The position numbers and the translations under genes were made by a program. The notes under the pieces were generated by a model. It made no database searches. It was not told where the DNA came from and worked only from the letters and a program-made list of their open reading frames with translations. From Aurantiacibacter aquimixticola (lineage in GTDB: Bacteria; Pseudomonadota; Alphaproteobacteria; Sphingomonadales; Sphingomonadaceae): a stretch of 64,000 nucleotides of DNA. Positions 1-64,000 of the stretch are shown here, piece by piece. Numbering within the stretch: position 1 is the stretch's first letter; every line of letters begins with the position of its first letter. The stretch lies in the NCBI RefSeq assembly GCF_003605475.1, contig NZ_RAHX01000001.1, positions 1,426,001-1,490,000 on the forward strand, given 5' to 3'.

Positions 1-72
1 TGGAAGTCCTCTCCTGTCCGAGTGCGGGAGAGTAACGAGACGGGTCAGCTTTGCAAGCAAGCGGTGTCGCGC

Positions 73-801
73 CTAAGCGGTTACGCACTCCGGTTTGATG
101 CCAATCGCCAAAACAGGGCAACCGCCATTCCGACCGGCATCGAGACGATAGAGCAATTTGCCCATCCACGTCGTTGATGCGCCGAACTTCTTGTAAACCT
201 CATCCTTGCCCTCACGCCCGTCTTTCGTGAGCACTTTTCCGAGGCTACGAAGATAGGTGGTATCGAGAGATGAGCCGCGTGTGAGAATGATGCCGACATC
301 GATTGCCCCGGCATCGTAGAAAGCCGAGAATGCGTAAAGATCGCGATCGTATGTCTGATCCTTTGAATTCCATTCCAGATCAAGCGCGACCCGTCCATTA
401 AGAAAGTCGATCCTGTGACCGTCGAGAAACCCTTCTCGTATGTAAGAGGCGATCAAACTGTCTTTCTTCTTTGCATGGAGCAGTTTCACATGCAGGTCGG
501 CTGATATACGTGATTCTCGCCAACCAGCCGGCTCGGTGAAGAGGGTGTCTACATACGACGCAATCGGTCCTTTGCTCCCGCCCGGAGTACGGATCATCTC
601 CCGCGATATCTGAAACTGCTCTAGCGCATCGACAATTTGACCGAATTGCTCAGGAAAACTGGCCTGAAGAATGGTCGCTGCATTGCGATAACTGAAGATC
701 TCGAATTTGTTGCGAAGTTCAGGAGAAAAGATCTGCTCGATCAGCGCTCCACTGTCGGCGCCACTCCCGCCTGAGACGTCGTCCGTCATCTCACCGCTCA
801 T
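73..801 (-). CDS. BglII/BstYI-family type II restriction endonuclease
   Basis: A 242-residue protein that probably cuts double-stranded DNA at a GATC-containing palindrome. The diagnostic stretch is at residues 141-155, DLEWNSKDQTYDRDL, which resembles the core of BglII/BstYI-type nucleases. D132, D141 and E143 form a D-x8-D-x-E array compatible with a PD-(D/E)xK-like metal site. The start codon overlaps the stop of the upstream methyltransferase (ATGA), as expected for a translationally coupled restriction-modification pair. The gene is more AT-rich than its neighbours, which suggests horizontal transfer. The family assignment is from motif memory. The exact recognition sequence cannot be read from the sequence. 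Confidence 0.8.
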   Translation of the reverse strand: MSGEMTDDVSGGSGADSGALIEQIFSPELRNKFEIFSYRNAATILQASFPEQFGQIVDALEQFQISREMIRTPGGSKGPIASYVDTLFTEPAGWRESRISADLHVKLLHAKKKDSLIASYIREGFLDGHRIDFLNGRVALDLEWNSKDQTYDRDLYAFSAFYDAGAIDVGIILTRGSSLDTTYLRSLGKVLTKDGREGKDEVYKKFGASTTWMGKLLYRLDAGRNGGCPVLAIGIKPECVTA

Positions 802-1526
802 TCAGCCGCAATCGCCATCGAGTTGTGGCTGTAAGTGTCCCAAGTCGGCTTATAATCGTCGTCGGCTTGATTACCCCAAACGGTCCAGTTTTTCCGTGTT
901 CCGCGACTGAACAATTCGATACGAGGACCCCAGCTGCATTCCTCAATAATCGGATATTGCTCATCGGGTTTACGGCTGTGTTCGCGTTTGCGCGATTGGA
1001 TCATGTTCACTTGCCTGCGCCCAGGGTCTAGCGTTCGGGCATTCTTGCCACGGACACCGAAGAGAAGCACCTCTGTAACGTTGCGAAAATAGAATCCGAC
1101 ACCGCGGCCGTCCGAACCACCATCCTTGCGAATCTTGTGCCAGACTATGTTGGAAACATAGCGAAAGCCCCAAGCCTCCATCACCCGAAGTCCATCGGGA
1201 AGCAACGCATTCGGCACCCAAAGATAAAGATGAGACGGATCCGCTGATATCTCCGCCACGGGCAAATCGCAGATTTCTTCGAGCGTCATTGTCCCGTAGC
1301 GATTGAGCCGCTTATGCTCGGGAGCGACCTTCCCGGTACGGTTTTGAAACTGCCACGGTGGATCGGCCAAGATCGTGCCAAATTCCACGCCGTTGGCGAT
1401 GCGCAAAAGGTCGGAACCTGCGTCGTTCTGATTTTGGAACATATCGTGATCATGGGCGAAGCAAGAAAAACTGTCAATGTGTGCCTTTCGTTCTTCCCCC
1501 GCATAGGTGAAAGGCTGTAAAACCAT
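798..1526 (-). CDS. MT-A70 family DNA N6-adenine methyltransferase
   Basis: Predicted SAM-dependent adenine methyltransferase of the MT-A70/MunI-like group, 242 residues from the chosen start. It carries the DPPW catalytic motif at about residues 55-58, followed by the usual LYLWVPN, NIVWHKI and EVLLFGVRG blocks. Its stop overlaps the start of the BglII-like nuclease, so it is most likely the cognate protective methylase. The reading frame stays open upstream to 1748 but then runs antisense to the divergent transglutaminase-like gene, so I chose the ATG at 1526. A later ATG at 1442 is also possible, and neither has a strong Shine-Dalgarno. Base composition is AT-rich, like its partner. Confidence 0.85.
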   Translation of the reverse strand: MVLQPFTYAGEERKAHIDSFSCFAHDHDMFQNQNDAGSDLLRIANGVEFGTILADPPWQFQNRTGKVAPEHKRLNRYGTMTLEEICDLPVAEISADPSHLYLWVPNALLPDGLRVMEAWGFRYVSNIVWHKIRKDGGSDGRGVGFYFRNVTEVLLFGVRGKNARTLDPGRRQVNMIQSRKREHSRKPDEQYPIIEECSWGPRIELFSRGTRKNWTVWGNQADDDYKPTWDTYSHNSMAIAAE

Positions 1527-1584
1527 TATCGCGCAATAGCTCTGTCGCGGTGAAACAAGGGATAGCGCCAATCGTTCACCACCC

Positions 1585-2385
1585 ATGCCCATAGAGATCA
1601 CGACGAGCTTCTCGTTCCACCTCGACGAGCCGACCGACCTGCTGCTGCAGTTCCAGGCCGCCGCCCTTCCCGAGCAGACTTTGCTGGAAACCGACACCTG
1701 GCTGACCAAGGCGATGCATATCGCCAGCGTTCCGGCGCAGGATGCCATCGGGGAGCGTGTCTGGGTGCGGGCCGAGGGCGACTACCGCGTCGATTACACC
1801 GCCAGGGTGGAGGTCAATCGCATGTCGCCGGAGATCGGCAAGCTTGCCATGCTCGATCCGCACGACCTGCCGGGCGAGGCCGTGGAATACGTATTCGATT
1901 CGCGGTACTGTCAGGCCGACCGTATGCAGGCCTTCGTGGAGGATGAATTCGGCTCTTTGAAAGGCGGCGAGCGCATCGCCGCCATGCGCGACTGGATCGC
2001 CGACAATTTCACCTATGAAGCCGGACGCTCGGACGCGACCACCACCGCGCTCGACACCTTCGTGGAGCGCCACGGCATCTGCCGCGATTTCGCCCATGTG
2101 ATGATCTGCTTCGCCCGCGCCTCCACCATCCCGGCGCGCTTCGTCAGCTGCTATGCGCCGGGCGTGGAGCCACAGGACTTTCACGCCGTAGCCGAGGTGT
2201 TTCTCGAAGACGAGACGACGCCGGGCGGCGGCGCGTGGTATCTCGTCGATGCGACGGGCATGGCGGATCCGGCAAAGACCGTTAAGATCGGCATCGGGCG
2301 CGACGCTGCCGATGTCAGCTTCCTGACCAGTTTCGGCCGAGCGCGCTTCGACGGGAAGACCATCGAAGTGAGCGAAGCGGCCTGA
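1585..2385 (+). CDS. Transglutaminase-like family protein
   Basis: A 266-residue cytoplasmic protein with a transglutaminase/protease-like core. The catalytic triad is visible: C166 in HGICRDFAH, H200 in DFHAVAEV and D222 in LVDATG. The N-terminal 120 residues look like the beta-rich bacterial transglutaminase N domain. No signal peptide is present. The substrate is unknown; many bacterial members act as peptidases or peptide cyclisers rather than cross-linkers. It lies just upstream of zwf on the same strand with a gap of about 25 bp, and could share a transcript with the sugar operon, but nothing else links the functions. Confidence 0.85.
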   Translation: MPIEITTSFSFHLDEPTDLLLQFQAAALPEQTLLETDTWLTKAMHIASVPAQDAIGERVWVRAEGDYRVDYTARVEVNRMSPEIGKLAMLDPHDLPGEAVEYVFDSRYCQADRMQAFVEDEFGSLKGGERIAAMRDWIADNFTYEAGRSDATTTALDTFVERHGICRDFAHVMICFARASTIPARFVSCYAPGVEPQDFHAVAEVFLEDETTPGGGAWYLVDATGMADPAKTVKIGIGRDAADVSFLTSFGRARFDGKTIEVSEAA

Positions 2386-2410
2386 CATGGCGCCAGTGCG
2401 AGGGGACGAA

Positions 2411-3841
2411 ATGGAAAAGAAGGCCGACACGCTGATCCTGTTCGGGGCGACGGGCGACCTGTCGCAGCGCATGCTGCTGCCCTCGCTCTGCGCGCTCGAC
2501 GCGGACGATCTTCTGGCCGAAGACCTGCGCATCGTCGGCACGGCGCGTTCGGAGCTTTCGGACGGCGAATTTCGCGACATGGCGCGCAAGGCTATCGAGC
2601 AATATCTGCCCGATCACCGGCGCGGTTCGATGGCGCAGTTCCTCAATCGCCTCACCTACAGCCAGCTCGATGTGACGACGCCCGATGGCTATCGAGAGCT
2701 GGCGGACAAGGTGGGCAAGGACCGCGAGATCGCGATCTTCCTCTCCACCGCGCCCAGCCTGTTCGAGCCGACGATCAAGGGCCTTGCCGAGCACGGGCTG
2801 GCGGACAGCAATTCGCGCATCTGCCTGGAAAAGCCGCTCGGCACCGATCTGGAAAGCAGCTGCCAGATCAACGATGCCGTGGCCGCCGCCTTTCCCGAAA
2901 GCCGCATTTTCCGCATTGATCACTATCTTGGCAAGGAGACGGTGCAGAACCTTATCGCGCTGCGCTTTGCCAACATGTTCTTCGAGCCGCTGTGGAATTC
3001 CCAGCATATCGAGCATGTGCAGATCACCGTGGGGGAGACTGTCGGGCTGGAAGGCCGCGCCGATTTCTACGAGAGCGCGGGCGCGCTGCGCGACATGGTG
3101 CAAAACCATATGCTGCAATTGCTGGCGCTCGTCGCGATGGAGCCGCCGGGCAGCTTCGATGCAGGCGCGGTGCGGGACGAGAAGGTGAAGGTTCTGCGCG
3201 CGCTTCGCGAGATGGAGCCGCAGGAAAGCGTCACCGGCCAGTATCGCAAGGGCGCCGTCGATGGCCAGCCCGTCGCCGGTTATGACGAGGAACTGGGCCG
3301 CGACAGCAATGTCGAGACGTTCGTGGCGCTGAAGGCGCATATCGACAACTGGCGCTGGCAGGGCGTGCCCTTCTACCTGCGCACCGGCAAGCGGATGCCC
3401 GAGCGCGTGACCGAGATCGTCGTGCAGTTCCGCTGCGTGCCGCATTCGATCTTTCCCAACGCGCGGCTGAAGCAGAACCGCATGGTGATCGGCATCCAGC
3501 CGGAAGAGAACATCCACCTCTCCATGATGGCCAAGGTGCCCGGCATCGAGCAGGAAGGCATGACGCTGCGGCAGGTGCCGCTCGACATCACCATGCCCGA
3601 TGCCTTTACCGGCAAGCACAAGCGCATCGCCTATGAACGCCTGCTGCTCGACCTGATCGAGGGACACCAGACGCTGTTCGTGCGGCGGGACGAGGTGGAG
3701 GCGCAGTGGCGCTGGATCGACTCCATCCGCGCGGTGTGGGACAAGGAAGGCCGCGAACCCAAGACTTACGCCGCCGGCAGCTGGGGGCCGAGCAAGGCCA
3801 TCGCGCTGGCCGAACGCGACGGAGTGAGCTGGCATGACTGA
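2411..3841 (+). CDS. zwf: Glucose-6-phosphate 1-dehydrogenase
   Basis: First enzyme of the Entner-Doudoroff branch: oxidises glucose-6-phosphate to 6-phosphogluconolactone with NAD(P)+. The protein is 476 residues, normal for the family. The N-terminal nucleotide loop FGATGDL is at residues 11-17, and the substrate-binding and catalytic motif RIDHYLGKE lies near residue 170. The ATG at 2411 is preferred because the protein then begins [17 protein letters not shown] and a GAGGGGA Shine-Dalgarno lies just upstream; an in-frame ATG at 2387 is possible. It overlaps edd by 8 bp and heads the zwf-edd-glk-eda-ppc operon. No pgl (lactonase) gene lies in the operon. Confidence 0.97.
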
Positions 3842-5648
3842 ACTTCACCCGACACTGGCCCGCGTTACCGAGCGCATCATCGCGAAGTCGAAGGATAGCC
3901 GCGCTGCCTATCTTTCGCTGATCGAGCGGGAGATCGAAAACCGGCCCGATCGCAGCCAGGTCAGCTGTTCCAATCTCGCCCATGCCTTTGCGGGTGCGCA
4001 GGAGGACCAGGAAGCGCTCAAGACCAATGCCGGGCCGAATATCGGCGTGGTCACCGCCTATAACGACATGCTTTCGGCGCATCAGCCCTATGGCCGCTAT
4101 CCCGAGCGGCTGAAGATCTACGCCCGCGAAGTCGGCGCGACGGCGCAGGTGGCAGGCGGCACGCCGGCCATGTGCGACGGGGTTACGCAGGGCGAGACCG
4201 GCATGGAGCTATCGCTCTTTTCTCGCGATGCGATTGCGATGGCGACGGGCGTCGCGCTCAGCCATGCGATGTATGACGGCATGCTGCTGCTCGGCATTTG
4301 CGACAAGATCGTGCCGGGTTTACTTATCGGCGCGCTGCGCTTCGGCCATCTGCCCGCCGTCTTCGTGCCCAGCGGCCCGATGCCGAGCGGGATTTCAAAC
4401 AGCCAGAAGCAGAAGACGCGCCAGCTTTATGCCGAAGGCAGGGCGACGCGCGCCGAGTTGCTGGAAAGCGAGTTGGGCAGTTATCATTCGCCCGGCACCT
4501 GCACGTTCTACGGCACGGCCAATTCCAACCAGATGATGATGGAGCTGATGGGGCTGCACATTCCGGGCAGCGCCTTCATCCAGCCCGGCACGAAACTGCG
4601 CCAGGCGCTGGACCGGGCCGCTGTCCACCGCGTCACCGCGATGACGGCGGACGGCAACGATTTTCGGCCACTCGGCCATTGCGTCGACGAAAAGGCCATC
4701 GTGAATGCCATGGTCGGCCTGCTGGCGACGGGCGGCAGCACCAATCACGCGATCCACATCCCGGCATTTGCGCGGGCCGCGGGCGTGCAGGTGGACTGGA
4801 CGGACCTGTCCGAACTTTCCAGCGCCGTGCCGCTGCTGGCGCGCGTCTATCCCAACGGCTCGGGCGATGTGAACCATTTCCACGATGCGGGCGGCATGGG
4901 CTTCGTGATCCGCGAACTCGTCGATGCGGGGTTGGCTCACGGCGACGTCATGGGTGTCGGGCAGGAGCGCGGTATGGCCGAATATGGCCGCGAGCCGGGG
5001 CTGGAGGAGGATCGCCTCGTCTGGCGCGATGTCGGCCCGTCGGGCGACGACACCATGCTGAAACCCGCCGGCGACCCGTTCCAGCCCGATGGCGGCATGC
5101 GGCTGGTCGAGGGCAATCTCGGCCGTGCCTGCTTCAAGTCCTCCGCCGTGAAGAAAGACCGCTGGACGGTGGAAGCGCCGTGCCGCGTCTTCCATACGCA
5201 GAAAGCCGTGGTCGACGCCTTCAAGGCGGGCGAGCTGGACCGCGACGTCGTGGTGGTGGTCCGCTTCCAGGGGCCGCGGGCGAACGGCATGCCCGAACTT
5301 CACAGTCTCACCCCGCCCCTCGCCGTGCTGCAAGATCGCGGATACCGCGTCGCGCTCGTCACCGATGGGCGCATGTCGGGTGCGAGCGGCAAGGTGCCCG
5401 CCGCGATCCATGTCTCGCCCGAAGCGCTGGGTGGCGGACCGCTCAGCCTGTTGCAGGACGGCGATATAGTGAAGGTGTGCGCCGAAACCGGAGAGCTTTC
5501 GACCACCGCCGATCTCTCCACGCGCCAGCCCGCCGACGATCCCGGCGCCGAGATGGGCACGGGCCGCGAACTGTTCGCCATGTTCCGCCAGCTGGCGGAC
5601 GAAGCAGAGAAAGGTGGCAGCGCAATGCTCGCCACGGCAGGCCTATGA
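3834..5648 (+). CDS. edd: Phosphogluconate dehydratase
   Basis: Dehydrates 6-phosphogluconate to 2-keto-3-deoxy-6-phosphogluconate. The protein is 604 residues, typical of IlvD/Edd-family enzymes. Recognisable segments include [21 protein letters not shown], the [12 protein letters not shown] block and the C-terminal [17 protein letters not shown] motif, with cysteines placed for the iron-sulfur cluster. The start overlaps the end of zwf by 8 bp and the stop overlaps glk in an ATGA, so translation is probably coupled along the operon. With zwf and eda it completes the Entner-Doudoroff route apart from the lactonase. Confidence 0.97.
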
Positions 5649-6625
5649 CAGACATCGTTTCCGTCGATATCGGCGGCACCCATGCGCGCTTCACCATCGC
5701 CAGCTGCGGGGCGGACGGCACCATCGCGATGGATGAGCCGATCACGCTCCACACCGAAGATCACGCCAGTTTCCAGACGGCGTGGGAGGATTACCGGGAG
5801 CGCAAGGGCGGCACCCTGCCCGACGGCGTGAGCATGGCCATCGCCGGGCCGGTGGGCGGTGACGTCATCCGCTTCACCAACAATCCGTGGATCATCCGCC
5901 CGGCGCTGGTGCAGGAAAAGCTTGGCGTTTCGACCTACACCATCGTCAACGATTTCGAGGCGATCGCGCATGCCGTCGCGCGCGCGGGCGAGGACGAATT
6001 CATGCATCTGACCGGCCCGGAAGGCGCGCTGCCGCCAACCGGTCGCCTAACAGTGCTCGGCCCCGGCACCGGCCTTGGCGTCGCGCATCTCTACCGCGAG
6101 CCGGACGGCACATACCGCGTCTCCGCCACCGAAGGCGGCCATGTCGATTTCGCCCCGCTCGACCAGGTGGAGGATGCGATTCTCGCCCGTCTGCGCAAGC
6201 GTCACAATCGCGTGAGTGTGGAGCGCGTCGTCGCTGGCCCCGCCATCGTCGACATCTACGCAACGCTCGCCGCGCTCGAAGGGCGCGCCATCGCCGAGCA
6301 GGACGACGTCGCGATCTGGACCGCAGGCATGGACGGTAGTGACAGTCTCGCCGCCGCCGCGATCGACCGCTTCTGCCTTTCATTGGGCGCGGTCGCGGGA
6401 GACACCGCGCTGGCGCAGGGCGGATTTTCCGGCGTCATTATCGCGGGCGGTCTCGGCTATCGACTGCGCGATCACCTTCCAAAGTCGGGTTTCGCCGAAC
6501 GCTTCCGCGCCAAGGGCCGCTTCGAAAGCCTGATGGCGAGCATCCCGGTCAAACTCATCACCCACCCGCAGCCCGGCCTGTTCGGTGCGGCTGCCGCCTA
6601 TTTCCAGCAACACGGAGACGCATAG
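5645..6625 (+). CDS. glk: Glucokinase
   Basis: Phosphorylates glucose with ATP to feed the Entner-Doudoroff pathway. The protein is 326 residues, the size of Glk-type (non-ROK) bacterial glucokinases. Visible motifs are the N-terminal phosphate loop [10 protein letters not shown], the NDFEAIAH segment containing the catalytic Asp, [11 protein letters not shown], and the EGGHVDFAP block. The start is fixed by the ATGA overlap with edd. The stop TAG shares its last base with the GTG start of eda. A glucokinase inside the operon fits intracellular free glucose as the substrate. Confidence 0.95.
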
Positions 6626-7245
6626 TGAGCGCACCCACCGATATCGGATCGATCATGCGGATGGGGCCTGTCGTGCCCGTGCTCGTCGTGGAGGATGTCG
6701 GTCATGCTCGCGAGACGGCCGAAGCGCTCGTCGAAGGCGGGCTCAAGGTTCTCGAAGTGACTTTGAGAACGCCCGATGCGCTAAAGGCAATCCAGCGCAT
6801 GAACCTCGTCCCCGGCGCAGTCGTCGGCGCGGGCACCGTCACGAACGACAAGCAGCTGGGCGAGGCGCTATCGGCGGGCAGCGAGTTCATCGTTTCACCC
6901 GGCCTAACCGACAAGCTCGGCCATGCGGCAGTCAAATCCGGCGTGCCCTTCCTTCCCGGCATCGCCAATTCGGGCGACATCATGCGCGGGATGGATCTTG
7001 GCCTGAAGCATTTCAAATTCTTCCCGGCGATGGCCAATGGCGGCATTCCGGCGCTGAAAGCGCTCGCCGCGCCCTTCTTCCAGTGCAAGTTCTGCCCCAC
7101 TGGCGGCGTCTCGCCCGACAACGCGTCGGACTGGCTGGCGATGGAGCAGGTGCTTTGCGTCGGCGGTAGCTGGGCCGCGCCCGCCGGTGCCTCGCCAGAG
7201 ACAATCACCGGACTGGCGCGCGAAGCCAGCGGCCTGGCGGCATGA
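6625..7245 (+). CDS. eda: 2-keto-3-deoxy-6-phosphogluconate aldolase
   Basis: Cleaves KDPG to pyruvate and glyceraldehyde-3-phosphate. The protein is 206 residues and starts with GTG. The catalytic Glu lies in VLEVTLRTP and the Schiff-base Lys in LKHFKFFPA; a GAGTV segment and the C-terminal CPTGGVSPDNA phosphate-binding loop are also present. It overlaps glk by one base and ppc by an ATGA. All five genes from zwf to ppc abut or overlap, which strongly suggests a single transcript. Confidence 0.97.
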   Translation: MSAPTDIGSIMRMGPVVPVLVVEDVGHARETAEALVEGGLKVLEVTLRTPDALKAIQRMNLVPGAVVGAGTVTNDKQLGEALSAGSEFIVSPGLTDKLGHAAVKSGVPFLPGIANSGDIMRGMDLGLKHFKFFPAMANGGIPALKALAAPFFQCKFCPTGGVSPDNASDWLAMEQVLCVGGSWAAPAGASPETITGLAREASGLAA

Positions 7246-10016
7246 CGAGCGTCGACGATCTGACCGGGCGCCTGCGCGAACTGCACCAGCGCACGGTCGA
7301 GACACCGCTGTTCAATCCGGTTTTCCAGCTGGCACACGATCTCTCGCGCCAGCTTGAGAGCGGCGAATTGACCCTCGACGATTTCGAGAACGCGATTGCC
7401 GAACTTGAAGTCGGCGCGCTGCGCGAGCGCGCGACGCGGATCGGTTGCATGGTCGAGCCGATGGATGGCGACAGCAACACGTCCGCTCTGGCCGACGTTC
7501 TGCCTACCGACGATTATGCCGCCTTCAAGGCGCGCTGGGAGCGGCCGGACCTGCACGCCGTATTTACCGCGCACCCGACTTTTCTACTCACACCCGATCA
7601 GTCCGAAGCGGTCGCCGCGGCGGCTTCGACGGGCGCCGAGATTTCCTCCGATGTGGTGGGCGGAGAGCGCCCGCAGGTCACGCTGTCCTACGAGCATGGC
7701 CGCGCCATGCGCGCCATCGCTCACGCGCAGGACGCGCGCGATGCCATCGTATCGCAGCTTCTGTCCCACGCGCGGGATAGCTGGCCGGGCGAGTGGCAGG
7801 ACTTCGTGCCGCTACCATTCCGTTTCGCCAGCTGGGTCGGCTACGACATGGATGGCCGCACCGATATCAAGTGGCACCATTCGATTGCTTTCCGCCTGTC
7901 CGAAAAGGCCGAGCGGCTCGGCCGCTATGTCGCCAAGCTGAAGGCCGTGGACGACAACCACGAATTGCTCGGAACGCTCGGCCCGGCGCGCATTCATGCC
8001 GCCGAGATGGCCGCAGCCTTCGCCGCCGATCTGTCCGATCCGAAAAAGCTTTCGGCGGTCGCCAACCGCCTGACGGCGGACCGGCCCGAGAAACTGCTCA
8101 GCCTCGCCCCGGTGATCGATGCGCTGGAGAGCGAGGCGGGCTCCGCCGATGACGGCGCGCGGGCGGTTGCGCTGAAAACACTCGCCGCAGCGATGCGTGC
8201 CGACGGCCTCGGTATGGGCTGGATCCATTTCCGCGTGAACGCGAAGCAGCTGCACAATGCCATCCGCCGCCGGATCGATCCGGGCGGCACGCTCGATCTC
8301 GCCAGCAAAGGCGCGGTCGTTCACCTGCGCAACGCCATCGCCGATGTGAAACCCCGCCGCACGAATTTCGGCGCGCTGGCGATCGAGGCGAGCACCGCCA
8401 CCCGCCAGTTCCTCGCCATGGCGCAGATCCTTCAGCACGTGGATGCCGACGCGCCGATCCGCATGCTGATCGCCGAATGCGAAGAGCCTGCCACAGTCCT
8501 CGCCGCGCTCTATTTCGCCAAGCTGTTCGGGATAGAGGACAAGGTCGATGTCTCGCCCCTGTTCGAAACCGAAACCGCGCTGGAACATGGCGGCCGCTTC
8601 CTCGACGAATTGCTCGCCGAGGACGTCTATCGCGACTATGCGAAGAAGCGCGGGCGCGTGGCGATCCAGACGGGGTTCTCCGATGCCGGTCGCTTCGTCG
8701 GACAGGTGCCTGCAAGCCTCGCCATCGAGCGTCTGCAGGGCCGTCTGGCGGACGCGATGGAAGCGAACGGCCTCACCGATGTCGCCGCGCTCATTTTCAA
8801 CACCCATGGCGAAAGCATGGGCCGCGGCGCGCATCCGAACAATATGGCGGACCGGCTCGACTGGCCGCTTTCCCCCTGGGCCAAGCGCCGCTTCGCCCGG
8901 GCGGGCATCGCGCTGGAGCCGGAAGTCAGCTTTCAGGGCGGTGACGGCTATCTCTGGTTCGCTACGCCGGAACTGGCGCGCGCCACGCTCACCCGCATCG
9001 CCGCGCTGCATCCCAGTGTGACGGACACCGATGCGCCGACCGATCCCTTCTACCGCCGCACCGATCTCAGCCTCGATTTCTATCGCGCGATCAAGGAGCA
9101 TCAGCGCGAGCATCTGGAAAGCCGGACCTACAGCCGCGCGATCACGGCGTTTGGCCTCGGCCTGCTGAATTCGACCGGCAGCCGCGTCAGCCGCCGCCAG
9201 AGCGACCTCAATGCCGACCGAGAGATGAGCCTTCGCCAGATTCGCGCAATCCCGCACAATGCGGTGCTGCAGCAGCTCGGCTACCCGGTGAACGTCATCG
9301 CCGGGATCGGCCATGCGGCGGAAGGCAATTACGAGGAAATCGGCCAGCTGCTGACCGAAAGCCCGCGCGGGCGCGAGCTGGTGCGGCTGGTGCGCGCGGC
9401 CAATGCACTCGCCAGCGTGAAGACGGTCGCCGCTTATGGCGAGCTGTTCAATTCGGCCTATTGGGCCAGCCGCCCCTATCGCGGAACCGAGGGCCACCTT
9501 TCCGATGCCTGCGAGGCGCTGAGCGAATATCTGGTGAAGGACGACCGCGTCGGCACGTTCCGCCGCCTCGCCAGCCGGCTGCGGGTGGATGCGATGAAGC
9601 TGCATCGCCTGCTGGATCATGTGCCGGACGAAGCGCCCGTCGCCAATCGCGAGGAGAAGCGGCGGATGATCGGCGCGGCGCAGGCGCTGCGGATCGCGCT
9701 GTTCCAGGCGATGTTCATTCGCGCCGTCAGCGTGCCGATGTTCAGCCGCGCCAACGATGTGTCGCGCGACGACGTGCTGGAGATGATCTTCACCTTGCGC
9801 GTGGATGAGGCGCTGGCGCAGCTGCGGCGCGCCTATCCCACCAGTTTCCCGCGCATCGATCGCTTCGACCTCGACGCCGAGACCGACTGGCCGGACGGTG
9901 CGGACGAAGGCTACGAAGCGATCCACCGCGACTATATCGAGCCGATAGAGCGCGCCTATGCGCTCAGCCTTCGCGTCTCGACCGCCATCGCCAATATCTT
10001 CGGCGCGCATGGTTAG
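7242..10016 (+). CDS. ppc: Divergent phosphoenolpyruvate carboxylase
   Basis: Expected to add bicarbonate to PEP to make oxaloacetate, an anaplerotic step. The protein is 924 residues, normal PEPC length. The FTAHPT block with the catalytic His is at residues 108-113. GSRVSRR and ESLRxIP-like segments (near 642) and QGGDGYLWFATPELA match the family. Two catalytic loops deviate: GYSDSxKDxG is replaced by GFSDAGRFVG (near 476), and the glycine-rich HGRGGxxGRGG loop is shortened to HGESMGRGAHP (near 520). It is therefore a divergent member, and activity should not be assumed. It is translationally coupled to eda. Confidence 0.85.
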   Translation: MTSVDDLTGRLRELHQRTVETPLFNPVFQLAHDLSRQLESGELTLDDFENAIAELEVGALRERATRIGCMVEPMDGDSNTSALADVLPTDDYAAFKARWERPDLHAVFTAHPTFLLTPDQSEAVAAAASTGAEISSDVVGGERPQVTLSYEHGRAMRAIAHAQDARDAIVSQLLSHARDSWPGEWQDFVPLPFRFASWVGYDMDGRTDIKWHHSIAFRLSEKAERLGRYVAKLKAVDDNHELLGTLGPARIHAAEMAAAFAADLSDPKKLSAVANRLTADRPEKLLSLAPVIDALESEAGSADDGARAVALKTLAAAMRADGLGMGWIHFRVNAKQLHNAIRRRIDPGGTLDLASKGAVVHLRNAIADVKPRRTNFGALAIEASTATRQFLAMAQILQHVDADAPIRMLIAECEEPATVLAALYFAKLFGIEDKVDVSPLFETETALEHGGRFLDELLAEDVYRDYAKKRGRVAIQTGFSDAGRFVGQVPASLAIERLQGRLADAMEANGLTDVAALIFNTHGESMGRGAHPNNMADRLDWPLSPWAKRRFARAGIALEPEVSFQGGDGYLWFATPELARATLTRIAALHPSVTDTDAPTDPFYRRTDLSLDFYRAIKEHQREHLESRTYSRAITAFGLGLLNSTGSRVSRRQSDLNADREMSLRQIRAIPHNAVLQQLGYPVNVIAGIGHAAEGNYEEIGQLLTESPRGRELVRLVRAANALASVKTVAAYGELFNSAYWASRPYRGTEGHLSDACEALSEYLVKDDRVGTFRRLASRLRVDAMKLHRLLDHVPDEAPVANREEKRRMIGAAQALRIALFQAMFIRAVSVPMFSRANDVSRDDVLEMIFTLRVDEALAQLRRAYPTSFPRIDRFDLDAETDWPDGADEGYEAIHRDYIEPIERAYALSLRVSTAIANIFGAHG

Positions 10017-10100
10017 GATGAAGGTGGTGCGTCGTCTCGCAACGGGACGCGCGCGGCCTTGCGCCTCGCAAAGCCGCGCATCGCGACGTATACGGGCCGA

Positions 10101-10835
10101 ATGAGTACGGCTGCGAAATGGTGTGTCGGACTGGCAATGGGTGGGATCGCCCTGCTGGCGAGCGCCGTGCTGGTGGGCAATCCGCTGGGTGCGCAGGACG
10201 CGCCGACACCGCAAATTGTCGCCGAGGATGTGCTGTCAGAGGAACCAGCCGTCCTCGCCTCCGCCGACGCCGATTATTACGGCAACGACCCCGTCTCTGC
10301 CGAAGAGCGCGCCCTGATCTCGCGCGAGGTGGTGCAGGCCGTGCCCGATTACGATCCGGACGATCCCTTCGTCATCAAGCGCGTGCTGCCGATCGACGGG
10401 CCGATCCGTTACGGCGAATGGCATTGGGACGATGAAGGCGTGCCAGACGGGCCGCTGGTGATGACGGTGGATCTGCAGGCCCGCGTCATCAGCGTGTTTC
10501 GCGGCGGCTACGAAATCGGCGCCGCCGCGGCGCTGCTCGGCACCGAAACCCACCCGACGCCTACAGGCGTGTTTCCGATCCTGACGAAGGAGCGGCACAA
10601 CGTTTCGGAGAAATACAACAACGCGCCCATGCCTTGGACGCTGCGCCTGACCTGGGACGGCATCGCCATTCACGGCGGCTCGACCGTAGAGCTCGGCTAT
10701 GCCAGCCACGGCTGCATCGGCGTGCCCGACGAATTCGTCTCGCGACTCTACGAGATCGCGGAACTGGGCGACGTGGTGATCATCACCGATGGCGTGATGA
10801 CGGGCGTGGGCGGATCGCTGGACACGAACAGCTAA
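10101..10835 (+). CDS. L,D-transpeptidase family protein (YkuD domain)
   Basis: Predicted periplasmic enzyme that forms L,D cross-links in peptidoglycan or attaches proteins to it. From the ATG at 10101 it is 244 residues, with an N-terminal hydrophobic segment (about residues 7-27) acting as signal peptide or anchor. The YkuD catalytic motif runs from H191 (HGGS) to C205 (YASHGCIGVP). An earlier in-frame ATG at 10059 would add 14 basic residues that look non-native, so the later start is preferred. It stands alone between ppc and the convergent tilS. Confidence 0.9.
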   Translation: MSTAAKWCVGLAMGGIALLASAVLVGNPLGAQDAPTPQIVAEDVLSEEPAVLASADADYYGNDPVSAEERALISREVVQAVPDYDPDDPFVIKRVLPIDGPIRYGEWHWDDEGVPDGPLVMTVDLQARVISVFRGGYEIGAAAALLGTETHPTPTGVFPILTKERHNVSEKYNNAPMPWTLRLTWDGIAIHGGSTVELGYASHGCIGVPDEFVSRLYEIAELGDVVIITDGVMTGVGGSLDTNS

Positions 10836-10838
10836 CCG

Positions 10839-11792
10839 CTAATTGCTGCGCGGCGGCTCGGGGCGGAACACCCAGTCGCCATCCTCGATCGTTACCAGCA
10901 CGCCCGCGAGATTTGCATTTTCGCCCCGTTCGAGGCGTGCAAGCAGACGCGCCAGATCGCGTCCTCGAACCCGCTTTCCCATCGCGCGAAATTGTGATTC
11001 CAGCACCGGAAAGCGGAGCGATCTATTGTCCGGAATCTTGTTTCGCACATCACCGCCGATTTCGGCCTCGTCGTTCGCGAGAAACTGACCGACAGCCAGA
11101 TCCGCAACCGCGTCGGTCGTTTCAATCAAGGCGGCACTCTGCGCAAAGCCTTTGGGATCGAACCAGTCGATATCCGCCATGACCTTCCGCAAACGGGCAC
11201 GCTCGAAAGCGACATCTTCGTTCGAAGGGTCTCGCGCAAATGCGATGCCGCCATCTTCGACGATGGCGGCAAGTTCTTCGCGTGTGAAATGCAGCAACGG
11301 TCGGATAACCCTGTGCGATGGACCTGCCGAATGGATCTCGCGAATTCCCGAAAGACCGGACGTTCCGCAGCCGCGATTAAGCCGCATGAGCAACGTTTCC
11401 ATTTGATCGTTGGCATGATGCGCGGTTGCAATCGCCCGAAGGTGCCGGCGCTCCACCCACTGACCAAGCGCTCGATACCGCGCCTCCCGCGCCTTGGCCT
11501 GCATGTTACCCTCGCCCACCTCCACGGCAAGCACCTCGCACGGCACGCCGCGCTTTTTGCTGGCGGCGACGACCAGCGCGCATTCGTCCTTGGCGTCAGG
11601 CCGCAGGCCATGATCGACAGTGGCGACTTCGAAGCGGCCGGGGATCGCTTCCTGCGCCAGCAGGAGCATCGCCATGGAGTCCGGTCCGCCGCTGACGGCG
11701 AGGCCGATCTTGCCGCCATCGGGATTCAGTCGGTCAAGCGCCGTTTCAAAGCGCTCGACCAAATCAGGATCAATCGCAGTCGACCCGGCCAT
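10839..11792 (-). CDS. tilS: tRNA(Ile)-lysidine synthetase
   Basis: Converts C34 of tRNA-Ile(CAU) to lysidine using ATP, so that the tRNA reads AUA rather than AUG. The P-loop SGGPDSMA sits near residue 30, followed by VDHGLRPDA and TAHHANDQMETLLMRLNRG, all typical of the TilS N-terminal ATPase. At 317 residues it lacks the long C-terminal domains of E. coli TilS, as in other short alphaproteobacterial forms. The ATG at 11792 overlaps the end of the upstream cpoB-like gene by 23 bp. Earlier in-frame ATGs exist at 11804 and 11831. Confidence 0.9.
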   Translation of the reverse strand: MAGSTAIDPDLVERFETALDRLNPDGGKIGLAVSGGPDSMAMLLLAQEAIPGRFEVATVDHGLRPDAKDECALVVAASKKRGVPCEVLAVEVGEGNMQAKAREARYRALGQWVERRHLRAIATAHHANDQMETLLMRLNRGCGTSGLSGIREIHSAGPSHRVIRPLLHFTREELAAIVEDGGIAFARDPSNEDVAFERARLRKVMADIDWFDPKGFAQSAALIETTDAVADLAVGQFLANDEAEIGGDVRNKIPDNRSLRFPVLESQFRAMGKRVRGRDLARLLARLERGENANLAGVLVTIEDGDWVFRPEPPRSN

Positions 11793-12705
11793 TGAGCCCC
11801 GCATACATGCTCTGCAATCTGCCCACGGCAAGCGCGGGATAGGTGTCCCCGAATTCGGCGAGCGCGATGCAGGCGCGGCTGGTGTCGCCCAGCGCGATCA
11901 TGCTTTCTGCAAGATAGAGCAGGCTGTCAGGCGCACGTGCGCCGCTGCCATTGGACTGGTAATTGTCGAAAAAATGCGTCGCCGCGGCGCGCGGATTGCC
12001 GGCATCCAGAAACGCCCGGCCGAGCAGGTTTCGCCCGTAGGAAATCATGCGGTGATCGGGATACTGATCGACAAATAGCGCGAGCTGCTGCTGCGCTTCG
12101 GGGTAGAAACCAGCATCCCATAGCCGGAAACCGTAAGTGTATTCGTCCTCGCCCCGATCGCCCGTGACAGGCTTCACGATCGCCTGCACGGCGGCGACCC
12201 GCTCTGGCGATGGCGCATTCTGCTCGGGCGGCGCGGGAAGCTCCGCGCTATCGTCGGGTACCGGGATTTCGCCGGTCGGCGCCGGTCGGGTGCTGGCGGC
12301 GGAGGAAGCCTCGATACCCGCCGAGCGCCCGGCTTCGAGCACGTCGATCCGCTCCTCGAGAGCTGAGAGCGCGTTCTCGTTCACTTCGGTCGCTGCGGTG
12401 AGGCGCGCAAGCTGGGTCTCGATGGCGTCGAGGCGCGCCAGCACATCGGTCAGCGCGCTGGTGGTGACCTGCGGCGTGGTCTGTTGCGGGCGGGGCCGGG
12501 CCTCGGGTTGTATTTCGGGCTCGAAAAACCGCTCGTCGCCGCCGGGGAAAACCGCGCGCTGGAGGGCGCCGATCTGCCTTTCGAGGCGCTCTATCCGCGC
12601 ATCGGACTGCGCCGCCGCCGGTGTGGCGGTGATTACCAGCGCCGCACCGATCGCGCCCGTGACGATCTTCGGGGTCAGGGTCCGCACTGCTCGAAGCCGT
12701 TTCAT
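11770..12705 (-). CDS. cpoB: Tol-Pal-associated TPR protein (YbgF/CpoB-like)
   Basis: Periplasmic protein of 311 residues with a signal peptide ending near ATPAAAQS (about residue 33). It then has a coiled-coil-rich stretch (IERLERQIGALQRAV and LARLDAIETQLARL) and a C-terminal tetratricopeptide region (YTYGFRLWDAGFYPEAQQQL, SYGRNLLGRAFLDAG). This is the architecture of CpoB/YbgF, which coordinates peptidoglycan synthesis with outer-membrane constriction alongside Tol-Pal. The tol-pal genes themselves are not in this window; the gene precedes tilS, with which it overlaps. Confidence 0.88.
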   Translation of the reverse strand: MKRLRAVRTLTPKIVTGAIGAALVITATPAAAQSDARIERLERQIGALQRAVFPGGDERFFEPEIQPEARPRPQQTTPQVTTSALTDVLARLDAIETQLARLTAATEVNENALSALEERIDVLEAGRSAGIEASSAASTRPAPTGEIPVPDDSAELPAPPEQNAPSPERVAAVQAIVKPVTGDRGEDEYTYGFRLWDAGFYPEAQQQLALFVDQYPDHRMISYGRNLLGRAFLDAGNPRAAATHFFDNYQSNGSGARAPDSLLYLAESMIALGDTSRACIALAEFGDTYPALAVGRLQSMYAGLNGRVDCD

Positions 12706-12833
12706 CGCGTCAATTCCTCCTTCGCTCGCCCGACTGGTTCGCCGCGCGATGCCACGGGGCGGTAAGATAGGGGATTAACGATGCCGGGTAAGTCGCAAAA
12801 TGCCAGTATTCCCCGGCAAATCGCGGCAGACTC

Positions 12834-13697
12834 TCAAGTCGCCGCGCCGTCCGTCTGCGGAGCGGGCGTCGCATTGACGGATGGCGCGGAGCGACCGCGC
12901 GCCAGCAGGGCCTCGGCGGATACCGGCACGTCGGTCACCGTTTCCAATTCTTCCGAGATCTTCGGCACGTCGCGCCCGCCGATCGTGATGGCCAGCAGAT
13001 CCGGCCTGCCGGTGATGATCGTGGCCCCCTCGGCGTCGGCGGGAATGGTGTAGGTGTCGCCCTCGCTCATCGTTCGTTCGGTCAGCACGCGGCCCTGCGC
13101 GTCGGAGAAGCGCACCCACGCCTCGCCTTCTGCCGTGAAGACCACTTCGCCGGTTTCGTCGATGGGCTGCGTGGTCTCCTGCTCGGCAGCGCGCTGGGCG
13201 GCAAGCTCGGCCTCCCGCTCCTGGGCTTCCTGCTCGGTAAGCGAAGGCAGCTCCGCGGCGGGCATGAAGAGCGCGCGCGCGGCGAAGAAAATACCGATCA
13301 GCAAGATCGCGGATGCGAAGATCGAGAACCATACCAGCTTGCCGCCCGGTGCGCGGGACGGGTCGCCCGGTTCGAATGTCGTTTCCCGGCGCGAGGCGTA
13401 GCGAGAGCTTGGCCCTTCGACATCCATTTCGGCGCGGACCAACTCGACGACATCGCCTTCATCCAGTCCGACGGCGCGCGCCAGCGTGCGCGAGAAGCCG
13501 ACGGCATAGGTCCGGCCCGGCAATTCATGGAATTCGCCGGCCTCGATACGTTCGATATGTCGCTTGGAAATGCGCGTTTCGGAAGCGACCTGGTCGAGCG
13601 TCAGTCCCTTGCCTTCACGCGCGGCACGCAATTGGCCGCCGACACCCTGCGGTGCAGAAGCAGTCATGTCGTCTTCGGGAATCTCAGTGTCGGACAT
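12834..13697 (-). CDS. RodZ-like helix-turn-helix membrane protein
   Basis: A 287-residue bitopic inner-membrane protein. Residues 20-90 form a Cro/C1-type helix-turn-helix (LRAAREGKGLTLDQVASETR, ISKRHIERIEAGEF), followed by a linker, one transmembrane helix (KLVWFSIFASAILLIGIFFAARAL) and a periplasmic C-terminal beta domain (DUF4115, EGEAWVRFSDAQG). This is the RodZ order; RodZ links MreB to the elongasome. It sits between cpoB and ptsP on the same strand. Function as the cell-shape RodZ is inferred from the architecture only. Confidence 0.85.
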   Translation of the reverse strand: MSDTEIPEDDMTASAPQGVGGQLRAAREGKGLTLDQVASETRISKRHIERIEAGEFHELPGRTYAVGFSRTLARAVGLDEGDVVELVRAEMDVEGPSSRYASRRETTFEPGDPSRAPGGKLVWFSIFASAILLIGIFFAARALFMPAAELPSLTEQEAQEREAELAAQRAAEQETTQPIDETGEVVFTAEGEAWVRFSDAQGRVLTERTMSEGDTYTIPADAEGATIITGRPDLLAITIGGRDVPKISEELETVTDVPVSAEALLARGRSAPSVNATPAPQTDGAAT

Positions 13698-13791
13698 TGC
13701 CGCTCCAGCCGTGCATTGGTGGGCGAGGAAAAGGCCGCGAAGCGCGGCCTGTCAAGCCCGCTAACCAAAGTATCGCGGCATGACGAGGTTC

Positions 13792-16068
13792 CTAGTCAAT
13801 CTCGATATCGTGCGCTTCGCACCATTCGGAAAGCGCCGTTCGCATATCCGGCGGCGGATTGGCGAGCCAGCCGCGCATGGCTTCGCCGATTTCCCGCGTG
13901 TCGACCTTGCGCACCAGTTCCTTGATCTGGCCGACGGCGGCAGGCGTGATCGAGAGACGGCGAATGCCGAGCCCGATCAGCGCCAGCGCTTCCAGCCGAC
14001 GCCCGCCCATTTCGCCGCACACGCCAAGGTCGACCGGTTCCCCTACACAGGTCTGCACGACCCGGGCGAGGAAGCGCAGGATCGAAGGGCTCAGCCAGTC
14101 GTACCGCTCCGCCAGCATGGGGTTGGCGCGGTCTGCGGCGAAAAGGAACTGCGTCAGGTCGTTGGTGCCGATCGACACGAAGCTGAGGCGCGGCAGCAGC
14201 GTGTCCAGCGTTTCGGCAAGCGAAGGCACTTCCAGCATCACGCCGTAGCGAATGGCGCTGGGCAGCTGGTGCTTGCGCTTCTTCAGCCAGGCGATCTGCT
14301 TTTCGAAGACATCCTTCGCCGCATCGAATTCCCACGGTTCGGACACCATCGGGAACATCACGTTGAGCTCGCGCCCCGCCGTGCCTTCCAGCAGCGCGCG
14401 GGCCTGCACCTTCATCAGCCCTTCGCGTTCGAGAGCGAGCCGCAAAGCGCGCCAGCCCATCGCCGGATTTTCGTCTTCCTTCCCAATCTCGTTGGCGAGA
14501 TAGGGCAGCGACTTGTCACCGCCGATATCGACGGTGCGGAAGATCACCTTCTTGCCCTTCGCCGCATCCACGACTTCGCGGTAAAGCCGCGCCTGCCGCT
14601 CGCGCTGCGGGAGCGCGGCGGAGACCAAGAACTGAAATTCGGTGCGGTAGAGGCCGATGCCGTCCGCGCCCGTCATCGCCACCATGCCGACATCGTCGCG
14701 CAGACCGGCATTGATCATCACCTCGATCCGCTCGCCATCGCGAGTGAAGGGCTCGACCTCGCGCAGCTTGGCATAGGCGGCCTGCTTTTCGCGGCTGCGG
14801 GCGAAGCGCGCCTCGAAAGCGGAAAGCACGCCATTGCCGGGGCGGAGCGTGACCTTCCCGGCATCGCCATCGATCAGGACGGTATCGCCCTCGCGCACCA
14901 GCCCGCGCAGATTGCGCAAGCGGCCCACGACGGGAACGCCCATTGCGCGAGCCACGATCACCACATGCGCGGTGAGCGAGCCTTCCTCCAGCACCACGCC
15001 TTTGAGGCGGCGCTTGTCATATTCGAGCAGTTCGGCGGGGCCGAGATTCTTGGCGACGAGGATGGTGTCTTTCGTCAGCCCCTTCTGCGCCGCCGTGCCG
15101 AGCTGGCCGGACACGATGCGGATCAGCCGGTTCGCCAGATCTTCCAGGTCGTGCATCCGGTCCTGAAGCAGCGGATCGGAGATTTCGCGCATGCGCATGC
15201 GGGTGCGCTGCTGCACGCGCTCGATCGCGGCTTCGGCCGTCAGCCCGCTGTCGATCGCTTCGTTGATGCGCCGCGACCAGCCTTCGTCATAAGCGAACAT
15301 CTTGTAGGTCTCGAGAACCTGCTCATGCTCTCCGCCTGTGCCGAATTCGGCCTGGTTGGCCATGTGGTCGATCTGCTCTCGCATGCGATCGAAAGCGAGG
15401 TAGACGCGCTGGCGCTCCGCTTCGGTGTCCTCCGCCACCGTCTGTTCGATATGGACGCGCGGCTGGTGGAAAACGGCCTCGCCCAGCGCCAGCCCCTTCA
15501 CCAGCTTCAGCCCTTCGCACACCGTCTGGCCGGTGATCGCCTCGCTCGGCCCGCCGGCGGCGTCCTCATCGTCGACAAGCCCTGCATTGTGGATCAGCTC
15601 GGCCAAGACCATGGCGACCGTCTGCAGCGCCTCGATCTCCACCTCTTCGTATTTGCGTGGGTCGATATGCTGGACGCACACGACGCCGATGGCGCGTTCC
15701 CGGCGCACGATCGGCACACCGGCGAAGGAGTGGAATTTTTCCTCACCGGTTTCGGGACGGTACTGGAATTCGGGATGGGCCGCGGCCTCGTCCAGATTCA
15801 GCGTCTCGATGTTCTGCGCGATGGTGCCGGTCAGGCCTTCGCCGATGCCCAGCCGGGTGACGTGGACGGCTGCCTGGTTCAGCCCGCGCGTCGCGAACAG
15901 CTCCAACATGCCGTCGCGCAGCAGGTAGATTGAGCAGACCTCGCTATCGAGCGCCTCACCGATCATCTCGACGACCTGGTTCAGCTTGGCCTGCGTATGG
16001 GTGCGCGCGGCCATCACCTCGTGCAAGGTGGTCAGGATGGAACGGGCAGCGTCGGAAGCGGCGGACAT
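13792..16068 (-). CDS. ptsP: PTSNtr enzyme I, phosphoenolpyruvate-protein phosphotransferase
   Basis: A 758-residue enzyme that takes phosphate from PEP and passes it to NPr in the nitrogen phosphotransferase system. An N-terminal GAF domain (residues about 20-150) senses effectors. This is followed by the EI N-domain with the phosphorylated His in GSLTAHVVIVARAMG and the PEP-utilising C-domain (YRTEFQFL, SIGTNDLTQFLFA, VCGEMGG). The length and GAF domain mark it as PtsP rather than sugar-PTS EI. The start at 16068 is supported by the GAF domain beginning soon after. No ptsN/ptsO genes are nearby. Confidence 0.95.
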   Translation of the reverse strand: MSAASDAARSILTTLHEVMAARTHTQAKLNQVVEMIGEALDSEVCSIYLLRDGMLELFATRGLNQAAVHVTRLGIGEGLTGTIAQNIETLNLDEAAAHPEFQYRPETGEEKFHSFAGVPIVRRERAIGVVCVQHIDPRKYEEVEIEALQTVAMVLAELIHNAGLVDDEDAAGGPSEAITGQTVCEGLKLVKGLALGEAVFHQPRVHIEQTVAEDTEAERQRVYLAFDRMREQIDHMANQAEFGTGGEHEQVLETYKMFAYDEGWSRRINEAIDSGLTAEAAIERVQQRTRMRMREISDPLLQDRMHDLEDLANRLIRIVSGQLGTAAQKGLTKDTILVAKNLGPAELLEYDKRRLKGVVLEEGSLTAHVVIVARAMGVPVVGRLRNLRGLVREGDTVLIDGDAGKVTLRPGNGVLSAFEARFARSREKQAAYAKLREVEPFTRDGERIEVMINAGLRDDVGMVAMTGADGIGLYRTEFQFLVSAALPQRERQARLYREVVDAAKGKKVIFRTVDIGGDKSLPYLANEIGKEDENPAMGWRALRLALEREGLMKVQARALLEGTAGRELNVMFPMVSEPWEFDAAKDVFEKQIAWLKKRKHQLPSAIRYGVMLEVPSLAETLDTLLPRLSFVSIGTNDLTQFLFAADRANPMLAERYDWLSPSILRFLARVVQTCVGEPVDLGVCGEMGGRRLEALALIGLGIRRLSITPAAVGQIKELVRKVDTREIGEAMRGWLANPPPDMRTALSEWCEAHDIEID

Positions 16069-16136
16069 GGTATGCCGCCTATAGCACGCGAATGGTTTTG
16101 AAAATCACTCGCGCCGCGCGCGAGCGATTTCACGCC

Positions 16137-16292
16137 TCAATGATGCGCGATTTCTTCCTTGATGCGCAGCTTCTGCTTCTTGAGAGCCTGGATCCTCGCA
16201 GCGTCGGGAGACGGTCGGTTCATCTCGTCCTTCAGCATGGTCTCAAGACCCTGGTGCTTCTGCTGGAGGGCGGTGACGTGCGTGGAATCCAT
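16137..16292 (-). CDS. DUF465/YdcH-family small protein
   Basis: A 51-residue basic helical protein (MDSTHVTALQQKHQGLETML onwards, ending KQKLRIKEEIAHH) of the YdcH/DUF465 family, whose biochemical role is unknown. The ATG at 16292 has a clear AGGAGA Shine-Dalgarno; the longer upstream reading frame is not protein-like. It is divergent from a second member of the same family at 16508, about 215 bp away. Confidence 0.88.
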   Translation of the reverse strand: MDSTHVTALQQKHQGLETMLKDEMNRPSPDAARIQALKKQKLRIKEEIAHH

Positions 16293-16507
16293 GGGATCGT
16301 CTCCTGTTGTGCGCACGGGCAAGATAAAGCCCGCTTGGGGGAGCGACCCGGCGCTGTCGTGCTGCAAGGCCGCTTGCTGCGGACGACTCGCCGATGCGAC
16401 GAGCGCCGCAATTGCCATCAAACCATAATATTTCTAATTCTCCAATCGCGATGGCGACGAAGCGCTCTTTTTCGGAGCCGTTCGGGGCGCGGCAGGAGGC
16501 ATAGCGA

Positions 16508-16705
16508 ATGACGGAGGAGGAAGCGAGAAAGCGGCTGGCGACGCTCAAGACGGAGCACCGCGATCTCGACATCGCCATCCGTGCGCTGGAAGCCAATGGC
16601 GGGCCGGAGCAATTGCAGGTTGCGCGGCTGAAGAAGCGCAAGCTGGGGCTGCGAGACCAGATCTTCGTGCTCGAAGACTTCCTCACGCCTGACATCATCG
16701 CCTGA
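16508..16705 (+). CDS. DUF465/YdcH-family small protein (second copy)
   Basis: A 65-residue all-helical protein with alternating acidic and basic heptads (EARKRLATLKTEHRDLDIAI, then LKKRKLGLRDQIFVLED). It matches the DUF465/YdcH pattern of a coiled hairpin. It has a GGCAGGAGG Shine-Dalgarno and starts at ATG 16508. It is divergently paired with the shorter paralogue at 16137-16292. Function unknown. Confidence 0.88.
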   Translation: MTEEEARKRLATLKTEHRDLDIAIRALEANGGPEQLQVARLKKRKLGLRDQIFVLEDFLTPDIIA

Positions 16706-16812
16706 GCGTGGCGGCCAAGGTGTAACAGTGCGGGACAGGGGATATTCCGGGCACAATCTGCGGCGAGGCGCACTGGCCTTGTCGCTCCCGGCATCCTAGC
16801 AATGTTCGCGAT

Positions 16813-17259
16813 ATGACAATTCCGTCCGCCCTTACCCCTGCTATCGTCGATGTGCTTTACGAGGAGGCGCTGTGCCTCGTCGAAGAGGCGCGCTGCGTGT
16901 TCGATGAAGCGCCCACGGTGGACGCAACCGCATTGCGAAGCGCATTGTCGCGCGAGGCCCTGCGCACGACGACGCAGCTCATGCATGCAATGGCGTGGCT
17001 GCTGAATCACCGCGCCTTCTTCGCTGGCGACATGAGCGCGCTGCAATTGCGCCGGCACGGCCGCTTGCCACCCACGCAGCATGGCGGGCAAGCGAAGGAC
17101 GCGGCGCTGCTGGATGCGCGGGTGCGCGCCGTTTCCGAAAACGCGAGCGCCTTGCACGAACGGATCGCCCGGCTCGACGAAGCGTGGCAGGCCGAGCTGC
17201 CCGGCGAGCCTGCCGCGGTGCACCGGCTGCACGAGAAGCTTGGCCGCGCCTTCGGCTAG
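16813..17259 (+). CDS. rcdA: RcdA-family protease adaptor (DUF1465)
   Basis: A 148-residue helical protein of the DUF1465 family, which contains Caulobacter RcdA. RcdA, with CpdR and PopA, helps ClpXP degrade the cell-cycle regulator CtrA. The conserved block EEALCLVEEARCVFD (residues about 17-32) and the SREALRTTTQLMHAMAWLLN segment fit the family. It overlaps the convergent glpK stop by a few bases. Its presence is consistent with CtrA-type regulation, and a CtrA-like box lies at 54058. The gene symbol is by homology only. Confidence 0.8.
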   Translation: MTIPSALTPAIVDVLYEEALCLVEEARCVFDEAPTVDATALRSALSREALRTTTQLMHAMAWLLNHRAFFAGDMSALQLRRHGRLPPTQHGGQAKDAALLDARVRAVSENASALHERIARLDEAWQAELPGEPAAVHRLHEKLGRAFG

Positions 17260-18731
17260 ACTTTCCCCAGCGCCGCTTCCCAGCGCGAAAGCCTTGCGGC
17301 CCGCACCCCATCGTCCATCTGCGGGTCGAAAGTCTGCCGCGAACCGATCATCGTCCCGGCGGCATGCTCCAGCGAGACGTGGAGCCCACAGCCCACCGCC
17401 GCCAGCATGGCTGCGCCAAGTGCAGTGGTCTCGACGAAATCGGGCCGGGTGACGCTGACCCCGAGCAGATCGGCAATGTCCTGCGCCATCCAGTCATTCG
17501 CCGCCATGCCGCCATCGATCTTCAGTCCCGTCCACGCGCAGCCATCGGCGGCAAAGGCACTGGCGAGATCGAAAGTCTGGTGCGCCATCGCTTCCAGCGC
17601 GGCCCTGGCGATATGCGCGCGGCCCGTATCGAAGCCGAGGCCCGAAATGATGCCGCGCGCATCGGGCAGCCAGTGCGGTGCGCCCAGCCCCGACAGTGCG
17701 GGCACGATCACCACACCGCCGCTGTCCTCGATAGAGCGGGCCAGCTCCTCGGTCTGCTCCGCGCTGTCGATCAGGCCGAGCGTGTCGCGCAGATACTGGA
17801 TCAGGCTTCCGGCAACGAACACCGCGCCCTCGATGGCGTAGTGCCGCTTGCCCTCCAGCTGGTGGAGCACGGTGCCGAGCATGCGGTGCTCGGAGTGCGG
17901 CAGCCGCTTGCCGGTATTGGTGAGGACGAATGCGCCGGTGCCGTAGGTGGCTTTGGTGTCGCCCTCTGCCAGGCACCCCTGCCCGATCGTCGCAGCCTGC
18001 TGGTCGCCTGCCATGCCGCAGATCGGAATGGGAGCGCCGAACAGGTCCGAATGTGTTTCGCCCAGCGCACCGGCGCTGTCGACGATGCGGGGCAGTGCGT
18101 GCACCGGGACACCCATCAGCGCGCACAGTTCATCGTCCCAGCTGTCTCCATCGAGCGCCAGCAGCTGCGTGCGGCTCGCATTGCTTGCATCTGTGATATG
18201 CCGCTCGCCCGCTGTAAGTTGCCAGGCGAGCCAGCTTTCGACTGTGCCGAAAGCAAGACGATCCGCCTCCGCCGCGCTCGAGACCGCGTCGTTATTGTCG
18301 AGCAGCCAGCGCATCTTCGTGCCCGAGAAATACGGATCGAGCAGCAGGCCGGTTTTCTCCTGCACCATCTCTTCGCGCCCTGCATCCTTAAGCGCGCGGC
18401 AGAAATCGGCGGTGCGCCTGTCCTGCCACACGATGGCGCGGGCGAGCGGCTTGCCCGTCTGCCTGTCCCACGCCACCACCGTCTCGCGCTGATTGGTGAT
18501 CCCGATGGCGGCGATCCGGTCCGCCCCGCCCGCCTGCTCCACCACTGCGCGGGCGCAGCGCAGCGTCTTTTCCCAGATCTCCACCGGATCGTGCTCGACC
18601 CACCCGCTTTTGGGATAATGCTGCGTCAATTCCTCCTGCGCCGTGCCGCGCGGCGTGCCATCGGCCGCGAAGAGCATGGCGCGGGTGCTGGTCGTGCCCT
18701 CGTCGAGCACGAGGATGGACTGGTCGATCAT
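17256..18731 (-). CDS. glpK: Glycerol kinase
   Basis: Phosphorylates glycerol to sn-glycerol-3-phosphate with ATP. The protein is 491 residues, normal for the family. Diagnostic segments are LVLDEGTTSTRAMLF at the N terminus, WQDRRTADFCRAL, the DASNASRTQLLALD block and GMAGDQQAATIGQG. The ATG at 18731 gives the canonical N terminus (MIDQSILVLDEG); the frame is open further upstream but runs into the divergent MBL gene. No glpF or glpD is present in the window. Confidence 0.95.
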   Translation of the reverse strand: MIDQSILVLDEGTTSTRAMLFAADGTPRGTAQEELTQHYPKSGWVEHDPVEIWEKTLRCARAVVEQAGGADRIAAIGITNQRETVVAWDRQTGKPLARAIVWQDRRTADFCRALKDAGREEMVQEKTGLLLDPYFSGTKMRWLLDNNDAVSSAAEADRLAFGTVESWLAWQLTAGERHITDASNASRTQLLALDGDSWDDELCALMGVPVHALPRIVDSAGALGETHSDLFGAPIPICGMAGDQQAATIGQGCLAEGDTKATYGTGAFVLTNTGKRLPHSEHRMLGTVLHQLEGKRHYAIEGAVFVAGSLIQYLRDTLGLIDSAEQTEELARSIEDSGGVVIVPALSGLGAPHWLPDARGIISGLGFDTGRAHIARAALEAMAHQTFDLASAFAADGCAWTGLKIDGGMAANDWMAQDIADLLGVSVTRPDFVETTALGAAMLAAVGCGLHVSLEHAAGTMIGSRQTFDPQMDDGVRAARLSRWEAALGKV

Positions 18732-18756
18732 TGGCAATCCTCTCTGGGCCAGCCAT

Positions 18757-19632
18757 ATGCACACCATGGCGCTTCCCCCGCAACCCTGGCCCACCGGCGA
18801 TGTCGAACAGCTCGAGCCGCTGGTGGCGCGCGTGCTTGCGCCCAATGCCTCGCCCTTCACCTACACCGGCACACAGACCTATCTGGTGGGAACGACGGAC
18901 CTGGCGGTGATCGATGCCGGACCGGCGGACGATCGGCACCTTGCCGCCCTTATCCGGGCCATCGCGGGGCGCGAGGTGACCGCGATCATGTGCACCCACA
19001 CCCATCGCGATCACTCGCCCGCTGCCGCGCCATTGGCGGAAGCGACGGGAGCGCCGGTGGTCGGCTGCGCTCCGCTGGTGATCGAGACCGACCAGCCCCG
19101 CCTCGATGCCGCGTTCGACCGCAGCTACGCGCCCGACCGCGTGCTGGAGGATGGCGAAGCGATGGCCGGCCGGGGCTGGACGCTGCGGGCCGTGCACACG
19201 CCCGGCCACACGTCGAACCATCTGTGCTTCGCACTGGAGGAAAGCGGCGCGCTGTTCACAGGCGATCACGTGATGGGCTGGTCCACCAGCGTCGTCGTCC
19301 CGCCCGATGGCGATATGGGCGACTACCTGTCCAGCCTCTCCGCCCTGCAAGAGCGTCAGGACCGTGTTTACTATCCTGCCCACGGCGGGCCGGTCGAAAA
19401 GCCTCGCCAGCTGGTGCGCGGCATGATCGGCCATCGCCGCGCGCGCGAACGGCAGATAGAGAAGCTGCTGCGCGAGGAAGCGCGCGCGATCGAGGCGCTC
19501 GTGCCGGTCATGTATAAGGGCGTGGACGAGCGGCTCTGGCCCGCCGCATCCATGAGTGTGTACGCACACCTGCTCGATATGGAACGGCGCGGCACGGTCG
19601 CCCGTTTGGGAGATGTATGGACGACAAGCTAG
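18757..19632 (+). CDS. MBL-fold metallohydrolase
   Basis: A 291-residue metallo-beta-lactamase-fold hydrolase with the two-metal motif THTHRDHS, a second metal His in HTPGHTSNH, the bridging Asp in FTGDHVMGWS and a final His in YPAHGGP. The C-terminal helical extension resembles LACTB2-like or glyoxalase II-like members that act on thioesters or nucleic acids. The substrate is unknown. The start could be 18757 or 18766. It overlaps the next gene by 16 bp. Confidence 0.88.
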   Translation: MHTMALPPQPWPTGDVEQLEPLVARVLAPNASPFTYTGTQTYLVGTTDLAVIDAGPADDRHLAALIRAIAGREVTAIMCTHTHRDHSPAAAPLAEATGAPVVGCAPLVIETDQPRLDAAFDRSYAPDRVLEDGEAMAGRGWTLRAVHTPGHTSNHLCFALEESGALFTGDHVMGWSTSVVVPPDGDMGDYLSSLSALQERQDRVYYPAHGGPVEKPRQLVRGMIGHRRARERQIEKLLREEARAIEALVPVMYKGVDERLWPAASMSVYAHLLDMERRGTVARLGDVWTTS

Positions 19633-20315
19633 AAGAAAACGAGCGGTCCCGCGTCGAAGTGCTGGGCGCGCCGCGTGCGCATGGCGAATTGGTGTCGCGG
19701 CCAGCCAGCCCCGCGCTGTGGGTGGTCATCACGCTGATGGCCGTGGCGCTGGCCTGGCTCGCATGGGAGCGCTGGGGACCGCAGGATGACGGCGACATCG
19801 TCGGCAGCGCGATGCTCGCCTTCGAGGAGCAGAATGCGCTCACCGTCTTTTCCTCCCGGTTCGAAGTCGTCGCGCAGAGCACGTCCACGCCGAGCGTCGG
19901 CCCGCTGGAATTCGAGGCGCTGCAAACGCGCCAGGCGATGATCGTGCCTGCCACGGTCGAGTACAGGCTCGACCTGTCGGACATGGAGCGTGGCAACTTC
20001 ACTTGGGACGAGGCGAGCGAAACGCTCGACGTCACACTGCCGCCCCTCACCGTATCGACGCCGAACATCAACGAGGCGGAGGCGCGCTATTTCACCGATG
20101 GCGTCTATGTCAGCCGCGATGCCTCGGTGTCGCTCAGCCGCAGCAATTCGCGCATCGCCGAAGAGCGCGCCCGCGAATTCGCGGCCAATCCCGAGGTTAC
20201 CAAGATGGCCCGTGATGCCGCGCGCGCCGCCATCCGCCAGAACCTCGCAATCCCGCTACAGGTTGCAGGGTACGGCGATGTGCAGGTGCGCGTCCGCTTC
20301 GCCGATCAGGGGTGA
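19617..20315 (+). CDS. DUF4230 domain membrane-anchored protein
   Basis: A 232-residue protein with a cytoplasmic N-terminal tail, one transmembrane helix (about residues 33-50, ALWVVITLMAVALAWLAW) and a periplasmic domain matching DUF4230 (YRLDLSDM, LDVTLPPLTV). The C terminus is rich in helix-forming Ala/Arg. Function is unknown. It is translationally coupled to the MBL gene upstream and to csaA downstream (GTGA overlap). Confidence 0.8.
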   Translation: MDDKLEENERSRVEVLGAPRAHGELVSRPASPALWVVITLMAVALAWLAWERWGPQDDGDIVGSAMLAFEEQNALTVFSSRFEVVAQSTSTPSVGPLEFEALQTRQAMIVPATVEYRLDLSDMERGNFTWDEASETLDVTLPPLTVSTPNINEAEARYFTDGVYVSRDASVSLSRSNSRIAEERAREFAANPEVTKMARDAARAAIRQNLAIPLQVAGYGDVQVRVRFADQG

Positions 20316-20653
20316 GCGAGCAAATCACCTTCGACGAGTTCATGAAAGTCGACATGCGCTGCGGCACGGTCGTCGATGCGCAGCCTTTCCCGGAAGCGCG
20401 CAAGTCCGCCATCAAGCTGTGGGTCGATTTCGGCGAAGACCTGGGCGTGAAGAAAAGCAGCGCGCAGATCGCCGAGCACTATGCGCCCGATACGCTCATC
20501 GGACAGCGGGTTATGGCCGTCGTGAACTTCCCACCGCGTCAGATCGGGCCGTTCATGTCCGAAGTTCTGGTGCTCGGCTTCGCGGATAGCGATGGCGCGA
20601 TCCGCCTCGTCCATCCGCATGACGACCTGCCCGATGGGGCGCGGCTGTCATAG
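20312..20653 (+). CDS. csaA: CsaA-like tRNA-binding domain protein
   Basis: A 113-residue OB-fold protein of the EMAP/tRNA-binding type. Recognisable motifs are FMKVDMRCGTVVDA at the N terminus and VVNFPPRQIGPFMSEVLVLG. CsaA proteins bind tRNA and have been linked to chaperone or secretion activity. The start is GTG at 20312, overlapping the preceding stop. It ends close to a terminator shared with the convergent TonB receptor gene. Confidence 0.93.
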   Translation: MSEQITFDEFMKVDMRCGTVVDAQPFPEARKSAIKLWVDFGEDLGVKKSSAQIAEHYAPDTLIGQRVMAVVNFPPRQIGPFMSEVLVLGFADSDGAIRLVHPHDDLPDGARLS

Positions 20654-20657
20654 AAAA

Positions 20658-20687
20658 GGCGGGAGCAAGCCATTGTTCGCCCCCGCC
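20658..20687. terminator. Rho-independent terminator between csaA and the TonB receptor gene
   Basis: Inverted repeat of GGCGGGAGC with GCCCCCGCC around a 12-nt loop. On the minus strand it is followed by TTTTCT, so it best terminates the TonB-dependent receptor gene. It may also work for csaA on the plus strand. Confidence 0.65.
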
Positions 20688-20710
20688 CTTCATTTTCCAA
20701 CGCCAGACGA

Positions 20711-23362
20711 TCAGTAGTCGAAGCCGACCCTGATCCCGACCGTCAGCGGACGGTTGATCACGATCCGCTCCACGTCGTTGACGTAATTGCCGGAAATCTC
20801 GGCACGCTCGTCGAACAGGTTCTCACCGAACAGTTCGACGCGCCATTGATCCATCACCACGCCGGTCGACAGGTCGACCACCGAATAACTGTCGAGCTCG
20901 AACTTGTTGATCTCGATAATGTCGGTGAACTTCGATGCCGAATAGGTGAATTGCGGCATGACGAACGCTTCCACGTCGCTGGTCAGATCCCACTCATAAC
21001 GAGCGCGGATATTGCCCTGGAAGCTTGGCGCGAAGGCCAGCGGCTCGCCGACGATAACGTCCTGCGTCGGCGTCAGCACCTCGGTGATCTCGCTATCGAG
21101 CACGGAGAACGCACCCGCCACGGTCAGGCCCGGCAGCGCATAAGGCGCGATGGTGAAATCGGCCTCCAGCCCGTAGATTTCCGCATCCGCCGCATTGTCC
21201 GAGAAGAACAGATTGGTGATGCTGGGGTCGAAAATCGTGGTCTGCAACCGGCTGATATCGACATAGAAGGCGCTGCCGTTGATGCGGAACTGGCCATCGA
21301 TCAGGTCCAGCTTCCAGCCCAGTTCGTAATTCTGCACCTCGTCCGTGTCGAGCTCGAATGGAACGGTGAAGCCCGCGCCATTGGTCGCCCCGCCGGGACG
21401 GTTCAGCAGGCCCGGACGGAAGCCTTCCGAATAGGTCGCGTAAAGCAGCGTGTCCGGCGTCGGCGTGACCGTCACCGTGCCCTTCACGATAACGCCGCTT
21501 GCTTCGGCAACGTCGGGCGCGCGGATGGAGTTGAACACCTGCTGCGCCTGCGCTTCGGAAAGGCCAGCATCCTGGATATCGTCCAGACTGTCATCCAGAT
21601 CGAAAGTCTGGCGAAGGTCCGGGTTGCACGAACCGATGAAGGTGAACTGCCCATCCCCGTCATACAGATCGTTGATGTTGGTGCCGAACGCATTCTGGTC
21701 TTCATCGCTGAAGCTGTTGCAGAAGCTGGAATTTGCGCTGCCTTCGAAATCGACCTCGATGTCGTAGTAACGCGCGCCCAGCGTGACGGTCAGCAGGTCC
21801 TCGACGATATCGAAGCTGGCTTCACCGAATATGCCGAACTGCTCGTCCGTGCGGCGGATATCGTTGCGGAAGATGGTCGCCGCCGGAAACGGGCCGGGCT
21901 GCGTGGTGAAACCTTCGAACGGGAAGTTCGGCTTGAATTCGCCGAAGGGATCCGCCTCGATATTGCCGGGATAGGCGAAGTCGTTGCGCTCCTGCAATTC
22001 CAGGTCGGAATAGAAGCCGCCCGCCGTTGCGCGGAAGCGCCAGTCGGAGGGTGTGCTGAAACGCAGTTCCTGCGTGAACACGGTCGTGTTGGAATCCGAC
22101 GTCACGAAAAGATTGGGCGGCTGGCAGGTGCCCTCGGGATCGTTGTCGCCCGGATAGGTCACGCCGCCATCGCAGATGTAGTATGGGAGATACTGGCCGA
22201 CGAAGAGATAGTCGGTGTAATCGACCCGCTGATCGGTATCGCGATCGGTGTAGGCACCGGTGTAGACGACATCGAGCATCGCCAAGCGGCCTTCGACCGT
22301 CCAGCTCGTATTGGAGAAATCGTCTTCCAGCGTGTCTTCCTCGAAGCGCTGGATTTCCGGATCGTCCAGGCCGTCCAGCTCGGGATCGGCAAAGAAGACG
22401 CCGTCGGCATCGACGGCCTGGCGCGTATGCGCGACCGTCACCGTCCAGTCGGGCGTGATTTCCCACAGAGCGGTGGCGCGGAAACCGGCATAGCTCGTGT
22501 CGTTGAAATTCTCATCGACAAGCGCGCTGTTCTCGGTTTCGAGAAATTCGACATCGTCAAGATCGGCACCAGCCTGGAAACCTTCGCGAAGTTCGCTCAC
22601 CGGCACGCCGTTTGAGCGCACCGTGCCTGCTTCGCGAAAGCGCGCGCTCTGGCTGACATCCCGCGTGCCGAGCACATTGTCGATATAGCCGCCCTGCTGA
22701 TCGTAATACACGACGCCGCGCAGGCCAAAGGTGTTGGTGACGGGCACATTGACCATCACTTCGCCCTTATAGCTGGCATCGCCGCCCCGGGTGAAGGACA
22801 GGCCGGCGTTCACGCCCATGTCGAACCCGGTGAGGTCCGGCTTGTTGGTGATGAGGCGCACGACGCCCGCCTGCGAGCTCGCACCGAACAGCGTGCCCTG
22901 CGGGCCGGAAAGAACCTCGATGCGCGCGAGGTCGGCGGCGTAGACGTCGAGATTGCGGCCCGGCTGTGCCAGCGGCTGCTCGTCGAGATAGAGCGCAACG
23001 TTCGGCGCAAGACCGGCGACGCCGGCCGTGACCAGGTTCGGCGTGGTCGAAGCAAGGCCGCGAATATAGATCGTCGACTGGCCGGGGCCGCTGCCGCCCG
23101 CGGTGACGCTCGGCAGCTGGTCGAGATAATCCTCGAACGTGTCGATCGCGAGTTCCTCGAGTCCTTCTTCGCCGAGCGCCTGCACGCTGATAGGCACGTC
23201 CTGCAAATCTTCTTGCCGCTTCTGCGCGGTGACGACGATGGTTTCGACGCCGCCCTGGCGTACCTGCGCGGCGTCGTCCTGCGCATCCTGCGCGAAAGCG
23301 GGCGTCGCGGCGAGCGCAACGGCAAGCGCACCGGCAGAAGTGCCGGTTGTCAGTTTCAACAT
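20711..23362 (-). CDS. TonB-dependent outer-membrane receptor
   Basis: An 883-residue outer-membrane receptor. It has a signal peptide ending near TPAFAQD, a TonB-box-like ETIVVTAQK, a plug domain (VPISVQALGEEGLEEL to RIEVLSGPQGTLFGASSQAG) and a 22-strand barrel ending in an aromatic residue (GIRVGFDY). The plug and the STIYIRGLA segment place it among the large sphingomonad receptors often used for carbohydrates, polyphenols or unknown ligands. The ligand cannot be called. It lies downstream of a BCCT transporter on the same strand with a 198-bp gap holding a palindrome. Confidence 0.9.
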   Translation of the reverse strand: MLKLTTGTSAGALAVALAATPAFAQDAQDDAAQVRQGGVETIVVTAQKRQEDLQDVPISVQALGEEGLEELAIDTFEDYLDQLPSVTAGGSGPGQSTIYIRGLASTTPNLVTAGVAGLAPNVALYLDEQPLAQPGRNLDVYAADLARIEVLSGPQGTLFGASSQAGVVRLITNKPDLTGFDMGVNAGLSFTRGGDASYKGEVMVNVPVTNTFGLRGVVYYDQQGGYIDNVLGTRDVSQSARFREAGTVRSNGVPVSELREGFQAGADLDDVEFLETENSALVDENFNDTSYAGFRATALWEITPDWTVTVAHTRQAVDADGVFFADPELDGLDDPEIQRFEEDTLEDDFSNTSWTVEGRLAMLDVVYTGAYTDRDTDQRVDYTDYLFVGQYLPYYICDGGVTYPGDNDPEGTCQPPNLFVTSDSNTTVFTQELRFSTPSDWRFRATAGGFYSDLELQERNDFAYPGNIEADPFGEFKPNFPFEGFTTQPGPFPAATIFRNDIRRTDEQFGIFGEASFDIVEDLLTVTLGARYYDIEVDFEGSANSSFCNSFSDEDQNAFGTNINDLYDGDGQFTFIGSCNPDLRQTFDLDDSLDDIQDAGLSEAQAQQVFNSIRAPDVAEASGVIVKGTVTVTPTPDTLLYATYSEGFRPGLLNRPGGATNGAGFTVPFELDTDEVQNYELGWKLDLIDGQFRINGSAFYVDISRLQTTIFDPSITNLFFSDNAADAEIYGLEADFTIAPYALPGLTVAGAFSVLDSEITEVLTPTQDVIVGEPLAFAPSFQGNIRARYEWDLTSDVEAFVMPQFTYSASKFTDIIEINKFELDSYSVVDLSTGVVMDQWRVELFGENLFDERAEISGNYVNDVERIVINRPLTVGIRVGFDY

Positions 23363-23526
23363 GATAGATCCCTTGGGATTGTGGATTCGCGATCGCGCCG
23401 AGCGAGTGGGGCGACCTTGACATGGGAATTGCGCGAAGGCTGGCTCGCGCCGATGGCAATTGCGTAACGGGAGCCTGGCGCACTGGCCACGGCCCGCGGA
23501 CCAAACATCGGGAATCCCCTCAAATT

Positions 23527-23544
23527 TGTGACAGTTTTGTCACA
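23527..23544. promoter_or_regulatory. Perfect palindrome TGTGAC-N6-GTCACA upstream of the TonB receptor
   Basis: An 18-bp perfect inverted repeat in the gap between the BCCT gene and the TonB receptor gene, about 165 bp upstream of the receptor start. It resembles operators of the CRP/FNR or GntR superfamilies, but the half-site spacing differs from canonical CRP. The regulator is unknown. Confidence 0.4.
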
Positions 23545-23560
23545 TGGGCGATGGGCGGTA

Positions 23561-25264
23561 TCAGCTGGCGGGCGGCCAGTCCTCGCAACCCTTGGCCGTC
23601 GTCGGGACACCGTGGCGCTTGCGTCTCAGGTCGTAGACAATGGCCTTGCAGATCGACACCGCCATCAGCGCAAGCACCACGGAAAAGGGCAGCGCGCCGA
23701 TGATCATGGTAATGCGGATGGCATCGATGCCGCCGATGATCAGCATGGAGCCAACCACGAAAGCCAGCGCCGCGCCCCAGAAAAGGATGTGCATCCGCCG
23801 CTGCCCTTCATTCTCGCCCGCACCGTTGATGGTGTTGACGATCAGGATCGCGCTATCCGCGCTGGTGATGAGATAGGTCATCAGCAGCACCACGACGAGG
23901 CCGGACACCACCGCCGCAACGCCCGGATCGAGCATGACGGCGAGCGTCGCGAACAGCTGGTCCGATATATTCGCACCCACGATGCTGCCTTGCGCCGCGC
24001 CGGACAGTTCGAGGTCGATCGCCGTGCCGCCGACCAGCGCCATCCAGGTAAAGCACATCAACGACGGCACCAGCATGACACCCAGCACATATTCGCGCAC
24101 CGTCCGTCCGCGCGAGATACGGGCGATGAACATGCCCACGAAGGGCGCGAACGCGATCCACCACGCCCAGTAGAAGACGGACCAGTCGAGCTGCCACTGC
24201 ACCAGCGCATCGCCCGCGTCGCTGCCATCGGTGGAGAACAGGGTCAGCGCAGTCTGCGGCAGGGTGCGCAGGTAATCGAAGATGCCCACCGCCAGAAGCT
24301 CGAAGCCGAGCAGCCCCGATCCCACGACGACAAACAGCACCAGCAAAGCGAAGGACAGCGCCATGTTGAGATTGCTCAGCCACTTGATCCCGCGCCCTAC
24401 GCCGGAAAGCGCACTGAGTGTCGATGCGCCGACGAGCAGCGCCAGCGCCAAGATGATCGCCGCCGGAGTGGCAACGCCTTCGCCATCGAGAAGCCACTCG
24501 CCCAGCCCGAGCCTGTGCAGCCCGGCGACGAATTGCTGCACGCCGAAGCCCATCGTCACAGCAACGCCGAGGACGGTCGCGACGACCGCGACGATATCGA
24601 CCACATGCCCCGCCCCGCCCGACATCGCCCGGCCGAAGATCGGCGCGAGGGCGGAGCGGATGGTGAGCGGCAGGTTCCGGCGATAGGCAACGTAACCGAT
24701 GGCAAGGCCGACCAGTCCATATGTTCCCCACGCTGCCAAGCCCCAGTGAAGGAAAGTGTAGATGTAGGCAGGCCGCACGGCCTCCTGGGTCATTGGCTGG
24801 ACCTGTCCGCGAATGATGTCCGGATTGTTGGCGAAATGTGCGAGCGGCTCGCCCGTGGAATAGGTCAACATGCCTATGCCGATGCCCGCGCCGAACAGCA
24901 TGGCAAACCAGCTGAACCGGCCGAATTCAGGGCGCTCGTCCGCCATTCCGATGCGCAAGCTGCCCGATTGCGGGATGATGGCCAGCACGATGGCGACCAT
25001 CATCACCGCCGCGACGAGATAGACATACCAGCCGCTGAACGTTGAAATGATCGTCGAATTGGCGGCTGTCAGCGTGTCGTTCGCCTGCACCGGGAAGAAG
25101 ATCGCCCACATGATGATCAGCGAGATGATGACCTTCGAGGGGATCGTCACCTGGCGACTGAAGCCGTCGTAAAAGCCGCGATCATGCGTGGCGATGGGCA
25201 GGTCGACCAGCGGCGGCTCGACAGGCGCATTGCCCGGTTCGGTGGCCGGAACCTGCTGTGTCAC
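23561..25264 (-). CDS. BCCT family betaine/choline/carnitine transporter
   Basis: A 567-residue inner-membrane transporter with about 12 hydrophobic helices. Family marks are the glycine-rich GAGIGIGMLTYSTGEP motif in TM3 and the WAWWIAFAPFVGMFIARISRGRTVREYV segment around TM8. Most BCCT members take up quaternary amines using Na+ or H+ for osmoprotection. The MGFGVQQF segment in the substrate region is compatible with trimethylammonium ligands, but substrate choice is inference. It starts at ATG 25264 and is divergent from nadA. Confidence 0.92.
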   Translation of the reverse strand: MTQQVPATEPGNAPVEPPLVDLPIATHDRGFYDGFSRQVTIPSKVIISLIIMWAIFFPVQANDTLTAANSTIISTFSGWYVYLVAAVMMVAIVLAIIPQSGSLRIGMADERPEFGRFSWFAMLFGAGIGIGMLTYSTGEPLAHFANNPDIIRGQVQPMTQEAVRPAYIYTFLHWGLAAWGTYGLVGLAIGYVAYRRNLPLTIRSALAPIFGRAMSGGAGHVVDIVAVVATVLGVAVTMGFGVQQFVAGLHRLGLGEWLLDGEGVATPAAIILALALLVGASTLSALSGVGRGIKWLSNLNMALSFALLVLFVVVGSGLLGFELLAVGIFDYLRTLPQTALTLFSTDGSDAGDALVQWQLDWSVFYWAWWIAFAPFVGMFIARISRGRTVREYVLGVMLVPSLMCFTWMALVGGTAIDLELSGAAQGSIVGANISDQLFATLAVMLDPGVAAVVSGLVVVLLMTYLITSADSAILIVNTINGAGENEGQRRMHILFWGAALAFVVGSMLIIGGIDAIRITMIIGALPFSVVLALMAVSICKAIVYDLRRKRHGVPTTAKGCEDWPPAS

Positions 25265-25449
25265 GCGCTTCTCCTGTCATCGATATCGGACGCGCCCGCG
25301 CCGCGCACATAACGTGCGTCGATCCGGACAATGTGGGGAACGTGGCGAGCATACCGGCTATGCGCCGCAATGCAAACCGCCGGAAACCCCTCGCCAGCGC
25401 GTGGCTTGTGTCTATAAGCATTCGAGAAACACATCCGACGGGGCCGAAT

Positions 25450-26436
25450 ATGACCGACCAGCCGACCAGCCTTTCAGGGCTAGACCTGCGCGAAGAGATC
25501 GACCGCCTGCGAAAGGAGCGCAACGCCGTGATCCTTGCGCATTACTATCAGAAGCCCGAGCTGCAGGATCTCGCCGATTTCGTCGGTGACTCGCTGGAGC
25601 TTTCGAAAAAGGCGGCGGAAACCGATGCCGACGTCATCGCCTTTTGCGGGGTCAAGTTCATGGCCGACACGGCCAAGATCCTCTCGCCGGAGAAAATCGT
25701 CGTGTTGCCGGACATGGACGCCGGTTGCTCGCTGGAAGATAGCTGCCCGCCGGAAAAATTCGCCGCCTTTCGCGAAAAGCACCCCGATCACATCGCGCTA
25801 ACCTATATTAACTGCTCGACCGAAGTGAAGGCGCTCAGCGACGTGATCGTCACCAGCTCAAGCGCAGAGACGATCCTCTCCCAGATTCCTGAGGACCAGC
25901 CGATCATCTTCGGGCCGGACCGGCACCTTGGCGGTTATCTCAACCGCAAATTCGATCGCGAGATGCTGCTGTGGCCGGGCGTGTGCATCGTGCACGAGGC
26001 GTTCAGCGAGACAGAACTCCTCAAGCTGAAGGCACAGCATCCCGAAGCGCCCATCGCCGCGCATCCCGAATGCCCGCCCCATATCATCGACCATGCCGAT
26101 CATGTCGGCTCGACCAGCTCCATCCTGCAATTCGCCAAGACCTTCGAAGGCGATACGCTGATCGTGGCGACGGAACCGCACATCATCCACCAGATGGAAA
26201 AGGCGCTGCCGGAAAAAACCTTCCTCGGCGCGCCGGGGGCGGACGGCAACTGCAATTGCAATATCTGCCCCTACATGGCGCTCAACAATCTGGAGAAGCT
26301 CTATCTCTGTCTGCGCGATCTGGAACCGCGCATCGAGATCGAGGAAGAGCTGCGGTTGAAAGCCAGGGCGAGCCTCGACAAGATGCTGGAAATGGCGGCA
26401 GGCACGATCGGCAAGGGCGATCTGGGGCGGGTTTGA
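25450..26436 (+). CDS. nadA: Quinolinate synthase
   Basis: Condenses iminoaspartate with dihydroxyacetone phosphate to quinolinate in de novo NAD synthesis, using an oxygen-sensitive 4Fe-4S cluster. The protein is 328 residues. Motifs are AVILAHYYQKPELQDLADF, CGVKFMADTAKIL, the NCSTEVKA and HPECPP cysteine segments, and CNCNICPYMALNNLEKLY near the C terminus. The ATG at 25450 gives the canonical length. nadB and nadC are not adjacent here. The stop overlaps the start of a small secreted protein gene (TGATG). Confidence 0.96.
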   Translation: MTDQPTSLSGLDLREEIDRLRKERNAVILAHYYQKPELQDLADFVGDSLELSKKAAETDADVIAFCGVKFMADTAKILSPEKIVVLPDMDAGCSLEDSCPPEKFAAFREKHPDHIALTYINCSTEVKALSDVIVTSSSAETILSQIPEDQPIIFGPDRHLGGYLNRKFDREMLLWPGVCIVHEAFSETELLKLKAQHPEAPIAAHPECPPHIIDHADHVGSTSSILQFAKTFEGDTLIVATEPHIIHQMEKALPEKTFLGAPGADGNCNCNICPYMALNNLEKLYLCLRDLEPRIEIEEELRLKARASLDKMLEMAAGTIGKGDLGRV

Positions 26437-26858
26437 TGCTGCGATTCCTCCTTGCGACACCCTTATGCGTCCTTGCGGCCCCCGTTGCTGCGCAGGAAGT
26501 GCACTACGAGCCTGGGCAAGTCTGGACTTACGAGACTGCGCCCGGAGACAATGGATCGCTGATTAAAATCCAGGAAATTGAGGCCCTAGAAGGAAAGGAG
26601 CCGATAGAGGTTTTTCATATTTCCATGATCGGCATTCGCTTGGCTGATGGCACCGTTTTACCGGGCATCATGCACATGCCGGTTTCCCGTAGGACGCTTG
26701 ATCACAGCGTCATCGAACTTTCGGATAGCGACGTGCCTTTCCCCGACCACCGCGAAGGGCTCGCGATGTGGAGAGATGCGAATGGCGGTGTTTTCACGAT
26801 CTCGCTGGCCGCTATTGCAGACGTTGTTCGCGAACAGGTCGCCGCCTCGATGAATTGA
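26436..26858 (+). CDS. Small secreted hypothetical protein
   Basis: A 140-residue protein I do not recognise. It has a clear signal peptide (MLRFLLATPLCVLAAPVAAQ) and a mature part rich in beta-type residues, starting EVHYEPGQVWTYETAPGD. The TGATG overlap with nadA fixes its start and implies co-translation. Base composition is slightly more AT-rich than nadA. A periplasmic location is predicted. Confidence 0.75.
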   Translation: MLRFLLATPLCVLAAPVAAQEVHYEPGQVWTYETAPGDNGSLIKIQEIEALEGKEPIEVFHISMIGIRLADGTVLPGIMHMPVSRRTLDHSVIELSDSDVPFPDHREGLAMWRDANGGVFTISLAAIADVVREQVAASMN

Positions 26859-26889
26859 GCGCCAACAGGCTTACAAATACGTAATCCGG

Positions 26890-27702
26890 CTAACGCTCCA
26901 GCCGCTCCGCCAGCATGTGCGGGACGGTCATCCCGAAAGCCAAGGCCGCCACCACGGTGAGCGGGACAAATCCGGCATTCCAGGCGAGCGCAAGTGCGAC
27001 CGTCCCAGCAAGCGCCAATGCGCTGGTGATCCACTGCGCGCGGAGAACCGCGTCACAGCCGTGCCGCTCGGCCTGTTCGGCCTGAAGCGGAAGTGCGTGG
27101 CCGACGAGAAAGGCAGTGCCGACGGCAAGGACCGGGTGCAAGAATGCGACGGCCAGCGCCGACACGATCAGCGCCGGGTCTCGCGGCTGGCGGAGTAGCT
27201 GCGCGGCGGCGAGCGCCAGTCCGGCGAGTCCGATGGTGGCGACACCGTAGAGCCAGATGTCTGGTGGAGCGAAGCCGAGGATCGCAGCGAACACGGCGGC
27301 GGTCTCCTCGAAGCGCAGCGCCATGCTGCCGCCGATCACGAGTGCGGCATAGGCCCAACCGCGCAGCCAGTCGCCATGCAGGGAGCGGGCGAAATGCCAG
27401 AGCGACAGGCCGAGAAAGAGCGTGAGGCCGGCCAGCGGCAGCATCACGAAGACGGCGGCAACGGCCAGTCCGGCGACGATATAGGCCGCCGCCTGCCATA
27501 TGCCGAAAGGGCGGATCGTGCCGTCCTGCTCGTCCCCCGCACCGTGTGCCGTTCCGATCAGGAAGAATATGAGACCGAGCACGACTGCGATGCTCGTGCC
27601 GGAGAGTTGCGCAACTCCGGCAACCGCCAGCACCACAAACGGAAGGGCGGCCCGCACGCCGTGTGCGGACCGCCCTTCATTGGCTGCCGGGGCAGCCGCC
27701 AT
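26890..27702 (-). CDS. blh: Beta-carotene 15,15'-dioxygenase (Brp/Blh family)
   Basis: Integral membrane enzyme of 270 residues that cleaves beta-carotene into two retinals, providing chromophore for the adjacent rhodopsin. Family histidines are visible in GTAHGAGDE, LWHFARSLHGDW, AFLHPVLAVGTAFLVGHALP and TVPHMLAERLE, within about seven hydrophobic helices. The ATG at 27702 lies 1 bp after the rhodopsin stop, so the two genes form an operon. The first 25 codons contain a long inverted repeat (27642-27678) that may attenuate expression. Carotenoid synthesis genes are not in the window. Confidence 0.92.
   Translation of the reverse strand: MAAAPAANEGRSAHGVRAALPFVVLAVAGVAQLSGTSIAVVLGLIFFLIGTAHGAGDEQDGTIRPFGIWQAAAYIVAGLAVAAVFVMLPLAGLTLFLGLSLWHFARSLHGDWLRGWAYAALVIGGSMALRFEETAAVFAAILGFAPPDIWLYGVATIGLAGLALAAAQLLRQPRDPALIVSALAVAFLHPVLAVGTAFLVGHALPLQAEQAERHGCDAVLRAQWITSALALAGTVALALAWNAGFVPLTVVAALAFGMTVPHMLAERLER
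27642..27678 (-). promoter_or_regulatory. Long hairpin inside the 5' coding end of blh
   Basis: GAAGGGCGG at 27642-27650 pairs with CCGCCCTTC at 27670-27678. After one mismatch the stem continues with CCGCAC pairing with GTGCGG, closing on a 5-nt loop. On the blh message it lies about 24-60 nt downstream of the blh start codon, right behind the rhodopsin gene. There is no U tract, so it looks like an attenuator, translational brake or 3'-end stabiliser of the rhodopsin message rather than a full terminator. Confidence 0.65.
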
Positions 27703-27703
27703 A

Positions 27704-28600
27704 TCAGTCGCCGCGCTGCGAGGCGACCTTGGCGCCCAGCGGGCTGATCTCGAGCGCCTCTGCCGCAGGCGCGTAGCCTTCCAGCGCACTGCGACGCAGG
27801 ACGTATCGCGACAGGATGATACCATAGACCAGCTTGGTCGAGATATCGGCGATGGAGAACAGCAGCTGACGAACCACCACAATGTCTCCGGTGTAGCCAA
27901 GTTGCGGGAGCGCATAGGCGATGGGATACAGGCCCCAGGTGGCCAGGAAGTACCACCAGATGTTCTTCGGCCATGCCGAGAGCTCGCTCGGGCTGGTCTT
28001 GATCGCGTAAGAGATCACGCCGCGCACTTCGACGATCAGCCACACGAAGAACACGGTGGAGATCACGCCCCAAAGGTTCAGGCGAGAGAAATCGCCGGTC
28101 TCACCGAATTGGCCGTAGAGGCCGGTCCAGATCATCAGCACGCCCGGAATGATCATGCGGATAGAGCGTTTGTGCAGGTCCGGTCGGGGCAGGGCGAAGG
28201 CAATGGCGAGCTGCGTCAGCAGGATGGGGACCGTAATGGTCCAGTTGCCGTAGCGGAACGCGTTGGTAAAGGTCTGGCCCTCCGCCATCGGCAGATAGAA
28301 CGAGCCGTTGAAGGCGTATGTCGCATCCCAGATCTGGAATTCGCGCATCAGGCTGAGACCCGCACTCGCCATGACCAGCGCCGACATGATCGGCACGATG
28401 CGGTAGCGCGGCGCAAGCTGGAAGCTCATCATGATGAAATAGAGAATGAAGGCGAAATGCGCGCCATAGCTGACCATCAGGATCAGCGAACCGGTAGTAT
28501 ACTGACCGGACGTGAGCGGCACGAGATTTTCGATACTGCCCGTCAGCCTACCGATTTCGGCGATGGCGGGGGCGATTTCTGGAGCCTGGGGTAGTGTCAT
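27704..28600 (-). CDS. Microbial rhodopsin with NTQ motif, predicted light-driven chloride pump
   Basis: A seven-helix retinal protein of 298 residues. The retinal Lys is K256 in helix G (ADISTKLVYG). Helix C reads RYGNWTITVPILLTQ, giving N119, T123 and Q130 at the three positions that are D-T-E in proteorhodopsin and N-D-Q in sodium pumps. N-T-Q is the signature of bacterial inward chloride pumps first described in Nonlabens and Fulvimarina. L127, at the proteorhodopsin spectral-tuning position, predicts green absorption. The ATG at 28600 is used; an open frame upstream is not protein-like. It is followed 1 bp later by blh. Confidence 0.93.
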   Translation of the reverse strand: MTLPQAPEIAPAIAEIGRLTGSIENLVPLTSGQYTTGSLILMVSYGAHFAFILYFIMMSFQLAPRYRIVPIMSALVMASAGLSLMREFQIWDATYAFNGSFYLPMAEGQTFTNAFRYGNWTITVPILLTQLAIAFALPRPDLHKRSIRMIIPGVLMIWTGLYGQFGETGDFSRLNLWGVISTVFFVWLIVEVRGVISYAIKTSPSELSAWPKNIWWYFLATWGLYPIAYALPQLGYTGDIVVVRQLLFSIADISTKLVYGIILSRYVLRRSALEGYAPAAEALEISPLGAKVASQRGD

Positions 28601-28806
28601 ATTTGACGCCTCGAACCCGACCGTATCGACAGCGCGGGCCCTGCCCTCGCGCCGCCCTCCGCCGACGGTCGAAACCGGCAGGAAAGCTGGCAACTAAAGT
28701 CCGCCTCGCGGGTTAAGGTTCCCGACATGACCATATTTCTGTTTCTCTGCTGGCGCCGATAACGCATGAAATTGCGTGACTTGCGGCTATCAATCCGGTG
28801 CACGGG

Positions 28807-30117
28807 ATGAACCTGCTGCGCCCTCTCGACCGTGCGAATAGCTGGATCTGGCACAAGCTGATCGCGAATTACTGGTCCGCACCGGCGACCACGGTCGCGC
28901 TCGCCCCCCTGCTGGCCTTCGCAATCCTCTATCTCGATCGCAATGGCGGCACCGCCTGGATGATAGAACACGGGCTGCAGACCGTTTCCAGCGCGGAGAC
29001 GGCGCGCGATTTCGCCGCCATCGTAGCCAGCATCAATGCCGCTTTCCTGACGTTGTACTTCTCGATCACGCTGATCGTGTTGACGATGGCGGCGGGGACG
29101 CTGGGCGTACGCCTGATCGACCGCTGGCTGGACAAGCGCATCGTCAAGATTTCGCTGTGCACATTGTGTTTCAGCTTCGTGGTCGCGCTTATCGCAATGC
29201 TTGCCATCGATCCGAGCGAGGATCTCACGCGTGTGCCGCTCATCCTGATCGGGCTGGTGCTCTTAATGCAGCTGATCGCGCTCGGCCTGCTGGCGATCTC
29301 ACTGCACGATCTTGGCCGGACGATGTTCGTCGACACGTCGATCCACGCCGTCGGGCGCGATGCGAAGGTTCGCCCGGCGGAACTGGAAGTCCGCGATCCC
29401 CACAAGGGGCCCTGGGCAGCGGAACTGCGCGCCGACAGGACCGGTTATGTCGAAGGCCTGGAAGTCGACCGCCTCGTCCGCAAGCTCGAAGATCACGAGG
29501 GCACAATCCGCATTTGCGTCGCGCCGGGTCAGCATGTGCTCGAAGGCGAAATCCTGATCCAGTTCGAAAAGGAGCCGGACAATATTCCCGACCTGCAGGC
29601 CGGTATTCCGGTGGGCGCCATTCGCAGCGACAATCAGGGCGCCGTGTTCCGCATTCGGCTGCTGGTCGAAATCGGCGCGCGCGCTCTCTCACCTGCTATC
29701 AACGATTTCTACACGGCGATCACCTGCGCGGACAAGCTGGTCGACGCCATGCTCGGCCAGACGAAGAATTGGGTGGATGCGGGCAAGGTCGGCTGCGCGA
29801 AACAGCATCCGCGCTTCGAATTGCCGGGGCAGGATTTTCGATCGCTGTTCGAAGATCCAATGCACGCCTTCCGGCAAGCAGCCTGCACCTACCCCTCCGT
29901 CACCATCCGCATGATCCAGAATTATTCGCGCGTCCGGATTTATGCGCAAAAGCATGATCTTTCGGGCGAGCTGTCCGATTTTCTCTGCCAGCTTGCCAAG
30001 GAGCTGCGCGATCATGCTATCTCGGTCACCGGTTTCGAGGGAGACCGCAACGATATCGAAGAGGCCTTCAATCATGGCTTCGAGGATGAGAACTTTCGCA
30101 AGGGCATGGCGGCATGA
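28807..30117 (+). CDS. DUF2254 membrane protein, first of tandem pair
   Basis: A 436-residue membrane protein with four N-terminal transmembrane helices (about residues 20-170) and a large soluble C-terminal region. The DUF2254 signature ARALSPAINDFYTAITCADKL is present near residue 290. Function is unknown. The ATG at 28807 is preferred over a GTG at 28798. It is divergent from the rhodopsin with a gap of about 200 bp and is coupled by ATGA overlap to a paralogue. Confidence 0.85.
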   Translation: MNLLRPLDRANSWIWHKLIANYWSAPATTVALAPLLAFAILYLDRNGGTAWMIEHGLQTVSSAETARDFAAIVASINAAFLTLYFSITLIVLTMAAGTLGVRLIDRWLDKRIVKISLCTLCFSFVVALIAMLAIDPSEDLTRVPLILIGLVLLMQLIALGLLAISLHDLGRTMFVDTSIHAVGRDAKVRPAELEVRDPHKGPWAAELRADRTGYVEGLEVDRLVRKLEDHEGTIRICVAPGQHVLEGEILIQFEKEPDNIPDLQAGIPVGAIRSDNQGAVFRIRLLVEIGARALSPAINDFYTAITCADKLVDAMLGQTKNWVDAGKVGCAKQHPRFELPGQDFRSLFEDPMHAFRQAACTYPSVTIRMIQNYSRVRIYAQKHDLSGELSDFLCQLAKELRDHAISVTGFEGDRNDIEEAFNHGFEDENFRKGMAA

Positions 30118-31448
30118 CAGCAGAAATCCGCTTTTTCTGGGCACGGCTGAATGCCAATTACTGGTTCTATCCGGCCGTGTTCTCGATCTTCGCGGCGTTT
30201 CTCGCGTTTGCGATGATCTACCTCGATCGCAGCGGCGCCGCGTCCTTACTCAATGACGTGTCCTGGCTGATGCCGTCACGCCCGACCGGCGCATCCAACC
30301 TGCTGACCGTCATGGCGGGGAGCATGATCGGCACGGCGGCCACCGTTTTCTCGATCACCATTGCGGCCGTCGCCTATGCCAGTGGCAATTACGGTCCCCG
30401 CCTGCTTACCAATTTCATGGAAGACCGCGGCAACCAGCTCAGCCTTGCGACCTTCATCGGCAGCTTCGTCTATGCCCTGATCGTGCTGCGCGCCGTGCGT
30501 ACGGAGGATGAGACGTCTGCCGTCGGGGTGGCAACCGCGCTGCCCGGCTTCGCACCGCAATTGTCGCTGCTCGTGGCCTATGCGCTTCTCGCGATCTGCG
30601 TCGCGGTGCTGGTGTTCTTCCTCAATCACATCCCTTCCTCGATCCGCATCAATATGGTGCTCGAAGGAATCGGACGGCGTCTGCTCGACGCGATCAGGGA
30701 GATGTACCCGGTCGAAGACGAACTCGGCGACGCGCGCGAGGGGATCGACGGCGCAGAGCTGACAGCCTGGGGCACCGGCTACATCCAGATGATCGATTAC
30801 GAGGACATGGTCGAGCTGGCACGCAAGCATGATGCCACGTTTTCGCTCATCGTGCGCACCGGCGATTTTGTTCACCGCGATCTGCCGCTCATGCGGATCG
30901 ACGGCGTGGAGCCGAAAGAGATCGAGGAAGAAATTCGCGAGTGTTTTACATTGGGCGCAACGCGCACGCCAGAGCAGGATCCGCAATTCCTGATGGACGA
31001 ACTGGTCGAAATCGGGTTGCGCGCGCTTTCCCCCGGCATCAACGACCCCTTCACTGCCATCACGGCCCTGCATTGGTTGGGTGCCTCTACAGCCGAGATC
31101 GGCCGCCGCGATCTGCGCCGGGATATCTGCCCGGGCGACGATAGCGAGGAGGAATGCCCCGTCATTCCTCGCGCCGACGATTTCGACCATTATGTGGAAC
31201 GCGGCTTCGGCTCCATTCGCAGCGGCGTCGCGACCAGTTCGACGGCGTCACAGATCATGTTCGAATCGCTGGAAAATGCCGCCATTCCGATCCAGCACTC
31301 GAAGCGCTGCAAATCGCTCGAGAACGAGGCCGAATTGCTGATGAAGCAGGCGCGGACGGCTCTGAAAGGACCGGACCTCGAAAAGGTCGAGGAGCGCTAC
31401 AAACTCTTCAAGGAGCGCCTGAGCGCATCTCACGTGCGCGCGGCCTGA
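30114..31448 (+). CDS. DUF2254 membrane protein, second of tandem pair
   Basis: A 444-residue paralogue of the preceding protein, with the same layout of four transmembrane helices followed by a soluble region, and the motif LRALSPGINDPFTAITALHWLG. The ATGA overlap shows that the two are made together and may form a hetero-oligomer. The 3' end overlaps the convergent DMT transporter gene by 19 bp. Function unknown. Confidence 0.87.
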   Translation: MTAEIRFFWARLNANYWFYPAVFSIFAAFLAFAMIYLDRSGAASLLNDVSWLMPSRPTGASNLLTVMAGSMIGTAATVFSITIAAVAYASGNYGPRLLTNFMEDRGNQLSLATFIGSFVYALIVLRAVRTEDETSAVGVATALPGFAPQLSLLVAYALLAICVAVLVFFLNHIPSSIRINMVLEGIGRRLLDAIREMYPVEDELGDAREGIDGAELTAWGTGYIQMIDYEDMVELARKHDATFSLIVRTGDFVHRDLPLMRIDGVEPKEIEEEIRECFTLGATRTPEQDPQFLMDELVEIGLRALSPGINDPFTAITALHWLGASTAEIGRRDLRRDICPGDDSEEECPVIPRADDFDHYVERGFGSIRSGVATSSTASQIMFESLENAAIPIQHSKRCKSLENEAELLMKQARTALKGPDLEKVEERYKLFKERLSASHVRAA

Positions 31449-32329
31449 ACCGCTTGGGACTGCGCAATTCGCGCGAGGACAAGCGCGCTGCCGACCAGGG
31501 TGATGCCGAGAAAGTCGAGCGGCACAAGCACCTCGCCGAACTGCAACCAACCCACGATGGCGGCGACAGCAGGCTGCGTCAGCAGCGCGATGCCGATGAT
31601 GAGCGGCGGGAAGTGGCGCAGCGCGTAGACGAGCAGGCCTTGCCCGACCAACTGGCTCGAAAAAGCGAGAAGCACGACCGGCCGCCAGTCGGTTGGCCAG
31701 ACCGGCTCTCCCAGCAGCAACGCGATAGCGAGCAGCACCGGCGCGCTCGCAATGCCCGCCAGCGTCAGCGCGGACCAGCCGCCCAGCGTTCGCCGTGCAT
31801 CCTGCATTGTCAGGAGATATCCGGCATACAGCAGTCCCGCGAGGAGGCAGAACATGTCCCCGACCGCATTGCTCTGTGAAATTTCGAACGAGCGTCCGAG
31901 CAGGATCGCCGCACCGCTCAGCGCTGCCAGGATAGCGTACCATTCGCGGCCCTTGGGCGAACGCCTGAGGGCAATGAACGCCCAGATCATCAGAATCACG
32001 CTGCCCGAATTGCCGAACAGAACCGCATTGGCGAGCCGCGTTTCACCGATGCCGAGATGCCAGCTCGCAATATCCAGCCCGAAGAAAACGCCGCCGAGCA
32101 GGACCAGCCAGACCAGCCGCCGATCGACGCCAGTAAGCCGCTGGCCGCTCGCGAATGCTATCGCGGCGAGAAACGGCAGCGCCAGCGCCACGCGCCAGAA
32201 CCCCGCGCTGACTGGCCCGGTATCGGCAAGGCGCACCAGCCACGGGCCCAGCGCCAGCGCGACATTGCCACCGAGCAGCGCGAGCATCGGTACGGCGCGG
32301 CTTTTCAGCGAGTCGACTGGCGCTTCCAT
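31430..32329 (-). CDS. EamA/DMT-family transporter
   Basis: A 299-residue inner-membrane protein with about ten helices in two EamA repeats (MLALLGGNVALALGPWLVRL in the first, GDMFCLLAGLLYAGYLLTMQ in the second). Members export amino acids, metabolites or drugs; the substrate is not predictable here. It is convergent with the DUF2254 pair. Confidence 0.9.
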   Translation of the reverse strand: MEAPVDSLKSRAVPMLALLGGNVALALGPWLVRLADTGPVSAGFWRVALALPFLAAIAFASGQRLTGVDRRLVWLVLLGGVFFGLDIASWHLGIGETRLANAVLFGNSGSVILMIWAFIALRRSPKGREWYAILAALSGAAILLGRSFEISQSNAVGDMFCLLAGLLYAGYLLTMQDARRTLGGWSALTLAGIASAPVLLAIALLLGEPVWPTDWRPVVLLAFSSQLVGQGLLVYALRHFPPLIIGIALLTQPAVAAIVGWLQFGEVLVPLDFLGITLVGSALVLARIAQSQAVQAART

Positions 32330-32400
32330 CCGCCCGGTCTAGCGCGCGGCGGCCCGATGGCTATAGATGTCCGCTATTGGATAGGAGGGGAGAACGAGGC

Positions 32401-33285
32401 GTGCCGATCCGATCGTGGCTTTTCGTGCCGGGCGACAGCGAACGCAAAATGGCCAAGGCGCCGGATTGCGGTGCCGATATCGTTATCCTCGATCTGGAGG
32501 ATGCGGTCGCGCCGGGGCGCAAGGAGGAGGCGCGCGCTCTCACCAGGCAATGGCTTTGCGCGCGTGAGGAGCCAACCAAGGATGCGCCCGATTACTGGGT
32601 GCGGATCAATCCGCTCGACACCGGCTATTGGCATTACGATGTCGAGGCGGCGCTGATCGGCAAGGCGGCCGGCCTGGTCGTGCCGAAAGCCGCGGGCCCG
32701 GAACATTTGAAGCGGTTGGTCGGCGTTCTGTACGAGCTCGAACCGCGCAATGGCATCGCGCCCGGCTCGACCAAGCTGCTGCCACTGGTGAGCGAGACCG
32801 CGCAGGCCGCCAACGCAATCGCCGCCTACGGCCTACCCGGAAACGAATTGCCGCGTTTGACCGGCCTCACCTGGGGCGCAGAGGATCTGTCCGCCGCCAT
32901 CGGCGCCACGCGCAAGCATGACGAGCGCGGACGATGGACGGATCTGATGCGCATGGTACGCGCGCAGACGCTGCTCGCCGCGCACGCTGCCGAAGTCGCC
33001 GCCATCGACACGCTACATGCCGATTTCCGCGACGAGGACGGCCTGCGCGCCGCCGCGACCGGCGCGTTCGCAGACGGCTTTTCGGGCATGCTCGCCATTC
33101 ATCCGGCGCAGGTGCCGATCATCAATGACGCTTTCAGCCCCAGCGAGGAGCAGCTGGCGGAAGCGCGGGCGATCGTGGAACTCTTCAGCGCCAATCCAGG
33201 CGTCGGCGCACTGCAACTGGACGGCCGGATGGTCGACCAGCCGCATCTCGTGCAGGCAAAGAAATTGCTGGCGCAGGCGCGCTAG
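32401..33285 (+). CDS. HpcH/HpaI aldolase / CitE-like lyase
   Basis: A 294-residue TIM-barrel enzyme of the CitE/malyl-CoA lyase family. Key segments are RSWLFVPGDSERKM, DIVILDLEDAVAPGRKEEAR, LTGLTWGAEDLSAAIGA with the metal-binding Glu and Asp, and GMLAIHPAQVPIIN. It probably cleaves or condenses an acyl-CoA thioester such as malyl- or citramalyl-CoA. The GTG at 32401 is chosen because of the strong GGAGGGGA ribosome site; an ATG at 32377 lacks one. Confidence 0.88.
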   Translation: MPIRSWLFVPGDSERKMAKAPDCGADIVILDLEDAVAPGRKEEARALTRQWLCAREEPTKDAPDYWVRINPLDTGYWHYDVEAALIGKAAGLVVPKAAGPEHLKRLVGVLYELEPRNGIAPGSTKLLPLVSETAQAANAIAAYGLPGNELPRLTGLTWGAEDLSAAIGATRKHDERGRWTDLMRMVRAQTLLAAHAAEVAAIDTLHADFRDEDGLRAAATGAFADGFSGMLAIHPAQVPIINDAFSPSEEQLAEARAIVELFSANPGVGALQLDGRMVDQPHLVQAKKLLAQAR

Positions 33286-33527
33286 CTGTCCTCCTCTTCC
33301 TCACCGTCGGCCTCAGCCCCGTCATCGGTATCGCCGGCCTCACTTTCGGCGAGCGGTGCTTGCGAGCGAACCTGATCGAGCGGCAGCATGGCATCGCTGA
33401 TCGTGCCTTCCAGCACTTCGCCAGACGACTCGCGTCCGTCCTCATCCGTAGTCGGCCCGGCGTCTTCGCCACAGGCCGCCAGGATGGCGAGCGGCAGAAA
33501 AAGGATGGCAGGCAGGCGGGCGTTCAT
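33282..33527 (-). CDS. Small acidic lipoprotein
   Basis: An 81-residue protein with a lipoprotein signal peptide and lipobox LAAC (mature Cys about residue 19), then a very acidic, low-complexity tail ending [11 protein letters not shown] do not recognise a family. The start overlaps the lipB stop (ATGA), so it is translated after lipB. Its 3' end overlaps the convergent CitE-like gene by 4 bp. Confidence 0.75.
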
Positions 33528-34213
33528 GCGCGGGGCTTCTCCGACAATTCGAGCGCGGCAAGAAATGCATCCGCGCGGGCGAGCAATGCCGCATCCCACT
33601 CCTCCGGCGCAAGCGCTATTCCCAGCTGTTCCATGCTGGTGACGCCGTATTCGGCGATGCCGCATGGCACGATGCCACTGAAATGGGACAGATCGGGCGA
33701 CAGGTTCACTGCAAAGCCGTGCATCGTCACCCAGCGGCGCACCCTGACGCCAATCGCTCCGATCTTGGCTTCATTACCGGCGCGATCGCGCGTCCAGATA
33801 CCGATCCGGTCCGGCACGGCGAACGCCTCGACCTTGAAATCGGCGAGAGCCTCGATGACCCAGCTTTCAAGCGCATGCACGAATTGGCGGATATCTTTTG
33901 CACGGCGCGACAGATCGAGCAGGACATAGGTCACGCGCTGACCCGGGCCGTGATAGGTGTAGCGACCGCCCCGCCCCGTCTCCACCACGTCGAAGCGCGG
34001 GTCGACCAGGTCGCTCGCATCGGCGCTCGTCCCGGCGGTATAGACCGGCGGATGTTCGAGCATCCAGATCAGCTCATCTGCAGCGCCCGCGGCAATGGCC
34101 TGATTGCGCGCCTCCTGTTCCGCCATTGCTGCGCGATAATCGACAAGGCCGCTGCTGCGACGCCACTCGATGGCATCATGCGATGTTTCGGCTGGGAGAA
34201 TTGCGTGGGTCAT
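33524..34213 (-). CDS. lipB: Octanoyltransferase (lipoate biosynthesis)
   Basis: Transfers octanoyl from acyl carrier protein to lipoyl domains. The protein is 229 residues. The family blocks [16 protein letters not shown] (81-96), the catalytic lysine K150 in [13 protein letters not shown] and the nucleophile C184 in SGIVPCGI are all present. lipA is not in the window. The gene is coupled to a small lipoprotein gene downstream. Confidence 0.95.
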
Positions 34214-34283
34214 ATCTTCGGCGGCATTGCGTGGCTGGGCACAGGCGGCCTATCAGGGGTGCCAACGTATTTCGAGGGGACTT

Positions 34284-35111
34284 ATGGCAATCAAACTGGA
34301 TTTGGGCCGGGCGTGGAACGAGGCCGTCGCGCTGATGTCTGCGAACAAGGATGTGATCGCCGTGGTTGCCGGGGTTTTCTTCTTCCTGCCCAGCGCAATT
34401 TCGACCATCGCCATTCCGATGGGCGACATCCAAGCCGCGGCTGGATCGGGCGAGATCGAGCCGGAGGCGCTGCTGGATCTACTCGCCGGCTTCTACGCGC
34501 AATATTGGTGGGTGTTCGCACTCGTCGCGCTGTTTCAAGCCGTCGGCATGATCGGCCTGCTCGCGCTTCTGACGGACCAACGGCGACCGACCGTCGGAGA
34601 GGCACTCGGATTCGGTTTGAAAGCCCTCATCCCCTACATCGCCGCCCAGCTCCTCGCGACCTTCTTGCTCGTTGCCGCCTTCTTGCTGCCGATCGTTCTT
34701 GGCGCGGCGATCAACACGGCGGTCGCTGTGCTGCTCGGCGTGGTCGGCGTCGTGCTCGCCATTTACATCTGGGTGAAGTTCGCGCTCGTCTCTCCCGTCA
34801 TCGCTATCGAGCGGGAAATGAACCCCCTTGCCGCTCTGCGGCGCAGCTGGAAGCTGACGAAAGGCAATTCGCTGCGCCTGTTCGCCTTTATCGCCCTGCT
34901 CGCGCTGTGTTTCGCGGTGCTGACCTTGCTTGCGAACATGGTGTTCTCGATCGCCACCGTGGCGGGAGAACAGGTCGGTCTGTTCGTCAGTGCAATCGGC
35001 GGTGCCGTCATGAATTCGGCGCTTGTCGTGGTATTTCTGGCCGTGCTGGCAGCCGTTCACCGGCAGCTTTCCGGCGGCACAAGTGAAGCGGTGCGCGACG
35101 CTTTCGAATAG
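34284..35111 (+). CDS. Multi-pass membrane protein (GDPD membrane-domain-like)
   Basis: A 275-residue integral membrane protein with six or so helices and a central amphipathic block (IEREMNPLAALRRSWKLTKGN) typical of the glycerophosphoryl-diester-phosphodiesterase membrane domain/YciC-like group. There is no enzymatic domain. The ATG at 34284 follows a GAGGGGA ribosome site; longer frames upstream run antisense into lipB. Function unknown, possibly envelope lipid homeostasis. Confidence 0.75.
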   Translation: MAIKLDLGRAWNEAVALMSANKDVIAVVAGVFFFLPSAISTIAIPMGDIQAAAGSGEIEPEALLDLLAGFYAQYWWVFALVALFQAVGMIGLLALLTDQRRPTVGEALGFGLKALIPYIAAQLLATFLLVAAFLLPIVLGAAINTAVAVLLGVVGVVLAIYIWVKFALVSPVIAIEREMNPLAALRRSWKLTKGNSLRLFAFIALLALCFAVLTLLANMVFSIATVAGEQVGLFVSAIGGAVMNSALVVVFLAVLAAVHRQLSGGTSEAVRDAFE

Positions 35112-35115
35112 GCGG

Positions 35116-35763
35116 CTAGGCCCGGTCGGCGGCCTCGGCGTCGTCCTTCCAGCCCCAGGCCAGCACGCAAGGCGGGATATTCAGCCAGGTAAATCCGGTG
35201 TCGACGCGCGGGAAATGGCGTGCCGTCAAGTCCCGCGCCACGCCCTTGAACTGATATGTCAGGAATGCGCCGCCCTCGCGGATCACGCGATGCGTCGCTT
35301 CGACGATGGAATTGCCGACGCCTTCCGGCAGGGTCGAGAAGGGAAGTCCTGAAAGCACGTAATCGGCTTTTTCATGGCCGATCATCCGAACGATATCCTC
35401 GACGTCCTCGGCCGAGCCCAGAACGGCATGAAAGCGGCTGTCCCGGATCGTGCGCTTCAGATAATCGATGAAGAGCGGGTTGGTGTCGATCACGAGCAGC
35501 TCCCCATCGCGCGCCAGCCGATCCAGCACGGGCTGGCAGAATGTGCCGACACCAGGCCCGTATTCCACGAAAAGCTTGCAATCGTCCCAGTCGACCGGCG
35601 CCAACATCGCGTCGATGGTCACCCGGCTCGACGGAATGACGGAGCCGACCATGCGCGGTTCTTCCAGGAAGCCGCGAAAGAAGATGCCCGCCGGGCCTAG
35701 GGCGCGCATCATGCGGCTGCGAAGGCCGGGGCGGCGCTCGCGCGCCAAGTCGTTACCTTTCAT
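35116..35763 (-). CDS. PmtA-like phospholipid N-methyltransferase
   Basis: A 215-residue class I SAM methyltransferase. The SAM loop is LFVEYGPGVGTF (about 65-75) and a later ADYVLSGLPFSTLPEGV segment matches the catalytic region of PmtA/KsgA-related phospholipid methyltransferases. Probable activity is stepwise methylation of phosphatidylethanolamine toward phosphatidylcholine. The N terminus is basic and amphipathic, suiting membrane association. Alternative: a related rRNA-type methyltransferase, which is less likely because the KsgA RNA-binding domain is absent. Confidence 0.75.
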   Translation of the reverse strand: MKGNDLARERRPGLRSRMMRALGPAGIFFRGFLEEPRMVGSVIPSSRVTIDAMLAPVDWDDCKLFVEYGPGVGTFCQPVLDRLARDGELLVIDTNPLFIDYLKRTIRDSRFHAVLGSAEDVEDIVRMIGHEKADYVLSGLPFSTLPEGVGNSIVEATHRVIREGGAFLTYQFKGVARDLTARHFPRVDTGFTWLNIPPCVLAWGWKDDAEAADRA

Positions 35764-35840
35764 GACGGGGAAGTGTCCTCATAAGCGACAAGTGATCAGG
35801 CTGACATCGCTTCGCTTGCGATGCAAGGGGGTAGCAAATG

Positions 35841-36185
35841 CTAGAGAATGTCCTCGACGCGCTCTTTCGGGCGGCAAAGGCGCGCACCTTTCTCGGTCTC
35901 GACCAGCGGGCGATTGATGAGGATTGGCTCAGCCGCCATCGCATCTAGGACGGTATCGTCGTCGGCCTGCGACAGGCCGCGCTCTTCCGCATCGGTGCCG
36001 CGCAAGCGCAGGCCCTCGGCCGGCGTCATCCCGGCATCGGCAAAAAGCTGCGCGAGCTTTTCGCGAGCGGGTGGGTTCTTCAGATATTCGACAATTTCGA
36101 CATCGACGCCGTCGCGCTCCTGCAGGATCGCCAGCGTGTTGCGGGACGTGCCGCATTTCGGATTGTGCCAGATCGTCGCCTTCAT
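35841..36185 (-). CDS. arsC: Arsenate reductase, glutaredoxin type
   Basis: A 114-residue ArsC-fold protein with C11 in NPKCGTSRN and the downstream ILINRPLVETEKGARLCRP block. It reduces arsenate to arsenite with glutathione and glutaredoxin. There are no arsB, arsH or arsR genes nearby, so a broader ArsC/Spx-family reductase role remains possible. It is divergent from the siderophore receptor. Confidence 0.9.
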   Translation of the reverse strand: MKATIWHNPKCGTSRNTLAILQERDGVDVEIVEYLKNPPAREKLAQLFADAGMTPAEGLRLRGTDAEERGLSQADDDTVLDAMAAEPILINRPLVETEKGARLCRPKERVEDIL

Positions 36186-36277
36186 CGCCGTCTCCTGCGT
36201 TCGCCTGTGCCTGCAAAGTCGCGCTGCGCCCTAGCGCGCGAAAAAAATCGCGCCAAGTGTCGATTGGCTGTTGCCAC

Positions 36278-36292
36278 TGATAATCATTCTCA
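36278..36292. promoter_or_regulatory. Fur box upstream of the siderophore receptor
   Basis: TGATAATCATTCTCA matches the 7-1-7 Fur operator TGATAATnATTATCA at all but one position. It lies 62 bp upstream of the inferred start of the receptor gene. Iron repression of that gene is therefore likely. Confidence 0.75.
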
Positions 36293-36354
36293 ATAAAGGT
36301 GCTCTTGCAAATCAATCGCAATAGCGAATCACGCAAGATCCGAGGGAATTTCAC

Positions 36355-38517
36355 ATCCGTACGACCGCCATCCGCTTCGCCCTGCTTCTCTCCACGGTAA
36401 GCATCCCTTCCCTCGCCCACGCCGAGGAGCCGACCGGCCCCGAAACAGGTGAAGCCTCAGAAGGGCCGCAGACCGCTTCGCAGGAGCGCGATGGCGAGGA
36501 GATCGTCGTTACCGGCACGATCCTCTATTCCGACCAGGTGACCGCGCTGCGCTCTCCCACACCGGTGCTGGACGTGCCGCAGAGCCTTTCCATCATTACC
36601 GACGAGACCATCGCGCGCCGCGGCTTTACCAGCGTCGGCGATATCGTGAATTACACGCCGGGCGTGAACATGTCGCAGGGTGAGGGCCACCGCGATTCCA
36701 TCGTGTTTCGCGGCATTCGCTCCACCGCCGACTTCTTCATCGACGGCACGCGTGATGATGTTCAGTATTATCGCGGCCTGTACAATCTCGAACAGGTCGA
36801 GATCCTGCGCGGCCCCAATGCCCTGCTCTTTGGGCGTGGCGGCACGGGCGGTATCCTCAATCGAGTCACCAAGAAGGGCGAGATCGGCGAGACCTTCTCT
36901 GCCGGACAGGTCGCGGTGGACACATTCGGCGAATTCAGCCTGCAGGGCGACGTCAATCTTGCGGTGGCGGACAATGTCGCTGTGCGCGTGAACGCGTCCT
37001 ACGAAAATCTCGATAATCACCGCGATTTCTACGAGGGCGAGCGGATCGGTATCAATCCGACCCTGCGCGTGGAGGTAACGCCGAACACGACGTTCGATCT
37101 GTCATACGAGTTTGCCGATCACGATCGCTTCGTCGATCGCGGTATTCCGACCGGCTCGGATGGATTGCCGGTCGAAGCCTTCAGGGACATCACCTTCGGC
37201 GATCCGGAGCTGAACTACACCGATCTCGAAGCGCATTTGCTGCGCGCCAATATCGAGCATGACTTCTCGGACAATTTCAAGGCGATCGTCAGCGCATTCT
37301 ACGGCGATTACGACAAGACCTACTCCAATTTCTACGCTTCGGGCTACGATCAGGCGGACACGCCGGACGAAGTCACGCTGGACGGCTATGTCGACAACAC
37401 GTTGCGCGAAAACCTGATTCTGAGCGGCACGCTGGTCGGCGCGGTCGATACCGGCAGCGTCGAGCACACGCTGCTTGCCGGGGTCGAATATATCGGCACG
37501 TCGTCCGACCAAAACCGCTTCAACTCCTTCTGGGACACGACGGAGGACGACAACGAGATCTTCTCTGTCCAGCGCCCACTCGCCCTGCGCGGCGGCGTTG
37601 GGATCAATGCCGATGGCGAGACGACGACCAACGATTTCACTGTCGACCTGAACGACGACACGCGCGTTACCGTCGATGTGTTCTCCGCCTTCGTGCAGGA
37701 CGAGATCGCCGTGACCGACTGGCTGGATGTCGTACTTGGTGCGCGCTTCGACAGCTTCGATATCGAGGTCTTCAATGTCGTCGCGAACGAAACTCGGTCC
37801 CGCAGGGATGAGGAAATCTCTCCGCGCCTCGGAGTGATCCTGAAGCCGCGGGAGAACATCTCGATCTATGGCAGCTATTCGGAAAGCTTCCTGCCTCGCA
37901 GCGGAGAACAATTTACGGATCTCAATGGCGATGCCGCGGCGCTCGATCCGGACGAGTTCACCAATCTGGAAGTTGGCTTGAAGTGGGACTTCGCCAACGG
38001 CCTGGGACTGACGGCAGCGATCTTCGAGATCGAGCAGAGCTCCCCGCAGGTCGCCGACGACAATCCCGAAACGCTCGATGTGATCGATTCGCAGATTTCC
38101 GGTTTCGAAGTGCAGTTGCAGGGCCAGGTCACGCCGTTCTGGGCGACTTCCGCCGGCTACAGCTATCTCGACGGCGAGCAGGTCGATGCGAGCGGCCCGA
38201 CCGGCCTTCGTCCGCGCGAATTGCCCGAGCACATGGTCTCGCTATGGAATGATTTCGCGGTCACGGACCGGATCGGCCTCGGCATTGGCCTCACCCATCA
38301 GGGCGACAGCTTCGTCAACAACAGCAACACCGCGATCATGCCCGCCTACACGCGGATCGACGCCGCGGCCTATTTCGATGTGACACCGGACCTGCGGCTC
38401 CAGGTGAATGTCGAGAACGTGACGGACGAGCTGTACTTCCCGAATGCGCACAGCACGCACCAAGTGACTGTGGGGGCACCGCTCAATGCGCGCTTTGCGG
38501 TGAACGCCCGCTTCTAG
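36355..38517 (+). CDS. TonB-dependent siderophore receptor with apparent ATC start codon
   Basis: A 720-residue outer-membrane ferric-siderophore receptor. It has a signal peptide (TTAIRFALLLSTVSIPSLAHA), a TonB-box-like EEIVVTGT, a plug (VLDVPQSLSIITDETIARRG, IRSTADFFIDGTRDD, LRGPNALLFGRGGTGGILNR) and a barrel ending AVNARF. The first conventional start in frame is GTG 36538, which would remove the signal peptide and TonB box. Codon 36355 is ATC, 7 nt after an AGGGA ribosome site and directly before the signal peptide, with a stop at 36322. Initiation from ATC, or a mutated ATG, is therefore inferred. A Fur box lies upstream. Confidence 0.85.
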   Translation: MRTTAIRFALLLSTVSIPSLAHAEEPTGPETGEASEGPQTASQERDGEEIVVTGTILYSDQVTALRSPTPVLDVPQSLSIITDETIARRGFTSVGDIVNYTPGVNMSQGEGHRDSIVFRGIRSTADFFIDGTRDDVQYYRGLYNLEQVEILRGPNALLFGRGGTGGILNRVTKKGEIGETFSAGQVAVDTFGEFSLQGDVNLAVADNVAVRVNASYENLDNHRDFYEGERIGINPTLRVEVTPNTTFDLSYEFADHDRFVDRGIPTGSDGLPVEAFRDITFGDPELNYTDLEAHLLRANIEHDFSDNFKAIVSAFYGDYDKTYSNFYASGYDQADTPDEVTLDGYVDNTLRENLILSGTLVGAVDTGSVEHTLLAGVEYIGTSSDQNRFNSFWDTTEDDNEIFSVQRPLALRGGVGINADGETTTNDFTVDLNDDTRVTVDVFSAFVQDEIAVTDWLDVVLGARFDSFDIEVFNVVANETRSRRDEEISPRLGVILKPRENISIYGSYSESFLPRSGEQFTDLNGDAAALDPDEFTNLEVGLKWDFANGLGLTAAIFEIEQSSPQVADDNPETLDVIDSQISGFEVQLQGQVTPFWATSAGYSYLDGEQVDASGPTGLRPRELPEHMVSLWNDFAVTDRIGLGIGLTHQGDSFVNNSNTAIMPAYTRIDAAAYFDVTPDLRLQVNVENVTDELYFPNAHSTHQVTVGAPLNARFAVNARF

Positions 38518-39089
38518 TCTTCCGTTTCAGCGCCGCCCAGATTGTCCGGTGTCACGCCGCCTTCAAGGGCGGGGACCACGCGCGCCGCGTCCTCCGGGTC
38601 GATCCCAGGAGCGGGCGCGGCGCTGATCGTTTCGCGGCGGCGCGAGACACGGCCGGCACGCTTTATCGCCTCGACCAGCCGCGGATAAACCCCGCAGCGG
38701 CACAGGTTCGGCACTGCCTCGCGGATGTCTTCCACGCTGGGGTCGGGATTGCGGCGGATCAGAGCAGCGGCGGCGATGGCGATGCCCGGCGTGCAGAACC
38801 CGCACTGAATGGCCTGCTCGGCCACCAGCGCCTGCTGCACCGGATGTGAGCGATCGCGGCTCAACCCCTCGATCGTCGTGATGAAACGCCCCTCCGCCTC
38901 GGCGATGGTGACCAGGCAACTGCGCAGCGCCGCGCCATCGATCAAGACCATGCACGATCCGCAATCGCCGGTTCCGCAGCCATATTTCGTGCCGGTCAAA
39001 TTCGCCCCGTCGCGCAGCGCCCAGAGCAGCGGCGTGTCGGGGTCCATGTCGAAGAAAACAGGCCGGTCGTTGACGGTCATCGCGGGCAT
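38514..39089 (-). CDS. 2Fe-2S small subunit of a molybdenum hydroxylase (orphan)
   Basis: A 191-residue protein with the two iron-sulfur domains of the xanthine dehydrogenase/IorA/CoxS family. The plant-type cluster is KYGCGTGDCGSCMVLIDG plus SCLV; the helical-domain cluster is CGFCTPG plus LCRCGVYPRL. It would pass electrons from a Mo-containing large subunit to an acceptor. No large subunit is adjacent: the 3' neighbour is the convergent TonB receptor and the 5' neighbour is a divergent MATE gene. An unusual proline-rich acidic C-terminal tail of about 35 residues follows the last cluster. Confidence 0.88.
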   Translation of the reverse strand: MPAMTVNDRPVFFDMDPDTPLLWALRDGANLTGTKYGCGTGDCGSCMVLIDGAALRSCLVTIAEAEGRFITTIEGLSRDRSHPVQQALVAEQAIQCGFCTPGIAIAAAALIRRNPDPSVEDIREAVPNLCRCGVYPRLVEAIKRAGRVSRRRETISAAPAPGIDPEDAARVVPALEGGVTPDNLGGAETED

Positions 39090-39164
39090 GGCGCAGCTTT
39101 AGCACTCGCCCGGCGCGATTGTCACAGCCCTATTGCTCGCCTGTCCCCGCCCGCCTAGTGCCCG

Positions 39165-40577
39165 GTGGTGGCCGACGCACCCGAAAGCATTCCCGACGAA
39201 GAACCGGAAAACGAAAGCGCGAAGCTGGTTCGCGGCTCGATTGCCGGGCATCTCGTCAAGCAGACATCGCCCGCCGTGGTCGGCGTGGCGGCAATCATGT
39301 CGGTCGGTATTATCGATGCCTATTTCGTCGGCCAGCTCGGTGCCTCGGAACTGGCTGCGATCAGTTTCATCTTTCCGGTCATCACCGCCTTGCAGAGCCT
39401 CGGCGTAGGCGTGATGGTGGGCATCAATTCGGTGGTCAGCCGCGCGCTGGGCGAAGGCGATGACGAGCGTGCTCTGGCCCGTGCCAATCTCGGCATGGCG
39501 CTGGGACTGGTGGCGGGCCTCGCTCTCGGCTTATCGCTTTTCCTTCTGCGTCAACCGCTGTTCGAGCTGATGCAGGCGGAAGACGATGTGCTCCCGCTCA
39601 TCGACGATTACATGGCGCCATACGCGCTCGGCTTCCCGTTGATGATGACGATGATGGGCATGAACGGCGTGCTGCGCGGACAAGGCGCGGCAAAAGCCAA
39701 TACGGCCGTCCTGATCGTCTATTCCATCGCCAACTGGATCCTCGATCCGCTGCTGATCACCGGCATGTTCGGGATAGAAGGTTTCGGCGTGGCTGGCGCG
39801 GCCTATGCGACGATAGGGGGCTGGGCCATCGCCATCTGCGTCGCGTTCTGGCTGCTCGGGCGGTATAACCTGCCGTTCAAGCCCGCCGCGATGACCGCTT
39901 GCAACTGGAAAACACAGCTCGGCGCGATTGGCCGGGTGGCCGGCCCTGCGGCGTTCACCAATTCGATCAATCCCGCGGGCTTGGCCATACTGACGTCCTT
40001 CCTCGCCGCGGAATCGCAGGCGGCTGTCGCGGGTTTCGGCGCGGGCGGACGGCTGCAGAGCTTTGCCGTGGTGCCGCTGCTGGCGCTATCGGGATCGATC
40101 GGGGCCATTGTCGGACAGAATTGGGGTGCCGGTCAGCATGACAGGGCGCGCCTCGCCCTGTGGCAGGCAGGCCTGTTTGCCATCGGCTACGGTCTGGCTG
40201 CGGCGCTGGTTCTGTATTCCGCGCGCGGCTGGTTTGCCGGATTGTTCAGCGAAGACGCGCAGGTGCTCGACGCGACCGTCGCCTATCTCGCGATTTCGGT
40301 CTGGGGCTATGCCGGATACGGCGTGCTGATCGTCGTCAACGGGGCGTTGAACGCCATCGACCGTGCTTCGACCGCTCTGGCTTTGTCGATCACGCGCGTG
40401 CTGCTCGTGATGGTGCCTATCGCCTGGTTCGCACGCGCCATACTCGGTACGCAGGCTGTCTATATTGCCGAGCTTGCCGCCAACCTTCTGGGAGGGCTGG
40501 CGGCAGCGGCGATTGCATGGTGGGTGCTCTGGCGCGGTGCGGACACCGACGCCGAAGCATCAGTCCAGCGGGCGTGA
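39165..40577 (+). CDS. MATE family efflux transporter
   Basis: A 470-residue inner-membrane antiporter with 12 predicted helices in two MATE repeats (PAVVGVAAIMSVGIIDAYFV, and GPAAFTNSINPAGLAILTSF in the second half) and the GLRGQG-like MNGVLRGQGAAKANT segment. It probably exports cationic compounds using Na+ or H+. The start is GTG 39165 or the next GTG codon. It is convergent with phyR, overlapping by 18 bp. Confidence 0.92.
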   Translation: MVADAPESIPDEEPENESAKLVRGSIAGHLVKQTSPAVVGVAAIMSVGIIDAYFVGQLGASELAAISFIFPVITALQSLGVGVMVGINSVVSRALGEGDDERALARANLGMALGLVAGLALGLSLFLLRQPLFELMQAEDDVLPLIDDYMAPYALGFPLMMTMMGMNGVLRGQGAAKANTAVLIVYSIANWILDPLLITGMFGIEGFGVAGAAYATIGGWAIAICVAFWLLGRYNLPFKPAAMTACNWKTQLGAIGRVAGPAAFTNSINPAGLAILTSFLAAESQAAVAGFGAGGRLQSFAVVPLLALSGSIGAIVGQNWGAGQHDRARLALWQAGLFAIGYGLAAALVLYSARGWFAGLFSEDAQVLDATVAYLAISVWGYAGYGVLIVVNGALNAIDRASTALALSITRVLLVMVPIAWFARAILGTQAVYIAELAANLLGGLAAAAIAWWVLWRGADTDAEASVQRA

Positions 40578-41354
40578 CGATCCGAAGAACAGCGCCTGGC
40601 TGATCGCCGCGCGCACCGTATCTTCCTGGAACGGCTTGGTGATCAGATATGTCGGCTCCGGCCGATCGCCCGTCAGCAGTCGTTCGGGATAGGCGGTAAT
40701 GAAGATCACCGGCACGCTGGTGATTTCGAGAATGTCGTCCACGGCATCGAGGCCGGACGAACCGTCGGCGAGCTGGATGTCCGCAAGGACGAGGCCCGGC
40801 GTTTTCTCGGCGACGACTTCCTGCGCTTGGGTGCGCGTGGCAGCAGTGCCGCAGATTTCGTGGCCGAGTGACTTCACTAGGTCTTCCAGCTGCATCGAGA
40901 TGAGCGGCTCGTCCTCGATGATCAGGACGCTCGTCGTCGTCTCGCGCTCGATTTCCTGCACGGCCTCTCGCACGAGCGATTCCACATCGTCCTCGGACAC
41001 GCCCATGATCGTCGCGGCATCGGTGTTGGAGAAATCCTCTACCGTGGTGAGCAACAGGGCCTGACGATTGACCGGGGTGATGCGCTTGAGCTGGTCCTGC
41101 GCGGCAACCTCGTGCGCGGTGCCTTCGGATTGGCTTTCGGCCACTTCCATATAGGCGCTCGACCAGACCTTGTTGAAGGCACTGTAAAGCGGCACGCGGC
41201 CGCCCTTGAGAGATGCTGCCAGCTCGTCGTCCGCGAGCGCGGCTTCGAGTGTGGCTTGAACGAAAGCATCGCCGGTAGACTGCGAGCCCGTGAGGGCACG
41301 AGCGTAACGGCGGAGAAACGGAAGATGTGCGGCGACTTCGGCCCCGATGGACAT
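40560..41354 (-). CDS. phyR: General stress response regulator PhyR
   Basis: Anti-anti-sigma regulator of the alphaproteobacterial general stress response. It has 264 residues. An N-terminal ECF sigma-like domain lacks DNA-binding function (LPFLRRYARALTGSQSTGDA at the start, SNTDAATIMGVSEDDVESLV in the sigma4 part). The C-terminal receiver has acidic E147/D148, phosphoacceptor D192, T220 and K240. When phosphorylated it sequesters NepR and frees sigma EcfG. A GGAAC-N16-CGTT promoter at 41387-41411 implies autoregulation. nepR and ecfG are not adjacent; a candidate nepR start is at 63956. Confidence 0.95.
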   Translation of the reverse strand: MSIGAEVAAHLPFLRRYARALTGSQSTGDAFVQATLEAALADDELAASLKGGRVPLYSAFNKVWSSAYMEVAESQSEGTAHEVAAQDQLKRITPVNRQALLLTTVEDFSNTDAATIMGVSEDDVESLVREAVQEIERETTTSVLIIEDEPLISMQLEDLVKSLGHEICGTAATRTQAQEVVAEKTPGLVLADIQLADGSSGLDAVDDILEITSVPVIFITAYPERLLTGDRPEPTYLITKPFQEDTVRAAISQALFFGSSRPLD

Positions 41355-41386
41355 ATAAACCCTTCCCGGTCAACTGGTTGACCATG

Positions 41387-41411
41387 AACGCCCCTTTGCC
41401 CGGTCGGTTCC
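41387..41411 (-). promoter_or_regulatory. Sigma-EcfG type promoter for phyR
   Basis: On the minus strand GGAAC (41411-41407) is followed after 16 nt by CGTT (41390-41387), the alphaproteobacterial general stress sigma consensus. The predicted transcription start is about 25 nt upstream of the phyR ATG. Confidence 0.75.
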
Positions 41412-41592
41412 AGAATAAAGAAGCTGCAATCTGCGGCTGCCGTTTCGATGGTCTGCAGGGTCGATTTTCGATGCCTCGAAAAAATTTCGCATTTTTTGAA
41501 AACCGGCGGGAACGCATTTTCCGAACAGCCATTTAGTCTATGTCACCGCCGAGACCCCCCCTCCCGTCCAAGCGGCTGGTGATACGATCCCG
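41412..41592. other. Gene-free interval between the phyR promoter and the terminator
   Basis: No protein-coding gene is supported between phyR (start 41354) and the response regulator gene ending at 41689. Apart from the phyR promoter and the terminator at 41593, the interval holds AT-rich runs such as ATTTTTTGAAAACC. It is a possible site of a small plus-strand RNA ending at the terminator. Confidence 0.4.
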
Positions 41593-41629
41593 AAAGGCCT
41601 CCGTTCATAAAGAGCGGAGGCCTTTTTTT
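41593..41629. terminator. Strong bidirectional terminator
   Basis: AAAGGCCTCCG and CGGAGGCCTTTTTTT form an 11-bp GC-rich stem with an 11-nt loop. On the minus strand it lies 60 bp after the response regulator gene at 41689. The longer T run is on the plus strand, where no gene is known. Confidence 0.85.
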
Positions 41630-41688
41630 CACCCATGTTAAATCGCACACGCGAATGGCGCGCATCAACTTCGGATGGTGGATGAGGA

Positions 41689-42138
41689 TCAGCCCAGAAG
41701 GCGGGCGAAGAGACCGCGTTTGCGGCCGGTGCCGAGCTCCGCAACCAGCTGTTCGGGATTGTAGGGCTTTTCGAAGACTGGCCCCATTTCGGCGATCTCT
41801 TCGGGAATGTCCTGCGGGCTGCCTGTCGAAAAGGCGATGTGCGGGCGTTTGGGCCCCAGCATGGTCACCAATTCGGCAATGGCCCAGCCATCGTCGCGGT
41901 CCGCCAGATGCACGTCGAGCACGATGGCGTCGGGCCGCCGCCCTTTCTCGAGCGCCTGGACAGTCGCCTGCATGGTCTGACAGATTTCGACATCCTGGGT
42001 GCCCGCGCGGCGAAAGGCATCCTCGAGCGTCATGGCGAGGACGGCATCGTCTTCCACCAACAGAACACGGCCCAGAGGCTTGGGAGCCTTGGGGGCGCGG
42101 TCTTTCGAATTTTTCCGCTTCGGCAGAACCGGCTTCAC
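41689..42138 (-). CDS. Single-domain response regulator
   Basis: A 149-residue protein made of one receiver domain (residues about 23-135) with a basic N-terminal tail. Acidic pair D30/D31, phosphoacceptor D75 in AIVLDVHLAD, T105 in FSTGSP and K124 in FEKPYNP are intact. The FSTG...EKPY pattern recalls the FAT-GUY single-domain regulators such as SdrG of the sphingomonad stress pathway. A GGAAC-N17-CGTT promoter lies just upstream, which supports membership in the stress regulon. Confidence 0.88.
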   Translation of the reverse strand: MKPVLPKRKNSKDRAPKAPKPLGRVLLVEDDAVLAMTLEDAFRRAGTQDVEICQTMQATVQALEKGRRPDAIVLDVHLADRDDGWAIAELVTMLGPKRPHIAFSTGSPQDIPEEIAEMGPVFEKPYNPEQLVAELGTGRKRGLFARLLG

Positions 42139-42178
42139 GTGCGGGACCCTTCCGATGCGCTGATCGCATCATCACCCC

Positions 42179-42204
42179 AACGCCGCCCGTGGCTGCGCAG
42201 TTCC
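42179..42204 (-). promoter_or_regulatory. Sigma-EcfG type promoter for the single-domain response regulator
   Basis: GGAAC (42204-42200) and CGTT (42182-42179) on the minus strand are separated by 17 nt. The -10 element lies 41 bp upstream of the start codon at 42138. Confidence 0.7.
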
Positions 42205-42221
42205 CCGCATGCCGCGGCAGC

Positions 42222-43379
42222 TTACTGCAACGGCTTTTCGTAAATCCGGTATTCGCGATTGATCTCGGACTCGATCGCATCGGCGATGGCGATCATCCCC
42301 TGATTGTCGTCGAGGATCCAGCCGACCTCGCCGCGCTCCGCATCATGCGCTTCCACGGCATAGCGGCGGATATATTCGATCATCATGAAAGCGAGCTGGC
42401 TGGCGAGCCTGCTGTTCTGGTATTTCGAAGCGACGCCCATAAGCGGAACGCGGAAATCGGCCTGCTTCGGATTGCGCAGCCACCAGAGAAGCTTCGCCCA
42501 GTTGAACGGAAACAGCTTGCCGTCGAAGTCCTTCACCAGCTTGTTCATGTTGGGCCAGGCAAGCATGAAAGCGGCGGGCTCTCCATCGACCTCGGCAATC
42601 ATGTTCGCGCCTTCCAGGATCAGCGGCTTCAGCTTCTTCGCGCCATAGGCCTTTTCCGCTTCAGTGAAGGGCACGAAGCCCCAATTCTTCGACCACGCAT
42701 CGTTGAGGATATCGATGCAGATCGCCGCCTCTTCGGCAAAGCGTCTCTTGTCGACCCGCCTGACATTGATCCGGCTGCTGCGCTCTCCCGATGCGACGAT
42801 ACGATCGATGAGCGGAGGAAAGCCGCCGCGAATATCCAGCTCATAAGTATAGAGCCGCTTCGCCGTGTCGTAGCCACGCGCCTCGACCCAGCCCTGATAT
42901 TCGGCCTTGTCATGCCCCATCAGCAGCATTGGCGGTTGGTCGTGACCGCGCACCAGCAGGCCTGGCTCTTCCCAGATCGACAGGCTGATCGGCGCGAGCA
43001 CGCGGGTCATGCCCTGCTCGCGCAGCCAGTTCTCGGCCCGGGCGATCAGCGCGGCGGCAACGGTTTCGTCGATCGCTTCGAACAGGCCCCAATTGCCGGT
43101 GCCGGGGCCCATGCCCTGCTCTGGCGGCTGGGCCAGTGCCAACTCGTCGATATGCGCGGAAATCCGCCCGACCACCTCATCTCTGCGCCGCGCGAGGAAC
43201 AACTGCACCGTCGCATGTTCGTGGAACGGGTTCTTGCCCGGCGTCAGCAGCTCGACCATGTCGGCGCGCAACGGAGGCACCCAATTAGGATCGTCGGCGT
43301 TCAATCGATAAGCGCAATCGATAAATGCGTTGAGGTCGCCCTTGCCCGATACAGGCGCAATCTCTATTTCAGCGGCCAC
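42222..43379 (-). CDS. GNAT-superfamily acyltransferase, YghO-like
   Basis: A 385-residue cytoplasmic protein with N-terminal GNAT-like features (FLARRRDEVVGRISAHIDEL) and a second half containing EGANMIAEVDGEPAAFMLAW and a C-terminal WILDDNQGMIAIADAIE segment. Such proteins are usually annotated as N-acetyltransferase or YghO. From memory, a protein of this general type acts as bacterial ceramide synthase in Caulobacter, and sphingomonads make sphingolipids, so that role is possible but unproven. It lies divergent from a fatty acid desaturase. Confidence 0.7.
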   Translation of the reverse strand: MAAEIEIAPVSGKGDLNAFIDCAYRLNADDPNWVPPLRADMVELLTPGKNPFHEHATVQLFLARRRDEVVGRISAHIDELALAQPPEQGMGPGTGNWGLFEAIDETVAAALIARAENWLREQGMTRVLAPISLSIWEEPGLLVRGHDQPPMLLMGHDKAEYQGWVEARGYDTAKRLYTYELDIRGGFPPLIDRIVASGERSSRINVRRVDKRRFAEEAAICIDILNDAWSKNWGFVPFTEAEKAYGAKKLKPLILEGANMIAEVDGEPAAFMLAWPNMNKLVKDFDGKLFPFNWAKLLWWLRNPKQADFRVPLMGVASKYQNSRLASQLAFMMIEYIRRYAVEAHDAERGEVGWILDDNQGMIAIADAIESEINREYRIYEKPLQ

Positions 43380-43517
43380 GGATAATCGCCCCTTCGTTCA
43401 GCAGGCAGCATTCCTGTGTATGCAAGGGGCGCAATGTCAAGCGCGCTGCCGAGCCTTTTGAACCGAGCAATGCGTGCCATACGACCGCATGGAAATTGGC
43501 TGAGCAATACACCCGTT

Positions 43518-44609
43518 ATGGATGCGACGACGACCCTTTCGGACACTGAACGCGCCGGCCCTGCCGCCGGGGAACGGCGCGTGCATGCGCAAATTCCGGA
43601 CGACAAGGCGATGCTGCGCGCCGCGGCGGAGCTGACGCGCGATATCAACACCGCGCGACCGGAAATTTACTGGCCAGACATGATCGCAAGCGCGCTGATC
43701 GGCTATGGCGCTCTCGCGGGCGCGATCCTGCTGGAGCCGGTCTGGCTGGCCGTGTTGAGCGGCGTGGTCGCCGTGTTCGCCCTCTATCGCGCCCTGCTCT
43801 TCATTCATGAGATCAGCCATCTTCATCGTGACGCGCTGCCCGGTTTCCGCACGGCGTGGAACCTGCTTGTCGGCATTCCGATGCTGACGCCAAGCCTGAT
43901 GTACGAACAGGTGCACACGCTGCACCATGCGCGCACGAAATACGGGACAGTCGAGGATCCGGAATACATGCCGCTTGCGCTGATGAAGCCGTGGAGCCTG
44001 CCCGCCTTCGTGCTCGTCGCCGCGCTCGCGCCCATCGCGCTGATCGTGCGCTGGGGCATTCTTGCGCCGCTCGGCGCGATCGTCCCGGCACTGCGCCGCT
44101 TTTCGTGGGAGCGGTTTTCGTCTCTCTCGATCAATCCGCAATTCCGCCGCAAGCCCGCCGACGCGAAGACGCGCCACTGGTTCCTTTTCCAGCAGGTGGG
44201 CGCGAGCGCATGGGCCGTCTTCCTGATGTCGACGCCCTTCTGGCTGGGCTGGAAGCCGATCCTCGTCGCCGCCGGTATCACCGCCGCCGTGGCGGTCTTC
44301 AACCAGCTGCGCACGCTGGTTGCGCATCTGTGGGAGAATGAGGGCGAGGCGATGACGGTCACCGCGCAATATCTCGACAGCGTGAATGTCCCGCGCTTCA
44401 TCGCCGGTATCTGGGCGCCCGTCGGTCTGCGCTATCACGCCGTGCACCATTTGATCCCCAGCATGCCTTACCACTCGCTGCACGAGGCGCATAAGCGCAT
44501 CAGCGCGCATCTGGGCGCCGGCTCCACGTTCGAGCAGGCGAGCCATACGGGAATGTGGCCGCTGGTCGGGCGCATTGCGCGCAGCACGATGGGCCGGCGC
44601 GAAGCCTGA
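43518..44609 (+). CDS. Membrane fatty acid desaturase
   Basis: A 363-residue integral membrane di-iron enzyme. The three histidine boxes are HEISHLH, HTLHH and YHAVHHLIP, with HLWENE between. It would introduce a double bond or hydroxyl into an acyl or related hydrophobic chain. The ATG at 43518 is preferred because codon use between 43434 and 43518 is poor, although the ATG at 43434 has a better AAGGGG ribosome site. It is divergent from the GNAT protein gene. Confidence 0.85.
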   Translation: MDATTTLSDTERAGPAAGERRVHAQIPDDKAMLRAAAELTRDINTARPEIYWPDMIASALIGYGALAGAILLEPVWLAVLSGVVAVFALYRALLFIHEISHLHRDALPGFRTAWNLLVGIPMLTPSLMYEQVHTLHHARTKYGTVEDPEYMPLALMKPWSLPAFVLVAALAPIALIVRWGILAPLGAIVPALRRFSWERFSSLSINPQFRRKPADAKTRHWFLFQQVGASAWAVFLMSTPFWLGWKPILVAAGITAAVAVFNQLRTLVAHLWENEGEAMTVTAQYLDSVNVPRFIAGIWAPVGLRYHAVHHLIPSMPYHSLHEAHKRISAHLGAGSTFEQASHTGMWPLVGRIARSTMGRREA

Positions 44610-44613
44610 TACG

Positions 44614-44639
44614 AAAAGGCCCCCGCTTATGCGGAGGCC
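44614..44639 (-). terminator. Rho-independent terminator of the small lipoprotein gene
   Basis: GGCCCCCGC / GCGGAGGCC stem with a TTAT loop. On the minus strand it is followed by TTTT. It lies about 24 bp after the lipoprotein stop and just after the desaturase stop on the other strand. Confidence 0.75.
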
Positions 44640-44662
44640 CATCTCGTCGATCCGACAGCTTG

Positions 44663-44908
44663 TTATTCCGCGGCATCCGCGTCGATCATGGGATCGGCGG
44701 GCATATCCCGCTCGCTGGTCTGTGCAGCGTCCACCTGCTCGTCGAGGCCGCCCTCTATGCTGTCATTATCCGGCACCGGCTCATTGCCGGTCACGTCCGG
44801 AACGGGGGCTTCCATGCTGCTTTCATAATCGGTGTCGAGGGTTTCCTCCTCCGCTCCGCAAGCGGAAAGCGCGAAGGTGGCGGCGGCGGCGAGGGCGATT
44901 CTCTTCAT
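44663..44908 (-). CDS. Small lipoprotein under stress promoter
   Basis: An 81-residue protein with a lipoprotein signal peptide and lipobox LSAC (Cys about residue 17), then an acidic, proline- and serine-containing tail (PVPDVTGNEPVPDNDSIEGG). No family recognised. A GGAAC-N16-CGTT promoter ends 31 bp upstream of its ATG and a terminator follows it, so it is a self-contained stress-induced unit. Confidence 0.8.
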   Translation of the reverse strand: MKRIALAAAATFALSACGAEEETLDTDYESSMEAPVPDVTGNEPVPDNDSIEGGLDEQVDAAQTSERDMPADPMIDADAAE

Positions 44909-44938
44909 CGATAAAGCTCCGTTGGTGTTCGACCGGCC

Positions 44939-44963
44939 AACGGATGTCGACGCGCCGCGTTCC
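44939..44963 (-). promoter_or_regulatory. Sigma-EcfG type promoter for the small lipoprotein
   Basis: GGAAC (44963-44959), 16-nt spacer, CGTT (44942-44939) on the minus strand. It reaches the last base of lptG and lies upstream of the lipoprotein ATG at 44908. Confidence 0.72.
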
Positions 44964-46060
44964 TATTCCTCGGTGCGAACCAGCACCGTCTCGCCGACGA
45001 ATAGGAACAGAAAGAAGGGCGCCCAGGCTGCGATCAGCGGCGGGTATCCGCCAAAACTACCCAAGGCGAGGGCGGCATTATCGATCACGAAGTAGGCAAA
45101 ACCCAGCGCCATGCCGATCACGGCGCGGAGAAACAGATTGCCCGATCGCGCCAGGCCGAAGCCTGCCACCGCGCCCAGCAACGGCATCAACACCGCCGAC
45201 AATGGACCGGAAATCTTGTGCCACCACTTCGCTTCCAGCTCCCCGGTGCGCCGCCCTGCCGATTGGAGCGCCTCGATGCTTCGCGAAAGCTCGCTGAGTG
45301 TTTCGGCGTCTGGAGTGACGCGGCCAAGTTCGACCTGGCCGATGGTGACGCCGGGCGCGACAGTGATGTCGCCCAGCTCGCGCGACTGGGCGCTCGCCAC
45401 GGTGAATTCACTCGCATCGGCGAGCCGCCAGCCCGGATTGGCAAAACTCGCCCGGTCCGCATTCACCTGCCGCACGATCATGCCGAGATCGTCGCGCTCG
45501 TAAAAGGTGACATCGGTAAACACGGTCGCGTCGCCCCGCCCGGCAGCGCGCGATGCCATGAACACATCGCGACCGTCATTGAAATAGACATTGCCCCGAC
45601 CCGCCGGATCGTCCGGCACCTGCGCGTATTCGACCGCCTCCCAAGCCGATAGCGTGGCGTTTGCTCGCGTTACGACCCGCTCGTTGAATGCGAAGGACAC
45701 GCCCGCCATCACCACGCCGCTGAGCAGCAGCGGGGCGAGGATCTGGTGCGCGGACAGCCCGGCGGCCTTCATCGCGATCACTTCGGAATTCTGGTTGAGG
45801 CTCGCCAGCGTGATTATCGTCGCCAGCAGGACGGAATATGGCAGGAATCGCGCGACCAGCTGCGGCCCGCGAAGCGAGGCGTATTTCAGCACCTCGGCCT
45901 GGCCATTGCCATCGACAGCGAGAATATCGCCTGTCTTTCCGAGCAGGTCCAGCATGAGGAGAACGAGCACCAGCATCGCCAGCACGGCGACGATGCGCAT
46001 GGCGAACATCTTCGCCAGGTAGATCGTCAGCCGCCGTGAAGGGAAGAAATCAAGCAGCAC
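44963..46060 (-). CDS. lptG: LPS export ABC transporter permease LptG
   Basis: A 365-residue permease of the LptB2FG complex that extracts lipopolysaccharide from the inner membrane. Six transmembrane helices flank a periplasmic beta-jellyroll (about residues 130-260). Family marks are LPYSVLLATIITLASLNQNSE and MKAAGLSAHQIL. It overlaps the upstream lptF by 11 bp, so the two subunits are co-translated. Confidence 0.95.
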   Translation of the reverse strand: MLLDFFPSRRLTIYLAKMFAMRIVAVLAMLVLVLLMLDLLGKTGDILAVDGNGQAEVLKYASLRGPQLVARFLPYSVLLATIITLASLNQNSEVIAMKAAGLSAHQILAPLLLSGVVMAGVSFAFNERVVTRANATLSAWEAVEYAQVPDDPAGRGNVYFNDGRDVFMASRAAGRGDATVFTDVTFYERDDLGMIVRQVNADRASFANPGWRLADASEFTVASAQSRELGDITVAPGVTIGQVELGRVTPDAETLSELSRSIEALQSAGRRTGELEAKWWHKISGPLSAVLMPLLGAVAGFGLARSGNLFLRAVIGMALGFAYFVIDNAALALGSFGGYPPLIAAWAPFFLFLFVGETVLVRTEE

Positions 46061-47339
46061 CGCGTGCTTCCTTCAAGGCAGTGTCGAGCCCGGCCGGTTG
46101 CCCGTCGTCATCTTCGCCGAACTGCCCTTCGGGCACCACGCCCTTCAATCGGCGGCGACCGAAGACCTTGCTCAGCGCGCGGCCGATCTTGGCGTAGAAG
46201 ACCTCGAGGAAGCCGATGGCTTGCCCGCCGGGGACGAAGGCGATCTGATAGAACATGAAGCCGATCATCCCCGCGAGCACGGCAAAGGGCCCCCACAGGG
46301 CCAGCCAGGGATCGAGCTGGCCGATCGCGGCCACCTCCGCGCCGTATTGGTTCACCTTGTGATAGGCGACGACGATCACGATGGAGAGGAACACGCCAAG
46401 TGCGGATGTCGATCGCTTCGGCGGTATGGCGAGGGCCACTGCCAGCAGCGGCAGCATGATCATCATCACCACTTCCACCATGCGGTAGTTGAAGTTGGCG
46501 AGGCTGCCTGCGCGCTCTGCCTCGGTGCTTTCCGGGTTCCAGCCGATCTCGAGCAACTCGGGGAGGACAAATTCGCGCTCATCCTCCCCGCGGTCCCGGA
46601 ATTGCTGGATGGCGGGCAGGTCTATCGGCAGATCGTGCTGGCTAAAGCTGAGAACGCGCGGCGTCCCGCTTTCGACCTCATGAACGATAGTGCCGTCCAT
46701 CAGCCGCAGAATGATCGTGTTGCGATCCTCCCGATTGGCAAGGAAGCGGCCTTCGCGCGCGGTGATCGAAAGCACCTGTCCGTCCTCTGCGGCAAAGCGG
46801 GCGAAGATGCCCTGCAACTGCCGCCCGTCATCCTCGCTCCCCTCGATCCGCAGCGCCATGCGGTCCTCGATGGTGTTGAACTCGCCGACTTTGATGGACG
46901 CGCCCAGGGCGCCCGAACGCAGCTCGAATTCCATCTCCTCATAGGCGAAACGCGCATTGGGCTGGATGAAGCCGACGATGGCAAAGTTAAGCGCCATCAG
47001 GCCGAGCGTAATGATATATGGCACTCGCAACAACCGCGCATAGGACCATCCGACGGCTCGCATCACGTCCAGCTCGCTCGATAGGGCCAGCTTGCGAAAC
47101 GCGAACAGGATTCCCAGCATCAGTCCCAACGGAATAGCGAGGCCGGCATATTCGGGAATGAGATTCAGCAGCATTTCGAACACGACGCCGACGGGCCCGC
47201 CCTCCATGCTGACGAACTCGAACAGCCGCAGCATCTTTTCCAGCATCAGCAGGCTGGCTGCCAGCACGAACACGCCGATCATCGGCACGACAACGAGCCG
47301 GAAGATGTAGCGATCGGTGGCGGTGATGAAGCGGGACAA
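46050..47339 (-). CDS. lptF: LPS export ABC transporter permease LptF
   Basis: A 429-residue partner of LptG in the LPS transporter. N-terminal helices include DRYIFRLVVVPMIGVFVLAA and the conserved IPLGLMLGILFAFRKLALSSELDVMRAVG cytoplasmic coupling region. A periplasmic jellyroll follows, then three C-terminal helices. A 40-residue charged tail extends beyond the last helix. lptB is not in the window. Confidence 0.94.
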   Translation of the reverse strand: MSRFITATDRYIFRLVVVPMIGVFVLAASLLMLEKMLRLFEFVSMEGGPVGVVFEMLLNLIPEYAGLAIPLGLMLGILFAFRKLALSSELDVMRAVGWSYARLLRVPYIITLGLMALNFAIVGFIQPNARFAYEEMEFELRSGALGASIKVGEFNTIEDRMALRIEGSEDDGRQLQGIFARFAAEDGQVLSITAREGRFLANREDRNTIILRLMDGTIVHEVESGTPRVLSFSQHDLPIDLPAIQQFRDRGEDEREFVLPELLEIGWNPESTEAERAGSLANFNYRMVEVVMMIMLPLLAVALAIPPKRSTSALGVFLSIVIVVAYHKVNQYGAEVAAIGQLDPWLALWGPFAVLAGMIGFMFYQIAFVPGGQAIGFLEVFYAKIGRALSKVFGRRRLKGVVPEGQFGEDDDGQPAGLDTALKEARGAA

Positions 47340-47424
47340 ATCCGGATCTCGTGGCTGGTGCTCTGGACGCCTTAGCCGCTATTCGGGCCGAAAACAGCCC
47401 CGCACCGTACCCTTGCGGTCCGCG

Positions 47425-47814
47425 TCAGGCTTTCTCGAGCGTACATTGCAGCGGGTGCTGATTTTCGCGGGCGAAATCCATCACCTGGTTCACTTTCGTT
47501 TCCGCGACCTCGTAGGGAAAAATCCCGCAAACGCCGACACCGCGCTGGTGGACGTGCAGCATCACCCGCGTCGCCTCCTCCAGATCCATGCGGAAAAAGC
47601 GTTTCAGGACGAGCACCACGAATTCCATCGGCGTGTAATCGTCGTTCAGCATCAGCACCTTGTACTGGCTGGGCCGCTTGGGTTTGGTGCGCGTCTTCGT
47701 CGCCAGGCCGACCTGACCATCGCCCTCGCCTCCACCCGCATCGTTACCGCCATCCTCGTCGGCGGCGCGGATCGTCCAGATCGGAACGGTTCGGGAAGAG
47801 CGGAGGTGTGTCAT
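47425..47814 (-). CDS. clpS: ClpS adaptor for N-degron proteolysis
   Basis: Binds proteins with bulky hydrophobic N termini and delivers them to ClpAP. The protein is 129 residues from ATG 47814. The core [20 protein letters not shown] carries the N-degron pocket residues and is followed by the [20 protein letters not shown] block. The N-terminal 45 residues are glycine- and acid-rich and disordered. clpA is not adjacent. Alternative starts (TTG 47853, ATG 47835) exist. Confidence 0.94.
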
Positions 47815-47888
47815 GGCAGAGGGCAAATATCGCATCGCAAGCGAAACCTTCAAGGGGTCCTTTTTACCTTACGTCGATAGCGCATACG

Positions 47889-47920
47889 AAAAAGGCCGGG
47901 CAGCAGTGCAGCCCGGCCTT
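47889..47920 (-). terminator. Rho-independent terminator of the phasin gene
   Basis: AAGGCCGGGC / GCCCGGCCTT stem with a 9-nt loop. On the minus strand it ends in a run of T. It lies about 47 bp beyond the phasin stop. Confidence 0.85.
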
Positions 47921-47966
47921 GTCTAGGCGCTTCCTATCGAGGAGAAAGCGATTGTCTCGTTAGCGA

Positions 47967-48728
47967 TTACGCGACCTTCGAGAGCTTCTCGGCGGCGACA
48001 TTCACACGGCCCGTGATCGGGGCCATGGCTTCGTTCGCCAGCTTCATCGCGACATCGGTATTCTTGGAAGTCGCGGCGACCATGAAGTCGAAGTTGCGAC
48101 GCATGATCTTGCCCTGCAGCTGGAAAAGCTCGGTCGGGCTCTTGATCGCAGCCATTTCCTTCATGTCGGCGGTGGCGGTCTCGTAAACGACCTTCGCTTC
48201 GTCTGCATAGGTCTTGCCGAGCGTCTGGACACCCTCGGCAACGATCTTGCCGCTTTCGACGACGGCTTCGACATTGCCTTTTGCAAAGTCGGTCATGTCG
48301 GTCATCGCCGCCGTGCTTTTTTCGTAAGCGGCCTGGGTGCGGTCCTGCATGTCCTTGACGGCGTTGGCCATCGTGTCGGTCATAACGGCGGTGTAGTCGG
48401 TGTTCTGAGTAGCCATGATTTTTTCCTTGAGCTGGGTAACTGTGGGTTTCGATTTTGCTGCCGGAGTTTTCTTCGCAGCAGTGATTTTCTTAAGAGCGGG
48501 CTTCTTTGCGCTCTGCGCCTTTGTCGGCAGCGACTTTTTGGCCTTGGCCTTCGCCGCCGGAGCCGGAGCCGGAGCCGGAGCCTTCTTCGCGGCAGGCTTG
48601 CCTCCCGCCGTTGCATCCGCCTTCAGCGTTTCCGCCAACGGCTTCACCTTGGTGGGCGCCGTGCCGGAAGATGCCTCGGCGTAAGCCTTTTCGGCGCTGT
48701 CATCGATTTTGGACTTCGACTGTGCCAT
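47967..48728 (-). CDS. phaP: Phasin with histone-H1-like N-terminal tail
   Basis: A 253-residue PHA granule-coat protein. Residues about 105-253 form the helical phasin domain (TDTMANAVKDMQDRTQAAYE, SPTELFQLQGKIMRRNFDFM). Residues about 40-100 are an Ala/Lys/Pro-rich tail (KKAPAPAPAPAAKAKAKKSL) like histone H1 or the tail of Pseudomonas PhaF, which binds DNA. An internal ATG at 48416 with a strong AAGGA site would give a tail-less 149-residue phasin, so two forms are possible. Two 13-bp repeats upstream resemble PHA-regulator operators. Confidence 0.9.
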   Translation of the reverse strand: MAQSKSKIDDSAEKAYAEASSGTAPTKVKPLAETLKADATAGGKPAAKKAPAPAPAPAAKAKAKKSLPTKAQSAKKPALKKITAAKKTPAAKSKPTVTQLKEKIMATQNTDYTAVMTDTMANAVKDMQDRTQAAYEKSTAAMTDMTDFAKGNVEAVVESGKIVAEGVQTLGKTYADEAKVVYETATADMKEMAAIKSPTELFQLQGKIMRRNFDFMVAATSKNTDVAMKLANEAMAPITGRVNVAAEKLSKVA

Positions 48729-48771
48729 AATTCCTCACTTCGTACCGGGATGCGCAATCGCCATCCCTTGT

Positions 48772-48784
48772 TGCAGTGCACAAT
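48772..48784. repeat. PhaR-like operator repeat, copy 1
   Basis: TGCAGTGCACAAT, an exact copy of the sequence at 48820-48832, lies 44 bp upstream of the phasin start. TGC/GCA-rich dyads of this kind are bound by PhaR-type repressors in other alphaproteobacteria. The regulator is inferred. Confidence 0.6.
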
Positions 48785-48819
48785 TTATGCATGCACGCGC
48801 AAGAAGTCAAGAATTATTG

Positions 48820-48832
48820 TGCAGTGCACAAT
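48820..48832. repeat. PhaR-like operator repeat, copy 2
   Basis: Second exact copy of TGCAGTGCACAAT, 48 bp from the first. The spacer also contains TGCATGCACGCGCA. Together these make a likely multi-site operator between phaC and the phasin gene. Confidence 0.6.
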
Positions 48833-48869
48833 GGAGCACGTTCGCAGAATTCCTGGGGCTTTCGCGCCG

Positions 48870-50729
48870 TCAGCGCAATTTGACGTAACGCCCCGGAGCG
48901 TCTTCGATTGCAGGGTTCGATTTTCCACCGGGCCGGCGCGCAGCCGTCGCTTTTACCCGCTTGCCGCCATGACCTTCGATCCATGCGATCCAGTCCGGCC
49001 ACCAGCTGCCTGGATGCTCCGTGGCCCCTGCGATGAATTCATCGAGCGATACGAAGTCGGCCTCATTCGTCCAATACTGGTATTTCCCGGCATCGGGCGG
49101 ATTGACCACGCCAGCAATATGCCCGCTGCCCGCCAGCACGAAGCGGACCGGACCGGAGAAATGCTCGGTAATCTTCCAAACACTTTCGGGCGGCGCGATA
49201 TGGTCTTCCCGCCCCGCCTGGACATAACTCGGCGTCTGCACTTTCGTGAGGTCGATCGCGGTCCCTTCGGCCGATAGAGCGCCGGGTTCGACCATGCGAT
49301 TGTCGCGATACAGGTCCCGCAGATAGGCTGCGTGCCATTTTGCAGGCAGGTTGGTGACGTCGCCATTCCAGAAGAGCAGGTCGAACGCCGGATAATCCTC
49401 TCCCAATAGGTAGTGATTGACCACATAGTTCCAGATCAGATCCGAACCGCGCAGCATGTTGAAAGTAGCGGCGAGATAGCGTCCGTCGAGATATCCGCCC
49501 TGGCTCGCCTGCCGAATGAACTCGAGCTTACCGTCATCGACGAACAGCTGCAGATCGCCGGCATTCGCGAAGTCGATCTGCGCGGTAAAAAACGTCGCAC
49601 TCGCAACCTTGTCCGCCTCGCCGCGCTCCGCCAGCACGGCCAGCGTACCCGCAAGGGTCGTCCCCGCTACGCAGTAGCCGATCGTGTGGACGCTATCGAC
49701 GCCGAGGCGCTCACGAACCACATCGATCGCGTGCATCTGAGCACGGAAATAATCGTCCCAGTCGATATGGGCGAGGCTCTCATCCGCGCTCTTCCAGCTG
49801 ACCATGCAGACCGTCAGCCCCTGGGCGACGGCCCAGCGAACGAAGCTCTTCTTCTCGTTAAGGTCGAGGATGTAGAAGCGATTGATCCATGGCGGGAAAA
49901 TCAGCAGCGGCGTCTCGATCACTTCGTTGGTGCTGGGCGCATACTGGATGAGCTGGAAAAGCTCGGTCTCGTAAATGACCTTCCCAGGGGTTGCGGCAAT
50001 ATTCTCTCCCACTTCGAACTGGCTGGTATCGGTGTGGGTCAGCTGGCCCTTTTCAAGATCGCCGGACAGGCGCTCCAGTCCGCGCATGATGTTCTCGCCG
50101 CCGGTTTCCATCGTGCGTTCGAGCACGACCGGGTTCATCAGCGGATAGTTTGCAGGGCTCATCGCATCGAGCACGTTTTGCGTGGCAAAACACAGATTGC
50201 GGCGATCCTCTTCGGAAAGGCCTTGCGCGCTATCGACGCTTTCGCGCAGCCGCTCGGCAATCAGCAGGTATGTCTGGTGGATGAGCGCGAAGACGGGCTG
50301 CTCTCGCCAAGCCTTGTCGGCGAACCGTCGATCCCGGCGAGGAAGCTGAGGATCGTCCGCCTCGCCGCCATCCGCGTCATATTGCGAGAGAACGCCCTGC
50401 CACAGCGCGAAGCTGTCCGCCCACATCTTCTGCTGCGCAGCCGGATCCAGCATCGGAACACTGGCGGACCATTGCTGCATCGCCTCCATCCAGCGTGCCG
50501 GATCGGCCATCAGCGGCGCGGCATCGGCGTCGGCGGGTGTCCAAGCTTGCAACCAGCTGCGCTGGAATTGCGCCATCGTATCGGCCATGGTGTCCACGGC
50601 GCTGCGATCCTGCGCCGCATCGTCTGGGACAAGCGCTTGCATCATCTGCCGCGCGCTCTCGCCCTGGATGCGCATCATTTCCGTGAAGATATCGGCGGCG
50701 TCTGCCCCGCTGTCGCTCTGATCGGTCAT
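48870..50729 (-). CDS. phaC: Class I poly(3-hydroxyalkanoate) synthase
   Basis: Polymerises 3-hydroxyacyl-CoA into PHA granules. The protein is 619 residues from ATG 50729. The lipase-like nucleophile box is GYCVAGT (Cys near residue 352), with the general base Asp in AGREDHIAP and the catalytic His in GSGHIAGV. The PPWINRFYILDLNEKKSFVRW segment is typical of class I synthases. The frame is open further upstream but antisense to the aminotransferase. The phasin gene follows on the same strand after about 140 bp. Confidence 0.96.
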   Translation of the reverse strand: MTDQSDSGADAADIFTEMMRIQGESARQMMQALVPDDAAQDRSAVDTMADTMAQFQRSWLQAWTPADADAAPLMADPARWMEAMQQWSASVPMLDPAAQQKMWADSFALWQGVLSQYDADGGEADDPQLPRRDRRFADKAWREQPVFALIHQTYLLIAERLRESVDSAQGLSEEDRRNLCFATQNVLDAMSPANYPLMNPVVLERTMETGGENIMRGLERLSGDLEKGQLTHTDTSQFEVGENIAATPGKVIYETELFQLIQYAPSTNEVIETPLLIFPPWINRFYILDLNEKKSFVRWAVAQGLTVCMVSWKSADESLAHIDWDDYFRAQMHAIDVVRERLGVDSVHTIGYCVAGTTLAGTLAVLAERGEADKVASATFFTAQIDFANAGDLQLFVDDGKLEFIRQASQGGYLDGRYLAATFNMLRGSDLIWNYVVNHYLLGEDYPAFDLLFWNGDVTNLPAKWHAAYLRDLYRDNRMVEPGALSAEGTAIDLTKVQTPSYVQAGREDHIAPPESVWKITEHFSGPVRFVLAGSGHIAGVVNPPDAGKYQYWTNEADFVSLDEFIAGATEHPGSWWPDWIAWIEGHGGKRVKATAARRPGGKSNPAIEDAPGRYVKLR

Positions 50730-50873
50730 GACATCCCTATAGCGGGCACCGAGCCCCTTGGGGAGAGGCACTGCCCCACGCATTGCATTGCGAACGCGAG
50801 CCACGCGTTGCGTCGCCATCCGGTTTCGTTCATCACTGCCGCGCTGCAACACGAAACCGGATCGACACCAGCG

Positions 50874-52073
50874 ATGGACAACGAATTCTACCGCATCAAG
50901 CGCCTGCCCCCCTATGTCATCGCAGAAGTCAATGCGATGCGGGCCGCCGCAAGAGCGGAAGGGCGCGACATCATCGATCTGGGCATGGGCAATCCCGACC
51001 AGCCGCCGCCGCCGCATGTGATCGAGAAGCTGTGCGAAGTCGCGGCGAAGCCCGATGCGCATGGTTATTCGCAGTCCAAGGGTATTCCGGGACTGCGCAA
51101 GGCGCAGGCGGATTATTACGGACGCCGCTTTGGCGTCTCGCTCGATCCCGAAAGCGAAGTGATCGTCACGCTGGGATCGAAGGAGGGGCTTGCCAGCCTG
51201 GCGACCGCGATTACCGCGCCGGGCGACACGATCCTCGCGCCCAACCCCAGCTATCCAATACATACTTTCGGCTTCATCATCGCCGGCGCCTCGATTCGTT
51301 CGGTACCGACGACGCCGGACGAGCAATATTGGCATGCGCTGGAGCAGGCGGTGAACTTCACCGTCCCGCGCCCGACAGTGCTGGTCGTGAATTTTCCATC
51401 CAATCCGACGGCCGAAGTCGTCGATCTGGAATTTTACGAACGCCTTGTCGACTGGGCGAAATTCCATCGCGTCTGGATCCTGTCGGACCTCGCCTACTCG
51501 GAACTCTATTACGACGGCAAGCCCACGCCTTCTATCCTGCAGGTGAAGGGCGCGAAGGATGTGGCGATCGAATTTACGAGCCTTTCGAAGACATATGGCA
51601 TGGCCGGGTGGCGCATGGGCTTCGCCGTCGGCAACCGCACGCTGATTTCAGCTCTCACCCGCGTGAAAAGCTACATCGACTACGGCGCCTTCACGCCGAT
51701 CCAGGCAGCAGCCTGCGCGGCGCTTAACGGACCCCAGGAGATCGTGGAGACGACGCGCAAAATGTACCACAAGCGGCGCGATGTCATGGTGGAAGCCTTT
51801 GGGCGCGCCGGCTGGGACATACCCTCCCCACCCGCCAGCATGTTCGCCTGGGCACCCCTCCCGCCGGGCCTCGAGGAAATGGGCAGCCTGGAATTTTCGA
51901 AGCAGTTGTTGACCCAGGCCGAAGTCGCCGTGGCTCCGGGCGTCGGCTATGGCGAGGATGGCGAAGGCTTCGTTCGCATTGCCATGGTCGAGAATGAGCA
52001 ACGCCTGCGTCAGGCCGCACGAAACATCAAACGCTACCTGCAGTCCATGGGCGTGGAAACACCAGCTGACTGA
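50874..52073 (+). CDS. PLP-dependent class I/II aminotransferase (AlaC-like)
   Basis: A 399-residue fold-type I aminotransferase. The PLP lysine is in FTSLSKTYGMAGWRMGFAVG; other marks are DLGMGNPDQPPP, NFPSNPTAEV and SDLAYSELYYD. Sequence type fits AlaC/LL-diaminopimelate aminotransferase-like enzymes, which make alanine or related amino acids. Substrate is uncertain. The long open frame upstream is antisense to phaC; the ATG at 50874 gives the canonical start. Confidence 0.88.
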   Translation: MDNEFYRIKRLPPYVIAEVNAMRAAARAEGRDIIDLGMGNPDQPPPPHVIEKLCEVAAKPDAHGYSQSKGIPGLRKAQADYYGRRFGVSLDPESEVIVTLGSKEGLASLATAITAPGDTILAPNPSYPIHTFGFIIAGASIRSVPTTPDEQYWHALEQAVNFTVPRPTVLVVNFPSNPTAEVVDLEFYERLVDWAKFHRVWILSDLAYSELYYDGKPTPSILQVKGAKDVAIEFTSLSKTYGMAGWRMGFAVGNRTLISALTRVKSYIDYGAFTPIQAAACAALNGPQEIVETTRKMYHKRRDVMVEAFGRAGWDIPSPPASMFAWAPLPPGLEEMGSLEFSKQLLTQAEVAVAPGVGYGEDGEGFVRIAMVENEQRLRQAARNIKRYLQSMGVETPAD

Positions 52074-52172
52074 CGTTCGGCATCGCTTTGCACCGGCGCG
52101 CACATTCCCTTACTTGCAGCGAGTCGCAAAGCACGCTGACATGCGGCAGACGCCTTTTCGGGGAGCGGCGGA

Positions 52173-52913
52173 TTGTCAACATTCGGCTGGATCGCTGACG
52201 GCACGCAGCCGCCGCCGCGTTGGGACCTGCGCCGGAGAGGCTGGACGCTATGCGCCGGGCGGTGCGGTTGCCGCGCAGAATGTCGACACGTCCTGCTGTG
52301 CGATGTGCGGCGGCTGTCAGACGCGCAATGCATCGCCCTTGCCGAAGCCGACCGGCCCGCATGGCGCCTGATCATGCTCGGCGTGGAAGATGCGGGGCTG
52401 CGAGCCCGCCTTCTCGGGCTTGGCTGTGCGGAGGCGCTTCGTGAGGACACCGATCTGCTCGAACTGCATGCCCGAACGCAGCGTGTATCGGACATGTTCG
52501 GCATGCTGCCGCGCTGGCGCAATATCGGAGCGCTAACGCTCGACCTCTTTCACCGCGATGCGCGTCATGGCGCGAATTGGCTCGGCTTGCATCCGCGTGA
52601 ATTCGGTGTGCTTTGGCGGCTGAGCGACGAGCCCGGTCGGCGGGTATCGCGCCGTCAGCTGCTTACCGATGTGTGGCGACTGACTCACGAGCCGGATACC
52701 AACAGCGTCGAGGTTCACGTATCGCGTTTGCGAACGAAGCTGGCCCTTGCGGGCAGCGCCGGCGTCATCGAAACCCACCCTGAGGGAGGCTATTGCCTGG
52801 CCGACGCACCGCCATTCATGCTTTCCGACAGAAACACCGCGCCCGATGCACTCGATGCCTATCTGCGCGAACTGGGTTGGGCGACTTCCAACGCGCAGAA
52901 CGTGGCCGATTGA
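52173..52913 (+). CDS. OmpR/PhoB-type winged-helix regulator with degenerate N domain
   Basis: A 246-residue DNA-binding protein. The C-terminal region (about 125-220) is a PhoB/OmpR winged helix (LGLHPREFGVLWRLSDEPG, TNSVEVHVSRLRTKL, IETHPEGGYCLAD). The N-terminal part resembles a receiver in size but shows no clear acidic pocket or phosphoacceptor Asp, so it is probably not phosphorylated by a partner kinase. The start is TTG 52173 preceded by a GGGAGCGG ribosome site. No kinase is adjacent. Confidence 0.75.
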   Translation: MSTFGWIADGTQPPPRWDLRRRGWTLCAGRCGCRAECRHVLLCDVRRLSDAQCIALAEADRPAWRLIMLGVEDAGLRARLLGLGCAEALREDTDLLELHARTQRVSDMFGMLPRWRNIGALTLDLFHRDARHGANWLGLHPREFGVLWRLSDEPGRRVSRRQLLTDVWRLTHEPDTNSVEVHVSRLRTKLALAGSAGVIETHPEGGYCLADAPPFMLSDRNTAPDALDAYLRELGWATSNAQNVAD

Positions 52914-52922
52914 AGCGGGCGA

Positions 52923-53210
52923 TCAGTCCGACACGAGGGCGCTGAACTTGTCGTAAATCGTTTCATGCAGCGGCTGTTCGAAGGTGAGCCCGGCGCGGCC
53001 ATCCTCGATCCAGACCAATTCTGCCGGCTGCGCGGAAAGGCCCGGCAGCGTGATTAAGACGCGGTCCCCGATTTCCGCGCTCCACCCCTGTGCCTGCACC
53101 ATCGCGCCGCCGATCGAGATGTCGAGCACTTCCAGTTCGGCGCTGGCACCGCGGCGGGAGCGACATTTGATGCGAAGAACCGGCTTATTCGTGTCTGCCG
53201 AAATAACCAT
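52923..53210 (-). CDS. Short PilZ-domain protein
   Basis: A 95-residue PilZ-fold protein with the (D/N)xSxxG element as VLDISIGGAMVQ and basic residues upstream (RIKCRSRR) where c-di-GMP-binding arginines occur. The arginine spacing is not perfectly canonical, so ligand binding is uncertain. The ATG at 53210 has a GAGG ribosome site. It could act on motility, surface attachment or polysaccharide, and lies just before the tRNAs and the pilus operon. Confidence 0.78.
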   Translation of the reverse strand: MVISADTNKPVLRIKCRSRRGASAELEVLDISIGGAMVQAQGWSAEIGDRVLITLPGLSAQPAELVWIEDGRAGLTFEQPLHETIYDKFSALVSD

Positions 53211-53434
53211 GGTGGGCCTCTTCCAAGCGTCTCGTCTCGCGCCAGCAGGGAATGCCAAGACTTCGTTGCCAAGCCGTTTACGCGATCTTGACTCTGAAGC
53301 GTGCCAGGGCGCGGCGGCGATGCGACATTGCGGTGGACAGGCGCGCAATCCGCGCTATTGGGAAGCCCGATTTGCGAAAACCATACGATGGCGGTGTGCT
53401 CTGCAGACCCAGATCGATCGCAAGTCGCTGATAA

Positions 53435-53508
53435 GGCCCGATGGCGGAGTGGTTACGCAGAGGACTGCAAATCCTTGCACGCCGGTTCGATTCCGGCTCG
53501 GGCCTCCA
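53435..53508 (+). tRNA. tRNA-Cys (GCA)
   Basis: A 74-nt cloverleaf. Acceptor GGCCCGA pairs with TCGGGCC, the anticodon GCA is at 53467-53469 in a CTGCAAA loop, the T arm has GGTTCGATTCC, and CCA is encoded. It is followed by tRNA-Thr 49 bp later. Confidence 0.96.
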
Positions 53509-53525
53509 TTTTCAGGCTTGGCATC

Positions 53526-53562
53526 GCGGCAATGTCGCGACTAAGAGCCGCGACATTGCCGC
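53526..53562 (+). repeat. Inverted repeat overlapping the 5' end of tRNA-Thr
   Basis: GCGGCAATGTCGCG (53526-53539) pairs perfectly with CGCGACATTGCCGC (53549-53562). The 3' arm includes the first five bases of tRNA-Thr. In the primary transcript this hairpin would compete with the tRNA acceptor stem. Confidence 0.7.
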
Positions 53563-53633
53563 CTTAGCTCAGCTGGTAGAGCATCGCATTCGTAATGCGG
53601 GGGTCACAGGTTCGAGTCCTGTAGGCGGCACCA
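53558..53633 (+). tRNA. tRNA-Thr (CGT)
   Basis: A 76-nt cloverleaf. Acceptor GCCGCCT pairs with AGGCGGC, the anticodon loop TTCGTAA gives anticodon CGT, the T arm is ACAGGTTCGAGTCCTGT, and CCA is encoded. It reads ACG codons. Confidence 0.96.
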
Positions 53634-54057
53634 TCTCTTTCAGTAATGTTTTGCGAGGCCTGTGGTTCAAGAGCCGTTCGGCTAGTTGCGTGTTTGGGTC
53701 CTGTTTGGAGCGTTTTGGGCAGGCTCCCATTTCATACCAAGTTGGAGGTCTGAAAGTGGGCCGGGAGCGGACTGTCCGGTTCTTGGCTCAACTTTCAGGG
53801 TCGCTGACCTTTTTGCCCATGATCGCACGACCAGGGACAGCACAAACAGATATGCAGCACCCTATTTTACGACCACGCTTCTGATCGAACGGAACAATGT
53901 GGTCCAAATCTAGACGAGGGTATGAGATTTCACCAATCGTTCTAGCCACGGTTAGATATAACACCCTGAGGACGTTGGGTTTTTCAATCAGCGGATCAAC
54001 CAATTCTCGATTTAGGACAATTCAGGGATTCGTGCTTTTGTTTGTTGGCACCTTTCG
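53634..54057. other. AT-rich gene-poor spacer after tRNA-Thr
   Basis: No convincing gene. The composition is more AT-rich than the flanks. A minus-strand frame at 53788-54003 contains LDLDHIVPFDQKRG, faintly like an HNH nuclease motif, but without the rest of a domain. It may be a decayed insertion near a tRNA or simply a long leader for the pilus operon. Confidence 0.4.
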
Positions 54058-54073
54058 TTAAGAAATCGTTAAC
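54058..54073 (+). promoter_or_regulatory. CtrA-type box upstream of the pilus operon
   Basis: TTAA-GAAATCG-TTAACC is a perfect TTAA-N7-TTAA motif, the binding site of the cell-cycle regulator CtrA in alphaproteobacteria. It lies about 130 bp upstream of the major pilin start. Confidence 0.6.
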
Positions 54074-54201
54074 CGAATTGAGAGGGGCGATTCGTTTTCT
54101 CTCATATCGGCAGAGGGGTTGCTGAACTTGCATGTGCGCGAGGGCTCGATTTTGGGCCTGACTGCTCATGTCGTATTGATGATAAATCTAGGGGTTTACT
54201 T

Positions 54202-54753
54202 ATGAAAAAGCTTATTCTTGCCGGTGCTGGTGCAGTCGTGGCGTTCTCTTCTACGCCGGCTCTTGCCGACCCGACGGCATCGGAAGATCTCGACATCTCT
54301 GCCACCGTTCTGCCTGAGTGCAGCCTGGCCGACCTTTCCCCGGTCGATTTCGGCAATCTCGCGATCGACACCGCTTCTGGCCCCGATGCGCTGCTGCTCA
54401 CTGGCGACCGGTACGACAGTGGTCAGCAGACTTGGACGAGCTGCAACTATGCCGCAACGATTACGATCTCCGGCACACCGATGGAAAACCAGGATCAGGT
54501 CAACGACGGCCCGGATGCTGGTGATTTCACTGACGAGCTGCACTATCGTATCACCTGGCGTTCGGACAATGCGAACGATTTCCTCCAGGCAAACCTGCGC
54601 ACAACCGATGGTTCTTCCGTTTCGCGTGCTCAGAACGGCGCGTTCCACAACAACGCCATCGTGAACACGGCGCTCACGGTTTCGGACAACCCGCTGCGCC
54701 CGCTGTCCGGCACCTACACCGCGACCGCTACGCTAACGCTCGGCGCCATCTAA
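54202..54753 (+). CDS. Spore coat U (SCPU) domain major pilin
   Basis: A 183-residue secreted protein with signal peptide MKKLILAGAGAVVAFSSTPALA and a single SCPU/Csu-type pilin domain: a paired cysteine scaffold (PECSLADLS and WTSCNYAATITI) and a C-terminal donor-strand-type beta sequence ending TATATLTLGAI. It has an AGGGG ribosome site at 7-nt spacing. As first gene before chaperone, usher and adhesin it is the probable main subunit. A stem-loop follows, suggesting that pilin is made in excess over the assembly genes. Confidence 0.85.
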   Translation: MKKLILAGAGAVVAFSSTPALADPTASEDLDISATVLPECSLADLSPVDFGNLAIDTASGPDALLLTGDRYDSGQQTWTSCNYAATITISGTPMENQDQVNDGPDAGDFTDELHYRITWRSDNANDFLQANLRTTDGSSVSRAQNGAFHNNAIVNTALTVSDNPLRPLSGTYTATATLTLGAI

Positions 54754-54789
54754 AACAGTAAGCGAAAGTTCGCTTTCGCCGACTGTGAC

Positions 54790-54819
54790 AAGAGGGGGAG
54801 TTTCGGCTCCTCCTCTTTT
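54790..54819 (+). terminator. Partial terminator or attenuator after the major pilin
   Basis: AAGAGGGGGAG pairs with CTCCTCCTCTT (one G-U) over a TTTCGG loop, followed by TT. It sits between pilin and chaperone and probably lets only part of the transcription pass. Confidence 0.65.
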
Positions 54820-54926
54820 GCCGTCCTAGGGGGGCGCACCAAAAATTTACCGAGAGTGATAACGCGATCTTCCGGTCGCAACGTCACGCTCTCGAGCATT
54901 ATGCAGAAGCAATTCGGAGGGGGCCG

Positions 54927-55712
54927 ATGTCGTTTTTCACGCGAATAGTTATTTTCTTGGCGCTTGTCGTAGCCATGCCGACAGAAGCCGAGGCTTCGCG
55001 CGTTTCGCCAATGATCGTCGAGCTCGAGCCTACCGGGCGCGGCTCCATCGCTCGCATCGATCTTGTCAATGATGGCCTGCGCGACATCCCGTACGAAGTG
55101 CAGATGATGCGCGGAACGATCACGCCAGAAGGCGAGCTTCAGCTCTCTCCGGCCGATGCCGAATTCATCGTCTTTCCTGCGCAGACGATCGTCGAAAGCA
55201 ACTCTCAGCAAGTGTTTCGCATCCAGTATGTGGGTGAAGAGGCGCTCGCCCGATCACAAGTATATTACATGTCGATCCGGCAGATCCCCGTGGACTTTGA
55301 ACAGAACGTCTCGCAGATCCAGATGGTTGTTAATTACAACGTCCTCGTGAATGTCGTGCCGGATGGCACGCGCGCTGAGCCGGCGATACGCAGTGCCTCG
55401 CTAGCTACACGTCAGATCCCAGGGCCGCGCGATCCCGATGATGCAGATGCCGATGCTCCGATGGTCGAGCAGCGCGGGATCGAAGTCGACCTCGGGAACG
55501 TCGGAAGCCGCTTCTTTCTGGCTGGCCTGTCGGACTGGTCCATTACAGGACGCACGACCGCCGGCGAGCCATTCGAGATGACGCTGGAAGGGGACGAAGC
55601 GTCCCGCCTGATCGGAGTCGGCGTCGTCGCACCGGATGCGAACAGGCTGTTCTTCATCCCGACAGACACTCCGCTTGATCCACAGAGCATCCGCGTCACT
55701 GTCGAGCCCTGA
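54927..55712 (+). CDS. Periplasmic pilus chaperone (PapD-like)
   Basis: A 261-residue chaperone with signal peptide ending MPTEAEA. It has two Ig-like domains: VSPMIVELEPTGRGSIARID as the first strands, and the conserved FRIQYVGEEALARSQVYYMSIRQIP segment with the subunit-anchoring region. It caps SCPU-type subunits in the periplasm and delivers them to the usher. The gene ends 3 bp before the usher start. Confidence 0.9.
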   Translation: MSFFTRIVIFLALVVAMPTEAEASRVSPMIVELEPTGRGSIARIDLVNDGLRDIPYEVQMMRGTITPEGELQLSPADAEFIVFPAQTIVESNSQQVFRIQYVGEEALARSQVYYMSIRQIPVDFEQNVSQIQMVVNYNVLVNVVPDGTRAEPAIRSASLATRQIPGPRDPDDADADAPMVEQRGIEVDLGNVGSRFFLAGLSDWSITGRTTAGEPFEMTLEGDEASRLIGVGVVAPDANRLFFIPTDTPLDPQSIRVTVEP

Positions 55713-55715
55713 TCG

Positions 55716-58268
55716 ATGACGGTGCGGGGGGGACAGATCCGTTCGCAGACCAGCAGGCTGGCACTCGCCGTGGCAGCGGTCTCCGCGATTGCGCCGCATA
55801 TTCTGGGCGATAGCGCCAAAGCTCAGAGCATTGGGTCGCCTGTGGCCGCATTTGCCATTCCTGTGCATGCGAGCGGGGCCACCGATCCTTCGGAGGCCGT
55901 CGGGGAGACTGGCCAATCGACCACCTTCACCGTGCCGCTGATCTACGGACAAAGAGCCCTCGGCGATGTCCTCGTCCGCGTCGGCCGATCAAACGATGTG
56001 GCGATCGAAACGGAGACTTTCCTGGCGGAAATGGCCCTGCTGCTGAATGATGCGGGGCTGGCGCGCTTACGATCGCTGACAGCGGGTTATGCATATTTCG
56101 AACCGGAACGGATCGCTTCTCTCGGTATCGATGTGCGCTTCGACCAGAGGCGAATCGCCCTCGTCGTCGGCACAATCCCTGGAGAATTGAGGCCCGTACA
56201 ATCGCTCGGGAGGGAAGGGCGAAGCTCCATCCGTCCGAACCTCCCGGTGCTCGAGCCAGAGCCTTTCAGTGCTTATCTCAATATCGCGCTCAATCAGGAC
56301 TACCAGAGCGATCTGGATTTTGCGGAGCCCGAAGTCTTTCTGACCGGGGCCACGCGTTTCAACGACTTCGTACTCGAATATGACGGCGCCTTCAGCGACC
56401 AGTTCGGCGAAGGCCATCGTTTTTACAGGCGCGGTTTGCGTGCCGTGTACGACAGGCCCGAAAAGCAGCAACGCTTTACCGCTGGCGACCTGCGCGCGGT
56501 GACCCTCCCAATATTGCGCACACCGTTCATCGGCGGCATCTCGGTTGAGAAAGGCCGACGCATATTCGATCCCTTTCTTCCCGTCGCAAGACTTGGCGGA
56601 CGAGAAATCTTTCTCGACAATCAATCGACGGTCGAAGTGCTTTTGAATGGTGACGTCTATCAGACGTTTCAGCTCGATCCCGGGCGGTACGATCTGTCGG
56701 ATTTGCCTGTTCAAACAGGTGCGAACGACATTCAATTGTTGATCCGCGATTCGGCCGGTCGGCGACAGGTCATCGATTACCAATTCTTTTACGAGCCCCT
56801 CGACCTGCCGGCGGGAGAAAGCGAATATTCGATTGCGGTAGGCGCGCTGGCTCGTCAGCTCACTTTCGAACCCGACTATTCCGATGAATTTGCGCTTTCC
56901 GCATTTTATCGCCGCGGGATGTCGGACAGTCTCGTTCTCGGGGGTGGGTTGCAGGCATCGGAAGATGTGCAAGTGGCAGCTGTGACGGCATCCTTCGTGC
57001 CGCAAATCATTCCCGGCTCATTCGACGTCGAAGCTGCCATCAGCAACGATGGCGAAGAAACCGGTACGGCACTGCGCGCCAACTATCGGTTTCGCTCCGG
57101 CAATTCCTTTGCCGACAGCAAGCAACTGACACTCAGCGTCGATTACGAAAGCGACGGCTATAGAACACTTTCCGACATAATCCCGATCCAGTTCGATCTG
57201 CTGACTTTAAGCGCCAATTATACGCACGGCATTGACGAGCGCACTTTTGTGAATGCCGGTGCGACCTACTCGAGGATCGGCGGCGATAGCGGCAGCCGCG
57301 AACGCACGACGGTCTTTGCGGATGTGGTCCACCGTCTGAACGATCGCGTTCGACTGACCGGCGGCGTCGAATATGGAAATAGCCCATTCCTGGATAGCGA
57401 TTTCGGCGTCCGCGTCGGAGTGGTGATGGATTTCGGCCGCAGCCACCGCGCGAATGTCGATTATCGAAGCAGGACGGAAACGCTCAGAGCGACGCTTTCT
57501 CGCGGTATCGAAGATGAAGTCGGCGCCTTCGGATACGATGTCGGATTTACCGATACCGATGGCCAGACCAGCGCCGATGCAAGTGTCAGCTATATCGGCA
57601 ATCGTTTCGATGCGCGTCTGTTTGCTGTTTCATCAGGCCGCAATTTCGGAGAAATAACCGAGCGGCAGACCGTGCGGATGCAGGTGGGAACCTCCTTGGC
57701 GTTTGCGGGCGGGACATTCGGCATCGGGCGCCCCATCAATGACGCATTCGCTGTGCTGTCACCGCATCCCTCGCTCGAGAATATCGAAGTGGTTTCCGGT
57801 CGCAGCCTGGCGGACAATCGCTACGATGCGCGAAGCGGCCTTCTTGGCGGCGCGGTGCAAGGCGACCTGGTGTCGTATTCCAGCCAGGGAATTCAGTTCG
57901 ACGCCGCCTCCGAAAAGATTGCGATAGATATCGGCGACGGCGTCGCGCAGGTAGAGCCGCCGTACCGCGCAGGCTATGCCGTGACTGTCGGTTCACCATA
58001 TTTTGCGGTGGCAACCGGATTTCTTAGGGCCGGAGAGGAGCCGGTGGCGCTCGGGGTAGGAACGATAACATCGCCGGACGATCCGGAATTTGCGCCGAAG
58101 GCGTTTTTCACAAATTCGGCGGGACGGTTCGCAATAATCGGTCTTGCCCCTGGGGAGGACTACCTCATCACGCTGCAGGATGGGCGGCAATTCGCCATTT
58201 CCATGCCGGATGACACTCTCGAACTTTATCGTATGGGCGATATTTACGTGCCTGCGGAGGAGGAATAA
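55716..58268 (+). CDS. Outer-membrane fimbrial usher
   Basis: An 850-residue usher. It has an N-terminal periplasmic domain (VPLIYGQRALGDVLVRVG), a 24-strand barrel interrupted by a plug (YDLSDLPVQTGANDIQLLIR), and C-terminal domains (APKAFFTNSAGRFAIIGLAPGEDY). It secretes and polymerises pilin subunits. It belongs to the archaic chaperone-usher group together with the SCPU pilin. The neighbouring genes are 3 bp apart on both sides. Confidence 0.92.
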   Translation: MTVRGGQIRSQTSRLALAVAAVSAIAPHILGDSAKAQSIGSPVAAFAIPVHASGATDPSEAVGETGQSTTFTVPLIYGQRALGDVLVRVGRSNDVAIETETFLAEMALLLNDAGLARLRSLTAGYAYFEPERIASLGIDVRFDQRRIALVVGTIPGELRPVQSLGREGRSSIRPNLPVLEPEPFSAYLNIALNQDYQSDLDFAEPEVFLTGATRFNDFVLEYDGAFSDQFGEGHRFYRRGLRAVYDRPEKQQRFTAGDLRAVTLPILRTPFIGGISVEKGRRIFDPFLPVARLGGREIFLDNQSTVEVLLNGDVYQTFQLDPGRYDLSDLPVQTGANDIQLLIRDSAGRRQVIDYQFFYEPLDLPAGESEYSIAVGALARQLTFEPDYSDEFALSAFYRRGMSDSLVLGGGLQASEDVQVAAVTASFVPQIIPGSFDVEAAISNDGEETGTALRANYRFRSGNSFADSKQLTLSVDYESDGYRTLSDIIPIQFDLLTLSANYTHGIDERTFVNAGATYSRIGGDSGSRERTTVFADVVHRLNDRVRLTGGVEYGNSPFLDSDFGVRVGVVMDFGRSHRANVDYRSRTETLRATLSRGIEDEVGAFGYDVGFTDTDGQTSADASVSYIGNRFDARLFAVSSGRNFGEITERQTVRMQVGTSLAFAGGTFGIGRPINDAFAVLSPHPSLENIEVVSGRSLADNRYDARSGLLGGAVQGDLVSYSSQGIQFDAASEKIAIDIGDGVAQVEPPYRAGYAVTVGSPYFAVATGFLRAGEEPVALGVGTITSPDDPEFAPKAFFTNSAGRFAIIGLAPGEDYLITLQDGRQFAISMPDDTLELYRMGDIYVPAEEE

Positions 58269-58271
58269 ATC

Positions 58272-59162
58272 ATGCGCATCGGCATATTTGCGTCAGCAAT
58301 TTTTCTTCTCACGGCATCGGTCGCACACCCCGCCTCCGCACAAGATTGCTCCCCGGAATTCACACAATCATCCCAAACCGTATCGATTACTGCGAGCGAG
58401 ATCGGGACTGACCAAGTTCTGCGCGAAACCTTCGGCATCCGGGTTCGAAATCAGGGAAACGGGCAGTGTAGCGCCAGCTTGCGTTTTTCTTGGCAGACGA
58501 CACCAACCGGCCCTCACGGCGTCTCCTATGCCTTGGTCAGCGCGTCACAGACAGTCGATATCCTTCCAGCGGACATAGGCGCTCCGTCAACCGCCAGCGA
58601 CGTTTTCGTGGCCGGTATACCGAGCGGAAGCGGCAATGGGCGAAACGTGCCGCTTGCTGTTCAAGTGCCGCTCAGTTGGGGCATCGGAAGTGGTCTGACG
58701 AGCAGCTCGATCCTCGTGCAACTCATCAGCCCCGATGGTCAGGTCGTGGACCAGTTGAATCTCGCGATCGACATCAATGTGCTGCCTTCCGTAGCCTTGC
58801 GTATCGTCGGGGCGACCGGCCAAGGCCGCGTGGCAAGGGTCGACCTTGGAGCGATCGAGAATGATCGCATCAATCGATCGCAGCCGCTTGGTGTTAGGGT
58901 GTGGAGCACGTCGCCCTATCAAGTGACCTATCGCTCCGCCAACCGAGGCGCGCTCGTTCAAGCCGATTTGCCCGATCGCATAGAATACGAACTGCGTGCT
59001 GCAGGTGCTGTCGTCGATCTTACCGGCAATCGCCCATCAACCGTGGGCCAGCGCACATCATCCCTGGGCGACCTGCATTCACTCGAAGTGGTCGTCCCGC
59101 CTTTCGAGGCGCAAGCGGGAAAGTATGGCGACCGGGTAACTATCACAGTCACTGCTAGCTAG
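58272..59162 (+). CDS. Two-domain SCPU-type tip adhesin
   Basis: A 296-residue secreted protein with signal peptide ending PASAQD. Two successive beta-domains follow: an N-terminal putative binding domain (CSPEFTQSSQTVSITASEIG) and a C-terminal SCPU-like pilin domain (SVALRIVGATGQGRVARVDL to YGDRVTITVTAS). Last gene of the pilus operon, as is usual for the tip adhesin of Csu-type systems. The ligand is unknown. Confidence 0.82.
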   Translation: MRIGIFASAIFLLTASVAHPASAQDCSPEFTQSSQTVSITASEIGTDQVLRETFGIRVRNQGNGQCSASLRFSWQTTPTGPHGVSYALVSASQTVDILPADIGAPSTASDVFVAGIPSGSGNGRNVPLAVQVPLSWGIGSGLTSSSILVQLISPDGQVVDQLNLAIDINVLPSVALRIVGATGQGRVARVDLGAIENDRINRSQPLGVRVWSTSPYQVTYRSANRGALVQADLPDRIEYELRAAGAVVDLTGNRPSTVGQRTSSLGDLHSLEVVVPPFEAQAGKYGDRVTITVTAS

Positions 59163-59172
59163 AGAATTCGCT

Positions 59173-59625
59173 TCAAATCGCAGTAAGGGCAAAACTCACG
59201 GTGAGCTGCTTTTGAAGGCGCTCACTTTGTATGGCGACCGGTATGGCGCCATGTCGTGCACCGCCCCGAAACTGAATTGGCGAAATGCCGTCGGGTGAAA
59301 GCTCCGACGTCGCTCCATCATAAATGACGCGAACCCGCTCATCGTCGGCGAGCGCCCGGTGATTTGCAAGTACGTGAAAGCCCCGGTTGCTATTACAGCT
59401 CTCAAAGACTGCACCGCGAGCAATATTCGCATCATCTCCCACAGAGAGAGTGGTGCTCTCAAGACCGCATTGGACCTTAACGCGCGCAGAAAGATTCACG
59501 TTTCCACCCGACTGATCCGAAGCAAATGCCGGCGTGCTGGCCGCGCTCAACCCGCACAGAAAAGTGAGCGCGGTGACAGCGCAAACGGGAAATTTTTTCG
59601 ATCCAGTAAGGTCAGTAATACGCAT
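59173..59625 (-). CDS. Secreted SCPU-like protein convergent to the pilus operon
   Basis: A 150-residue protein with a signal peptide ending STPAFASD and a domain similar to SCPU pilins (SARVKVQCGLESTTLSV, FESCNSNRGFHVLANHRALA). It is transcribed toward the adhesin gene with 10 bp between stops. It may be an alternative or minor pilin. Its start ATG 59625 follows an AGGAG site that lies in the loop of a hairpin (59626-59649). Confidence 0.72.
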   Translation of the reverse strand: MRITDLTGSKKFPVCAVTALTFLCGLSAASTPAFASDQSGGNVNLSARVKVQCGLESTTLSVGDDANIARGAVFESCNSNRGFHVLANHRALADDERVRVIYDGATSELSPDGISPIQFRGGARHGAIPVAIQSERLQKQLTVSFALTAI

Positions 59626-59649
59626 CGGAGGCTCCTTTTTTCGCCTCCG
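59626..59649 (-). promoter_or_regulatory. 5'UTR hairpin holding the ribosome binding site
   Basis: On the minus strand CGGAGGC and GCCTCCG form a 7-bp stem with the loop GAAAAAAGGA. The AGGAG Shine-Dalgarno straddles loop and stem, and the start ATG follows the stem directly, so the fold could gate translation. Confidence 0.6.
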
Positions 59650-59911
59650 GAATGCCTTATCTTGCTTAACTTTATCGAAGCCGACTTGGTTAACACGCTC
59701 CGATAAAAACGTCGATGCCTGCCGAACTCGGCTTGGCGTCGCCCCTACAAACACGCCCGGATGCTCATCCAAAACAGCCTTCTGTGGACAAGAAGATCGC
59801 AAAAATATTGAAGGTTCGGCGATGATCTTCGACGACTTCGCCCTAAGCTTGGTCCCGGACGGCTTCGCCTGATCCGGAAATGAAGACTGGGCGGCTGCTA
59901 TTTCCGCCGCC

Positions 59912-60535
59912 CTACTTCATCGCAAAAACGTCTCCTGCAAGGCGTGTAATATCGGAAGCCGAATGGCTGACGAGCAGGATCGGTAATCCGATCTCGTCGC
60001 GAATGCGCTCTATCAGGTGATATAGCGCATTGGCCCTATCGGCATCGAGCGACGCGAGCGGTTCGTCGAGCAACAGATATTTCGGCCCGCTCAGCAGAGC
60101 TCGGGCGATAGCCACGCGCTTCGTTTCGCCGCCGGATAGAGTGGCCGGCCAGCGATTGAGCAAATCGCCTATCTCTAGAATCTCGATAATGTCGGAGCGG
60201 CTGATGACGCTGGCTCCTTTCTCGGCAAGCCTCTCCGCAAAAGCGAGATTTCCAGCCACGCGCCGATGCGGGAAAAGCCGGGCATCCTGAAAGACATACC
60301 CCACGCCTCTCCGCTCGGGCGCGACATGAAGGTCGGTGGCGCTGTTGAACAGGGTCTCTCCGCTAACGGCGATGCGGCCTTGCTCGGGTCGCAGGAGGCC
60401 AGCGATGGCGTTGAGCGCGCTCGTCTTTCCCACGCCCGAAGGCCCTATCAGCACCGCTACGCTAGCTGTCGAGCTAATGACGCAGCGCATCGGATGCTCG
60501 CCCGGCCGAAGCGTCACGTCGATTTCAAAGGACAT
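59912..60535 (-). CDS. modC: Molybdate ABC transporter ATP-binding protein (short)
   Basis: A 207-residue ABC ATPase with Walker A GPSGVGKTS, signature LSGGETKR and Walker B LLLDEPLASLD. It powers molybdate uptake with ModB and ModA. It lacks the C-terminal molybdate-binding (MOP/TOBE) domain of typical ModC (about 350 residues), which usually gives substrate feedback. The ATG at 60535 overlaps modB by 11 bp. Confidence 0.88.
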   Translation of the reverse strand: MSFEIDVTLRPGEHPMRCVISSTASVAVLIGPSGVGKTSALNAIAGLLRPEQGRIAVSGETLFNSATDLHVAPERRGVGYVFQDARLFPHRRVAGNLAFAERLAEKGASVISRSDIIEILEIGDLLNRWPATLSGGETKRVAIARALLSGPKYLLLDEPLASLDADRANALYHLIERIRDEIGLPILLVSHSASDITRLAGDVFAMK

Positions 60536-61220
60536 GCGCGCGATTCCCCTGCGAACGCCGCACCAGCCATTCCGAAACGAGCAGCGCGCTGAGCGAGAGA
60601 ACGATGGACATGCCTGCCAGCCTGGCGACGGCAGCTTCTCCGCCCGGCATCTGCAAGCCGGTATAGATCGCCAGTGGCAAGGTGCGTGTTTCGCCAGGGA
60701 TATTGGCGGCAAAGGTAATCGTCGCGCCAAATTCTCCCAGCGAACGGGCAAAGCCCAGCATCGCCCCCGCGGCGATGCCCGGCATACTGAGCGGCAAGGT
60801 AACGGACAGAAATGCGCGCCACCGCGACGCGCCGAGCGTCCGCGCGGCGTCGACGAACCTGCGGTCCACCGCCTCGATCGAAAGGCGCATCGCCCTCACC
60901 ATCAGCGGCAAAGCCATGACGGCCGCCGCCACTGCAGCGCCGGTCCAGTTGAAGACGAGGGTGATGCCGAGCGCCTCATCCAGCCACGCGCCGACGAGTC
61001 CGTTACGCCCGAGAAGCACCAGCAGGAGCCAGCCAGTGACGACGGGGGGCAGGACGAGCGGAAGATGGATCGCGGCATCGAGCAGCATGCGTCCGGGAAA
61101 GCGGCGCCGCGCGATGAGCCATGCCAGCGCGTATGCCACCGGCATCGTGACGATCATCGCAACGACGCTTACTTTCAGGGAAAGCGCGACCACCTGCCAT
61201 TCGGCGGGCGACAGCATCAC
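60525..61220 (-). CDS. modB: Molybdate ABC transporter permease
   Basis: A 231-residue permease with five to six helices. The EAA-loop region RTLGASRWRAFLSVTLPLSMPG and the FARSLGEFGATITFAANIPGE segment are diagnostic for ModB/tungstate permeases. Overlaps modA upstream (ATGA) and modC downstream. Confidence 0.94.
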   Translation of the reverse strand: MMLSPAEWQVVALSLKVSVVAMIVTMPVAYALAWLIARRRFPGRMLLDAAIHLPLVLPPVVTGWLLLVLLGRNGLVGAWLDEALGITLVFNWTGAAVAAAVMALPLMVRAMRLSIEAVDRRFVDAARTLGASRWRAFLSVTLPLSMPGIAAGAMLGFARSLGEFGATITFAANIPGETRTLPLAIYTGLQMPGGEAAVARLAGMSIVLSLSALLVSEWLVRRSQGNRAHVL

Positions 61221-61990
61221 GAAGGCTGCTCGTAAGGCGTGAAACCGTGCCGCGCGAAGATGTCCATGGCTTCCATGCTATGCAGGAAAGCCAGAAAATC
61301 TGCCGCATCGGGATGCGTCGCTCCGGCAAGCCGGGCGGCTGGATATTCGATCTGCGGCGTGTCGCGGACATCGAAGATGGCAAGCTCCGCCACGCTGCGC
61401 GATGCTTGCGCGTCGGTTGCGTATACGATGCCGAACTCCGCTTCACCGGCCTCCACCAGCATGAGTGCGGCGCGCACATTTTCGGTCGGGATAATTCGCT
61501 CACCCATTACGGACCAGAGGCCCATCCGCTCCAGCGCCGCGCGCGCATAGCGACCGGCCGGCACGCTCTCGGGATCGGCCATCGCCAACCGCCAATCGTC
61601 GGTGCGCGTGAGGCGGTCCGCAATCGAGAGCGAAGGATCGTCCTGGCGCGGGGCGATAAGCGCGAGACGATTTCCCGCGATGACGCGGTGTGGTGCAGGA
61701 TCGATCAGGCTCCGCTCCTCCAGCCATGACATCCACTCACGATCTGCGGTGATGATCAGATCTGCAGGCGCGCCCTCATCGACCTGCCGGACCAGGCTTG
61801 GCGTTCCCGCAAAAGAAAGGATCGGGTCGGGTCGCCCCGTGCGCTGCCATGCATCCGCAATGTCTTTCAGAGCGTTCTGCATGCTTGACGGTGCCAGCAC
61901 GACCGGCCCCTCGGCGCGGTCAGCATCACAGGCCGACAGAACCAGCGCTGACAGCAGACAAGCAATGACGCGGAGAAGTCGGCCCCTCAT
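61217..61990 (-). CDS. modA: Molybdate-binding periplasmic protein
   Basis: A 257-residue periplasmic binding protein whose signal peptide contains a possible lipobox (LVLSACDA), so it may be a lipoprotein. Ligand-site segments are VLAPSSMQNALKDI, SFAGTPSLVRQVDEGAPADL and EFGIVYATDAQA, as in ModA. First gene of modABC. The cofactor it supports fits the orphan Mo-hydroxylase small subunit at 38514, among others. Confidence 0.93.
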   Translation of the reverse strand: MRGRLLRVIACLLSALVLSACDADRAEGPVVLAPSSMQNALKDIADAWQRTGRPDPILSFAGTPSLVRQVDEGAPADLIITADREWMSWLEERSLIDPAPHRVIAGNRLALIAPRQDDPSLSIADRLTRTDDWRLAMADPESVPAGRYARAALERMGLWSVMGERIIPTENVRAALMLVEAGEAEFGIVYATDAQASRSVAELAIFDVRDTPQIEYPAARLAGATHPDAADFLAFLHSMEAMDIFARHGFTPYEQPS

Positions 61991-62039
61991 CGCTTAATTT
62001 CCTATCCTCCGCCCCGGAATACGTCCAGCGCGGCGGAGC

Positions 62040-63743
62040 TCAGGCTTTCTCGTTTTCCAGCGGAGCGCCTCCAGGCCGGTTGGCGCGAATCATGAACTCC
62101 TTCGCACGGCGGACCGGCACGAGCAGGGCGCAGCGCACGCCCTCGGGGTCGAAATCCAGTTCGACTGGGTGACGCAATTCGTGGGCGACGATCCTCTCGA
62201 TGAGGTCCATGCCAAAGCCGCGCGATCGCTCCTGCTTCACTGGCGGGCCTCCGCTCTCCCGCCATTCGACCCGCACCAGATCTTCGGCCACCAGCCGCCA
62301 TTCCACATCCACCACGCCGCCGGACTTGCTGAGCGCGCCGTATTTCGCCGCATTCGTCGCCAATTCGTGCACGGCGAGGCCGAGAGACAGCGCATCGTTC
62401 GGCGCAAGCTCGACATCGGGGCCTTTCATATGGACTTGTCGATCCTCCCCCTGAGCGTAGGGCAGCAATTCCGCGTCGATAACGGAGCGTACCGGCGTAC
62501 TGCCCCAATCCGATTGCGTGAGGAGATCGTGCGTGGCCGACAGCGCGCGGATGCGACCATCGAGACCGTCGGCAAATTCCTGCAGATCGTCCGCGCGCCG
62601 ACGGGTCAACGCAATGATCGACAACACATTGGCAAGCGTGTTCTTCACGCGGTGATTGAGTTCCCGCGTCAGCGAATTGCGGATCGACGCCTGTTCTTCG
62701 AACCAGGCCAGGGACGCTTCGTCCTCCTGCGCCTGCTGCGTCAGCATGCGAACAAGCAGCATCAGTAGCGCACCGACAAGCAGCCCGAAGATCAGCGTGG
62801 CCATCGAAAGTCCGGACAGCCCTCCCTGCCCGCGCTCGAAGACGACCAATTGCCAGGGATTGTTCGCGATGGTGACCGTCATCGCCGCCTCGCGCGTATC
62901 GTCGGGCTGCTCTGCCTCGTCTTCGAAATTGCTGGCGAGCAGATTTTCCGTCTCGCGGTCGCCATCGTAGAGACGCACGCCGTAAGCGCCGGCATCTTCC
63001 AGCTCCAGCGCGCTCTGAAGGAAGTCGCGCGCATTGAAGGGACTGTAAATGAAGCCCTTCAGGCTGCGCCCGCCCTCGCTCGCTTCGAAAACCGGCATGA
63101 AGACGACGAAGCCGGGTGACTGCCCATCGCCTTCCTGCTGCAAAACGATCTTGTCGGTTGCCGTCGGCCGGGCCGTGCGCTCGGCTTCTTCCATTGCGGC
63201 GCGGCGCACGGGCTCCGAATACATATCGAAGCCCAGCGCCCGGCGATTTCGTTCCGTATCGGGTTGCAGATAGGTCACCGGAATCGCAAAGGGCTGCTCG
63301 GCCGACAATGGCGGATACAGCTCATTGCGTGTCCCCGGATCACCAGCCCTGGCATCGAAGGCGGCAATCTCGGAGGGGACTACAACTTGCGCCCAACCGA
63401 TACCCTCGGCACCGCGATAATCGGCGTCGAGCCGTAGTTCCGAAACGAAGCGCCGGAAATCGTCGGGCGGAATATCGTCCATCGTCGATAGCAGCGCTGC
63501 ACCTGCGCGCAGATAAGCACTGCTGGCATTGGCGCGACGTTCCAGCGCGGAGGCGATGGCGGTGGCGCGGGCATTCAGCTGCGCCCTGTCGCGCTCGGCT
63601 TCGCCATTTTCGATGGCGAAGATACTGAGCACGGTTATGGCGGCAATCAGAATGAAGATGCCGATGGGCAGGCCACGCGGGTAGCGCAGAAGCCATCGCT
63701 TCGTCCTGCTTCGCCCACTCGTTTTCTGCTCTTGCAAAACCAT
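62040..63743 (-). CDS. CHASE-domain HWE histidine kinase
   Basis: A 567-residue membrane sensor kinase. TM1 is at about 27-44, a periplasmic CHASE domain at about 75-300 (GAEGIGWAQVV, GFDMYSEPVRRAA), TM2 at 313-334, and then an HWE/HisKA2 kinase with phospho-His H364 in ELNHRVKNTLANVLS, N box HELATNAAKYG and the WRESGGP motif. HWE kinases of this kind feed PhyR in the general stress response. It has a sigma-EcfG-like promoter shared back-to-back with the next gene. Confidence 0.9.
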   Translation of the reverse strand: MVLQEQKTSGRSRTKRWLLRYPRGLPIGIFILIAAITVLSIFAIENGEAERDRAQLNARATAIASALERRANASSAYLRAGAALLSTMDDIPPDDFRRFVSELRLDADYRGAEGIGWAQVVVPSEIAAFDARAGDPGTRNELYPPLSAEQPFAIPVTYLQPDTERNRRALGFDMYSEPVRRAAMEEAERTARPTATDKIVLQQEGDGQSPGFVVFMPVFEASEGGRSLKGFIYSPFNARDFLQSALELEDAGAYGVRLYDGDRETENLLASNFEDEAEQPDDTREAAMTVTIANNPWQLVVFERGQGGLSGLSMATLIFGLLVGALLMLLVRMLTQQAQEDEASLAWFEEQASIRNSLTRELNHRVKNTLANVLSIIALTRRRADDLQEFADGLDGRIRALSATHDLLTQSDWGSTPVRSVIDAELLPYAQGEDRQVHMKGPDVELAPNDALSLGLAVHELATNAAKYGALSKSGGVVDVEWRLVAEDLVRVEWRESGGPPVKQERSRGFGMDLIERIVAHELRHPVELDFDPEGVRCALLVPVRRAKEFMIRANRPGGAPLENEKA

Positions 63744-63839
63744 TCCTCAAGCGATGCAGGAAACTGTTATCGAAAACAGCTTCTTGCGTACCGAACCGCC
63801 CTGTTCTGCGCCGATCCGCGCGTTAAACCATTCATCCGG

Positions 63840-63864
63840 GGAACCGGAGCGGGCGCATTTCGTT
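63840..63864 (+). promoter_or_regulatory. Sigma-EcfG promoter reading right (toward the candidate nepR)
   Basis: GGAAC (63840-63844), 16-nt spacer, CGTT (63861-63864) on the plus strand. It overlaps a leftward promoter in the same 27 bp. Confidence 0.72.
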
Positions 63865-63866
63865 CC
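63842..63866 (-). promoter_or_regulatory. Overlapping leftward sigma-EcfG-like promoter for the kinase gene
   Basis: On the minus strand GGAAC (63866-63862), 16-nt spacer, GGTT (63845-63842). The -10 differs from CGTT at one base. Each -35 element overlaps the -10 of the opposite promoter. Confidence 0.55.
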
Positions 63867-63955
63867 GAACCCACGCAATAACGCGAATTGTTACAGTGAT
63901 TGAACCGCCTCTTCGGATCGCACGGCGACAATCCCGACGGGAAACGACTTGATTG

Positions 63956-64000
63956 ATGACCTCCTCTGAGGACCAAGCGAAGAAGGTTGCAACGCCTTCG
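63956..64000 (+). CDS. Partial gene, candidate anti-sigma factor NepR (first 15 codons)
   Basis: ATG at 63956 opens a frame, MTSSEDQAKKVATPS, that runs off the window. A short, charged, disordered N terminus behind a stress promoter and opposite a CHASE-HWE kinase matches the usual setting of nepR-ecfG in sphingomonads. The sequence shown is too short to prove it, and the ribosome site is weak. Confidence 0.4.
   Translation, partial: MTSSEDQAKKVATPS

Follow-up and report, generated by a model that had tools for sequence, protein, structure and literature searches.

The rhodopsin gene at 27704..28600 of the window, by which we mean the whole 64,000-nucleotide stretch of Aurantiacibacter aquimixticola DNA that was analysed, very probably codes for a chloride pump, driven by light and directed inward, that belongs to the bacterial NTQ-rhodopsin (ClR) family and is of the FR type, named for the rhodopsin of Fulvimarina pelagi. 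Inward pumping of Cl- is predicted because the protein carries the NTQ motif, falls in the FR clade, is 74% identical to the Fulvimarina protein and keeps the residues of the chloride site of NmClR. The window pump is in this respect one more ortholog, an ordinary member of a known family of NTQ chloride pumps. The part of the locus most worth following is the gene next to it, DUF2254a, which as a conserved companion of FR-type pumps offers a concrete handle. The genes run in the order nadA, small ORF, blh and rhodopsin, followed divergently by DUF2254a, DUF2254b and an EamA transporter gene, and the features to which we refer are these:

25450..26436, plus strand: nadA, flank of the conserved locus, start putative (NCBIfam NF006878 and TIGR00550; synteny)
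26433-26855: small ORF with no Pfam match
26890..27702, minus strand: blh, beta-carotene 15,15'-dioxygenase (Brp/Blh family), 270 aa (Pfam BCD, conserved His)
27704..28600, minus strand: NTQ rhodopsin (ClR, FR type), 298 aa (translation, Pfam PF01036, trees, residue map)
27833..27835, minus strand: codon of K256, the retinal Schiff-base lysine, equivalent to K235 of NmClR (alignment, residue map)
28211..28213, minus strand: codon of Q130, third NTQ position, equivalent to Q109 of NmClR (residue map; PMC4999514)
28232..28234, minus strand: codon of T123, second NTQ position, equivalent to the Cl- ligand T102 of NmClR (residue map; role according to PMC4999514)
28244..28246, minus strand: codon of N119, first NTQ position, equivalent to the Cl- ligand N98 of NmClR (residue map; role according to PMC4999514)
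28601..28797, no strand: intergenic region separating rhodopsin and DUF2254a, which are divergent (coordinates)
28798..30117, plus strand: DUF2254a, predicted membrane protein, conserved divergent neighbour of blh-linked NTQ genes (PF10011, neighbourhood, genus profile)
30114..31448, plus strand: DUF2254b, a paralogue found in genomes of the genus with or without an NTQ rhodopsin (PF10011, genus search)

The first-pass annotation had placed the rhodopsin gene exactly and had left out its strand, which is the minus strand: the ATG start codon is at 28600 and the TGA stop codon at 27706-27704. The overlapping frame on the plus strand was checked and showed nothing gene-like. Against a cut-off of 24.6, the protein scores 102.2 bits with Pfam PF01036 (Bac_rhodopsin). 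Comparison with Aurantiacibacter sediminis gives a dN of 0.11 and a dS of 1.11, and the gene is hence under constraint; this low dN/dS, together with the relatives of 59-84% identity found at 29 loci, means that the reading frame is not a product of chance. These loci were found by scanning the genome collection with peptide patterns, a search that may pass over close copies of the genome from which the window comes. The assignment of N119, T123, Q130 and K256 in the annotation was also correct, and two alignments, of 10 and 22 sequences, show no variation at these four residues; L071 was omitted from one of them owing to a stop inside its matched stretch.

The motif residues place Asn, Thr and Gln at BR positions 85, 89 and 96, as in ClR. 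The Asp at BR position 89 that marks NDQ rhodopsins is replaced by T123, and the carboxylates at BR positions 85 and 96 that mark DTE proton pumps are replaced by N119 and Q130. K256, D252 and R116 correspond to K235, D231 and R95 of NmClR, so that the retinal lysine and the Asp-Arg pair are both present. The chloride site of NmClR is known from crystals and mutants, and PMC4999514 describes Cl- as being held there by the Schiff base, N98 and T102. According to the same source most changes at N98 and T102 reduce pumping by at least half (T102N retains about 70%), and pumping is impaired by N92A, S91E, Q143E and K2E and unimpaired by P45A and K46A. We compared the positions named in that paper, with K2 falling outside the mapped segment and its Thr242 unmatched by numbering. 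The residue map shows N98, T102, Q109, N92, R95, Q143, D231, K235 and Q224 to be identical in the window protein, as are W201, W72, Y83, A44, P45 and S54 (the counterparts of N92, Q143 and P45 being N113, Q164 and P64). The substitutions are S91 to T112, K46 to R65, T228 to S249, F15 to Y34, A50 to V69 and S234 to T255. The three aromatic residues described as the '3 omega' motif of ClR (PMC4999514, PMC9728251), which in NmClR are F15, W72 and Y83, correspond to Y34, W91 and Y102 and are thus all aromatic here as well. In NmClR numbering, N98, T102, Q109, N92, R95, Q143, D231 and K235 are unchanged in all 43 of the other NTQ rows tabulated (42 distinct).

By alignment with NmClR, Cl- would be bound near the protonated retinal Schiff base at K256, where N119 and T123 would hold it; the remaining carboxylate would be D252, with R116 close by. 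Green light would isomerise the retinal and Cl- would then be driven to the cytoplasmic side; no proton cycle is expected, because Q130 occupies the position of the donor in proton pumps. Leucine at the colour-tuning site of rhodopsins goes with green absorption. Such absorption is expected here, given L127 at this site (its position taken from PMC4831467) and the 518 nm absorption reported for the relative SpClR (PMC7979833). It is also possible that the protein could accommodate a carotenoid antenna. The helix-E glycine G178, which has the same number as in GR by chance, is kept in 43 NTQ rows (42 distinct), 7 NDQ rows and 8 DTE rows, and of the other antenna-site residues T182, F185, P226 and I227 match GR while GR T179 is V179 here. 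In literature from 2019 onwards we found no report that deals with chloride together with the antenna and fenestration of a rhodopsin.

NmClR, an NTQ chloride pump, is the top hit among solved structures (6ab9, E 4.4e-50), in a near-tie with the NDQ sodium pump ErNaR (8qle, E 7.4e-50); the next, named as xanthorhodopsin or sodium pumping rhodopsin, begin at E 2e-36. The Fulvimarina pelagi rhodopsin (L085) is the only PF01036 match of its genome, and PMC4585134 describes FR as a Cl- pump with a Cl--dependent colour. Identities of 63-65% were found with the genes of Citromicrobium JLT1363 (L088, the source of CsClR), C. bathyomarinum IOP_28 (L093) and Novosphingopyxis (Sphingopyxis) baekryungensis (L091, the source of SpClR). 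The NTQ genes of Citromicrobium and Fulvimarina had already been noted in PMC4831467, and PMC5118547 reports that PoClR of Parvularcula behaves as an inward Cl- pump in E. coli. In a maximum-likelihood tree of 46 rows the window gene groups with those of A. sediminis and G285 (90/92), within a clade of alphaproteobacterial NTQ genes (99/98) to which the Fulvimarina, SpClR, CsClR and C. bathyomarinum genes also belong. This is the tree placement that had been proposed as a check, and the grouping with FR is firm; the join to NmClR, as sister to the clade, is weak (80/57), and the program warned of long branches. An earlier tree of 48 rows, which had eight more NTQ rows and lacked the six sequences added from the order of Algimonas, instead grouped NmClR with NDQ proteins (87/73), and NmClR is long-branched in both. 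The NTQ motif may have arisen once or more than once independently, the latter being how the 48-row tree might be read. As the join of NmClR with the alphaproteobacterial NTQ clade is weak and shifts between trees, any reasoning from the structure of NmClR has to bridge a deep split.

The same relatives bear on whether the protein could instead pump another ion, with H+ or Na+ going outward despite the NTQ motif. ErNaR, its closest solved relative outside the NTQ proteins, is nearly as close as NmClR by E-value, and this would be in keeping with such a function. However, T replaces ErNaR D105 and S83 replaces ErNaR E64, N and Q stand at the proton acceptor and donor sites, N, T and Q are kept in all 43 NTQ rows (42 distinct), and the clade includes the Fulvimarina gene, all of which makes the transport of another ion very improbable. 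Slightly less probable again is a photosensory or non-transporting role, since the rhodopsin sits in a clade with pumps and its neighbours (nadA, blh, two DUF2254 genes, a BCCT and an EamA transporter, and one small ORF without a Pfam match) include no transducer. Inward chloride pumping is the reading that we strongly favour.

Searched at 1e-33 against 385 genomes of the class sampled outside the family, the window rhodopsin gave one match, to its own genome, and 21 pattern matches on viral contigs included no relative of it. A search of plasmids returned two distant rhodopsins of 30% identity. On one plasmid, p29334-1 of Polymorphobacter sp. (842 kb, L153), a distant rhodopsin is paired with a Brp/Blh gene, with an IS701 transposase within 3 kb.

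The genome was also correctly said to have blh. Its Pfam BCD match (42.3 bits, cut-off 28) starts with an ATG at 27702, 1 bp after the rhodopsin stop codon, and ends at 26890, and the two genes, being co-directional and nearly abutting, may form an operon. The protein scores 62.4 bits with NCBIfam TIGR03753, below the cut-off of 95.25; H53, H103, H202 and H262 are identical in 30 of 30 distinct copies. This is the single BCD match in the genome, which also has a CrtY lycopene beta-cyclase (486.9 bits, cut-off 215.2). By profile, no blh lies beside the genome's DTE (L001) or NDQ (L002) gene, and the retinal made by the window enzyme would serve these rhodopsins too, giving one source for three. 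Rhodopsin genes of other types also have blh beside them: when all loci were searched with a purpose-built profile, it adjoins 33 of the 47 distinct NTQ loci (31 by tblastn, with G332 and Hellea added by Pfam), 19 of 23 DTE loci, 2 of 7 NDQ loci and 3 of 17 other rhodopsin loci. An NDQ rhodopsin in an Algimonas genome (L128) has a divergent BCD (blh) gene upstream (Pfam 117.5 bits).

The presence of the other two rhodopsins qualifies an earlier claim. Chloride uptake rather than proton export had been proposed, and for this protein the motif, clade and site residues support it; it cannot be said of the organism as a whole, since its genome (2.55 Mb, 2 contigs, completeness 100) further encodes a DTE rhodopsin, predicted to pump H+, and an NDQ rhodopsin, predicted to pump Na+. 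The latter has ErNaR as its best solved relative (E 9.8e-122) and carries the ErNaR-type helix-B glutamate (ALEIGQ). No match to a photosynthetic reaction centre was found in the genome. PF01036 matches occur in 58 of 397 genomes of the family, NDQ in two of them (G000 and G285) and the full DTE, NDQ and NTQ set in one, G000, which is the window's genome; these counts apply to places where the motif could be read, with five places unclassified, L099/L140 yielding no readable motif and PF01036 matches partial or below cut-off in G010, G109, G137 and G192. As a query at 1e-33, the NDQ protein matched its own genome alone (1 of 398 genomes of the phylum sampled outside the family), and the Algimonas NDQ protein at 1e-30 matched 4 of 299 genomes of its order. 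The same trio of rhodopsins is known in Nonlabens (PMC4831467, PMC9728251), and Parvularcula oceani is described as having NDQ, NTQ and xenorhodopsin types (PMC5118547); in those portions of the open-licence literature that were searched we found no report of the DTE, NDQ and NTQ trio in Erythrobacter, Aurantiacibacter or the Sphingomonadales. A single alphaproteobacterium of 2.55 Mb would thus have pumps for H+, Na+ and Cl-, and its only detected gene for making retinal abuts the chloride pump.

DUF2254a and DUF2254b match PF10011 with 200.9 and 357.6 bits (cut-off 28.8) and fall in separate clades (100/100), in a tree with long branches for Hellea and G332 and a program warning on L095. The first 175 residues of DUF2254a include four or five hydrophobic segments, and about 260 residues of soluble appearance follow. 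A profile search of solved structures gave two weak apolipoprotein matches (E 0.19 and 0.72) and no credible relative. PMC11184937 mentions DUF2254 for predicted knots and the term also occurs in PMC12440251; the literature passages searched give no function for it. Papers found under the accession mostly concern Plasmodium, judging from their titles, and probably matched through gene names spelled alike. Between the window and A. sediminis, DUF2254a is 53% identical and ClR 84%. The stretch at 28601..28797 is likely to be a control region shared by the rhodopsin and DUF2254a genes; EcfG-like and PpsR-like patterns were not found in the window, and 28 other loci gave one each in L094 and L085. 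In L080 (5086-5835) and L086 (4569-5799) the DUF2254a match is split in two pieces, possibly through broken genes or assembly errors. On the far side of nadA the window has a BCCT (betaine/choline) transporter gene (23561-25264, minus strand), whose homologues are 35-37% identical near five CsClR-type loci and 81% identical in A. sediminis; its place near a chloride pump might possibly reflect a link with osmoregulation.

It is conceivable, although we hold this tentatively, that DUF2254a is a dedicated partner of FR-type pumps, a membrane protein and perhaps a channel, exchanger or regulator through which light-driven Cl- uptake is used or controlled. The competing view, which concerns this partnership and not the chloride pump itself, is that DUF2254a is a neighbour by position only, through inherited gene order, and we give it about an even chance. 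Seventy-seven NTQ rows were reduced to 47 distinct ones by identical core sequence, with flanks of 6 kb for the named NTQ loci and mostly 1.5 kb for the remaining NTQ loci and the controls. DUF2254a adjoins 29 of the 33 blh-linked NTQ genes. The four types with blh and no DUF2254 (L048, L063/L091 of SpClR, L085 of FR, and L069, which has only 256 bp upstream) favour mere position, as do the 14 NTQ types without blh, none of which has type a (10 have DUF2254b only and four, L064/L094, L096/L150, L151 and L152, have neither). On the other hand DUF2254a is not simply a companion of blh: by profile no DUF2254 gene lies beside any of the other rhodopsins (47 distinct loci: 23 DTE, 11 DTG, 7 NDQ and 6 others), 24 of which have blh, and the tblastn count was 0 of 46.

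Gene order within the genus also speaks for both views. In favour of partnership, DUF2254a was found in 6 of 40 genomes of the genus, namely all five with an NTQ rhodopsin and G251 (5/5 against 1/35; Fisher 9e-6, uncorrected for kinship; a G407 fragment of 170 bits covering half of the profile was left without a type). G251 (L184) has nadA, DUF2254a and DUF2254b in succession with neither rhodopsin nor blh, and retention of DUF2254a there is what a positional neighbour could show; ClR and blh may have been lost, leaving a possible relic, or DUF2254a may be able to exist alone. Of three fetched genus genomes lacking the NTQ rhodopsin, two (L185, L187) have nadA beside DUF2254b, which again suggests an inherited arrangement, and in the third (L186) DUF2254b is next to EamA and the stretch contains no nadA. 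Against this, the DUF2254a clade is distinct from DUF2254b, and DUF2254a accompanies ClR and blh where nadA is absent within about 6 kb (Sphingomonas baiyangensis, Citromicrobium NP26 and an Erythrobacter MAG; L075, L079 and L084), in G332, and in Hellea, which belongs to a different family. The second NTQ gene of NP26 is of the CsClR type and lies between nadA and DUF2254b (L090). A functional tie between DUF2254a and the pump is a new and unproven proposal. If it is correct, DUF2254a, ClR and blh would constitute a portable three-gene unit, and this branch of DUF2254 would have its first functional lead.

Among the closest known systems, FR of F. pelagi is similar in sharing the NTQ motif, the clade and a blh directly downstream; unlike the window its locus has no DUF2254 within about 6 kb, and the species belongs to the Aurantimonadaceae. 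SpClR, CsClR and the C. bathyomarinum protein share the motif and the clade, and the last two differ in lying between nadA and DUF2254b with neither blh nor DUF2254a, whereas the SpClR locus has blh and, over about 6 kb, lacks DUF2254. NmClR (NM-R3 of Nonlabens marinus; 6ab9, 5fjg, 5b2n) resembles the window protein in the motif, in N98, T102, K235, D231 and R95, and in the cavity residues N92 and Q143. It has V, S and Q where the window protein has G118, R86 and E87, residues that are found in 40, 34 and 42 of 43 alphaproteobacterial NTQ rows, respectively. ErNaR of Erythrobacter sp. HL-111, an NDQ protein, is likewise close in sequence to the window rhodopsin, but has D in the motif where this has T, and E64 where this has S83.
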